Shown here in pieces: positions 1 to 39,099 of a stretch of DNA of 39,099 nucleotides. The stretch's first letter is position 1. Each line of letters opens with the position of its first letter. The translations under genes were made by a program, and so were the position numbers. The notes beneath the pieces were generated by a model. The model was not told where the DNA came from. It saw only the letters and a program-made list of their open reading frames with translations, and searched no databases. Source of the DNA: Zestosphaera sp. GTDB lineage: Archaea; Thermoproteota; Thermoprotei_A; Sulfolobales; NBVN01. The stretch spans positions 1 to 39,099 of the forward strand of contig JAWBSH010000008.1 of NCBI GenBank assembly GCA_038843015.1, written 5' to 3'.

Positions 1-1
1 G

Positions 2-676
2 TCAGGCGAGGACTACAGACTAGCTTTCTTCGTTCTAGCCATACCTGCCGCAATATCACTCGCGTTTTTGCTCATGGCCTACACCACATACCCTAAAGTA
101 AGGAGCGTCAGTTCTAAGAAGACTGAAGTAGGTTGGAACTTAGGCAGAAAATTCAATCTCTTCTCAGTTTCACTAGCTCTCATGACCGCAGGCTACCTAG
201 CTTGGTCTTTAGTATCTTACCACATGAAGGAATACGGGTTAGTTAACGACCCTGAGATTTCTCTGATGTACGCTCTGGCGATGGGGGTTGACGCGCTAGT
301 AGCTTTCCCTATCGGCTACCTCTATGATAAGGCAGGACTGAAATCACTGATAATGACTCCTATATTAGCCGCCACTATCCCGGTACTCTTATTAACTAAT
401 ACTAGGACTGCAGTATACTTAGCTGCTGCTGTTTGGGGGGCTACTATGTCGATATATGAAACGAACATGCGAGCTGCTATACCAGACCTCGTAGAACCTA
501 GTAGGAGAGCTCTCGCTTACGGAACGTACGGACTCATTTACGGCACTGCCTGGATGTTAGGGGGTGTGTTAGCTGGAGCTATATACACGCTTAACCCAAC
601 CTACTTAATACCCTACGTACTAATTACTGAGCTGAGTTCACTCATAGCAATGATTTACTTACTGAAAAGCAAGTAA
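2..676 (+). CDS. MFS transporter, C-terminal half (truncated by window edge)
   Basis: The reading frame is open to the left edge, so only the last 224 residues of a longer membrane protein are visible; the Met codon at 68 is internal. The visible part is very hydrophobic, with about six membrane segments. It carries a cytoplasmic-loop motif (FPIGYLYDKAGLKSL) resembling the G-x-x-x-D-R/K-x-G loop of the major facilitator superfamily, and later GLIYGTAWMLGGVLAG, typical of the C-terminal six-helix bundle. Substrate cannot be told from this half. The stop lies 40 bases before ribB; the two may be cotranscribed, but nothing links them functionally. The family call is an inference from the loop motif and helix pattern. 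Confidence 0.75.
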   Translation, partial: SGEDYRLAFFVLAIPAAISLAFLLMAYTTYPKVRSVSSKKTEVGWNLGRKFNLFSVSLALMTAGYLAWSLVSYHMKEYGLVNDPEISLMYALAMGVDALVAFPIGYLYDKAGLKSLIMTPILAATIPVLLLTNTRTAVYLAAAVWGATMSIYETNMRAAIPDLVEPSRRALAYGTYGLIYGTAWMLGGVLAGAIYTLNPTYLIPYVLITELSSLIAMIYLLKSK

Positions 677-716
677 CACTTAAAACTACTCAACCACATT
701 GTTTTAGTGATGCTGG

Positions 717-1391
717 ATGCTGGAAAAGGCTGCAGAACTCCTGAGAATCGGAAGACCTGTCTTCATATACGACTCAGAAAGTAGGGAGAGTGAGGCAGAC
801 ATAGTATTCTTTGCTGGAGCAGTAAACACGTACTCAATAACTATTTCTAGGAAGTTTGCTGGCGGCTTGACTTGTTACGTGACTAGTAAGGAGGTAGGGT
901 CTCTCTTAGGTCTCCGATACTTAGAAGAAGTCTTCCAATTACTTGGTTATAGAGAGTTAACTCGTAAGAGGCTGGGCTACGGGGACCCACCCAACTTCAG
1001 CTTATGGGTAAATCACGTGGGTGTTAAGACTGGAATTAGAGACTCTGATAAGGCCAAAACAGTCAGAGAGTTAGACGAGATAGTCAGGCTGATTATTGAG
1101 GAAGAGAAAACCACGCTGGCTGTGAGGAAGTTTTATTCCGAGTTCGTGACACCAGGTCACCTCCCAATACTCTTGGGTAGAGGTCTCGACGTCAGGAAAG
1201 GACATACAGAGCTTAGTCTAGCATTAGCTGAGTTAAGCGGGTTAAGACCCTCTCTAATAATCACTGAAGTTCTGAGTGATGGTGACGCAGCTACATATAA
1301 CGAGGTTAAGAAACTAGCTGAGAAGTTCTCGACTGTAGTTGTTAGAGGAGACGAGATAATCTCAGCTCTAGAGAAAGCTAGGAGAATGTAG
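717..1391 (+). CDS. ribB: 3,4-dihydroxy-2-butanone 4-phosphate synthase
   Basis: RibB converts ribulose 5-phosphate to 3,4-dihydroxy-2-butanone 4-phosphate and formate in riboflavin synthesis. The 224-residue protein matches the single-domain archaeal form. Near residues 19-30 it has D-x-E-x-R-E-x-E-A-D, the acidic metal/substrate loop; then SRKFAGGLTCYV (family R-x-G-x-G-x-x-C region), KTGI with a following D, and the C-terminal TPGHLPILLGRGL and GHTELSLALAELSG blocks holding the catalytic His/Glu. ATG 717 is the first start after an in-frame stop at 708. No GTP cyclohydrolase II domain is attached, as expected in archaea. Flavin supply could serve the flavoproteins at 14.7-15.9 kb, but that is only a thematic link. 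Confidence 0.9.
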   Translation: MLEKAAELLRIGRPVFIYDSESRESEADIVFFAGAVNTYSITISRKFAGGLTCYVTSKEVGSLLGLRYLEEVFQLLGYRELTRKRLGYGDPPNFSLWVNHVGVKTGIRDSDKAKTVRELDEIVRLIIEEEKTTLAVRKFYSEFVTPGHLPILLGRGLDVRKGHTELSLALAELSGLRPSLIITEVLSDGDAATYNEVKKLAEKFSTVVVRGDEIISALEKARRM

Positions 1392-1450
1392 TAGTTAGTC
1401 TTCGTAGCTGAAGCTCTAAAGAGAGCTTTGATGAGTGAGAGACAGTTAGG

Positions 1451-1630
1451 GGTTTAGCTCTTATGTTGGTTTTATTGCCTCGTTTTTGTCCTCCTGCGTT
1501 GGTTTTTGGTTTGGTTACTCTTGGGGCGTTCGGGGGCACTCCTAGACTCCCACACATGAAGCACTAGAAACACTACAAGTGTCCTCACTCACATCAACTA
1601 ACATGAACAGATACGAAACCCGAAACAGGC
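1451..1630 (+). repeat. Diverged intergenic repeat, copy A (inverted partner at 38925-39099)
   Basis: This fills most of the 312-base gap between ribB and the next gene. The stretch 1489-1615 aligns with the reverse complement of 38940-39061 at roughly 80 percent identity by eye. The best-conserved block, GGCACTCCTAGACTCCCA, is identical in both, followed by a near-identical GCACTAGAAACAC block. Similarity weakens but continues back to about 1451. A short frame, ATG 1463 to TAG 1567, encodes 34 residues whose FCPPAL..GLV.L....GTPRLP pattern is shared in frame with the other copy. It may be the 3' tail of a lost gene, possibly tnpB of an IS605-type element, or a mobile non-coding element. Origin is unproven. 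Confidence 0.7.
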
Positions 1631-1703
1631 GCACTAGACGTTTGATGAATAGTTATCTGCTTAGTTATTAACTTTTTTGACGTATCTTTAGTAGGGTGAT
1701 GCG

Positions 1704-2375
1704 TTGGTCCAGGTAGTTCTTGAGTTGCCTGAAGAGCTTGTCAATTCTCTCAAGAAGATTTATCCAGGACTTGCTACAGAGATTCTCATCAAGAAAGTTC
1801 TTGAAGACTATTTAAGCAGGATTTCTCAAAAGCAGGTAGTGCAGGAGGAGGCGCTCGGCAGTATTCAGAGGTTGCTTAGGTCTGCGACAGACACGATAAA
1901 CACTTACTCCTCACTACTTACAGACCTTAGAAATAGGTTGGTTGAGATGCGTGAAGTTCTTGAAAATTTGAATTCAAAAATTGATGAACTCCCTTCCAAG
2001 ATCGTCGTGCAGCAAGTTCCTGTCGAGGCTGTTCAGGAGAAGGCTAGAGAGAAGATTACTGCTATAGAGATACTCAAGAAGCAGAAGATAATATATGAGG
2101 CAGACATAGCTAAGAAGATTAGGAATAGAGACGCCTTCTTCGACAGACTAGAGAGGGAAGGTGCTGTGGTCTTGAGTCTTAAAGATCAGCGGGTAGCGAT
2201 AGACGATGAGTTCTGGTCTGAATTTGTTAGTAAGGTAGAGTCTCTAACTACGGATAAAGACTCAGAGATAGCTAAGATTCTAGATAAGCAGGAAGTAGCT
2301 TTACTCAAGAAGCTGAGTGAGTCAGCGATAGCTTACTACGAGAGAAGTAAGAAGAAGTGGGTCATTAAAGCTTGA
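1704..2375 (+). CDS. Unknown protein: RHH-like N-terminus plus coiled coil
   Basis: Not recognised as a named family. Residues 1-40 (VQVVLELPEELVNSLKKIYP) look like the strand-helix-helix of a ribbon-helix-helix DNA-binding unit. Residues about 48-100 are a heptad-rich coiled coil, and 115-223 form a charged alpha/beta region that could be a winged helix (EADIAKKIRNRDAFFDRLEREG then VVLSLKDQRVAI). There is no signal peptide or membrane segment. Start is TTG 1704, with a GGGTGATG ribosome-binding site just upstream and an AT-rich TATA-like stretch near 1660-1675. It stands alone on the plus strand and converges with the nikR-like gene. A chromosomal DNA-binding or tethering protein is a guess only. 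Confidence 0.6.
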   Translation: MVQVVLELPEELVNSLKKIYPGLATEILIKKVLEDYLSRISQKQVVQEEALGSIQRLLRSATDTINTYSSLLTDLRNRLVEMREVLENLNSKIDELPSKIVVQQVPVEAVQEKAREKITAIEILKKQKIIYEADIAKKIRNRDAFFDRLEREGAVVLSLKDQRVAIDDEFWSEFVSKVESLTTDKDSEIAKILDKQEVALLKKLSESAIAYYERSKKKWVIKA

Positions 2376-2388
2376 CTACGTAAACAAC

Positions 2389-2790
2389 TCATGGGTTCTG
2401 CCTAAATTCGCTTAGATGTAGTGGCATGAACTTAGTGAAACAACCGTGCGAGCTTAGATTTCTAGCTAGACTCTCTATTTCTTGCGATGCTCCCGAAACA
2501 AACAATACGTTGACGCAAACACCCTCTAGGTGCTGGTGTGCGTACCCAACGATGATCTCTCTGAAGTTCTCGTAAAGCGACTCTAAACCTAAGCTTGGAC
2601 TTCCCGTGACTACAACTATAATTCCCGTGCAGTGGTGCGGGCTCTCTTCATGAGCTGACTCCGTTACGTAGTTCCTTAAGACTTCCTCAATCATTTTAGA
2701 CCTAGTCGTGCCTCTCTTGCTAGCCATCTCCTTAACCTTACTTGATAAGTCAGCAGGTATTGAGATACCGAATCTTTCTTTCCTACTCAA
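2389..2790 (-). CDS. NikR/CopG-family metal-responsive regulator
   Basis: A 133-residue repressor-like protein. Residues 1-45 form the ribbon-helix-helix (ERFGISIPADLSSKVKEMAS, then the TTRSKMIEEVLRNYV helix). Residues 55-130 are the ACT-like metal-binding domain of NikR. Metal ligands are only partly conserved: H85-x-H87 and C92 sit where nickel NikR has H-x-H and Cys, but with one residue less spacing, and no His occupies the position of E. coli His76. Its start overlaps the 3' end of the metal permease gene by eight bases, so it is the last gene of the transporter operon and is probably its regulator. The metal is more likely Zn or Mn than Ni, judged from the transporter type. Confidence 0.8.
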   Translation of the reverse strand: MSRKERFGISIPADLSSKVKEMASKRGTTRSKMIEEVLRNYVTESAHEESPHHCTGIIVVVTGSPSLGLESLYENFREIIVGYAHQHLEGVCVNVLFVSGASQEIESLARNLSSHGCFTKFMPLHLSEFRQNP

Positions 2791-3661
2791 GGCTATACCT
2801 CCTCATAATAAACGTTACTAAATAAATTAGAGTCAAGAGCAGGCCGACGCTGCCTGAGGGCGAGATATTCAGGTACGTAGACAGCATAAGCCCGCTTAAA
2901 GCCGATATAGTGCTTAAACCAACACTATGTGCTAGAGTTTCGCAAGCTCTCTTACTGAGATTTATTGAGATGAGTGAAGGCAGTAATATCATCACGTGAG
3001 ACATGACATAGCCGACTAACCTCAACAAAACTACTGAAGCAAGACCTAGCAAGAAGTATGGCACTAAGTCGTAGAGAGCTAGCTTAACACCACTTAGCTT
3101 GAGTAAGTCTATATCTACTCCCGCACACACGTTTTCTCTGAACGTAGTAATAACTAAGGTTGCTGTCATTATTGATGTGAGAGACAACATAACTAACTCG
3201 TTATAAGATATGAGTAGAGGGTCTCCTAAAATTAAAGCATTTACTGAATAAGTCATTCTGTAATTCACTGATACGTAATATAGGATTAAAACGCTGGAGG
3301 CTGTTGTACCGGCAACAAACACGGAAGTAGCTACATCAGGGTCTAAACCCGACCTCACCATATAACTAACACCAAACATGAGTAAGACAGAGACAGCTAC
3401 AGCTACTACGTAGTAGTTGTTAGACCATGAAGTACCAGTCACTATTAGGGAGAGAGCTATAGAGAAGAGAGTTGAGTGCGGCGCGGCCGCTGAAAGGTAG
3501 TAGAGTCTCCTAGCTGCTATAACAGGGCTTAAGAACCCGAAGATAAGACCTAATGAAGTGAACGTCAAGAGCCACCTCAGCTCCAGTCCAGAAAAGACTC
3601 CGGTTATGATGAGTGCGAGCACTAAAGAAGAATACGTTACCAACAACGCACGCACAACCAT
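2783..3661 (-). CDS. Metal ABC transporter permease (ZnuB/MntB type)
   Basis: A 292-residue integral membrane protein with about eight or nine hydrophobic segments, typical of the ABC-3 permease family for Zn2+/Mn2+ uptake. Characteristic features are the early LSPVIAARRLYYLSAAAPHSTLF region, including the A-A-P-H motif of this family's first loops, and the late glycine/serine-rich helix SVGLSTISALSGLMLSTYLN, which matches the G-x-x-x-S-x-x-x-G-L coupling region. It begins one base after the binding-protein gene ends (3662) and overlaps the NikR-like gene at its 3' end, so the three form one minus-strand operon. The ATPase partner is the divergent gene at 4759. Confidence 0.88.
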   Translation of the reverse strand: MVVRALLVTYSSLVLALIITGVFSGLELRWLLTFTSLGLIFGFLSPVIAARRLYYLSAAAPHSTLFSIALSLIVTGTSWSNNYYVVAVAVSVLLMFGVSYMVRSGLDPDVATSVFVAGTTASSVLILYYVSVNYRMTYSVNALILGDPLLISYNELVMLSLTSIMTATLVITTFRENVCAGVDIDLLKLSGVKLALYDLVPYFLLGLASVVLLRLVGYVMSHVMILLPSLISINLSKRACETLAHSVGLSTISALSGLMLSTYLNISPSGSVGLLLTLIYLVTFIMRRYSLE

Positions 3662-4681
3662 TTACTTCACCTCTAAGTGAATGCTGGTCTTCTTAGTACG
3701 TGTTGAGTGTATGATTAACCAAGCTAGGAGTAGCAAGGTAGCAGAACCTAGCAAGATTAGCGGGAGCATATCGCTAAGGTATTTTCCGCGGTCTGCGTCA
3801 TTCGTGAGTGTCTGGGTCTTTATCTTAGCAACTTGATCGGCTATGTTCTCTAGCTTGCTCACTACAGACCCACTAATAAACGGCAGGGGAACTTCCAATA
3901 CTGGAACGCCATACTGCACGCCAAGACTTCTTAAGTAGCTAACGTAAGTGTTTTCTTCTTCAGTAACAATTATTAAGTCTACGTAACCTTTCTTGACTTG
4001 GTCTTCTATCTCGCGCACTATGCTGGTGGTTGGGCTAACACCTTCTTCAGGTATTAGAAAACTAGTCAAGTTTATGCCGAGCCACGAGACAGCGTACTGA
4101 ACTACGGGACTCACACCAATTCCTCTCAAGTTCAGAGGCTCAACACTACTTAATAACTCGTTAATCTTACTCCTAACTAACTCGTACTTGTTTTCGTAAA
4201 TTCCTGCGCAAGCTGGGTTGAGACGTTTGAGTGTGTTCGTTAAGTTTCTCATAAATTCTAGGTAGTTGTAGGGGTCGTATATAGGCATGTGTAGGTTTGG
4301 CAACCCAGTACTCGGATTTTGTAATAACTTAATTCCAGACACTTTAGGTATTTCTATAACTACTGCCTTAATAACGCCTTGATCTCTTAGCTCACTAATG
4401 CGTAACTCGAAATGCGTGTGTGCTGTGGAGATAATCAAGTCTGCTTGCTCTAATAACTTAACGTCTGCTGGTGTTAGGGAGTAGTCGTGTGGGTCTATTG
4501 AAGGGGGGAGTAAAGAATACACTCTGTCTGAGTCGCACATAATCAAGTTTACGTCATCAGCTAAGTTAGGGAATGTAACGACGATAGTTATTCCGGTCGA
4601 GTTGCTTGAGTAACTGATTAATGGATTCAGGAAACTAACTAGAATCAAAAGCAAGCCAACATATCTTGCCTTAACAGACAT
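3662..4681 (-). CDS. Metal ABC transporter substrate-binding protein (ZnuA type)
   Basis: A 339-residue secreted, membrane-anchored metal-binding lipoprotein-like receptor of the ZnuA/TroA cluster. Residues 1-27 are a hydrophobic signal segment. Candidate metal ligands are the His in the family block SIDPHDYSLTPADVKLLEQA, His residues in the STAHTHFE block, and a His before PIYDPYNYLEF. A C-terminal hydrophobic helix (LILLGSATLLLLAWLII) plus basic tail anchors the protein at the outer face of the membrane; such C-terminal anchoring is common in archaea. Start ATG 4681 has a strong AGGAGG ribosome-binding site. It is the first gene of the permease/regulator operon. Confidence 0.9.
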   Translation of the reverse strand: MSVKARYVGLLLILVSFLNPLISYSSNSTGITIVVTFPNLADDVNLIMCDSDRVYSLLPPSIDPHDYSLTPADVKLLEQADLIISTAHTHFELRISELRDQGVIKAVVIEIPKVSGIKLLQNPSTGLPNLHMPIYDPYNYLEFMRNLTNTLKRLNPACAGIYENKYELVRSKINELLSSVEPLNLRGIGVSPVVQYAVSWLGINLTSFLIPEEGVSPTTSIVREIEDQVKKGYVDLIIVTEEENTYVSYLRSLGVQYGVPVLEVPLPFISGSVVSKLENIADQVAKIKTQTLTNDADRGKYLSDMLPLILLGSATLLLLAWLIIHSTRTKKTSIHLEVK

Positions 4682-4758
4682 TGACTACAGCCTCCTATGC
4701 TGTATTAATGTGCACACCTACTTATAAACTTTAATGAAAATGTGCATAGGGGAGAGAA
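4682..4758. promoter_or_regulatory. Divergent promoter of the metal transporter with symmetric dyad
   Basis: A 77-base divergent region. A TATA-like core, CTTATAAACTTTA, lies at 4721-4733 and reads acceptably both ways. Around it, CCTATGC at 4694-4700 and GCATAGG at 4744-4750 are a perfect inverted pair centred at 4722, so both genes carry the same GCATAGG sequence abutting their ribosome-binding sites (AGGAGG on minus, GGGGAG on plus). TGTGCACA at 4709-4716 is a palindrome, and AATGTGCA recurs at 4739-4746. These are candidate operators for the NikR-like regulator. Confidence 0.55.
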
Positions 4759-5529
4759 TTGCTGAGGGTGCTTGACTTAACTATAGGGTATGCGAAGCCG
4801 ATAGTTGATGGAATAAATGCAGTGTTTCGTGAAAAAACCTTAACTCAGATCATAGGAGCGAACGGTTCTGGCAAAACCACTTTAATTAAGACTCTCGTAG
4901 GTATTCTCAAGCCCCTGAAGGGTAGCATCTTCTTATACGAGGAAGACGTTACTGGGTCTCCTGAACGTATTGGTAGGTACGTCGGGTATGTGCCGCAGAT
5001 CTTCACACCCTCTTACTTCCCTTATCCGGTTAGTGTTGAGGAGTTGATTGAGTCGTCTTACCTCCTCTACAGGAGGAAGTGGCCTAGAACACTATCTAGC
5101 AGTGATGTTAAGAAGAGAGTTGAGGAGGTCTTAGACCTGGTAGAGCTCGACAAGAGCGTCAAAAACAAAAGTTTCTGGGAACTTTCAGGAGGTCAGAGAC
5201 AGAGAGTCTTAATAGCTAGAGCTCTGATCCACGAACCTAAGATACTCATCTTAGACGAGCCTTTCTCCTCAGTTGACCCTGCAGGCAGAGTCTCGCTGGC
5301 GTCAATGATGATCAAGCTACTTAAGAGTAGGTCAACTACCGTAATAATGAGTTCTCACGACCCTACACTATTATTGCAACACACAGACAACTTGCTACTA
5401 CTTGGTAATGGCAAGTGGTTCTTCGGTAGTCCAGGAGAGATACTTAAAGAAAACATACTTAAAGAAGTGTATGGGGAAGCAATAACCACGCATGAGAAGC
5501 ACGTGCACATACATGATTACCACGTCTAA
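4759..5529 (+). CDS. Metal ABC transporter ATP-binding protein (ZnuC type)
   Basis: A 256-residue ABC ATPase, the motor of the metal uptake system. Walker A is GANGSGKTT (near residues 34-42), the signature is LSGGQRQRVLIARAL, Walker B is ILILDEPFSSVD, and the switch His is in MSSHDPTLL. The C-terminus is His-rich (THEKHVHIHDYHV), common in Zn transporter ATPases and perhaps a metal sensor or chaperone tail. Start is TTG 4759 behind GGGGAG. It is transcribed divergently from the binding-protein/permease/nikR-like operon, an unusual split, but shares its regulatory region. Confidence 0.9.
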   Translation: MLRVLDLTIGYAKPIVDGINAVFREKTLTQIIGANGSGKTTLIKTLVGILKPLKGSIFLYEEDVTGSPERIGRYVGYVPQIFTPSYFPYPVSVEELIESSYLLYRRKWPRTLSSSDVKKRVEEVLDLVELDKSVKNKSFWELSGGQRQRVLIARALIHEPKILILDEPFSSVDPAGRVSLASMMIKLLKSRSTTVIMSSHDPTLLLQHTDNLLLLGNGKWFFGSPGEILKENILKEVYGEAITTHEKHVHIHDYHV

Positions 5530-5530
5530 C

Positions 5531-5546
5531 AGCCTTAATTAAGGCT
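5531..5546. other. Perfect 16-base palindrome after the ABC ATPase
   Basis: AGCCTTAATTAAGGCT begins one base after the TAA stop of the ATPase gene and is perfectly self-complementary. It could be a 3' hairpin, although as a perfect palindrome it has no loop, or a protein-binding site. No clear oligo-T tract follows, so it is not called a terminator. Confidence 0.35.
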
Positions 5547-5650
5547 CTTCTAAGTCAGCATTCCTGTTGCAGGGCCTTGTAGTACTGTTCAGGAAGCTAT
5601 AAGAGTCCCTAAACTAATTTACATAGGTTTAAAGTCTTGGTGATGTTGTC

Positions 5651-6619
5651 TTGAAAGCCGTGGTAGCAGTAGATATTGGCGCTACTAAGACTCGCGTAGC
5701 ACTATTTAACTCTGCTAGCATGGAGTTAGTGAGTAAAGTAGTTCTCAACACACCGCAGGAAGGGGGAGAAGATGTTGTGGCTGGAACTATAATAGAGGTA
5801 GTCAACGACTTAGTCAAAGAATTCAGTGAGTGGGAAGTAAGTGCGGTAGGTGTGGGGACTATAGGTCCTCTAGACATTAGGGAAGGACGTGTCATTAACT
5901 CTCCTAACATTAAGTTGAGGAGTTTTGAGCTGAGAAGGCCTCTGCGCGAGTATTTCAGGGTTCCTACATATGTTGTTAACGACTGTGTAGCTGCTGTATA
6001 CGCTGAGTACATGTCAGGTGCCGGACTAGGTAAGAAGAACGTTGTTTACGTAACTCTAAGTTCTGGTATAGGCGCTGGCGTAATCGTTGACGGCCACTTA
6101 CTCCTAGGTAAAGACGGTAACGCACATGAGGTAGGTCATATAGTAGTCTCTTACGACTCAGACGTTAAGTGTGGTTGTGGCGGCACAGGTCATTGGGAGG
6201 GTTTAGCTTCAGGGAATAACTTGTGGAAGCTTGTTAAGAAGCTCAGATCTAGGTGGTCAGGGGCTTCAGAACTCCATAAAATTAGTGGGGTGGAGGAAGT
6301 GCCGGCCGTGAAGTTATTTGAGTATTGGGAGAGGGGTGATGAGTTCGCCTCCTACGTAATTAATGAGCTAGCTAGAATAAATGCTGCCGGAGTTGCTTCA
6401 ATAATCAATGTATACGACCCGGAAGTAATTAGTTTCGGCGGGTCTATAATACTCAACAATCCCAAGCTACTCAACATGATTTACGACTTCGTTAAAGATT
6501 ACGTGATTAATCGAGTGCCTGAATTCACTATAACCAGGTTTGGAGATGATGTAGTTGTTTACGGAGCCGCTTACATAGCTTCAAAACCCCCAAAAGAATT
6601 ATTAGAGATACAAGCTTGA
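5651..6619 (+). CDS. ROK-family sugar kinase (hexokinase/glucokinase-like)
   Basis: A 322-residue ROK kinase, probably ATP-dependent phosphorylation of glucose or other hexoses, as known for crenarchaeal ROK hexokinases. The N-terminal phosphate loop is AVDIGATKTRVALF. The catalytic Asp is in VVNDCVAAVYAEY, and the zinc-type ROK signature reads CGCGGTGHWEGLASG, where the third Cys of the bacterial motif is replaced by His. The second ATPase lobe has YDPEVISFGGSIIL. Start TTG 5651 follows GGTGATG; an AT-rich promoter lies at about 5610-5635. The next gene is a sugar nucleotidyltransferase, consistent with sugar-phosphate supply. Exact sugar specificity cannot be read. Confidence 0.85.
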   Translation: MKAVVAVDIGATKTRVALFNSASMELVSKVVLNTPQEGGEDVVAGTIIEVVNDLVKEFSEWEVSAVGVGTIGPLDIREGRVINSPNIKLRSFELRRPLREYFRVPTYVVNDCVAAVYAEYMSGAGLGKKNVVYVTLSSGIGAGVIVDGHLLLGKDGNAHEVGHIVVSYDSDVKCGCGGTGHWEGLASGNNLWKLVKKLRSRWSGASELHKISGVEEVPAVKLFEYWERGDEFASYVINELARINAAGVASIINVYDPEVISFGGSIILNNPKLLNMIYDFVKDYVINRVPEFTITRFGDDVVVYGAAYIASKPPKELLEIQA

Positions 6620-6685
6620 GTAAACTACTACATAGAATCACTGATTCGTGAGGAAAATTCTTATATTGTAGTCATTAAAATCTTA

Positions 6686-7804
6686 ATGGTGTTGTTAGTG
6701 GGTGTGAGTACCGCCATCATACTGGCTGGCGGTTACGCTACTAGGTTAAGACCTCTTACACTAACGAGGCCTAAGGCGCTGCTCCCTATATTAGGTAGGC
6801 CTCTCCTAGACTGGATACTGGATAATCTGAAGAACGCTGGTGTCAAGAAAGTATATATTTCTGTGAGATACATGAGCAACATGATTAAAGAGAGGTATGG
6901 CGACGGATCGAGTTACGGGCTTAAAATAGATTACGTAGAAGAGATAAGTCCTTTAGGTGATGGTGGTCCTATACCGCTCATAGTAGAGAAATTCAATATT
7001 AATGAGCCCTTCCTCGTGGTTTACGGAGATGTATTTAGTGACGTACCTATAGAATCTTTTATAAGGTTTCACGAGAAGATGGGTGCAACTGCTTCAATAG
7101 TCTTAACACGCGTTGATGACCCGTCAAGATATGGCGTGGCTCAAGTAAGTGACGGTGGGAAAGTCGTTAAGTTCATTGAGAAGCCTGAGAAATCACCTCC
7201 TTCTAACCTAGTTAACGCAGGGTTCTACATATTCACTCCCGAGCTAATGAAGTTCTTTCCGTCTAAGAAGCCATCTAAGCTGGCTGTCGACGTGTTGCCT
7301 AAGTTAGTAGAGCAAGGTCTTTTGAACGCGTACATTCATGAGGGGCTCTGGCTCGACATAGGAGTTCCTAAAGACTACTTAAGAGCAAACCTGAGTGCTC
7401 TGAAGTACTTCATGCCCGAGGGCTTCGTATCCCCTACTTCGGAGGTGGGAGACAACGTCGAGATCATTAAGCCAGTCTTCATAGACGAGAACACTAAGAT
7501 AGGAGATAACTCTGTTATAGGACCTTACGCGTTAATAGGTAGGGCGTCAATAATAGGGAATAACGTTCGAGTAGCTGACTCACTACTCCTAGACAACGTA
7601 GTTACAGAGTCTGCCTGCTACTTGAAAGGAGTTATAGTCGGCACGGGCTCACACATAGGTAGGTGGGTCCGCATATCTCCCGGAGTTATATTAGGCGATG
7701 AAGTAAGAATCTACGATGAAGTCTTCATAACGAAGAACGTAACAATACTGCCTCACAAAGAATTAAGTGACGACATAATAGAGGAAGGTAAAGTAATACT
7801 CTGA
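6686..7804 (+). CDS. NDP-sugar pyrophosphorylase (sugar-1-phosphate nucleotidyltransferase)
   Basis: A 372-residue enzyme that joins a sugar 1-phosphate to an NTP, feeding glycan or N-glycosylation pathways. The N-terminal Rossmann-like domain carries ILAGGYATRLRPLTLTRPKA, the nucleotide-binding signature, followed by LVVYGDVFSD (metal-binding Asp), FIEKP and NAGFYIF. From about residue 245 a left-handed beta-helix of hexapeptide repeats follows (ISPTSEVGDNVEI, ENTKIGDNSVIGPYALIG and so on), the acyltransferase-like tail of archaeal GlmU/RfbA-type proteins. Start ATG 6686 lies about 20-25 bases below a TATA-like TTCTTATATTG (6659-6669), so the message is nearly leaderless; GTG 6704 is an alternative. 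Nucleotide and sugar are not determined. Confidence 0.88.
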   Translation: MVLLVGVSTAIILAGGYATRLRPLTLTRPKALLPILGRPLLDWILDNLKNAGVKKVYISVRYMSNMIKERYGDGSSYGLKIDYVEEISPLGDGGPIPLIVEKFNINEPFLVVYGDVFSDVPIESFIRFHEKMGATASIVLTRVDDPSRYGVAQVSDGGKVVKFIEKPEKSPPSNLVNAGFYIFTPELMKFFPSKKPSKLAVDVLPKLVEQGLLNAYIHEGLWLDIGVPKDYLRANLSALKYFMPEGFVSPTSEVGDNVEIIKPVFIDENTKIGDNSVIGPYALIGRASIIGNNVRVADSLLLDNVVTESACYLKGVIVGTGSHIGRWVRISPGVILGDEVRIYDEVFITKNVTILPHKELSDDIIEEGKVIL

Positions 7805-7957
7805 GCCTCACCGCTATTCAGCAAGTTAAAGACGCAGACGTAAGTGTGAAAATATATTTCCTCATTATTTTAAGTTTCTCCTAAAGTAGTGATGGTGCTT
7901 AATTGATCTTTTAATGACTTTATTTGCTTTGATTACAGTATCTTACGGGGTTTAGTA

Positions 7958-8677
7958 GTGGCTAGGTATTCTTTGTTGCCCTACGATACTGATGTTGTGT
8001 ATATCGAGATTAGGAAATCTAGCAGGAGTTTTTTCGGTAAGTTGAGTGAGCATGGTGAGACTAGGATAAATCTTGAGGTTATTAAGGTGAGTGACTCACC
8101 AATCTACTTAGTCTTCGGCTACTTACCCAGCAACGATTTAAGCAATAAGGATCTAAGGAATTACAAGTACCTACTTAAGAAATCTACTGGACACATAAAG
8201 AAGCTTAAGTGGTGGAGTGATGGTAAAATGACATATATACTAGCTTACAAAACTAGGTGTGATTTCATGCGTGTAGCAGAAGAGAGTAAAGTCAACATAC
8301 TCTCTCCTTACGTCTTTGATAGAGGTATTAGGAAGTATGTAGCTGTGGGTAGGAAAGAGAACCTCAGCAAGTACATTGAGTACTTAGTGAAGTTTTACGG
8401 TAGTGAGTACATCTACTACAAGTCTATTAACAGACCTGAGTATTTATGTTCAGTACTAGTTGGGAGAGCCATACCCTCCGTCATAACAGATAAATTAACT
8501 ATGAGTGAGTTAAGTGTATTGAAGAGCGCCTATGACGCAGGATTCTTCGAATGTCCTAGGAGAACAAACCTCAATGACTTAAGCGCGTCGCTAGGCTTAT
8601 CAAAAGTTACTGTAGATATACATATAAGAAAAGCTATGAAGAAAATAGTTGATGAGATATTCAAATTTTTGTCTTAA
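7958..8677 (+). CDS. HTH_10 (bacterio-opsin activator-type) transcriptional regulator
   Basis: A 239-residue putative DNA-binding regulator. The C-terminal 55 residues match the archaeal HTH_10 domain: MSELSVLKSAYDAGFFECPR, then TNLNDLSASLGLSKVTVDIH and the terminal KAMKKIVDEIF helix. The N-terminal 180 residues are an alpha/beta sensory part with no recognisable family. Start is GTG 7958, after GGGGTTTAGTA. It is followed after 68 bases by a KDG-aldolase/KDG-kinase-like operon on the same strand. By position it is a candidate regulator of sugar-acid catabolism, but its ligand is unknown. Confidence 0.8.
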   Translation: MARYSLLPYDTDVVYIEIRKSSRSFFGKLSEHGETRINLEVIKVSDSPIYLVFGYLPSNDLSNKDLRNYKYLLKKSTGHIKKLKWWSDGKMTYILAYKTRCDFMRVAEESKVNILSPYVFDRGIRKYVAVGRKENLSKYIEYLVKFYGSEYIYYKSINRPEYLCSVLVGRAIPSVITDKLTMSELSVLKSAYDAGFFECPRRTNLNDLSASLGLSKVTVDIHIRKAMKKIVDEIFKFLS

Positions 8678-8745
8678 GTTTTCAATAAAACATTTTCTAT
8701 TTAATACTAATTAAGAGTGTCTCTATATCTTCACTAGGGGATTTC

Positions 8746-9708
8746 GTGATTAGCTTGTGGAATTTTGGGGAAGGAATTATAACAGCAGCCCTCACCCCAC
8801 TAACCTCGAGTGGTGAGGTCATGGAAGAATCTATAGCTGAATTTATTGATTTTCAAATTAGAAGTGGAATTAAGGGATTCTTTGTTCTAGGCACGTATGG
8901 TGAGGGTCTAGCAATACATCCGAGAAAACGCATGTATTTCTTGGAAAGATTCTTGAATTACGTTCGAGATAATACGTTAATCATTGTAAACGTGTCAAGC
9001 ACGGCGCCCGAGCTCTCGCTAGAATTAGCTAAACACGCTACCGACCTCGGCGTGAGCGCTATCTCCTCACTCCCGCCAATATACTACGCTCAAGACTTGG
9101 GAGGTCTTGTGAAGTACTTCTCCTTATTCTCCAAGATTGACTCACCAGTACTCATTTATAACAACCCGCAAAGACAAAACTACGACATAACTCCCTCAAT
9201 ATTTGAGCACCTGGTCAACGAGGTACCTAATCTTAAGGGAATCAAAGACTCGAGCGGGTCTATCGAGAGGGTACATAAGTTATTAAACACTAGTTACGTC
9301 AGAAACTACTTTATCGCGATAGCTAACGACCTTATGGTTCTACACACTTTTCTCTTAGGAGGTAAGGCACACATATGTGGCTTATCTAACTTATTCCCTG
9401 AGATATCCCATAAAATATACACTTCAGTGATAAACAACGACCTAAAGCTAGCTATAGAATTACAAAACATACTAAACAGCGTTAGAGAAGCCGTAAAGGA
9501 AATACCGGTAGATAGCTCAGTTGTTGTAAGGGAATTAATGAAGCTACGCGGCATTGACTTAGGACATCCCTCACCAATAAACCGTGAATTAACTCAAAAC
9601 GAGAAAACAAAAGTGGTGAGTAGGGTTAAGTCTATAATTCACAAATCCTCGGCAGTACTAGAGAAAGCCGGTATTAATATAGGTGATTTACTAAAATTAA
9701 CTCCTTAG
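8746..9708 (+). CDS. DapA/KdgA-family aldolase, probable 2-keto-3-deoxygluconate aldolase
   Basis: A 320-residue TIM-barrel Schiff-base aldolase of the dihydrodipicolinate synthase superfamily. It shows GTYGEGLAIHPRKR (substrate loop, replacing the GTTGE of DapA), catalytic Tyr138 in LIYNNPQ, and Schiff-base Lys167 in GIKDSSGS. The next gene, a PfkB kinase, starts at the very next base, so the pair forms an operon. This context favours cleavage of 2-keto-3-deoxy-(phospho)gluconate to pyruvate plus (phospho)glyceraldehyde in an archaeal Entner-Doudoroff branch. Start GTG 8746 has an AGGGGA ribosome-binding site; a TATA-like CTATTTAATAC lies near 8698. N-acetylneuraminate lyase-type activity remains possible. 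Confidence 0.78.
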   Translation: MISLWNFGEGIITAALTPLTSSGEVMEESIAEFIDFQIRSGIKGFFVLGTYGEGLAIHPRKRMYFLERFLNYVRDNTLIIVNVSSTAPELSLELAKHATDLGVSAISSLPPIYYAQDLGGLVKYFSLFSKIDSPVLIYNNPQRQNYDITPSIFEHLVNEVPNLKGIKDSSGSIERVHKLLNTSYVRNYFIAIANDLMVLHTFLLGGKAHICGLSNLFPEISHKIYTSVINNDLKLAIELQNILNSVREAVKEIPVDSSVVVRELMKLRGIDLGHPSPINRELTQNEKTKVVSRVKSIIHKSSAVLEKAGINIGDLLKLTP

Positions 9709-10689
9709 GTGATCAACACGCAACTAGATTTTGTATCAATAGGTGAAGTACTAATACAGTTAAATCCTCTGAGTCCGGGGCCACTCAGATACCCTAAATT
9801 ATTTGAAACCCACGTAGCTGGTTCTGAAGCTAACATGCTTATAGGACTGCGTAAGTTAGGTTATACAGCCGGAATAATAAGTAGGGTAGGTAACGACGAA
9901 TTCGGCCAAATGATAATAAGCTTCCTGAGAGGTGAGGGCATAGACACTTCCAAGATATTTGTAGATCCTGAAGCCCCCACAGGCGTATACTTCATTCAAA
10001 GACACTACCCAATACCTGGTCAATCCACGGTCTTCTACTACAGACACGGCTCTGCTGCAAGTAGGATGAGTCCTGACGACGTAGACGAAGACTACATCAA
10101 GAAATTCAGGGCGTTAATAATAACAGGGATTACTCCAGCATTAAGTGATTCATGCTACTACGCAGTTAAGAAGGCTTATGAAGTAGCTACTAGGGAGGGT
10201 CTAGACACTATCTTCGATACTAACGTGAGGGTCAAGTTATGGAAAGACTTAAACAAAGCTAGAGAGAAACTAGCGCTTTTCCTCAAGTCTAAGATAGTTC
10301 TTACTAATAGTGAGGACTTAGCTGTATTGTTTACTGGTGTATCTCTAGAAGAAGCCATGTATAGAGTAATTGACTTAGGTGTTGAGTTACTAGTGATTAA
10401 GTTGGGCGAGGAGGGATCACTGGCAATCACTAAAAACTACGAGATCTTCAAGGTGCAGGCTTTCAAGGTGCCGGTAGTTGAGGATGTAATAGGGGCTGGA
10501 GACGCTTTTAACGCGGCTTTCCTGGCGTCAGTGTATAAGGGAATAAGCATAGAGGACGCTTTACGCTACGGTAACGCAGCAGGAGCTCTAGTTATCACTA
10601 CTAGGGGTGACGTAGAGTCACAGCCTACTTGGGACACCCTAGAACTACTTATTAAAAAAGCAAAAAAGGAGCAATCTCTTATCAGGTAA
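9709..10689 (+). CDS. PfkB-family sugar kinase, probable KDG kinase
   Basis: A 326-residue ribokinase-fold enzyme. The N-terminus has VSIGEVLIQLNPL and a sugar-binding GSEANMLIGLRKLGY block. The middle has FDTNVRVKLW, a hallmark seen in 2-keto-3-deoxygluconate kinases, and the C-terminal anion hole and catalytic Asp are in VIGAGDAFNAAFLAS. Start GTG 9709 follows directly after the TAG of the aldolase gene, so the two are translationally coupled. Together they would phosphorylate and cleave KDG in the semi-phosphorylative Entner-Doudoroff route, giving glyceraldehyde 3-phosphate, the substrate of GAPOR encoded at 15.9 kb. Fructokinase-like specificity cannot be excluded. Confidence 0.82.
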   Translation: MINTQLDFVSIGEVLIQLNPLSPGPLRYPKLFETHVAGSEANMLIGLRKLGYTAGIISRVGNDEFGQMIISFLRGEGIDTSKIFVDPEAPTGVYFIQRHYPIPGQSTVFYYRHGSAASRMSPDDVDEDYIKKFRALIITGITPALSDSCYYAVKKAYEVATREGLDTIFDTNVRVKLWKDLNKAREKLALFLKSKIVLTNSEDLAVLFTGVSLEEAMYRVIDLGVELLVIKLGEEGSLAITKNYEIFKVQAFKVPVVEDVIGAGDAFNAAFLASVYKGISIEDALRYGNAAGALVITTRGDVESQPTWDTLELLIKKAKKEQSLIR

Positions 10690-10691
10690 AG

Positions 10692-11744
10692 CTACTCTAG
10701 ACTGCTTATTAACTCCTCTATAGGAACGTATTTCATCTTAAAACCTACGTCAGCGTAGAGGTGTTCAAACGCTTTTAAGGCTTTATCTGTGCGGAGCTTC
10801 TCATGCGCTTTAAATCCAATAACCCACACACTCATCCCTACCTCGATATCTGTGTTTGTTAAAGGCGTGCCATCTTTAGAGAGCCAGCATACCAGGTCAG
10901 GAGCCATAGCAAGAACTCTGCCATCCCTCTCAGCTATTATATTTTCATTCTTTAAATGAACTCTCAACTTACTCCCTCTCTCTTCAGCAACTTCTACTAA
11001 ACCAATATCGAAGCCTCCGACTGTCTTCATGACCTTATTAATTACTTTACCAGACCCTAAGACGTAAGCATTCAGCTCTCTACGTAAAACTTCAACAGGC
11101 TCTATTCCCTTCTCTCTACACGTACGTAATATTTTGCCTATATTTGTAGAGAAGGTTAGGGTGCCTGGTATAATGACGTTCCTAGCCATCACGCCACTCA
11201 TCAGGTAGAGTGCTATTCCAGCAACGCCCTCGAAAGCTACAGTTATGTTTCTGGATATCTTTTCCGCGGTTACGGCGTCTTTAGTGAAGAGTATTGCTCC
11301 ATTACCTTCCCAGTCAGATATAGACATAGGTGATATGGGCACACCGTAAATGTCGAAGGTAGTTAACTCAAGTTCAGGTATTGCTCTACCAGCGCCGTCG
11401 CCGTCTATCAAGATGCGGTCCTTAAACGCGGCTGTATGCACCGGCACTGCTACATTCCCAGCGCCTATCTCAATCGGCACCACATAATTAATTTTTCTGC
11501 CTAGAAACTTCTCTAGCAAGTCGAAAGCGGGTAAGTGCTCGTTTCTCCACCCATATTTAGCGGCTAGAGGAGACCCCATACCAGCTGAAACAACTGCGAG
11601 TTCCTCGTCGCTCACTTCAGATAGGTCTGCTATAACGACTTTCCTACCGCTATCGATGATTTCCTTAATTATTTTCAGACCCTGCGTTATAGAGCCGCCG
11701 CCCCCTGCACCTAGTAATGCTGCACCGTAAATCATGTCATTCAA
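10692..11744 (-). CDS. DUF917 family protein
   Basis: A 350-residue cytoplasmic protein of the DUF917 family, found near hydantoinases and nucleobase transporters in bacteria and archaea. It begins with a glycine-rich loop, GAALLGAGGGGSITQGL (residues 6-22), followed by VSAGMGSPLAAKYG, a VPIEIGAGN block, and DGDGAGRAIPEL, all typical of the family. No catalytic mechanism is known to me. It lies downstream of an NCS1 permease, but a T-rich tract at 11809-11824 separates the two, so it may have its own promoter (TATA-like CTTAAAAGC near 11803-11811). Start TTG 11744; ATG 11735 with an AGGA about ten bases upstream is an alternative. The 3' end is two bases from the convergent KDG kinase stop. 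Confidence 0.8.
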   Translation of the reverse strand: MNDMIYGAALLGAGGGGSITQGLKIIKEIIDSGRKVVIADLSEVSDEELAVVSAGMGSPLAAKYGWRNEHLPAFDLLEKFLGRKINYVVPIEIGAGNVAVPVHTAAFKDRILIDGDGAGRAIPELELTTFDIYGVPISPMSISDWEGNGAILFTKDAVTAEKISRNITVAFEGVAGIALYLMSGVMARNVIIPGTLTFSTNIGKILRTCREKGIEPVEVLRRELNAYVLGSGKVINKVMKTVGGFDIGLVEVAEERGSKLRVHLKNENIIAERDGRVLAMAPDLVCWLSKDGTPLTNTDIEVGMSVWVIGFKAHEKLRTDKALKAFEHLYADVGFKMKYVPIEELISSLE

Positions 11745-11808
11745 ATCCTGATAACTTAAGACTCTTGGCGTGAAAGACCACCTGATAACGAAGTATTCCG
11801 TAGCTTTT

Positions 11809-11824
11809 AAGAAAAAAATAAAAC
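11809..11824 (-). terminator. Oligo-T terminator of the NCS1 permease unit
   Basis: On the minus strand this reads GTTTTATTTTTTTCTT, an oligo-T tract of the kind that ends archaeal transcripts, about 30 bases after the stop of the small membrane protein gene. Confidence 0.5.
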
Positions 11825-11850
11825 ATGTTTATTTAGCTTAAGAAGAATCT

Positions 11851-12108
11851 TCACGGGTCTTCAGGGTATTCGTGGCCAGGCCCGGGAACCCAAGTCCCTT
11901 TCCAGAACTCGCTCGCGAACACTTCATAACCGAAAGTCATTAACGCGCCTAGACAAAATATCGCAGCACCGAATCCTGTGTATAGGGTGAACTCGCTAGT
12001 CTTAGGTTCGGTAGTGAATGTTAGTAGTCCTCCTACTAAGAAGCCTATAATCATTAGGAAGATACCCGTCCTTCTTATTCTTTTCAACATCTGAGCTTTC
12101 TTACCCAT
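11851..12108 (-). CDS. Small two-helix membrane protein
   Basis: An 85-residue protein with two hydrophobic segments (residues about 14-31 and 41-62) and a soluble, proline-rich tail (WVPGPGHEYPEDP). No family is recognised. ATG 12108 is preferred because GAGGTGA lies five bases upstream; GTG 12117, which overlaps the stop of the upstream permease gene, is the alternative. Its tight coupling to the NCS1 permease suggests an accessory subunit or partner of that transporter, analogous to other small transporter-associated membrane proteins, but this is inference. Confidence 0.72.
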   Translation of the reverse strand: MGKKAQMLKRIRRTGIFLMIIGFLVGGLLTFTTEPKTSEFTLYTGFGAAIFCLGALMTFGYEVFASEFWKGTWVPGPGHEYPEDP

Positions 12109-12113
12109 ATTAC

Positions 12114-13415
12114 TCACCTCTTCTCTCTATAGACGAGCATTAGTAGTGAGTATAGCACTAACGCGGTCACCGCAGCCGCTAGTTCAGGGAATGGCAAACC
12201 TCCGCTACTCATGTAGTACGCGATTACCGTAGCTATTGCCCACGGAACAAACGGAATCACGTTAAACTTAATGTTCCTTCGTTTGAGGACATCCACGTCT
12301 ACCCCCATCCTAGGCAAGACATAGTAGTGAGCTATTAACATGCCTGGTATAGCTGACCATATAACAGCTAGCATTGACGCGAAGTCTATGTACCTGTAGA
12401 GCACGCCAGCATAGATTATTACTAAACTACCTAGTAGTAAGAACACATCATAGATCCACATAGCTATCCTCGGGTATAGCTGCACTGCTGAGAGAGATAA
12501 GTACCAGAAGTCGTTGTCTGCTGTAGTCCAGATAAGTAATACTATACCAACACCCCCTACCAATAGACCTAGACACCTGGTAAGGATGACTGAAGGATCT
12601 GCGAACGTGTCTTGTGGTGTTAAAGCGTAAGCTGCGAAGGTCGCCATCAAGAATGACAAGAGTATCATACCCGTAAACATAGCAGTTGATGATGCTTTCA
12701 CCACGTCTTTCGTTGATTTAGCATACCTTGACCAGTTAGGACATAAGAAAGAAGCCATTATATTCAATCCAACAACGAAAGTGACTCCACTCCAGTATGT
12801 CGGCCAGTACCCTCCCCACGGTTGATTCAATCCCCACGCATTCCAGTTTACCTTAAACCCAAAGTATATAGCCCAAGTCAGAATCAAGACGTAGAAGAAC
12901 GGTATTGCTATCTCAGATAAGATCGCTATAGTCTTGTAACCAGCTATTGAACTAAGTAGTACGAGTATTATCGCTATCACGGGAGTTATGCTTGGGTCGA
13001 TTCCCGTAAATGTCGTGATAGCAAGTGCTATTTGGTGGACTCCTAACGCAGCCCATGCTAGGATACCCACCAGTAGTAACGCGTTAAATACTTTAGCACC
13101 GTAGGACCCGAAGATCTTCTCCGCTATATATGATGTTGGTACTCTCTCTTTAACTCCTATAGATCCTATTAAGACGTAGAACACCAACAATATTAGGTTG
13201 CCTATTATTAGCCAGGAAAGTATAGAGTACCAGGGCCAGTTACCTCCCGCGAATAACCCTCCCATCATTATTCCAAACCCAGACGCGAATAACCCCATCT
13301 CTATGTACGCTAGGTTCCACCAAGGTCTTGTCATGGTCTCAGGAACTCTTTCTGTTTCCCAGTCATATAGAAAGCCTTTCTTCTTAGAAGATTCGCTACT
13401 CAAGTATTTAGTCAC
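12114..13415 (-). CDS. NCS1 family permease (cytosine/purine/hydantoin type)
   Basis: A 433-residue, twelve-helix transporter of the nucleobase:cation symporter-1 family (CodB, Mhp1, allantoin permeases). The N-terminal PWWNLAYIEMGLFASGFGIM helix, the GSIGVKERVPTSYIAEKIFGSYG region, the NWSRYAKSTKDVV loop (compare D-F/W-S-R-Y in family members) and the TTADNDFWYLSLSAVQLYP block are characteristic. Likely substrates are a nucleobase, hydantoin or allantoin with Na+ or H+. Start GTG 13415 sits close below TATA-like sequences shared with the divergent aminotransferase. DUF917 downstream and the amidohydrolases at 25-30 kb point to nucleobase or hydantoin use. Confidence 0.87.
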   Translation of the reverse strand: MTKYLSSESSKKKGFLYDWETERVPETMTRPWWNLAYIEMGLFASGFGIMMGGLFAGGNWPWYSILSWLIIGNLILLVFYVLIGSIGVKERVPTSYIAEKIFGSYGAKVFNALLLVGILAWAALGVHQIALAITTFTGIDPSITPVIAIILVLLSSIAGYKTIAILSEIAIPFFYVLILTWAIYFGFKVNWNAWGLNQPWGGYWPTYWSGVTFVVGLNIMASFLCPNWSRYAKSTKDVVKASSTAMFTGMILLSFLMATFAAYALTPQDTFADPSVILTRCLGLLVGGVGIVLLIWTTADNDFWYLSLSAVQLYPRIAMWIYDVFLLLGSLVIIYAGVLYRYIDFASMLAVIWSAIPGMLIAHYYVLPRMGVDVDVLKRRNIKFNVIPFVPWAIATVIAYYMSSGGLPFPELAAAVTALVLYSLLMLVYREKR

Positions 13416-13474
13416 CCTTCAATATAGGGTTTATAAAACCGTCTATAAACGTATTACATAAAACCTGTTCTATT
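13416..13474. promoter_or_regulatory. Divergent promoter, NCS1 permease / aminotransferase
   Basis: Only 59 bases separate two divergent starts. TATA-like TTTATAAAAC (13430-13439) and CTATAAAC (13443-13450) lie in its middle. An AAACCTGTTCTATTA element at 13461-13475 recurs with one mismatch in the gor promoter (17926-17940, minus strand). Leaders must be very short on both sides. Confidence 0.5.
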
Positions 13475-14695
13475 ATGAACTTAATGAGAAAAGCACAAAA
13501 TACCTGGGGGATGTGTATTAAGGAACGCTACATATCTGAATGGGTCTTAAACATACCGCAGTCAGGCATTAGAGAGATATTCCACGAATCTCTTAAGCTA
13601 AAAGACGTAATACACTTAGAGATAGGTGACCCTGATTTCAACACCTCCGAGATCATCGTGGAAGCAATCTATAAGGCTATGTTAGAGGGATACACGCATT
13701 ACACACATAATGCGGGACTAATCGAGTTACGTAAAAGCATCGCAGAATACTATACGAGGAAGTACAACACGACTCTCGACCCCGAAAACAATATAGTTGT
13801 AACTGCCGGAAGTAGTGAGGGCTTATCTCTAAGCTTATTAGCTACCCTGAATCCAGGAGATGAGGTACTGATACCGGACCCTGGCTACCCATCTTATGTG
13901 CCCATGATTATGTGTTCTCGAGGTAAGGTAGTTAGGTACAGTGTCCGCGAAGAAGAGAATTTTGAGATTAACCCAAGCGAAGTACTATCTAAAGTGACTT
14001 CAAAGACTAAAGCAATAATTATAAATAATCCTCAAAACCCAACAGGTAGCGTAACATCAATCAAGAAATTAGAAGAGATTGTAGAGTACGCGCATAGTAA
14101 AGGGATCGTAATCATATCAGATGAAGTCTATGAAAACATAGTTTACGACTACGCGCCTTTCACAAGCTTGTCTGTGTTAACGAGTTACGATAATGTTGTA
14201 GTAGTTAACAGCTTGTCGAAAACCTTTGCTATGACGGGCTTAAGAATAGGTTTCGTAGTAACTAGAAACGAGAAATTAGTTGAGGTAATGACGCGAATGC
14301 AGGAGGGATTAATTGCCTGCGCTCCAGCCCCTATCCAGGTGGGAGCAATTAAAGCTTTAAGCATGTTTTCTGAGTTGGTACCACCTATGGTTAGAGAGTA
14401 TGAGAAGAGACGCAATGTTTTGATCTCAGAACTCTCTCGTTTAAAGAAAGTATCATTCACTATTCCCAGGGGGACTTTCTACATGTTAGTTAACGTGAGT
14501 AAACATACCGGTGATTCCCGCACCTTCGCAAGAAAACTCCTTCTTCAGAATCGAGTAGCTGTCGCGCCAGGAATAGCTTTCGGGCCTGGTGGAGAGGGCT
14601 ACATAAGAATATCTTTCGCTACTTCAACAGATAAGATCGTGGAGGGGGTTAAGAGGATAGGTGACTTCCTAACGTCTGGGGGTGAGTTAACATGA
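13475..14695 (+). CDS. Class I PLP aminotransferase (aspartate aminotransferase family)
   Basis: A 406-residue fold-type I aminotransferase. It shows IHLEIGDPDF near residue 47, the PLP phosphate contact AGSSEGLSL, NNPQNPTG, ISDEVYE (PLP Asp and Tyr), Schiff-base Lys249 in NSLSKTFAMTGLRIGF, and the substrate-carboxylate Arg in GYIRISFA. Homologues usually begin near the SERxxxIPxSGIREIF block, so ATG 13511 (residue 13) is a plausible true start: the TATA-like sequences at 13430-13450 and the near-leaderless style fit either. It overlaps the flavin reductase gene by four bases (ATGA), indicating one operon. The amino-acid/2-oxoacid pair is unknown; a role in making 2-oxoacids for fermentation is possible. 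Confidence 0.87.
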   Translation: MNLMRKAQNTWGMCIKERYISEWVLNIPQSGIREIFHESLKLKDVIHLEIGDPDFNTSEIIVEAIYKAMLEGYTHYTHNAGLIELRKSIAEYYTRKYNTTLDPENNIVVTAGSSEGLSLSLLATLNPGDEVLIPDPGYPSYVPMIMCSRGKVVRYSVREEENFEINPSEVLSKVTSKTKAIIINNPQNPTGSVTSIKKLEEIVEYAHSKGIVIISDEVYENIVYDYAPFTSLSVLTSYDNVVVVNSLSKTFAMTGLRIGFVVTRNEKLVEVMTRMQEGLIACAPAPIQVGAIKALSMFSELVPPMVREYEKRRNVLISELSRLKKVSFTIPRGTFYMLVNVSKHTGDSRTFARKLLLQNRVAVAPGIAFGPGGEGYIRISFATSTDKIVEGVKRIGDFLTSGGELT

Positions 14696-15210
14696 GTAAT
14701 CTATCAGTTAATGAAGCTTTAACTCTAATGCCTTTGCCTCTGGTTATCGTGACTACTGAGAGTAGAGATGGTAAGAAAGCTGGGATGACTGCCGCGTGGG
14801 TTACTCAAGTTTCGTGGAAGCCGCCTTACGTAGCTGTAGCTATTTATAATAAGTGGACTACACTTAAGGTCATCTTAGATAGGAAGGAGTTCGCTATAAA
14901 CTACGTTTCCTCGTCCTTAGCTAAAGTAGCTTTGGAAGTTTTTGGCTCATTAAGCAGTGCTAAAGTAGATAAGTTCGAGATAGCTACTAAGAAATACAAC
15001 GTGCCCATCAACTACGGTAAGAGTGTGAAGGTTCCAGTAATACTTAATGCACCTGTCATCATAGAATGTAAGTTGCTTGAATACTTTGAGATAGGAGATC
15101 ACTATTTAGTAGTCTGCGATCCTGTCTTAGCTTATAGAGGGAGCGATGAAGAGCCTCTCGCATTCTATAAGGGCAAGTTACACGCCTTAACCGAGCATAG
15201 CACTAAGTAG
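14692..15210 (+). CDS. Flavin reductase-like, FMN-binding split-barrel protein
   Basis: A 172-residue protein of the flavin reductase-like domain family. Key signs are PLVIVTTESRDGKKAGMTAAW (flavin phosphate region, split here as PLVIVTTES and KKAGMTAAW), PPYVAVAIYNKWTT and EFAINYVSSSLA, the typical order in this split barrel. It would bind FMN and reduce it or act as a flavin-dependent reductase; the partner is unknown. It is translationally coupled to the aminotransferase by an ATGA overlap. Its 3' end converges with the Fe-S flavoprotein gene at four bases' distance. Confidence 0.85.
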   Translation: MSNLSVNEALTLMPLPLVIVTTESRDGKKAGMTAAWVTQVSWKPPYVAVAIYNKWTTLKVILDRKEFAINYVSSSLAKVALEVFGSLSSAKVDKFEIATKKYNVPINYGKSVKVPVILNAPVIIECKLLEYFEIGDHYLVVCDPVLAYRGSDEEPLAFYKGKLHALTEHSTK

Positions 15211-15214
15211 AACT

Positions 15215-15931
15215 TTAGGTTATTTTAGAAAGATATAGAGAGTACCAAGGATCTTTACTCAGCAAGCCTGTAAGGACCTTCGCACCATTTTTAATTATCA
15301 ACGAAGTATAAGCTACCCTACGACCTAATGACTCAGCAGCCGATACAGTTGTGTTTGCGTCAAAGTCTTTCTCAGTAGCTAATCGCTCTATAGCGTCTGG
15401 GAGTGGCGACCTCTTAGTCCATCCTATAGCACCTATGTATGACTCAGGCGGGTCACCCGCCACCGGTATACAGCCCATTACTAGAGCGTGCGAGATTATC
15501 TGTATGGCGGTTAACTCACCCCCACCCCCTAAGTCCGTGCCTTGAGTTATTACGCCAATCACTTTAAGTAACTTCGGCGGTTTGTCTAGATATTTAGCGA
15601 ATAATGTTTGCCCTAACCTATCTATAAAAGCTTTGAAATGAGCTGGTATTCCTAGGTGGAAGACCGGAATAGAGTATATTATAGCGTCTGCCTCAAGCCA
15701 CTTATCGAATAAGTCATTGAAGTCGTCTTTAATAATGCATTTCCTGTGATCTACGCACGCCAGACAATGAATACATGGGTTAATTATTAAGCCGGCAGTA
15801 GAAACGAACTCCGTATCCACGAGCTCAGGAGCTACTTTCTTAGCTGCGTCAAGAGCTCTCATTAAAAGGTATTCACTATTACCATGTCTTATACTCCCGG
15901 AAATTCCAAGTATCTTAACTCTCAATAACAT
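15215..15931 (-). CDS. Iron-sulfur flavoprotein (Isf / NADPH-dependent FMN reductase fold)
   Basis: A 238-residue flavodoxin-fold electron-transfer protein. The N-terminal ILGISGSIRHGNSEYLL is the FMN phosphate loop. A compact cysteine motif, CIHCLACVDHRKC (C-x2-C-x2-C-x5-C) at about residues 54-66, is the [4Fe-4S] site of archaeal Isf proteins. DAIIYSIPVFHLGIPAHFKA contacts the flavin. Its start lies three bases after the gor stop on the same strand, so it is cotranscribed with GAPOR. Isf proteins typically take electrons from ferredoxin, so it could act downstream of ferredoxin reduced by GAPOR. Electron acceptor unknown. Confidence 0.85.
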   Translation of the reverse strand: MLLRVKILGISGSIRHGNSEYLLMRALDAAKKVAPELVDTEFVSTAGLIINPCIHCLACVDHRKCIIKDDFNDLFDKWLEADAIIYSIPVFHLGIPAHFKAFIDRLGQTLFAKYLDKPPKLLKVIGVITQGTDLGGGGELTAIQIISHALVMGCIPVAGDPPESYIGAIGWTKRSPLPDAIERLATEKDFDANTTVSAAESLGRRVAYTSLIIKNGAKVLTGLLSKDPWYSLYLSKIT

Positions 15932-15934
15932 AAT

Positions 15935-17875
15935 CTACTCACCTTCAAGAAGTTTCGTCACGTGCTCATAAAACCTAACCCACCACTTCTTAAGGCCCTC
16001 AATTAAATCAGTACTTACTTCTAAACACCACTCAGCAGAACCGAACTCGCACGCAGCACTCCTCAGTATGTTTAGAACTTTACTACTTTCCCAGAAAACG
16101 TTGTCTGAGCCCGCTTTAACTTGGTATTCTCGGATCATTTTGTAGTATTTTCTTGCATGACGCAACATATCGCCTTCGTAACCGAGAGAGATCTTATAAA
16201 GCTCGGGTAGCACTTTCTCAACCCACGACCTATGGAATCTACACCACCCAGCATTCTCAACTAGGTACTCCATTAAAGCTCTATTGACTGACACGCTAGC
16301 AAATTCTTCAGGTTCTGAGAAAGCTGGTGTGTAGTAAGTCCAGTATTTTCCGAGGATAGGGAGCGGCGCGAAGACTCCCGGCGACCAGTAGAAGTTAGGC
16401 GTCATGTAGCCTCCTGAGCCGAAAGGAATATAAACTGCTAAATCCTCGAATCTTACACCCTTCTCACGGACTCTCTCATTAAATATTTCGTTAAGTTTCT
16501 TGCACGCTTCCCTCAACCCCTCTTCTGCTACGAGTCTAAGTAGCTTGTTGTCAGAGAAGACTAGGCTCTCGACGAGCTTCATAGCTATCTCTTTATTTCT
16601 TCTCGTATGATCTTCGCGCCACTTGGCCGGGTCGATTACAGGCGTAGTATCTAGACCTACATCCTCAGGTCTTAAAAGCTCTTTTTCTAAGACCTCCATT
16701 AGCCAGCCGAGAATATTGCCTGCTTCAATAGCGTCTAATCCTAACTCATCAATTAAGTCCAGGACTTCTAGAGCTTCATTAAAGTCTAAGACACCGATTA
16801 TAGGACCTACAGCATTTAAAGGTTCGTAATCTACGTGTTTGTTATCAATGGTTTTCTTACACCTAACTGGGCACGGCTCATCACAAGTACGCCATATCCC
16901 GGTACCAATTATTTTTTCGTTAAATGGTTTTAGGAATTTATCTACTATATTCTTGTAAATCACTTCTCTAACTTCTTTACTAGATAGTAGAGAGTTCCAG
17001 TTATGTGATGGTATTTTCTCACGGTAAATCACTATGTTACTACCTAGCGTTCCGCCAGTTTTTGTTTCTAGGTCGTAACTATACTTAGATGTTCCCTCAA
17101 TGACGTTCTTGACGAAAGGCTTCTTTAACTGGGCTGTTACTAGGGAGTTTATGAACTCAAACCTCCCTCTCACATCATTCGATTCTCTCTCTCCACCGAA
17201 AATCACGGCGAAAACGTTATGAGCTCTAGCTAAGACACTACCACCACCGCCTCTCGCAGCCCAGTCTTCCACTCTCACGTTCATAGTAGCGTAATCTATT
17301 GAGGGTGAGTATATGCCGCCCATACGCGTACTGAAAGACGCAGGTCCTACAAGAATCATTCTCCCGTTATATTTTGTCAAAAAACTTGCGTATTTGCTTA
17401 TTAAGTACTTGGTTAGTCCTCTAGTACCTCGCTTACCTTCATACCCTCTATATATCGTCAGTAAGTCTTCTATGTTGAGGTGATCAAACTCTATTCTCAA
17501 ACCTTCTTTAGCGCCCTCGACTAACACAGCAGCAGGTCTTGACGCCCTGCCCTCGAAAACGATCCCGTCAATACCTGTCTTGACAAACCTGTAAGCTCCT
17601 CCCCCGAGAGCAGATATGTGAAGACTCCTAGATAGAGGACTCCTAAAAACGAAGATGAGTCTATGACTACCGAAAATAGCTTCATTAGCGAAGAAACCCT
17701 TACCCATAACAACAATATTCTCTTCGCTAAAGATGTCATGTCTGTAACTCTCATAAACGTTGAGGTGTAGGTGAACTCCTAAATCAACAGGTCCTAAGAA
17801 CCCCTCATACGTTCTTAACTCATATTTCTCATGCGTTAAGTCTACGTGAGCGTACTTGAATGTCAGCTTAACCAA
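15935..17875 (-). CDS. gor: Glyceraldehyde-3-phosphate:ferredoxin oxidoreductase (GAPOR)
   Basis: A 646-residue tungsten-pterin enzyme that oxidises glyceraldehyde 3-phosphate to 3-phosphoglycerate with ferredoxin, the one-step glycolytic bypass of many hyperthermophilic archaea. It matches GAPOR rather than AOR: the N-terminal VDLGV block, GSHRLIFVFRSPL, SALGGGAYRF, EDWAARGGGGSVLARAHNVF, and the Fe-S Cys spacing C-x3-C-x3-C in TCDEPCPVRC (about residues 331-339) instead of the C-x2-C-x3-C of other AOR-family members. A fourth Cys is in NAGWCRFH. TTG 17875 is preferred because GGGGG lies seven bases upstream; a longer frame reaches 17893. It is followed closely by the Fe-S flavoprotein and is divergent from the polyferredoxin/WOR-like pair. 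Confidence 0.88.
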   Translation of the reverse strand: MVKLTFKYAHVDLTHEKYELRTYEGFLGPVDLGVHLHLNVYESYRHDIFSEENIVVMGKGFFANEAIFGSHRLIFVFRSPLSRSLHISALGGGAYRFVKTGIDGIVFEGRASRPAAVLVEGAKEGLRIEFDHLNIEDLLTIYRGYEGKRGTRGLTKYLISKYASFLTKYNGRMILVGPASFSTRMGGIYSPSIDYATMNVRVEDWAARGGGGSVLARAHNVFAVIFGGERESNDVRGRFEFINSLVTAQLKKPFVKNVIEGTSKYSYDLETKTGGTLGSNIVIYREKIPSHNWNSLLSSKEVREVIYKNIVDKFLKPFNEKIIGTGIWRTCDEPCPVRCKKTIDNKHVDYEPLNAVGPIIGVLDFNEALEVLDLIDELGLDAIEAGNILGWLMEVLEKELLRPEDVGLDTTPVIDPAKWREDHTRRNKEIAMKLVESLVFSDNKLLRLVAEEGLREACKKLNEIFNERVREKGVRFEDLAVYIPFGSGGYMTPNFYWSPGVFAPLPILGKYWTYYTPAFSEPEEFASVSVNRALMEYLVENAGWCRFHRSWVEKVLPELYKISLGYEGDMLRHARKYYKMIREYQVKAGSDNVFWESSKVLNILRSAACEFGSAEWCLEVSTDLIEGLKKWWVRFYEHVTKLLEGE

Positions 17876-17990
17876 GTAGCAACCCCCTAACAATGTCTAC
17901 AAGAAGTAATTAACTTAAATGTGTGTAATAGAACACGTTTAATTTAATGTTAAAAACTTCTGGGAGGCACTCTATAAGGGTGTTTAGGAA
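17876..17990. promoter_or_regulatory. Divergent promoter, gor / polyferredoxin-WOR operon
   Basis: A 115-base divergent region. Minus-strand TATA-like CATTTAAGTTAATT lies at 17910-17923. On plus, CGTTTAATTTAATG (17937-17950) or CTCTATAAGG (17969-17978) may serve. The minus-strand element AAACGTGTTCTATTA at 17926-17940 repeats that in the 13416-13474 promoter with one mismatch. Confidence 0.45.
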
Positions 17991-18479
17991 TTGAGCTCTA
18001 TGGAAGTATCTGTTAATTCAGACTTATGTACGGGTTGTCACTTGTGTGAGTTGGTGTGTAGTACTTACCACTTTAATAAATCATCAATAAAACTCTCGAG
18101 AATCATAGTATATAAGGATAAAGCAAGCGCTAAATTCACGCCTATCCTATGTGTTTCCTGCCCTGGAATGCCCTGCGCTAAGGCGTGCCCCACGAACGCT
18201 ATAGTTAAAAATAAACAGACAGGAATGCCTGAAGTCATAATAGAAAAGTGCTCCTCCTGCGGAGACTGTGTTAAGGCATGCCCCTACATGGCAATACGTT
18301 TTGAACCATCAGTATATGCTTACCCCCTAATTTGCGACTTATGTGGTGGCGACCCACAGTGTATCAATGTTTGCTGGCCTGGCGCGTTAACTAAAGCTAT
18401 GAGTCTATCAGAGAAGTTCAGGGGAGCTGCTAAAGCCCGCTCTGTCATCGCGGAAATAATAAGTAAGTACACGAGGTGA
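17991..18479 (+). CDS. Polyferredoxin-like subunit with four Cys clusters
   Basis: A 162-residue Fe-S protein with four cysteine groups, in order CTGCHLCELVC, CVSCPGMPCAKACP, CSSCGDCVKACP and CDLCGGDPQCINVCWP, predicting up to four [4Fe-4S] clusters as in the HycB/CooF type. Its stop overlaps the following oxidoreductase frame. The arrangement, a polyferredoxin immediately before an AOR-family gene, matches what is known for WOR5 in Pyrococcus furiosus (PF1479/PF1480), so it is probably the electron-transfer partner of the next gene. Start TTG 17991 has GGGTG eight bases upstream; ATG 18000 is an alternative. Confidence 0.88.
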   Translation: MSSMEVSVNSDLCTGCHLCELVCSTYHFNKSSIKLSRIIVYKDKASAKFTPILCVSCPGMPCAKACPTNAIVKNKQTGMPEVIIEKCSSCGDCVKACPYMAIRFEPSVYAYPLICDLCGGDPQCINVCWPGALTKAMSLSEKFRGAAKARSVIAEIISKYTR

Positions 18480-18484
18480 TTGAC

Positions 18485-20389
18485 GTGGTTTACTCCGTTA
18501 ATGGTAGGATACTCCACGTTGATCTGACTAACGATAAGGTCTGGGTAGAGAAGTACGGTAACGACTTGCTAGAGTTATTTATAGGCTCCAGAGGTATTCA
18601 AGCCCGACTCTATTGGGACCTCGTAAGTCCTGAAGCCAAAGCCTTCAGTAGCGGTAATGTGTTGTTCGTTGGTTCAGGCACGTTTACTGGAACTCCTCTC
18701 CCCAGCTCAGGTAGAACAACAGTCACCTTCAAGAGTCCAGCTACAAATATGTACTTTAAGGCTAGCGTGGGCGGAGATTTCGGACTCAAACTGAAGCTTA
18801 ACGGGTATGACGTAGTAGCTATTCACGGCGTTTCTGAGAAGCCTGTATACGTCTATATCGAGAACGACCACGTAGACATAATACCAGCTGACAAATACTG
18901 GGGTCTTGATGTCAGAACTGCTCACATAGAATTAATAAGGAAGCACGGCTTAGACGCTGACACGCTGTTAATAGGGCCTGCTGGCGAAAACCTAGTTAAG
19001 TATGCGTCAGTAAATTGCTCTGTCTATAACGTGGCCGCTCGAGGAGGTGGCGGGGCTGTATTAGGTTACAAGAAACTTAAAGGAATAGTCGCTAGTAAAG
19101 GGGACAGGTCGGTAATACTCTACAACCCTAAGAAGTTCTACGAGAAATCATTGAAGGTCTCCCTAAATATAATGAATGATGCCGCGTTAGTAGCTACCGC
19201 GAAGTTCGGTACTGCTAGCGCTACTATGGGTCTAGATAGAACCAGCACGTTACCATGCTATAATTTCAGGAGGTCTTTCTGGGAAAACGCGTATAGGAAC
19301 GCGGGTGAGTATTATGTCGAGGCAGGCTACCTAATCGGGAGAGCTGGCTGTGCTCAATGCATTGTGAGTTGCCACCGTCATACCGCAACAAGTAAATATG
19401 GTGGTGTAGACACAGTAGGTCCTGAGTATGAGACGTCAAACGCTCTGGGCGGTAACTTAGGAAACTCAGATACAGATGCTCTCATAAAAATGAACGACTT
19501 GGCTAATATCTACGGCTTAGATACTATATCCTTAGGCGGTGTTATTGGTTGGGTTATGGAGTCTTACGAGAGAGGATATCTGAAGGACTTGAAAGAAGAG
19601 TTAGGTGTCGAACCCCTGTGGGGGAATGTAGACGCAATCATTAAACTCATAGAAGATATAACGTTTAGGAGAGGAACAGGAGACCTTCTAGCTGAGGGTT
19701 TAGCGATAGCGTGTGAGAAAGTAGGCACAGAAACTTGTAAGTGGGCTATTCAGTCAAGAGGTCTAGAACATTCAAGAGTGGAGACTAGGATAGCTAGAGC
19801 TTACGCACTAGCTTTCGCGTTAAACCCAAGAGGTCCTGACCACTTACACACAGAAACTTTTGCTGAATTCGGATTCACGGAAGAAGCTAGAAGACTCATT
19901 AAGAGGCTTACTGGCAGTGAAGAAAACGCTGGTATAGGGAAAGACTCTGGCAGACCCGAGATAGTGGTATGGCACGAGGACATCTACGCCGTTACGGATA
20001 GCGTTGGATTATGTGCTTTCATAGATACTGCTGGGTTCGCAGTAGATGAGGTCATGTTAAGTGAGTTATTTGAGGACGCTACGGGTATCGCGAGCACGCC
20101 AGAGAAAATAATGAAGTCTGGCGAGAGGATAGTAACGCTTGAGAGAATGATTCAAGTTAGAGAAGGGCGCTCAAGAAAAGACGACACACTACCTTGGAGA
20201 ATCTTAAATGAAGAGATCATAACTAGAGAAGGGAAGAGATACGTGTTTACAGAAGAAACCCTCAATTCTATGCTAGATAAGTATTTCAAGCTCCGTGGCT
20301 GGAACGTCGAGAAAGGCATACCTACCCCAGAAAAACTCAAGGAACTGAAGCTAGAGTTCGCTATAGAAGAGGCATTAAGACGTGTCTAA
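18485..20389 (+). CDS. Tungsten-containing oxidoreductase, WOR5-like (AOR family)
   Basis: A 634-residue AOR-family protein. The N-terminal domain shows GRILHVDLTNDKVWVE, FVGSGTFTGTPLPSSGRTTV, LLIGPAGENLVKYAS and VAARGGGGAVLG, all tungstopterin-contact blocks. The [4Fe-4S] ligands are the C-x2-C-x3-C of CAQCIVSC (about residues 289-296) plus the Cys of DSVGLCAF. GTG 18485 is preferred, with GAGGTG six bases upstream; a frame from 18476 also exists and overlaps the polyferredoxin stop. The polyferredoxin neighbour suggests a broad-specificity aldehyde oxidoreductase of the WOR5 kind. The real substrate, perhaps an aldehyde from amino-acid or sugar breakdown, is unknown. Confidence 0.85.
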   Translation: MVYSVNGRILHVDLTNDKVWVEKYGNDLLELFIGSRGIQARLYWDLVSPEAKAFSSGNVLFVGSGTFTGTPLPSSGRTTVTFKSPATNMYFKASVGGDFGLKLKLNGYDVVAIHGVSEKPVYVYIENDHVDIIPADKYWGLDVRTAHIELIRKHGLDADTLLIGPAGENLVKYASVNCSVYNVAARGGGGAVLGYKKLKGIVASKGDRSVILYNPKKFYEKSLKVSLNIMNDAALVATAKFGTASATMGLDRTSTLPCYNFRRSFWENAYRNAGEYYVEAGYLIGRAGCAQCIVSCHRHTATSKYGGVDTVGPEYETSNALGGNLGNSDTDALIKMNDLANIYGLDTISLGGVIGWVMESYERGYLKDLKEELGVEPLWGNVDAIIKLIEDITFRRGTGDLLAEGLAIACEKVGTETCKWAIQSRGLEHSRVETRIARAYALAFALNPRGPDHLHTETFAEFGFTEEARRLIKRLTGSEENAGIGKDSGRPEIVVWHEDIYAVTDSVGLCAFIDTAGFAVDEVMLSELFEDATGIASTPEKIMKSGERIVTLERMIQVREGRSRKDDTLPWRILNEEIITREGKRYVFTEETLNSMLDKYFKLRGWNVEKGIPTPEKLKELKLEFAIEEALRRV

Positions 20390-20447
20390 TCATAGTCAGT
20401 AAGTGTTAAATCTATGTGAATACTAGATTGGATGAGGGTCGTCACTA

Positions 20448-20723
20448 ATGCCGGTACTAAGAGTTCACGTCTTGTCAGATAGACTGGCAAAACTCCTCCA
20501 GTGTAATGAAGCTAGCATAAAGGTTGAGTCAGGCAGTTACTCCATAAACGAATTAATTGAACTCATATCTTCACATATACATAACATCAAGTCTGTTTTA
20601 GAGAAGATGAGAGACTCGATATTTGTGGCGATTAATGGTCAAGTTAGATATAACTACGACGAGAAAATCGATGTAGTTGATGACGTGAAGATAGTAATAT
20701 TCGAGGTAGGAGCTGGGGGCTAG
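20448..20723 (+). CDS. MoaD/ThiS-like ubiquitin-fold sulfur carrier
   Basis: A 91-residue beta-grasp protein ending in Gly-Gly (IVIFEVGAGG), the tail that an E1-like enzyme adenylates and charges with sulfur. Length and the FVAINGQV and VVDDVKIVIFE blocks fit MoaD, the small subunit of molybdopterin synthase. In tungsten-using archaea it would supply the dithiolene sulfurs of tungstopterin. It follows the WOR5-like gene by 58 bases on the same strand, and a MoeB-like E1 is encoded at 30.5 kb. Start ATG 20448. It converges on the fucose-isomerase-like gene with 21 bases between them. Confidence 0.85.
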   Translation: MPVLRVHVLSDRLAKLLQCNEASIKVESGSYSINELIELISSHIHNIKSVLEKMRDSIFVAINGQVRYNYDEKIDVVDDVKIVIFEVGAGG

Positions 20724-20744
20724 CGATCGCGAGCGCCACGTACT

Positions 20745-22115
20745 CTACTCAGGCTCGTATTGTATTTCTAGTCTCATTAATTTAGACAGCATCAAGAGTT
20801 CGTAGCTCCAGTCGCCGTAGGCGATAACCCGATGAAGAGGTTGGTTGTAATGCCATAACCACTTCACAGAGTTCTTTACTAAAGTCTTAATCTTAGTTCT
20901 GCATGCTAGGTCTATTAAGGGTGTGTCAATTATCTTGTTAATGTGTAGATAGAGCTTGCTGAAATCTGGTGATATTTGAGTTATAGTGACTACCTGTCCT
21001 AAACTCATCTTAGTTCTTACTACTACTGGTTTTCCACTCTCGTCGTGAGTGTCAAGAGCGTAGGGCTCTGGTTCTCCAGTAAAGCCCTTCATTTTGGTTG
21101 GTGCGGTACAGTGAGCGTATATAATGGAGTTATCTCTAAAGTCTATTACTGGGTCGGAGATCCATGCGGGCCTCCCAGCTAGATACTTAAACACTACCTG
21201 AATTAATAAGGAACTTAAGTCAGCCTCACATGCTGTAGGGATCCCCTCATCGTTTAGAAGCGAAACAGCAACACACGGCGTTACAGGCAATAGATTCAGG
21301 TCTTTAAGCATTATAGTAAAGCAATTCACACCTAATGCCTCAGCACCATATTTACTCAATAGTTTTTTAAGTGCGATGTAAATCTTGACAGCCTTAATTA
21401 AGTCTTCTAAACTAACGTTCTCCCTAACCCAATAACTTCTTCTTAAGAGGTTATCAGCCGTGGTCTTAGCCTCCTCGTCACTAACGCTGGAATAAGCGTC
21501 AATTAATTCTTCATAACTCACGAAAATCAAGTCAAGAAACTCTTTAAGCCTCGAATAATACGTGTTTGAGTATACTCTATCGCCTGAGTATATTTCGTGC
21601 CTATGGAGTGATTCTAGAGATGCTTCCTCAGGTACAGTAACCACTAGAGTCTTTATTTTCTGTTTTAACCTGATGTACGTGCATAAGACCCTGAGTCCCT
21701 TAATCATGTCTTCTCTATCACTAGATGACACGCTTATTAGTGGGTAGCCCTCTCTCATAAGCTCCGCTATCTCAGGCCATGCGAGAGAGTAGTACGGCTC
21801 GGTTAAGACTAAGGTAGGCTTACCTAACGCTTGGATTACTTCGTAAAATAAATTGTAGTTGATGCTTGTCGTGAGAATGTATATGACGACGCCGTCAATC
21901 TCGGGAGATTTAGATAAGACATCCTCGAAGTCTTTTCTCTCCTTAATCCATTTCTTAACGACAAACCTGCACCTCCCCTCACACCAGGCGTCGCTCTCGT
22001 TAATCAACTCATTAATTTTCTTTCCAACATCGTAATTATGTAACGGCCAAGCCATTAAAGGCGCTCCTTCCCTACCGAAGAATAATAGAGCTAAACTCGC
22101 TTTATCGCTCAACAT
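20745..22115 (-). CDS. L-fucose/arabinose isomerase-like protein
   Basis: A 456-residue protein of the L-fucose isomerase-like superfamily. The N-terminal half is two Rossmann-like segments (DGVVIYILTTSINYNLFYEV, KPTLVLTEPYYSLAWPEIA). The C-terminal domain shows the family core: GVNCFTIM, PCVAVSLLNDEGIPTACEAD with the metal-binding Glu/Asp, and IIYAHCTAP with a His ligand. It probably isomerises an aldose/ketose pair or acts on a related sugar. ATG 22115 is chosen because GAGGGGTGT precedes it and the TATA box (22158-22165) would place the transcription start near 22133, downstream of the longer-frame GTG at 22154. Substrate unknown. Confidence 0.75.
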   Translation of the reverse strand: MLSDKASLALLFFGREGAPLMAWPLHNYDVGKKINELINESDAWCEGRCRFVVKKWIKERKDFEDVLSKSPEIDGVVIYILTTSINYNLFYEVIQALGKPTLVLTEPYYSLAWPEIAELMREGYPLISVSSSDREDMIKGLRVLCTYIRLKQKIKTLVVTVPEEASLESLHRHEIYSGDRVYSNTYYSRLKEFLDLIFVSYEELIDAYSSVSDEEAKTTADNLLRRSYWVRENVSLEDLIKAVKIYIALKKLLSKYGAEALGVNCFTIMLKDLNLLPVTPCVAVSLLNDEGIPTACEADLSSLLIQVVFKYLAGRPAWISDPVIDFRDNSIIYAHCTAPTKMKGFTGEPEPYALDTHDESGKPVVVRTKMSLGQVVTITQISPDFSKLYLHINKIIDTPLIDLACRTKIKTLVKNSVKWLWHYNQPLHRVIAYGDWSYELLMLSKLMRLEIQYEPE

Positions 22116-22260
22116 ACACCCCTCGTGTAGTGAGTTCCCACCAGTTTTAAGCACATAATATAAAAGGTTAGAAGAGTCCTGAGAAGGAACTCAGGAGTTC
22201 AGGTCTTTGTCAGGTATGTTCTGAAAACTCCAGAAACCCCAACATTTTAGGTGTTGGTCT
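22116..22260 (-). promoter_or_regulatory. Promoter of the isomerase-like gene with palindromic operator
   Basis: On the minus strand TTTTATATTAT (22155-22165) is a good TATA box. Just upstream, TCCTGAG-N6-CTCAGGA (22177-22196) is a perfect seven-base dyad, placed where an archaeal activator or BRE-blocking repressor would bind. A second dyad, CCAACA-N7-TGTTGG (22239-22257), starts four bases after the stop of the upstream gene and may be its 3' hairpin. Confidence 0.55.
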
Positions 22261-22608
22261 CTAGCTGTGATTACTTGACCGCATTTCTTTAGGAGTTAGA
22301 CTTCCTAGTTCTTCACAGAATTTAAGTCCGTAACTACTTAATCTGTAGTAAGTTGCTGTAGCTATACTTCCCCCGCTACCGGTTTTAATACTGCACACGG
22401 CTCTTAACGGACACTCAGCACACGGACAAGCAGTTCCTACCTCAACTCTCGTTAGGATTCCCTCACTAATTAACGCTGAGAGTAGTACCTCTACCTCCGT
22501 GGGTGATAGCTTAAATTTACTCATCATATCCTGTAGCGTTAGTACCTTGGAGGAGCATAACGCTCTCACGACCTTCCCGAATAACTCTCTACTCTCCAAA
22601 ATCACCAC
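22261..22608 (-). CDS. Winged-helix protein with Cys4 cluster (TFE-beta candidate)
   Basis: A 115-residue protein. Residues 1-55 form a winged helix (VVRALCSSKVLTLQDMMSKF, SPTEVEVLLSALISEGILTR). It is followed by a tight cysteine motif CPCAECPLRAVC (C-x-C-x2-C-x5-C) suited to an Fe-S cluster or zinc, then a short aromatic tail. The size and the WH-then-Fe-S order fit TFE-beta, the crenarchaeal transcription factor related to RPC39, but FeoC-like or other redox-sensing regulators share this layout. Its GTG start overlaps the end of the aCPSF2 gene, so both are cotranscribed, pairing a possible transcription factor with an RNA 3'-end/5'-3' nuclease. Confidence 0.7.
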   Translation of the reverse strand: MVILESRELFGKVVRALCSSKVLTLQDMMSKFKLSPTEVEVLLSALISEGILTRVEVGTACPCAECPLRAVCSIKTGSGGSIATATYYRLSSYGLKFCEELGSLTPKEMRSSNHS

Positions 22609-23876
22609 TCTAAAATAATTTCCTCGTTGTTATGAGGTAAATGTACAGACAAGTCATTCATGGCTTCTCTTATTTTCTCTGTGAAGTACTTGCCTACTTT
22701 CTCGCTAGTGTGTACTACTATAACGTGCTTTACCTCTTTAAAGCTTTTGAGTAGTTCTAAGAGACCGTCAACTCCAGCATGACTTGAGAAGTCAAACCAC
22801 TGAACTCTAGCTTTAACAGGCCCTATCTCCTCCGTGGGAACCCCGTCTTCTAAGAGGTGCCTGCCAGGAGTTCCGGGAGCTTGGTAAGAAACCATGAAGA
22901 CAGCGTTGAGCGGGTCTCCAGCCAACTTCTTTAGGTAGTAGACTGCGGGACCTCCTTTAAGCATGCCTGCCGAAGCCACTATGACGTTACCGCGTCCATC
23001 AACAATTCTCCTCCTCTGAGAAGGCCTTATTACAGGCTTAAATTCTTCCTTAGATTTCAGGAGTTCCTCGTACTTATTTATGTATTCAGGGTAGCTTATG
23101 AAGACTTCGTAAATCTGTCTTATCATGCCATCATAGAAAACACTGCCGTCAAAACCCTCGTAAAGTATCGTCAGTATTTCCTGTGCTCTGCCCAGACTGA
23201 ATGCCGGAATAAGTACGTTACCTCCCCTGTCAGTGACTTCCTTGACAGCGTCCAGAAATTCTTTCTCGACGAGCTTTCTAGGCGGGTGTCTTATCCAGCC
23301 GTAAGTTGCCTCAATAATCACTACGTCGGCTTTAACTCCCGAGACGCTAGCTCTAGAGACTAACCTAGTATCTATTGTGTTCACGTCACCCGTGTAAACA
23401 ACGCTAGACTCGCCCGCCTCAACGTAAGCCATCGAACTACCCGGTATGTGTCCAGCGTTAAGAAGCTTAACTCTGTAATCACCTAGGTAGATTTCTTTAT
23501 CGTATGAGTAGTCTGGGATGCTGTCAATCATGTTGTAGAGGTCTACCTCCTCGTAGGGCAGGTAATAGCCAGAAATCTTTATAAAGTCTTTAATCATTAT
23601 CTCACACAGCCTCTTAGTCAAGGCAGTAGTTACTGTAGGAACTCTAGAAGTCACGTGAAGCATCGGCGCAGCCCCAACGTGATCTAAGTGTGCGTGTGTT
23701 AAAACAAGTCCTGCTATCTCAGAAGGCTTCACGTGTTCTGGGAATCTGGGCTTGTCTTCCTCATCAAAATTTACCCCGTAATCCAGCAATAGTGACTGCT
23801 TATTATTACCTACGTTAACGCACACAGCAGCCCTACCTACTTCGCGTCCGCCGCCAAGTACTTTCACCTTAAGCAC
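22602..23876 (-). CDS. Beta-CASP ribonuclease aCPSF2 / archaeal RNase J type
   Basis: A 424-residue metallo-beta-lactamase/beta-CASP RNase. It has HAHLDHVG (residues 61-68, metal motif 2), NAGHIPGS, VVYTGDVN, IEATYG, the beta-CASP blocks IPAFSLGRAQEIL and VIVASAGMLKGGPA, and the terminal HTSEKVG. There is no N-terminal KH region, which separates it from the larger aCPSF1. Family members degrade RNA 5'-3' or cleave it. Start GTG 23876; GTG 23867 is an alternative that gives the usual MKVLGGGREVG beginning. It shares a promoter region with the divergent NAC gene. Confidence 0.88.
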   Translation of the reverse strand: MLKVKVLGGGREVGRAAVCVNVGNNKQSLLLDYGVNFDEEDKPRFPEHVKPSEIAGLVLTHAHLDHVGAAPMLHVTSRVPTVTTALTKRLCEIMIKDFIKISGYYLPYEEVDLYNMIDSIPDYSYDKEIYLGDYRVKLLNAGHIPGSSMAYVEAGESSVVYTGDVNTIDTRLVSRASVSGVKADVVIIEATYGWIRHPPRKLVEKEFLDAVKEVTDRGGNVLIPAFSLGRAQEILTILYEGFDGSVFYDGMIRQIYEVFISYPEYINKYEELLKSKEEFKPVIRPSQRRRIVDGRGNVIVASAGMLKGGPAVYYLKKLAGDPLNAVFMVSYQAPGTPGRHLLEDGVPTEEIGPVKARVQWFDFSSHAGVDGLLELLKSFKEVKHVIVVHTSEKVGKYFTEKIREAMNDLSVHLPHNNEEIILEW

Positions 23877-23951
23877 TTCAGACCCTATATATAGGGATCG
23901 CTAAATAATTAATATTTGGGTAACATAGTAAATCAGGTACTGGTGATAGTC
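23877..23951. promoter_or_regulatory. Divergent promoter, aCPSF2 / NAC
   Basis: It contains a 14-base perfect palindrome, CCCTATATATAGGG (23883-23896), a textbook TATA box usable on plus, and AATTATTTAG (minus strand, about 23900-23909) placed for the aCPSF2 gene. GGTGA at 23942-23946 is the ribosome-binding site that fixes the NAC start at GTG 23952. Confidence 0.55.
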
Positions 23952-24308
23952 GTGCTCCCAACTAATCCGAGAGAATTAAAGAGGAGAATGAAGCAATTAG
24001 GTATTGATGTGGAGGAATTAAAAGATGTTAAGACAATAACTATCGAATTCCCCGACAAAGAATTAATCATTAGAGAACCTCAAATCGTTGTGATGAAGAT
24101 TCAGGGTCAGAAAATATATTACGTGAGTGGGGGAACTGAGGAAGTTGCTAGTAAGGAGGTAGTGGTGGAGTCAGCGCCCTCAATAAGTGAAGATGACATA
24201 AAGTTCGTTATGGAGCAGACGGGGGCTTCTAGGGAGGAAGCACTGAACGCTTTGAAGAAAGCTGGTGGTGACATACCTCAAGCTATACTCATGCTGACTG
24301 AGAAGTAA
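23952..24308 (+). CDS. nac: Nascent polypeptide-associated complex protein (archaeal NAC alpha)
   Basis: A 118-residue ribosome-associated chaperone that contacts emerging polypeptides as a homodimer. The N-terminus is LPTNPRELKRRMKQLGIDVE, typical of archaeal NAC. The NAC domain (IVVMKIQGQKIYYVSGG) follows, and the C-terminal UBA domain is DIKFVMEQTGASREEALNAL plus DIPQAILMLTE. GTG 23952 is favoured by the upstream GGTGA and by family length; a longer frame starts at TTG 23916. Confidence 0.93.
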   Translation: MLPTNPRELKRRMKQLGIDVEELKDVKTITIEFPDKELIIREPQIVVMKIQGQKIYYVSGGTEEVASKEVVVESAPSISEDDIKFVMEQTGASREEALNALKKAGGDIPQAILMLTEK

Positions 24309-24321
24309 CTCGTCACAAGAG

Positions 24322-25062
24322 TTAAGTAGCTAAAGAGCTCTCCCCACCAGGAGACCATTTCCTGAGTGACTTTATTAAATCCTCTGGAGTAGACTTAAGA
24401 GATACTACGAGAGGCAATCCTTCTTTATCTGCTAGCCTGATTGCTAGAGGGTCTATCTTCTTAGTGCCGTGTAAAACGATCACGGCGGGCTTTACAGGAC
24501 TAACCCTAACAGATATCATGGGAGACCTTCCAGTACTGACCTTAGTGAATACCAGGGCTCTCCTAGTCGTAGCACCCATTATTTGCCAGAACTCGTTACC
24601 ACTAAGCTTCTCTATGGCTTCTAAGCTATCAAGTACTGTGTAACCGTAAATAGCGACATCCCTGTGCATGTTTGAGTTTACTATGAAACCCTCTACGACA
24701 GTAACTAGCTCGTCGAGCTTCATAGGTATACTGAAATCTTTGAGATCTAGTATGGCACCTATGCTCAGGTTTAGGGAGCTAGCTATCTGCTTAATTACGG
24801 GGTAGCCTCTAGACTTATCAAGATTTATCAAAGCTTTAACAAATCTCTTCACAAACTTAACACCCGGCGATCTCCTCCCTTTTTCGTAATCACTTATTAC
24901 GGATGCGCTAATACCCATGAGTACTCCTACGTCAGTCTGCGTCAATTTAAAAACTTCTCTCCACTTCCTTAAGGAAGCGCCGCAATTCTCGCTCATCACT
25001 ATATCTCCAGCGATCTTCTGCGCTATCAGCTCCAGCACGAAGTCGTACTCCACGACACTCAC
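24322..25062 (-). CDS. XRE-type HTH transcriptional regulator (COG1709-like)
   Basis: A 246-residue regulator. Residues about 29-76 form a classic lambda-repressor-type helix-turn-helix (LRKWREVFKLTQTDVGVLMG, SASVISDYEKGRRSPG). The preceding 28 residues form an extra helix, and the C-terminal 140 residues are an alpha/beta domain of unknown ligand (ISVRVSPVKPAVIVLHG, RLADKEGLPLVVSL). The two-part layout matches conserved archaeal HTH proteins of this group. Start GTG 25062. It is possibly in line with the amidohydrolase gene upstream (59 bases), but a TATA-like GTATTTAGC lies between them, so it can be expressed alone. Confidence 0.82.
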   Translation of the reverse strand: MSVVEYDFVLELIAQKIAGDIVMSENCGASLRKWREVFKLTQTDVGVLMGISASVISDYEKGRRSPGVKFVKRFVKALINLDKSRGYPVIKQIASSLNLSIGAILDLKDFSIPMKLDELVTVVEGFIVNSNMHRDVAIYGYTVLDSLEAIEKLSGNEFWQIMGATTRRALVFTKVSTGRSPMISVRVSPVKPAVIVLHGTKKIDPLAIRLADKEGLPLVVSLKSTPEDLIKSLRKWSPGGESSLAT

Positions 25063-25121
25063 TAAATACAGTATTGAATTATGAGGCTAAATACTTTATT
25101 TTTAACATGAATCGTACGTCA

Positions 25122-26522
25122 TCACGTGAGCGGGTACCTAATATTCGGTTCAACACAAATTCCGGTCCTCTTAAAGAGTTCTGAAGACCTCAACTCAACT
25201 TCTCTCAAGACCTCGTCTTCATCTAGTGTTAATACGTTCCTGTTCTTCATGATAATCTTCCCATCAACTATGACATCTTGAACGTGTGAACCGTTAGCCG
25301 CGAACACCACATGTGATATAGGGTCATTCATAGGCATGAGTTTAGGGTCCCAGTACTTGATTGTTATTAAGTCTGCTCGCTTACCAACTTCGATAGAACC
25401 CACCTTGTCTGAGAGTCCTAAAGCTTCAGCACCTCTTATAGTAGCCATCTCGAGCACATCCTCAGCTCTCAAAGCCTCAGGATCCATCTTGTACGCGTTT
25501 TGGAGTATGATAGCAACGTGCATCTCTTCTATCAAGTCATAGTTGTCGTTGCTGGGCCCGCCATCTGTACCTAGCGTCACGTTAACGCCTGCTCGAAGCA
25601 TGTCTGAGACTCTAGCGATTCCGGAGCCTAACTTCCCGTTGCTAGAGGGGTTGTGACTCACGTTGGTTCTGGTCTTAGCTAGAGTATTTATCTCGTCGTC
25701 AGTGACCCAGACAACGTGTACGAGAACTACGTTAGGCCCTACGAGACCTAACCACTTAGCGAAGTCTACGGGCTTCATATTGAAGGTCTTCGTAGTGTAC
25801 TCGACGTCTTCTCTCACCTCAGCTAAGTGCATAGTAATTCCAGTCTTCAATTCCTTAGCTCTCTCAACTATTTCTCTATATAGTTCTACACTCACAGCCC
25901 CGGGCGTTCTAGGACCAAACCACACGTACACTCTTCCTTCTCTCCCGTGATACTTACTATATAGTCTCAGAGTGTCTTTCATGCTGGTCTCCCCGTCCTC
26001 AACTAGACCTTCGTGCAGAGCCCCCTTCTCGAGAGCGTAGCCACTCATATCCATTACGTGTCTCGAGACAGCCGCTCTAAGCCCAGACTTAAGTATAGTC
26101 TCTATTATCTTGTCGGGACCGTACCTGCCGACAAGTCCTGTCTCGAGGAAGGACGTAGTCCCCGACTTTATCAACTCAAGGATAGTTAGAGTTGCTGAAG
26201 CAAGTGCTTCTTCCTGAGTCATGCTGCCTTGAAGAGGCCAAACACACTCCTTAAGCCACGAGATCAACTTCCTGTAATTAGCGCAAGCCTTAAGCATCCC
26301 CTGAACTAAATGCACGTGCGTGTTAATTAAACCCGGCAGCACTATATGTTTCTCAGCATTCACTTCTTCAGCAGCTCTCCCTCTAAAATCCTTATCGAGT
26401 TCCGAGCACTTACCTACAGCTACTATCTCCCCGTCCTCAACAGCTACGCAGCCGTCCCTCAAGACTTCTCTCTTTTTATTCATAGTTATTACAAACTTGC
26501 CCCTAACATATATATCTACCAA
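25122..26522 (-). CDS. TRZ/ATZ-family amidohydrolase (MtaD-like deaminase)
   Basis: A 466-residue metal-dependent deaminase or chlorohydrolase-like enzyme. Metal and catalytic sites are visible: INTHVHLVQG (H-x-H), TMHLAEV (His plus Glu), VHVVWVTDDE (His) and LGTDGGPSNDN (Asp, with GGPSND replacing the usual GAASNN). These fit the 5-methylthioadenosine/S-adenosylhomocysteine deaminase and guanine deaminase branch. Start TTG 26522 has AGGTGAT upstream. The adenine deaminase is divergent across a 72-81 base AT-rich gap. A role in aminopurine or methylthioadenosine deamination is likely, but the substrate is not fixed by the sequence. Confidence 0.85.
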   Translation of the reverse strand: MVDIYVRGKFVITMNKKREVLRDGCVAVEDGEIVAVGKCSELDKDFRGRAAEEVNAEKHIVLPGLINTHVHLVQGMLKACANYRKLISWLKECVWPLQGSMTQEEALASATLTILELIKSGTTSFLETGLVGRYGPDKIIETILKSGLRAAVSRHVMDMSGYALEKGALHEGLVEDGETSMKDTLRLYSKYHGREGRVYVWFGPRTPGAVSVELYREIVERAKELKTGITMHLAEVREDVEYTTKTFNMKPVDFAKWLGLVGPNVVLVHVVWVTDDEINTLAKTRTNVSHNPSSNGKLGSGIARVSDMLRAGVNVTLGTDGGPSNDNYDLIEEMHVAIILQNAYKMDPEALRAEDVLEMATIRGAEALGLSDKVGSIEVGKRADLITIKYWDPKLMPMNDPISHVVFAANGSHVQDVIVDGKIIMKNRNVLTLDEDEVLREVELRSSELFKRTGICVEPNIRYPLT

Positions 26523-26603
26523 ATAATCACCTATGTTAAAGCCAGCATGTTTATTAATATTTATTAATTAATTGAGCTAAATTAAAGATTAAGAGTGTTA
26601 ATT

Positions 26604-28424
26604 ATGTTGTCAGGTAAGCTGCTAGGGAGAGAGTATACCTTAAAAGAATTAAGAGGTATAGTTCTGGCAGCTAGAGGTGAGCTGAAGTCAGACATAATTA
26701 TTAAGAATGCTAACTTAGTCGATGTTATATTGGGTGACATAAGAGAGAAGGTCAACGTAGCTGTGTGGCGTAACTACGTAGTCAGAGTAGGTTACTTTGA
26801 TGCTGACAAGTATAGAGGGCCCAACACTTTAGTGATTGACGCTTCTTCTAGTGAGGTAGTTACGCCCGGCTTTATAGACCCGCACGTACATATCGAGTCC
26901 TCACTACTCAGAGTAACCGAGTTCGGTAAACTAGCACTCATGAACGGGACTACTACAGTCGCTGCAGACCCTCACGAAATAGCTAACGTGCTCGGCGTTG
27001 AGGGTGTTAAAGCATTTATTGAAGAATCTAAGCACACACCACTTAGGTTATTCTTTTACGTGCCGTCCTGTGTCCCACCCATCAAGTCAGGACTCACCAA
27101 GGGTTCTGAAATAACGCTTAACGACGTGCGAGAACTACTCAATTATAAGGAAGTTATCGGCTTAGGAGAAGTAATGGATTTCCTCTCAGTAATTAACGGG
27201 GACGAAGAAATACTTGAGAAAATATCTTCCACGCTAATTTCACGCAAGATAGTTGACGGCCACGCGCCTCAGCTACCTGAAGACATGCTAGTGCCGTACG
27301 TAGCTGTCGGGGTTAGAGGAGATCATGAGTCAGTCTTCATGGACGAGGCATTGAGTAAGTTGAGGAGTGGTATGAGGATACTGATAAGAGAGGGGAGTGC
27401 TTGGAGAGACTTAGAAGAACTTTCTAAGATGCTTACCTACATGAAGATAAACACTAGATACTTAAGCTTCTCAAGTGACGACCTAGAAGTGGTAGACTTG
27501 GTTGAGTCAGGACACATGAACAGAATTCTGAGGAAAGCAGTTTCACTAGGTATAGACCCCATAACAGCTGTCCAGATGGCTACTATAAACGCTTCAGAGT
27601 ATCTAGGTATTAGTGAGTTAGGCTCTATCACGCCCGGGAAATTAGCAGACATCGTAATACTAAGGAACTTCAGGTTATTCCAGGTACAGGCGGTAATAGT
27701 TAACGGAGAATTAGTAGTCAGTGACGGCCGATACTTAGGTACTACGAGAAGTTACGAATACCCTAAACACTTCTACGAGACCGTGAAGACTGGCAAGACA
27801 TTCGCGCCGGAGGACTTCAAAATTAAGGTTCCTAAGAAGCAGGGACGCGTCAAATACTTAACCATAAAAGCTATTTTAGGTAAGGCAATAACGAAGGCTG
27901 AAGCTGATGAGTTCCCGATAGTGGATGGCTACCTGACGTTGCCGCCTGGAACAGACCACTCATACGTCGCCGTAATAGACAGACACCACTCTACAGGCAA
28001 GTTAGGGTTAGGGGTAGTTAAGGGGTTAGGGATTCTTAGGGGGGCTGTAGCTCAAACAATAGCTCACGACGTTCATAACATAATAGTTATTGGCAAATCA
28101 CCTGAAGAGATGAGTTTAGCAGTTAAAGAACTGACGAGAGTTGGCGGAGGCATAGTCTCAGTACTCAATGACAGAGTGTTAGGCGTGGTTGAGCTACCCA
28201 TCGCTGGACTCATATCAGATAAGCCTTTCGAGGAAGTCTACATGAGCGTCAAAAACTTCATGAAAGCTTGTGAATACTTAGGAATAAACTTCCACGCAGC
28301 ATTCATGACTATATCCCTGTTATCACTGCCAGTGATACCTGAAGTTAGAATAACTGAGCAAGGCATCTTCAACGTGATGAGCGGGACGATAATAGACCCA
28401 GTCTTGGAAGTCGTGGGTGAGTGA
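26604..28424 (+). CDS. ade: Adenine deaminase
   Basis: A 606-residue enzyme converting adenine to hypoxanthine and ammonia. It has the family signatures TPGFIDPHVHIESSLL (H-x-H metal site), TTTVAADPHEIANVLG, GHAPQL, FSSDDLE, and the long C-terminal region with HHSTGKLGLGVVKGLG, AHDVHNIIVIG and VGGGIVSVLNDRV. Full length for the two-domain bacterial/archaeal Ade. ATG 26604 is preferred because the region is near-leaderless (AT-rich TATA-like sequence at 26554-26583); GTG 26595 would add three residues. The next gene starts four bases after its stop. Together with the flanking amidohydrolases it points to purine/pyrimidine breakdown or salvage. Confidence 0.92.
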   Translation: MLSGKLLGREYTLKELRGIVLAARGELKSDIIIKNANLVDVILGDIREKVNVAVWRNYVVRVGYFDADKYRGPNTLVIDASSSEVVTPGFIDPHVHIESSLLRVTEFGKLALMNGTTTVAADPHEIANVLGVEGVKAFIEESKHTPLRLFFYVPSCVPPIKSGLTKGSEITLNDVRELLNYKEVIGLGEVMDFLSVINGDEEILEKISSTLISRKIVDGHAPQLPEDMLVPYVAVGVRGDHESVFMDEALSKLRSGMRILIREGSAWRDLEELSKMLTYMKINTRYLSFSSDDLEVVDLVESGHMNRILRKAVSLGIDPITAVQMATINASEYLGISELGSITPGKLADIVILRNFRLFQVQAVIVNGELVVSDGRYLGTTRSYEYPKHFYETVKTGKTFAPEDFKIKVPKKQGRVKYLTIKAILGKAITKAEADEFPIVDGYLTLPPGTDHSYVAVIDRHHSTGKLGLGVVKGLGILRGAVAQTIAHDVHNIIVIGKSPEEMSLAVKELTRVGGGIVSVLNDRVLGVVELPIAGLISDKPFEEVYMSVKNFMKACEYLGINFHAAFMTISLLSLPVIPEVRITEQGIFNVMSGTIIDPVLEVVGE

Positions 28425-28428
28425 CTTG

Positions 28429-29787
28429 ATGCTGATTAAGAATGTCAAGCTAGTCGCTGGAAATAATGATTTAGTAGAAGCTTCTTTAGTAGTTGATGAA
28501 GGTAAGGTCGTGGAGGTTAAGAAGCTACCTAAGTCGAGAAGCTATGACAACGTACTAGATGGTGGGGGGCTCATCGCACTGCCTGGAGGGATAGACATAC
28601 ACGCGCACGTTTATGACCCCCAATATCTACATCACGAAGACTTCAGAAGCGGTAGTGAGGCTGCCTTATACGGCGGCGTAACCACTATTTTTGATATGCC
28701 TTTGAGGATGTACGTGGAAGACGAGAAGACGTTTAAGGTCAAGTATGAGGCTGGTCTGAAAGACTCTCTAGTAAATTTTGGCGTGATAGCAGGGATGATG
28801 AACGAGGATAACATCACTTCAGTAGAGACGCTTCAGTCTCTAGGCGTTAACTTATTTAAAGTCTTTACATGCAAGCCTTTCAGACCCAGGAGTGATGGAG
28901 GCTTCACTAAAGTCGTTAGGTCTGTGGTTGGCAGGAGAGGAGTTCTCATAGTTCACGCGGAAGACGATACTATAGCGGAATACTTAACTAACGAGTTCAG
29001 AGAGTCTGGAGTAAATGACCCGGTATTTTACCATGAGTCGCGTCCAGCACTAGCTGAGGTTATGGCCATAAGGAGAGTAGCTGACGTAGCTGAGTTTTTA
29101 GGGCTTAAGCGAGGTATACACATAGCACACTTATCTTCTGCTGAAGGCTTGAACGAAGTAATCAAATCACGTCATAAGGGAGTCTACCTAACAGTAGAGA
29201 CAACGCCTCACCACCTCTACTTCACTAAAGAAGACGTCTCAAGACTAGGCAATTATCTTAAGTTAGCTCCTACTCTCAAGCGGCGTGATGACGTGAGAGC
29301 TCTGTGGAGAGGCCTCGCCTCAGGCTCTATTGACGCGGTTGCTTCAGATAATGCGCCCTCAACCAGGTCTGAAAAAGAAGTTGATGTGTGGGATGCTTGG
29401 GGAGGCATACCGAATCTTGAAGTCATGTTGCCCCTCCTCTTTACTTTAGGGATCAAGAAGTTAGGGGTCTTGACTCTAGAGAAGTACGTGGAGGTCACGT
29501 CAAAAAATCCTGCCAGGATAGCCGGCATCTACCCTCGTAAAGGGTCTCTGCAAGTAGGTTCCGACGCAGACATAACGTTGATTGACCCCAATTTCTGCTT
29601 TGGCGTGAGGGCCGACAAGCTCCATCACAAAGTTGATTGGACGCCCTTTGAGGGTCTTGAGTTGTGTGGTTGGCCACGACACGTCATAATCAACGGTCAG
29701 TTAGTCATGAGGGAAAGAGAAATAGTCTCTCAGGAATTTAGGGGCTCCTACGTGTTTTTGAGTCCTTGGGTTGAGGGCGGTGCTTGA
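28429..29787 (+). CDS. Cyclic amidohydrolase (dihydroorotase/dihydropyrimidinase-like)
   Basis: A 452-residue ring-opening amidohydrolase. Sites seen: GGIDIHAHVYDP (H-x-H-x-x-D/P), KVFTCKPF with a candidate bridging Lys, IVHAEDD, HIAHLSSAEG, and the late ASDNAPSTRSEKE where family members have D-H-x-P. The Asn308 in place of His is unusual. The C-terminal composite-domain strand (ADITLIDPNF) is typical. ATG 28429 sits eight bases after GGTGA; TTG 28426 and GTG 28417 are alternatives. It follows adenine deaminase directly, so hydantoin, dihydropyrimidine or allantoin are plausible substrates besides dihydroorotate. Its last 50 bases overlap the convergent endonuclease III-like gene. Confidence 0.82.
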   Translation: MLIKNVKLVAGNNDLVEASLVVDEGKVVEVKKLPKSRSYDNVLDGGGLIALPGGIDIHAHVYDPQYLHHEDFRSGSEAALYGGVTTIFDMPLRMYVEDEKTFKVKYEAGLKDSLVNFGVIAGMMNEDNITSVETLQSLGVNLFKVFTCKPFRPRSDGGFTKVVRSVVGRRGVLIVHAEDDTIAEYLTNEFRESGVNDPVFYHESRPALAEVMAIRRVADVAEFLGLKRGIHIAHLSSAEGLNEVIKSRHKGVYLTVETTPHHLYFTKEDVSRLGNYLKLAPTLKRRDDVRALWRGLASGSIDAVASDNAPSTRSEKEVDVWDAWGGIPNLEVMLPLLFTLGIKKLGVLTLEKYVEVTSKNPARIAGIYPRKGSLQVGSDADITLIDPNFCFGVRADKLHHKVDWTPFEGLELCGWPRHVIINGQLVMREREIVSQEFRGSYVFLSPWVEGGA

Positions 29788-30511
29788 AGAAGCTACATAA
29801 GTGTCTTAAAGGACATTCACGGCACAGCGGTTTCTTGGCTCTACAATATTTTTTCGATATCGATACTAGTGTTGCATGGAATAACTTGTAACTACTGAGG
29901 TTCTTCGGGATGTTTTCTTCGAGGATTTGCTGAGTCTCTGCGTAGTTGCTGGGTAACTTAATACCTATTCTGACTAGTACTCTCTTAGCCAGCCTCGACA
30001 CAGGCAGTACTAGCTTGTTTCCAGCAAACAAGAGTATAACGTCCGCAGTCTCGTGACCTATTCCTCTAATCTTCAGCAGGTCTTTCCTCACATCAATTAA
30101 GTCTCTGTTTATGAAGGCCTCCCAACCCCCGCGTTCAACAACTAGTTGCGAGAACTCCTTTAATGTCTCTGCTTTACTTTCGTAGAATCCTATCCCTTTA
30201 ATCAATTCTTTGATTTCTTCTTTCGGGGCTTTAGCTAAAGCAAGTGGATTAAGTAATCTGTTTTCTCTTAACTTATTAACAGCTTTACTAACGCTTTCCC
30301 ACCTACTCAACTGTACTAATATCGCTGAAACACTTATTTCGAAAGGATCTTTGAAGCCGCCCCACCACTCGTAAGAGTGTGGGTCTGACACGAACCACCC
30401 GAACTCTCTAAGGTTTTCCCGACCCCACACACTAAGGGCTGCAAGCATCTCACCAATCAAGTTAGTAGTGTTGGGGGTTCTGATAAACTCACTTGGGCTG
30501 CATCCTAACAT
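29738..30511 (-). CDS. HhH-GPD endonuclease III-like protein lacking the catalytic Asp
   Basis: A 257-residue protein of the endonuclease III superfamily, closest in pattern to the COG2231 group. The helix-hairpin-helix is LLKIRGIGHETADVILLF and the C-terminal Fe-S loop is intact, C-x6-C-x2-C-x5-C in CRAKKPLCRECPLRHLC. The catalytic Asp of the V-D-x-x-x-x-R motif is replaced by Ser172 (VLPVSRLAKRV), and the Nth Lys position holds Glu154. Either it is a DNA-binding or structure-sensing protein without glycosylase activity, or it uses other residues. ATG 30511 is chosen because GGAG lies five bases upstream; a GTG at 30517 extends the frame. It overlaps the end of the MoeB-like gene and is coexpressed with it. 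Confidence 0.8.
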   Translation of the reverse strand: MLGCSPSEFIRTPNTTNLIGEMLAALSVWGRENLREFGWFVSDPHSYEWWGGFKDPFEISVSAILVQLSRWESVSKAVNKLRENRLLNPLALAKAPKEEIKELIKGIGFYESKAETLKEFSQLVVERGGWEAFINRDLIDVRKDLLKIRGIGHETADVILLFAGNKLVLPVSRLAKRVLVRIGIKLPSNYAETQQILEENIPKNLSSYKLFHATLVSISKKYCRAKKPLCRECPLRHLCSFFKHRPQPKDSKTRRSP

Positions 30512-31227
30512 CGGCACTCCTCACTAACAGACAGTTTGAGTACCGCGAATTCATGTCTCTTTAAGTCTATTATCAGGAGCTTATTAGTTAGTAATTCCCC
30601 TACACCAGTAATTAGCTTTATAGCTTCAACAGCTTCAATAGACCCTACAACACCTGGTGTAGGTCCTATTACTTGAGGAGGTTTCCTGAGTGAGTTACTT
30701 AATTTTTCCTCGTTTAAGTTTAAGATACATCTAAGGCACTTCGTAATTCCGGGAACTACTGTAGTGACTTGACCGTAGAATTCTGAAACACCCCCATGTA
30801 TTAAGGGCTTCTTCAGTTCCCACGATACTTTATCGACTACTATTCTAGACTCCCAATTATCTAGGCAGTCGACTATTAGGTCCGCGTCACGTGCTTCCTC
30901 CCTAAATCTATCAGACCTGACGTCCTCTACATACCCTACCACCTCTACCTCACTATTGATCTTCTTGAGTTTCTTGACTGCCGCAACTACTTTATGAGAA
31001 CCTAGGTCTTCTTCTGAGTAGACTATTTGCCTGTTGAGATTATTGAGTTCCAGGACCCCACTATCAAATAAGACTACACGCCCAACGCCTGCTGCGACTA
31101 AGTACATAGACACTACAGACCCAAGACCTCCAACACCAGCTATCACTACCCTAGCTTTCCTTAGCTTCTCCTGACCCTCAAGACCTAGAAGTTCTAGCTG
31201 TCTTAAGTACCTCTCTAAATCACTCAA
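30505..31227 (-). CDS. MoeB/ThiF-family E1-like adenylyltransferase
   Basis: A 240-residue E1-like enzyme that adenylates the C-terminal Gly of MoaD/ThiS-type carriers. It shows the ATP loop VVIAGVGGLGS (residues 27-37), the LNNLNRQIVYSEEDLG block with the conserved Arg and acidic residues, DCLDNWESR, and a zinc CLRC motif. The second zinc pair appears as the terminal CRC instead of the usual C-x2-C. Start TTG 31227 follows GGTGATT. The MoaD-like protein at 20.4 kb is a natural partner for tungstopterin synthesis, though thiamine or tRNA thiolation roles are possible, and YjbQ, linked to thiamine in some literature, lies upstream. Confidence 0.86.
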   Translation of the reverse strand: MSDLERYLRQLELLGLEGQEKLRKARVVIAGVGGLGSVVSMYLVAAGVGRVVLFDSGVLELNNLNRQIVYSEEDLGSHKVVAAVKKLKKINSEVEVVGYVEDVRSDRFREEARDADLIVDCLDNWESRIVVDKVSWELKKPLIHGGVSEFYGQVTTVVPGITKCLRCILNLNEEKLSNSLRKPPQVIGPTPGVVGSIEAVEAIKLITGVGELLTNKLLIIDLKRHEFAVLKLSVSEECRC

Positions 31228-31309
31228 TTCAAATCACCTACTCAAGATAGGGAGATCTTTAAAAATAAAATTCATAAAGTTCTGAGAGACGACGCACGGA
31301 AACACGAGT

Positions 31310-31720
31310 TTAATCACCAACTACCTGAATAATTACTCTCCTCGTTCTAGGACCGTCTAGCTCCACTAACATCACCTCTTGCCACGTACCCCTCACCAAG
31401 ACACCCCTCATTACTGGCAAAAATCTACTAGACCCTATCATGCTCGAAGCTATGTGAGCGTGTGCATTATCGTCAATTTCATCATGTTCCCACCCGCCGC
31501 CGGGCTTGAAGACTTCCATGATCCACTTAATATAATCACTAACTATTCTCGGTTCATACTCATTTATGATTAAAGCTGCCGTAGCGTGAGGGACGAAGAT
31601 TAAGCAAAAACCTTCACTGACTCCACTCCTGCGAACTACATCCTCGACGCGACTCGTTATGTTGATGACCTGAAATCTCTTCTCTGACTTAATACTCAGT
31701 TCCTCGGAATATATCTTCAA
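31310..31720 (-). CDS. YjbQ/UPF0047 family protein
   Basis: A 136-residue protein of the YjbQ family, trimeric beta proteins reported to have weak thiamine-phosphate synthase activity. Signatures are CLIFVPHATAALIINEYEP, HDEIDDNAHAHI and SRFLPVMRGVLVRGTWQEV, with His/Asp residues clustering at a possible active site. TTG 31720 is preferred, since AGGTG lies six bases upstream and it gives the usual short M-K-x-Y start; a GTG at 31729 extends it. It lies between the MoeB-like gene and the O-phosphoserine sulfhydrylase gene, all on the minus strand, but with gaps of 62-82 bases. Confidence 0.9.
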   Translation of the reverse strand: MKIYSEELSIKSEKRFQVINITSRVEDVVRRSGVSEGFCLIFVPHATAALIINEYEPRIVSDYIKWIMEVFKPGGGWEHDEIDDNAHAHIASSMIGSSRFLPVMRGVLVRGTWQEVMLVELDGPRTRRVIIQVVGD

Positions 31721-31791
31721 TCCAAACACCTACTTGAATCCAACAGTTTATTTCTGGTGATCTTATTAAAATCTACTCATCAAGGACTCCT

Positions 31792-32991
31792 CTAAAAAGA
31801 CTGAACCTCAATACACCTCTCTATAATCTCAACGTATTTTAGACCGTGATCTGGAATCACTAATACTACATCTCCTTCATCTACTAAACCATCATTTAAG
31901 GCTTTTCGCGTTGCCTGAATGACAGCACCGCCACTTAATCCAATTAATATTCCGTCTCTCCTAGCTACGTCGATTAATCCTTCTAACGCTTCCTCGAGAC
32001 TCACGTCGTATATCTTGTCTATCTTGATTAAGTGAATCCACTTCATCCCAGACTCTACTCTCCTAATACCTGGTATTACGCTACCCACCGCCGGCACTAC
32101 CCCGACCACCTTCACTTGATCGCCATACCTGTTCTTCACGTAGTGTGAGATAGCTGATAAGTGACCTGACGTGCCGAGCCCGCCAACAACTGCTGCTAGC
32201 CTTAACCCACCACTACGTGCTTGTAAGTCTATCTCCTTAGCCGTATACCTTAGATGAACCTCAAAATTATAGTCATTCTCAAACTGATTTAGGTTGAGAG
32301 CACCGTCTCTAAGCGCGTCTCTCTTTACGTCCTCAATCATCTCAGTAGTTATAGTTGCTTTCCCCCTCACTACCTCAGCTCCCATCAGCCTTAGTATGTA
32401 GTCAATACATTGCTGTGCAGTGGAAGGCAGGTAAAGTCTAGATTTGATGCCATGTATGTTGGCTAGAGCCGCTAGAGCTAAGCCTGTGTTAGTAGATGTA
32501 GCCTCATATAGTACCTCAACCCCACCCAACTTCTCAAGAGCTTTTTTAAGCATATACCAAGCTATTCTGTCTTTAACGCTACAACTATATGGGTTATACC
32601 ACTCGAGCTTACACCACACGTTAACGGTTTTGCTAGAAAGAGTCTTAAGTCTGACCATGGGTGTAGGCCAGTTACGGTATAGTAACTCTAGAGTGCTTGA
32701 GAAGACTCTCGCGGGTTCGGGCTTAATATCTTCATAGAAACCTAACTCTTCAAGTGTTACTAACTTGGTTAGGGTTTCTGAGCCCTCCTCAATTACTACC
32801 GGAGCGTAGACACATCCAAGCCTTTTAAGAACATCACATAAATCATTACCTCTAATCACCTTATTAGAGTGGTCCACGACAATCGCTTCCTTAACACCAC
32901 CTAACCTCAGAATCTCTCCAGATAACTTCAGAAACGAGTTAAAGTCTGTCTCACTACATTCTAGCTTGCTTAAGTCAACTAACTTGAGCAT
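31792..32991 (-). CDS. PLP-dependent O-phosphoserine sulfhydrylase-like cysteine synthase
   Basis: A 399-residue fold-type II PLP enzyme. The C-terminal 290 residues are the cysteine synthase fold: Schiff-base Lys140 in NPYSCSVKDRIAW, the substrate loop EATSTNTGLALA, the PLP phosphate loop VVGGLGTSGHL and the late IGLSGGAVI. The N-terminal 100 residues form an extra domain, as in the Aeropyrum pernix O-phosphoserine sulfhydrylase, which makes cysteine from phosphoserine and sulfide. The STNTG loop is variant from bacterial SSGNTG. It has its own promoter: minus-strand CTTATATACTCC at about 33018-33029 and a GGGAG ribosome-binding site. Cystathionine beta-synthase-like activity is a less likely alternative. 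Confidence 0.84.
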   Translation of the reverse strand: MLKLVDLSKLECSETDFNSFLKLSGEILRLGGVKEAIVVDHSNKVIRGNDLCDVLKRLGCVYAPVVIEEGSETLTKLVTLEELGFYEDIKPEPARVFSSTLELLYRNWPTPMVRLKTLSSKTVNVWCKLEWYNPYSCSVKDRIAWYMLKKALEKLGGVEVLYEATSTNTGLALAALANIHGIKSRLYLPSTAQQCIDYILRLMGAEVVRGKATITTEMIEDVKRDALRDGALNLNQFENDYNFEVHLRYTAKEIDLQARSGGLRLAAVVGGLGTSGHLSAISHYVKNRYGDQVKVVGVVPAVGSVIPGIRRVESGMKWIHLIKIDKIYDVSLEEALEGLIDVARRDGILIGLSGGAVIQATRKALNDGLVDEGDVVLVIPDHGLKYVEIIERCIEVQSF

Positions 32992-33079
32992 CTCAGCTCC
33001 CGGAGAAAAGGTTTCCTAGGAGTATATAAGGGTTCGCAATTGTTTTAGTGTGTTAGGTTCATAAAGGTTTTTGTAGGAT

Positions 33080-33310
33080 TTTTCATGATGAGAGATACTT
33101 CAAGCTACCTAAAGATGGAACTAGATGTGAGTCTCGTGCTGTCAGGCTTGAAGGGTGTCCATGACCCCCGCGTAGAGTAGCTAGTAGCCACAGTGAATCG
33201 CGGGCAAGAGGCACAACCCGCCCTAGAAAAAACCTAGGACGGGAAACGGTAGGAGGACGTTGCTACAATAGCTGAGGCTGGCTCATAAACTAGATACTTA
33301 ACGAGTCTTT
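33080..33310 (+). ncRNA. Structured intergenic stretch: ncRNA or decayed tnpB tail/omega-RNA
   Basis: The 367-base gap 32992-33358 holds no convincing gene. After the promoter of the minus-strand sulfhydrylase (33001-33030), 33080-33310 is noticeably more G+C-rich and folds locally: GGGT/ACCC (33153-33156 with 33164-33167), CCCGCG/CGCGGG (33167-33172 with 33199-33204) and CCCGCCCTAG/CTAGGACGGG (33217-33226 with 33234-33243, one internal mismatch, A-rich loop). A T6 run follows at 33345-33350. In one frame, broken by stops, it reads LDVSLVLSGLKG, VATVNRGQEA and AEAGS, which loosely recalls a TnpB C-terminus. No match to SRP, RNase P or tRNA was seen. Strand is inferred. Confidence 0.4.
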
Positions 33311-33317
33311 AAGTTTA

Positions 33318-33353
33318 CAGAAAAAATAATTTCAAAATAATTCGTTTTTTCTG
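33318..33353. terminator. Bidirectional oligo-A/oligo-T terminator
   Basis: CAGAAAAAA (33318-33326) and TTTTTTCTG (33345-33353) form a perfect nine-base inverted pair, giving an oligo-T run on each strand. It lies six bases beyond the aor stop on minus and after the structured stretch on plus. Confidence 0.5.
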
Positions 33354-33358
33354 TGCTC

Positions 33359-35245
33359 TTAACCTGGTAGTAAACCTTCTTCTTCTAGCCTGTAAGCCAA
33401 CCACTTAAGGTCTAGTTCTTCTAGTTTAGCCTTGGCGGGGCGACCGTCTATCCACCCTCTCACACTGTAGTACTCGTCGAGCATTTCATTAAGTCTCGTT
33501 ACGTGTCCCTTACTCGGTCCTTCAGGCATGGGTTCTTCTAAGAGTCTCTTAGGTAGTGTGTCGTATGTTCTGCCATCACCAAACGATAATATGTTGAAGA
33601 CTCTCTCGGCATTGTATATTCTCTCACCTATCTTCTCAATATCCTTACTTGTGAATTCAGCTCCTGTCACGGCTGTCAGTAACTTGGCGTAGTCATCAGC
33701 CCATATAGCGAACGAGCTGAATTTACAGAGGACGAGTGAGTCTATTACGGCGAAGACGTCTTGGAAGTGCTTCACTAGAGTTGCCTTACCCTTAGTAGAG
33801 AATCTATCAACTAATTCTGGAACTCCTAGAATCTCAGGAGATATTAGGTAGGCTCTTAAGTGGCAACCACCTCTATTGCTGGTTGCGTAAGCTAGTCCGT
33901 GACCCTGAACACCTCTCGGGTCGTAAGCAGGTAGTTCCTGCCCTCTAACAACCATAGCTAATTCTGGCGCCCCATATTTAGTAGCTAGTCTTAAAGCTCC
34001 TTCAGCTAAGTCGTCGCCTATGCCTGACCTATATGCAGTGCGCCAAACTAGCTCTACTATAGCTTCTGGAGTTCCCCACTTAGAGTTGAGGCCCCTCAGC
34101 TTTTCTGGCGCTATCTTACCCTTCTCAACTAACTCCATGAAAGTGCCTATCGTGTGTCCCGTAGATATTGTGTCAAGACCTAACTCGTTGCATAAGTAGT
34201 TAGCCTTACTTATTGCTTCTATGTCATCGGTGCCTGTCTGAGCACCGAAAGCCCATACAGTCTCGTATTCGGGGCCGCCCCCCTCACCACTGAAGGGCGA
34301 CTTAGTAACTCTCGTGTACCTAGCACAGCCTATCGGGCAACCCCAACATATCTCCTCCTTATACTTCTCCCAATCCATGTATTTCTCAGCTAGTACCTCT
34401 CCACTAGTCTTGCTTGCTGTGGGGAAATACCCTGTCTGGAAGTTCCTCGTAGGGTAGACGCCCGCATTATTGATTATATTTACTAGGACTGCAGTCCCGT
34501 ACTTAGGTAATGCCTCCGAAGTGACTGGACTCTTCTTGTGTTTGTCCATGGCCTCAATAACTGCTTCTCTGAAGAGCTCTGGCTTAGCTACTTTAGGCTT
34601 CTCGTGACCTAAAGCTGCTATAGCTTTTATCTTCTTAGACCCCCATACAGCACCGTGCCCTCCCCTCCCAGCAGCTCTAGACTTGTCATTCAGTAACGCA
34701 GCTATCTTAACCAAGTTTTCTCCGGCCGGACCTATAGCTAAAACCTTAATGTTCTTAGCCTCGTCACCGACCTCAGCCTTGAGCTCTTCTTTAATAAGGT
34801 CTGTCGTAGCGTGCACGTCCTTACCCCATAAGTGCCTCGCACACCTAATATCTACCTTCCCGTCATGCACCCACAGGTAGACAGGGTCTTCCGCCGCGTC
34901 CTCCAAGATTATGCCGTCAAATCCTGCGAACTTTAGTTCGGGACCGAACTTACCGCCACTCTGAGCGTCATGTATCGTGTTCGTTAACGGAGACTTAGTA
35001 ACTGAACACCACCTGCCAGACGTGGGAACTCCTGAAACTCCAGTTAGGGGTCCCGTCATAACGTACGCTTTATTAGCGGGAGATAAGGGGTCTACCCTAG
35101 GATCGATCTCCTTGAGAGCTAAGTAAACGCCGAGCCCTCTACCACCTATCCACTTCTTAAGTACTTCGTCAGGAGGGAACTCATACCTAATACAACCTGA
35201 CCTAAGATTGACTCTAGCTAGTCTGCCCATATAACCTCCTAGCAT
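33359..35245 (-). CDS. aor: Aldehyde:ferredoxin oxidoreductase (AOR)
   Basis: A 628-residue tungstopterin enzyme oxidising aldehydes to acids with ferredoxin. It follows Pyrococcus AOR closely in pattern: GRLARVNL, WIGGRGLGVYLALKEIDP, GPLTGVSGVPTSGRW, TKSPLTNTIHDAQSGG, AIGPAGENLVKIAAL, AAGRGGHGAVWGSKK, the [4Fe-4S] ligands of CWGCPIGC (C-x2-C-x3-C, about residues 300-307) and the late Cys in DSLVLCKF. ATG 35245 gives the usual AOR beginning and has AGGTG six bases upstream; ATG 35260 and ATG 35230 (after AGGAGG) are alternatives. It is divergent from its likely maturase. It probably detoxifies or uses aldehydes made from 2-oxoacids. Confidence 0.93.
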   Translation of the reverse strand: MLGGYMGRLARVNLRSGCIRYEFPPDEVLKKWIGGRGLGVYLALKEIDPRVDPLSPANKAYVMTGPLTGVSGVPTSGRWCSVTKSPLTNTIHDAQSGGKFGPELKFAGFDGIILEDAAEDPVYLWVHDGKVDIRCARHLWGKDVHATTDLIKEELKAEVGDEAKNIKVLAIGPAGENLVKIAALLNDKSRAAGRGGHGAVWGSKKIKAIAALGHEKPKVAKPELFREAVIEAMDKHKKSPVTSEALPKYGTAVLVNIINNAGVYPTRNFQTGYFPTASKTSGEVLAEKYMDWEKYKEEICWGCPIGCARYTRVTKSPFSGEGGGPEYETVWAFGAQTGTDDIEAISKANYLCNELGLDTISTGHTIGTFMELVEKGKIAPEKLRGLNSKWGTPEAIVELVWRTAYRSGIGDDLAEGALRLATKYGAPELAMVVRGQELPAYDPRGVQGHGLAYATSNRGGCHLRAYLISPEILGVPELVDRFSTKGKATLVKHFQDVFAVIDSLVLCKFSSFAIWADDYAKLLTAVTGAEFTSKDIEKIGERIYNAERVFNILSFGDGRTYDTLPKRLLEEPMPEGPSKGHVTRLNEMLDEYYSVRGWIDGRPAKAKLEELDLKWLAYRLEEEGLLPG

Positions 35246-35409
35246 CAAGAACACCTGCATGAGATATACTGTTAAAAACTTAATAAATTTTTCACGGTCA
35301 GAAACTCCCGAAGAGAATATTAGTTGCTGGTTCTAAGAGTTAGTTCAAAACTTAGAATACAACAATTAATATTAACATTAAATTATAGAAGTCGGGAGTT
35401 GAACTCTGT
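35246..35409. promoter_or_regulatory. Divergent promoter, aor / radical-SAM maturase
   Basis: A 164-base AT-rich divergent region. Minus-strand AAATTTATTAAG (about 35277-35288) is the probable aor TATA box; plus-strand TAAATTATAG (35378-35387) is that of the maturase. AACTCCCGA (35303-35311) and TCGGGAGTT (35392-35400) are a perfect nine-base inverted pair, the first about 15 bases above the aor TATA, the second between TATA and start of the maturase, and so a candidate shared operator. Confidence 0.5.
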
Positions 35410-36525
35410 ATGGGGATATACACCCAGAAAGTTGGTGAGTGGATTCTTGAATACGTTGATAGTAGTCCGAAGGAAGTGATGGTTGAAGTAACTACTTCCT
35501 GTAATTACGACTGCATCCACTGCTTCAGAAAAAACATGCTGAACCAAGACCTTAATAAACTCATGAGTATCGACGTTTTTAAGGTCGTACTTAGGGAAGC
35601 CGAGGATGCGGGAGCAAATAAGATCTCTTTTTCTGGCTGGGGGGAACCACTCACCCACCCAGAAATACTGAGTTTTATTTCTGAGGCGAAGAAGAGGGGG
35701 TTTAAAGTGTTGCTTAACACGAACGGGTACCTGCTACCAGACTACGTTGATGAGTTATTCAGAGTAGGTGTTGACGAGCTGTACTTAAGCGTTGACGGAG
35801 TGAGTGAAGAAGTTTATAGTTTGATGAGGAGAGGTGGGGTTCTTTCAAGAGTCTCTGAAGGCCTTATGAGGCTGAAAGAGCTCAAACTATCAAGTAATTC
35901 TTCTAAACCCGAGGTCTACATCCAATTCACGTTAACTAAGCTCAATGTTAAAGACTTACTTGAGTTACCTGAGTACGTGAAGAGAGTTAGCGCACACCAA
36001 GCAGTAGTCTCAAACGTAATCCCATTAAGCAGAGAATTCGAGAAAAAACTCTCGTGTTATAGTGACACAGAGTGCATGACCATAATTAACGAGCTCAGAG
36101 ACAAGCTAGCAAAGCGGATCTTCGCTACTGGAGGGAAGATCTCACTACCTAACTTCAGCCATACCTCAGAAAGGAGTTGCCCGTTCATATCGAGGAACGC
36201 CTGCTACATAAGATTCGACGGTTCTGTAGCCCCGTGCATACAGTACTCACACTCTTGGGTCTCTAACTTCGCTTCAGTAACTAGAGTGATTAAGGAAGTA
36301 GTCTTCGGCAACGTAACTAGAGAACACCTACGAGATATATGGAGAAAACCAGACTACGTTAAGTTCAGGATGAACACGTACTTCTTCAGAATGCCTTCAT
36401 GCTTTGAGTGCAACCTACGAGAATACTGCTACATAACCCTAAGCAACGAATCCGACTGCTGGGGCAACACGCCGACATGTGCTTCGTGCCCGTACGCGCA
36501 CGACGTCGTTAGATGCCCTCTATAA
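35410..36525 (+). CDS. Radical SAM/SPASM tungsten-cofactor oxidoreductase maturase
   Basis: A 371-residue radical SAM enzyme. The SAM cluster is CNYDCIHC (C-x3-C-x2-C, residues 31-38). GWGEPLTHPEI (GGE-like, as GWGEP) and LLNTNGYLLP and YLSVDG follow the usual barrel. The C-terminal region is Cys-rich: CPFISRNACYIRF, CIQYSHSW, CFECNLREYC and CASC, the SPASM/twitch clusters. A family of radical SAM proteins is known to sit next to AOR-type genes (cmo/tungsten oxidoreductase maturase), and here it is divergent from aor. It probably modifies the tungsten enzyme or its cofactor; the reaction is not known to me. Start ATG 35410. Confidence 0.87.
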   Translation: MGIYTQKVGEWILEYVDSSPKEVMVEVTTSCNYDCIHCFRKNMLNQDLNKLMSIDVFKVVLREAEDAGANKISFSGWGEPLTHPEILSFISEAKKRGFKVLLNTNGYLLPDYVDELFRVGVDELYLSVDGVSEEVYSLMRRGGVLSRVSEGLMRLKELKLSSNSSKPEVYIQFTLTKLNVKDLLELPEYVKRVSAHQAVVSNVIPLSREFEKKLSCYSDTECMTIINELRDKLAKRIFATGGKISLPNFSHTSERSCPFISRNACYIRFDGSVAPCIQYSHSWVSNFASVTRVIKEVVFGNVTREHLRDIWRKPDYVKFRMNTYFFRMPSCFECNLREYCYITLSNESDCWGNTPTCASCPYAHDVVRCPL

Positions 36526-36691
36526 CCCACACACCTAAGAACAAGCACTTAAAACTCGCGAGACTACTACACAACATCCATACTTACCACTACGAAAATC
36601 AGAAACAAATAAATTAGGGAAAATCCCTAAACATCACTTCAGGCCTAATTATTAGAATTCAGTCAAGCTAAGGTCTTCAATAATAACCAGT

Positions 36692-37777
36692 TTAGATTCT
36701 TAGTCCTCGAGCAGCGCTCTTTAATACGGGGTCAGCTATGACGTACTCACTATTTATTTTTTCAACGAATCCGTAGTTGACTAGCTCTCTCAGGTAGTGT
36801 GTTAGTTGTTTGTCGCTAATTGTCTTTTTGAGTTTGGCTGAGAGTCCTGCCTTAACTTCAGACCACGTGAGTGGAGTAGTTAGTAGTTTTAGTATGGTTA
36901 AGTATCTTGTTCTGGCTTGAGGTCTTATTGAGAGGAAATTCTCTAGTTCTTCCTGAACTAGCTTAGAACCCTCCTCGAGAGTCTTAGTGATTGCTTCTTC
37001 ATGACCTACTCTTAAGGCTTGATAACCGTAGTACGTGAGCCACCCTATCACGCCGTCAAACACGCTCACGGCATCTTCTAGGAACACTTCATTAATTGTT
37101 ACCCCAGCCTGTCTAAAGCCTTCCCTCAAAAACTCTATCGCCTCCTCCCTAGAAAGTCTCTTCATAACTATTGTCGTATACGGTCTCCCAGATAGAGGGG
37201 CTTTAACCTTCTTAACACCTAATAATCTGTCAAGCAAGCCTACTTCAGAGCCCGCTAGAACTAGCTTTACGTAGCTTAAGTAATCATACACGTGCGCGAG
37301 AAGCGAGTCGAAACGCGGGAAGATAAGAAAGTCTTGAGCTTCATCAAAAGCCAAGACTATGGGCTCCCCACACTCTTCCCCCCACTTATTCAACGCTTCA
37401 AGAACTTCTGTGAAGGTCCAGCTACCCCTAAAACTAAACTCGAGAGTAAGGCCTGAAATTGAGACTCCCTTAACTGACTTCAGGTACTTACTAACTGATT
37501 TTCTAGTCTCTAGAAGTTTAGATAACGAGCTTGCTAACATATCGTAAAAAGTGTCAACACTGAAATACTCGAATTTCCTAGCGTCAAGTATCACGTGAGG
37601 TAAGCCAGACATACTTAACCCAACCCTAATAAGAGATGACTTACCGGTTCTCCTGACACCTTTAATAACGATCATCCGAGTTGATTGATTATTTAGTTCT
37701 TTAATCAGAGTATTTAATTCTTCGTTAAAATTAAAGAAGTCTTCTCTGCGTTCTTTAACTCCTGGGTCAAAATACAA
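36692..37777 (-). CDS. Archaeal AAA+ ATPase with C-terminal winged helix
   Basis: A 361-residue STAND/AAA-type ATPase of the archaeal ATPase (PF01637-like) group. It shows Walker A VIKGVRRTGKSSLIRVG (near residue 39-52), Walker B IVLAFDEAQDF, the sensor VKLVLAGSEVG, SGRPYTTIVMKRLSREEAIE, and a C-terminal winged helix (ITPLTWSEVKAGLSAKL region, LTHYLRELVNYGFVEK). Proteins of this group are widespread in archaea; some resemble mobile-element ATPases, and no function is assigned. Start TTG 37777 after GGGGGTGTAAG. The region of its start and ribosome-binding site lies in a 20-base tandem repeat, so it may be autoregulated. It stands alone. Confidence 0.85.
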   Translation of the reverse strand: MYFDPGVKERREDFFNFNEELNTLIKELNNQSTRMIVIKGVRRTGKSSLIRVGLSMSGLPHVILDARKFEYFSVDTFYDMLASSLSKLLETRKSVSKYLKSVKGVSISGLTLEFSFRGSWTFTEVLEALNKWGEECGEPIVLAFDEAQDFLIFPRFDSLLAHVYDYLSYVKLVLAGSEVGLLDRLLGVKKVKAPLSGRPYTTIVMKRLSREEAIEFLREGFRQAGVTINEVFLEDAVSVFDGVIGWLTYYGYQALRVGHEEAITKTLEEGSKLVQEELENFLSIRPQARTRYLTILKLLTTPLTWSEVKAGLSAKLKKTISDKQLTHYLRELVNYGFVEKINSEYVIADPVLKSAARGLRI

Positions 37778-37816
37778 CTTACACCCCCAGTTATTAACTT
37801 ACACCCCGAGTTATTA
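37777..37816. repeat. Two tandem 20-base units covering the ATPase gene start
   Basis: The units 37777-37796 and 37797-37816 differ at one base (ACACCCCCAG versus ACACCCCGAG). They include the ATPase start codon edge, its ribosome-binding site and a TATA-like TTTAATAACT next to them. Only two copies exist, so it is not a CRISPR. Confidence 0.7.
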
Positions 37817-37946
37817 AAGCTTCTCACTACAACCGTGTCTGTGAGTTTCTTAGAGAAATTTTTCCAAGTAATGCTAGACCTTCTTTAAGAGACTACTCAC
37901 CACATTCGTGACTCAACAAGAAACTTTTTAATATTTCTGGTTATAA

Positions 37947-38879
37947 ATGAATTTATTGAGGTTTGAGAGAGTGGTTATAGTTAATGAGTTTAGTATGGCT
38001 TTCTCTTTAGACGTTAGGGATGTTCTCCCGGTTTTGTCGGATCTTCAGCTCCACCTGAGTTTATGGCCTATTGTAGAGTCTCTGGTTGAGGTGTTGAGCG
38101 ATAATGAAGTCGTAGCTAATCTGAAAATAGGTGATTCTCTAAGCAAAACTCACTTCAGAATAAGTGTCAGCAAAGAAGATGAAGTTAATATCGTGAAAAT
38201 CGAAGGTCATGATGACTTAAGCCTAGAACTCAGGTTAAGTATTGTGGGTAGGGTGATGCTTGGTAGCCCCTTAACCCTAGTTAAGGGCAGAATCTCTGTG
38301 AAGTCAGCTAACGAGAAAAAACTGAAGCCGTATATCAAGGAATTTGTTGATGCCTACCAAAACAGGCTAATTGAAGTGCTACCAGCAGTAATTGAGGCCT
38401 GGAAGAAGAGACTAGCTGAGAAAGTAGAGGAGAAAGTAGAAGTAGCAACTCAATTGCCAGAGAAAACAGTGATTGAAGAACGAGTTACTCGAGAAGAACC
38501 ACCTAAGCTCAAGTTAGAAGGCTTGAATATTACAGAGAATCCTGTAGCTCTCGAAGACGAAGTCTTACTAAGCAATATAATCCTCAAGTCTCAAATCCTA
38601 AAGACCGTCAGAGAAGAACTCAGCGGTCCTGAACTCCTGAGAAGACTGAGTGAAATATACTTAGAGACTAAACTGAGAACCCTCTACGTACTCGCAGTAG
38701 ACTCGGAAAACAATAAAGTCAGGATATTAATTAGAGACGGTGTAATCACGGGCCTCAGGATCGAGCTGAGAGAAGGCGTAGTTGTGAATGGGGTAGAAGC
38801 ACTCAAGAAACTTAAGGAGATGGATAAGAGAGTATTAAAGATCACTACTTACTCAATGCCTGAAGAATCAATGCTCTAA
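37947..38879 (+). CDS. Unknown protein, SRPBCC-like N-terminus
   Basis: A 310-residue soluble protein of no recognised family. Residues 1-150 (FERVVIVNEFSMAFSLDVRD to the VDAYQNRLIEVLPAVIEAW helix) have the strand-helix-strands-long-helix order of SRPBCC/START-like folds (CoxG group). Residues about 155-190 are a charged linker (KVEEKVEVATQLPEKTVIEE), and 195-310 form a second alpha/beta domain (LYVLAVDSENNKVRILIRDG, ITGLRIELREGVVV). No signal or membrane segment. TATA-like CTTTTTAATATT lies 12-25 bases before ATG 37947; GTG 37971, with GAGG upstream, is an alternative. Archaeal proteins of this shape can be regulatory or lipid/ligand-binding, but no function is claimed. Confidence 0.55.
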   Translation: MNLLRFERVVIVNEFSMAFSLDVRDVLPVLSDLQLHLSLWPIVESLVEVLSDNEVVANLKIGDSLSKTHFRISVSKEDEVNIVKIEGHDDLSLELRLSIVGRVMLGSPLTLVKGRISVKSANEKKLKPYIKEFVDAYQNRLIEVLPAVIEAWKKRLAEKVEEKVEVATQLPEKTVIEERVTREEPPKLKLEGLNITENPVALEDEVLLSNIILKSQILKTVREELSGPELLRRLSEIYLETKLRTLYVLAVDSENNKVRILIRDGVITGLRIELREGVVVNGVEALKKLKEMDKRVLKITTYSMPEESML

Positions 38880-38924
38880 GTTCTCTTAAAGCAGTAGACC
38901 TCCTCAGACCTGCCTCTTATAATC

Positions 38925-39099
38925 GTTCCGGATTTCACATCTGTTCACGCTAGCTGATGTAGATGAAGATGCTTGTAAGTGTTTCTAGTGCTTTTATGTA
39001 TGGGAGTCTAGGAGTGCCCTCTCGAACGCACTCAAGAGCAACCAAACCCGAAATCAACGCAGGAGAACAGAAGTGAGACAATGACATCAATGACAAACC
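38925..39099 (-). repeat. Diverged intergenic repeat, copy B (inverted partner at 1451-1630)
   Basis: Read on minus, it matches copy A over at least 38940-39061 and runs off the window edge. The identical core GGCACTCCTAGACTCCCA is at 39000-39017. A minus-strand frame from ATG 39087 to TAG 38950 would code 45 residues with FCSPAL..GLVAL and GTPRLP, aligned in frame with copy A. Three extra bases relative to A between GLV and GTPRLP come from two compensating insertions. It may be a tnpB 3' remnant or another non-autonomous element; the rest lies outside the window. Confidence 0.7.

Follow-up and report, generated by a model that had tools for sequence, protein, structure and literature searches.

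Background

The crenarchaeote Staphylothermus marinus was reported in 2009 to contain 14 copies of gene-less MITEs of about 260 nt that are linked to IS607 (PMC2678158). In Haloquadratum, PATEs are described as termini-only derivatives of tnpB-type transposons which outnumber the full elements (PMC3119063). For IS607, IS1535 and ISC1926, the published description gives a serine transposase, internal motifs that the two ends have in common and the dinucleotide GG at both the ends and the target (PMC6188088). The reRNA or omega-RNA of TnpB is described as deriving from the right end of the transposon (PMC8612924; for archaeal omega-RNAs, PMC12558985).

Two diverged stretches in 39,099 nucleotides of Zestosphaera sp. 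(the whole stretch of DNA analysed, hereafter the window) were compared with these systems. Both stretches are very probably old insertions of a gene-less, MITE-like member of an IS607-type, tnpB-bearing transposon family. Like the S. marinus MITEs, the short units found here (191-382 bp) are gene-less and IS607-linked; compared by description, the S. marinus elements resemble DNA upstream of transposase ORFs, whereas the present units retain the 3' region of tnpB as well as the two ends. The Haloquadratum PATEs are similar in being tnpB-type derivatives reduced to their termini, but they are characterized as IS605-type with near-terminal palindromes, and the ends found here resemble those of an IS607 element. 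While IS607, IS1535 and ISC1926 are described as encoding tnpA, the window elements encode nothing. Finally, the kept right end corresponds to the region named in the omega-RNA accounts as the source of the guide RNA, but it lies here on short elements without tnpB and is a candidate guide.

Results and discussion

Two inverted copies in the window

When the window was compared with itself using blastn, positions 1466-1626 matched 38925-39090 on the reverse strand with 132/166 identities (79.5 %, 5 gaps) and an E-value of 1.2 × 10−33 against the whole window; the same pair was recovered by nhmmer with an E-value of 1.4 × 10−25. The inverted, diverged repeat of about 80 % identity given in the preliminary description was thus confirmed. 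No closed ORF of at least 80 aa overlaps either copy, in agreement with the earlier statement that neither contains a recognisable gene. A sharp identical core had also been taken as a sign of selection. However, the longest identical run in the 166-column alignment of the two copies is 19 bases, and a run of about 16 bases is expected by chance at 166 columns and 80 % identity (ln(166 × 0.2)/ln(1/0.8)). Since the run is near chance length, it gives no evidence for a selected core.

The features of copy 1 and its surroundings are as follows.

717..1391, plus strand: ribB, 3,4-dihydroxy-2-butanone 4-phosphate synthase, neighbour gene (Pfam PF00926, E-value 1.9 × 10−38)
1449..1639, minus strand: copy 1, short non-autonomous IS607-type element of 191 bp (family alignment; size from left end to right end)
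1449..1545, minus strand: right end (RE) of copy 1, decayed, homologous to the tnpB 3' end plus the transposon terminus
1546..1553, minus strand: deletion junction GTGGGAGT (element orientation) of copy 1 (alignment of copy 1 with the C7 copy)
1573..1584, minus strand: decayed TATA-like stretch of copy 1 (aligns with the box position of intact relatives)
1591..1639, minus strand: left end (LE) of copy 1, 97 % identity to the LE consensus over 38 positions (60-copy end profile)
1704..2375, plus strand: neighbour gene without a Pfam family, present in 57 of 60 genomes, its own included

Copy 1 is oriented with its right end at 1449 and its left end at 1639, and the covariance model described below matches it at 1449-1606 (E-value 3.7 × 10−11). 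Its right end is a candidate guide-RNA scaffold region. At the deletion junction the C7 copy has about 65 extra bases, consisting of a hairpin region and ending in a GTGAGGGT-like repeat. Copy 2 has the same junction as copy 1, and the middle of the intact form is missing from both. Judged from these alignments, both window copies derive by deletion from a build that includes a TATA-like box and a hairpin (see below). The folding of copy 1 (1449-1580) was no better than that of shuffles (z = +0.62). An RNA gene family, as had been suggested earlier, is therefore a poor fit to copy 1, which lacks the hairpin region; for the intact relatives it is possible, if unproven.

The gene at 1704-2375 adjoins ribB without an intervening element in genomes G001 and G004. 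The anchors of the copy 1 locus lie 36 bases apart in G001 (275 here) and 58 bases apart in G004 (288 here).

Copy 2 extends beyond the window, and its features are as follows.

37947..38879, plus strand: neighbour gene upstream of copy 2, ORF of 310 aa without a Pfam family
38912..39099, plus strand: copy 2, whose left end is at 38912 and whose right end falls outside the window, near C8:39345, on the far side of a gap of 97 N

The model match in copy 2 (38951-39099) is cut off at the window end. Just past this point, and inside the copy, lies a scaffold gap of 97 N (C8:39100-39196; L024:301-397), and from its second base the sequence after the gap repeats exactly the 129 bases up to the gap. 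With an exact overlap of 129 bases between the two contig edges, it is probable that no real sequence is missing at the gap. A match at C8:39199-39346 was considered as a third copy and rejected; owing to the exact repeat it was counted as the other edge of copy 2 across the gap.

Relatives in the same genome and larger elements

The genome to which the window belongs (G000) comprises 1.55 Mb in 20 contigs. A query of 201 bases found 10 places in it at E ≤ 1e-3, including the query itself and the scaffold duplicate. Besides the query, eight further independent places are present at this threshold, copy 2 among them, and part of the matches are ends of larger or broken elements.

On contig C14, both family ends flank an ORF for a TnpB of 412 aa in an element of 1471 bp. 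This TnpB matches PF07282 and scored 89.8 bits with the NCBIfam model guided_TnpB, which is under the model cut-off of 100. The element on contig C7 (L049:217-2174) carries a 204-aa serine transposase of the IS607 family (NCBIfam NF033518, 219.4 bits, cut-off 110; PDB matches include ISC1904 and ISC1926) and another TnpB. Its left end is similar to that of the window family and its right end is different; short units bearing this second right end were found on contigs C19 and C1 (L028:1412-1714 and L057:1060-1352). No tnpA was found within the window elements or in an element whose right end is like theirs, the C14 element having tnpB only, and this speaks against the proposed mobilisation by a TnpA of the C7 type.

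A further tnpB subfamily was observed as three truncated 3' ends that have a C-terminal tail in common (L050:606-965, L051:868-1356 and L052:1105-1452).

Ends, target and empty sites

The end profile was built from 60 left and 59 right ends. An LE anchor of at least 12 of 19 consensus positions was required and was found for 60 of the 81 hits; part of the similarity within the left end therefore follows from this requirement. The boundaries are sharp and the flanks near random: outside the ends no position exceeds 0.24 bits, and inside many positions exceed 1 bit. The elements begin with GCC and end with CCCC, and GG (CC) is thus present at the ends; the second C of the left end has 1.04 bits. 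Left and right ends share an imperfect inverted motif of 37-40 bases in all six larger elements tested, and for each of them 0 of 200 shuffles were as good.

The copy on contig C4 is absent from its place in G001, a sister species of the same genus. At this empty site the flank join with GG scored 208.5, compared with 202.0 for the join without GG, in a gappy alignment of one site with two joins compared.

The elements are MITE-like in that they are short and transposase-free, carry both ends of a gene-bearing element, occur in many copies and have unrelated flanks. In the proposed mechanism, TnpA supplied from elsewhere in the cell would bind the subterminal motifs common to both ends, join the ends and integrate the element where the target has the dinucleotide GG (CC). 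As one internal deletion is common to both window copies, the deletion form itself would have spread and then decayed. In the intact relatives, the right end could serve as the guide RNA of TnpB; cleavage of empty sites by this nuclease would then favour persistence of the element.

Census and two builds

A covariance model was created from 10 short copies and applied at E ≤ 0.01 with stricter filters, by which weak matches were lost. Matches were found in 15 of 60 genomes, the source genome included, and these span five families of one archaeal order; a plain DNA query reached 5 of the 60 at E ≤ 1e-3, again with the source genome included. The number of matches was at least 44 in G018, 29 in G033, 27 in G057, 20 in G027, 15 in G000 and 14 in G037, and between 1 and 5 in nine others. 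When the 81 hits were examined with their flanks, 49 were short units running from LE to RE (191-382 bp), 11 had tnpB upstream and 21 fitted neither class. The preliminary description had proposed a dispersed family, perhaps a non-autonomous mobile element, and had stated that such a family would be supported if additional copies, over five in number and with definite ends, were found; the eight further places in G000 and the matches in 15 of 60 genomes, with many copies and sharp ends, support this proposal.

Relatives of the C14 TnpB were present in 18 of 60 genomes at E ≤ 1e-30. In viral contigs, a pattern-and-tblastn scan found no relatives of this type, and none were found in plasmids at E ≤ 1e-30. 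The relatives in the GTDB set comprise seven loci, all titled archaeal MAGs. The short element L125 gave no match to phages at E ≤ 1e-5.

Two builds were observed among the short elements. At 8 of the 10 loci fetched from G057, LE runs straight into the last approximately 150 bases of tnpB. In the second build, a TATA-like box and a hairpin segment lie between LE and the tnpB 3' region; it occurs in G018, G000, G041, G004 and part of G027 and G033.

G057 (L226-L235) is a single-contig genome of 1.3 Mb from a different family. In G018 (1.6 Mb; L110-L125 and L196-L215), many right ends are of two linked sequence types, GGGTGATGCAAACCCAAGACC and CCCGATGAAAACCCGAGCGG.

The kept right end as a candidate guide RNA

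The kept RE is the right terminus of the transposon together with the 3' end of tnpB that it overlaps, which is the position of a guide RNA. Because the intact short copies keep this region, and often have a hairpin and a TATA-like box as well, each may be a guide-RNA gene in its own right. A wider form of this explanation sees the short elements first of all as independent, promoter-bearing omega-RNA genes that few TnpB proteins serve in trans, mobility being secondary. We regard it as possible and lean against it.

In favour of it, a TATA-like hexamer of one of four kinds precedes the model start by no more than 60 nt in 34 of 41 hairpin-type copies, the hexamers having been chosen after the sequences were seen and being found in 12.6 % of simple shuffles. 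Either CTTATA or TTTATA is present in 24 of the 41. The hairpin and the following stem fold better on average than dinucleotide shuffles (mean z of −1.41 and −1.43, each negative in 37/41), but the whole right end folds no better than shuffles (mean z −0.27, negative in 23/41). Pairing in the stated structure amounts to 83.4 % of cells, a value reached by 16 of 500 shuffles and replaced by 39-60 % when the structure was slid; against this, the eight pairs changed on both sides (reached by 336/500 shuffles) and the covariation score (71/500) are unremarkable, and five G027 rows in the alignment used for these pair counts look misaligned in the hairpin.

RNAalifold was also run. On whole elements it tied LE to RE, and for the RNA part the energy was −22.96 kcal/mol, the covariation term being +0.31. 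Neither result was used as evidence.

Reading the tnpB frame back from its stop, closure occurs within 33 codons in 29 of the 41 short copies (in 10 the frame is open for at least 47 codons, and in 2 the stop motif is missing), yet the right end stays alike, which also speaks for RNA genes. However, the copies are related, so this likeness comes partly from recent spread. Pooled substitutions in 20 G018 copies, in which the pairs are not independent, numbered 463, 203 and 247 at codon positions 1, 2 and 3, respectively. Since the frame is often closed and third positions are not favoured, the kept right end bears no sign of protein-type constraint. The explanation by omega-RNA genes is further weakened by G057, in which 27 model matches stand beside a sole TnpB match at E ≤ 1e-30 that covers an N-terminal part (residues 14-135), and by copy 1 in the window, which is without the hairpin.

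For the intact relatives in particular, we can offer a tentative picture. They would be mobile, promoter-bearing guide-RNA genes, present in dozens per genome and each targeting its own empty site, with a single TnpB protein, or a small number of them, serving all in trans. RNA-guided cutting would keep these gene-less elements in the genome, and a new hairpin would have replaced the 5' part of the scaffold inside tnpB.

Other explanations for the window copies

Old insertions of an IS607-type MITE-like element were also weighed against three further readings. It is improbable that the copies are PATEs of the IS200/IS605 type which owe their mobility to a Y1 (HUH) transposase and not to an IS607 serine transposase. 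G000 does have one Y1 transposase gene (C4:154559), and the Haloquadratum PATEs are characterized as termini-only IS605 derivatives (PMC3119063). However, the element with a similar left end carries a serine transposase, and the inverted subterminal motif and CC/GG ends are as in the account of IS607 elements (PMC6188088).

A decayed gene remnant or a segmental duplication, not mobile, would explain a right end homologous to the tnpB 3' end and the absence of a transposase inside, but it is scarcely credible in view of about 60 copies with defined ends and unrelated flanks and of orthologous loci from which the element is absent. A known structured-RNA family unconnected to transposons would suit short elements outside ORFs of annotated length with a hairpin in the intact copies, and is just as implausible, as no Rfam family reached its gathering score in the window, nothing was found at E ≤ 1 with 14 related loci, and the right end is tnpB 3' sequence.

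Conclusions

Short elements linked to IS607 are already a known kind, and the possible guide-RNA cargo with its own promoter may be the new part. No description of short IS607 elements carrying a TnpB guide-RNA scaffold was found in the open-licence PMC texts consulted. Bacterial PATEs reportedly encode omega-RNAs, according to work by Meers and colleagues in 2023.

An unexplained pair of intergenic repeats is placed in a transposon family that occurs in five families of one archaeal order and for which the ends, larger parent elements and an empty site could be described. Should the kept right ends function as guide RNAs, G018, with its at least 44 matches, would be a natural test of TnpB acting in trans for gene-less elements.
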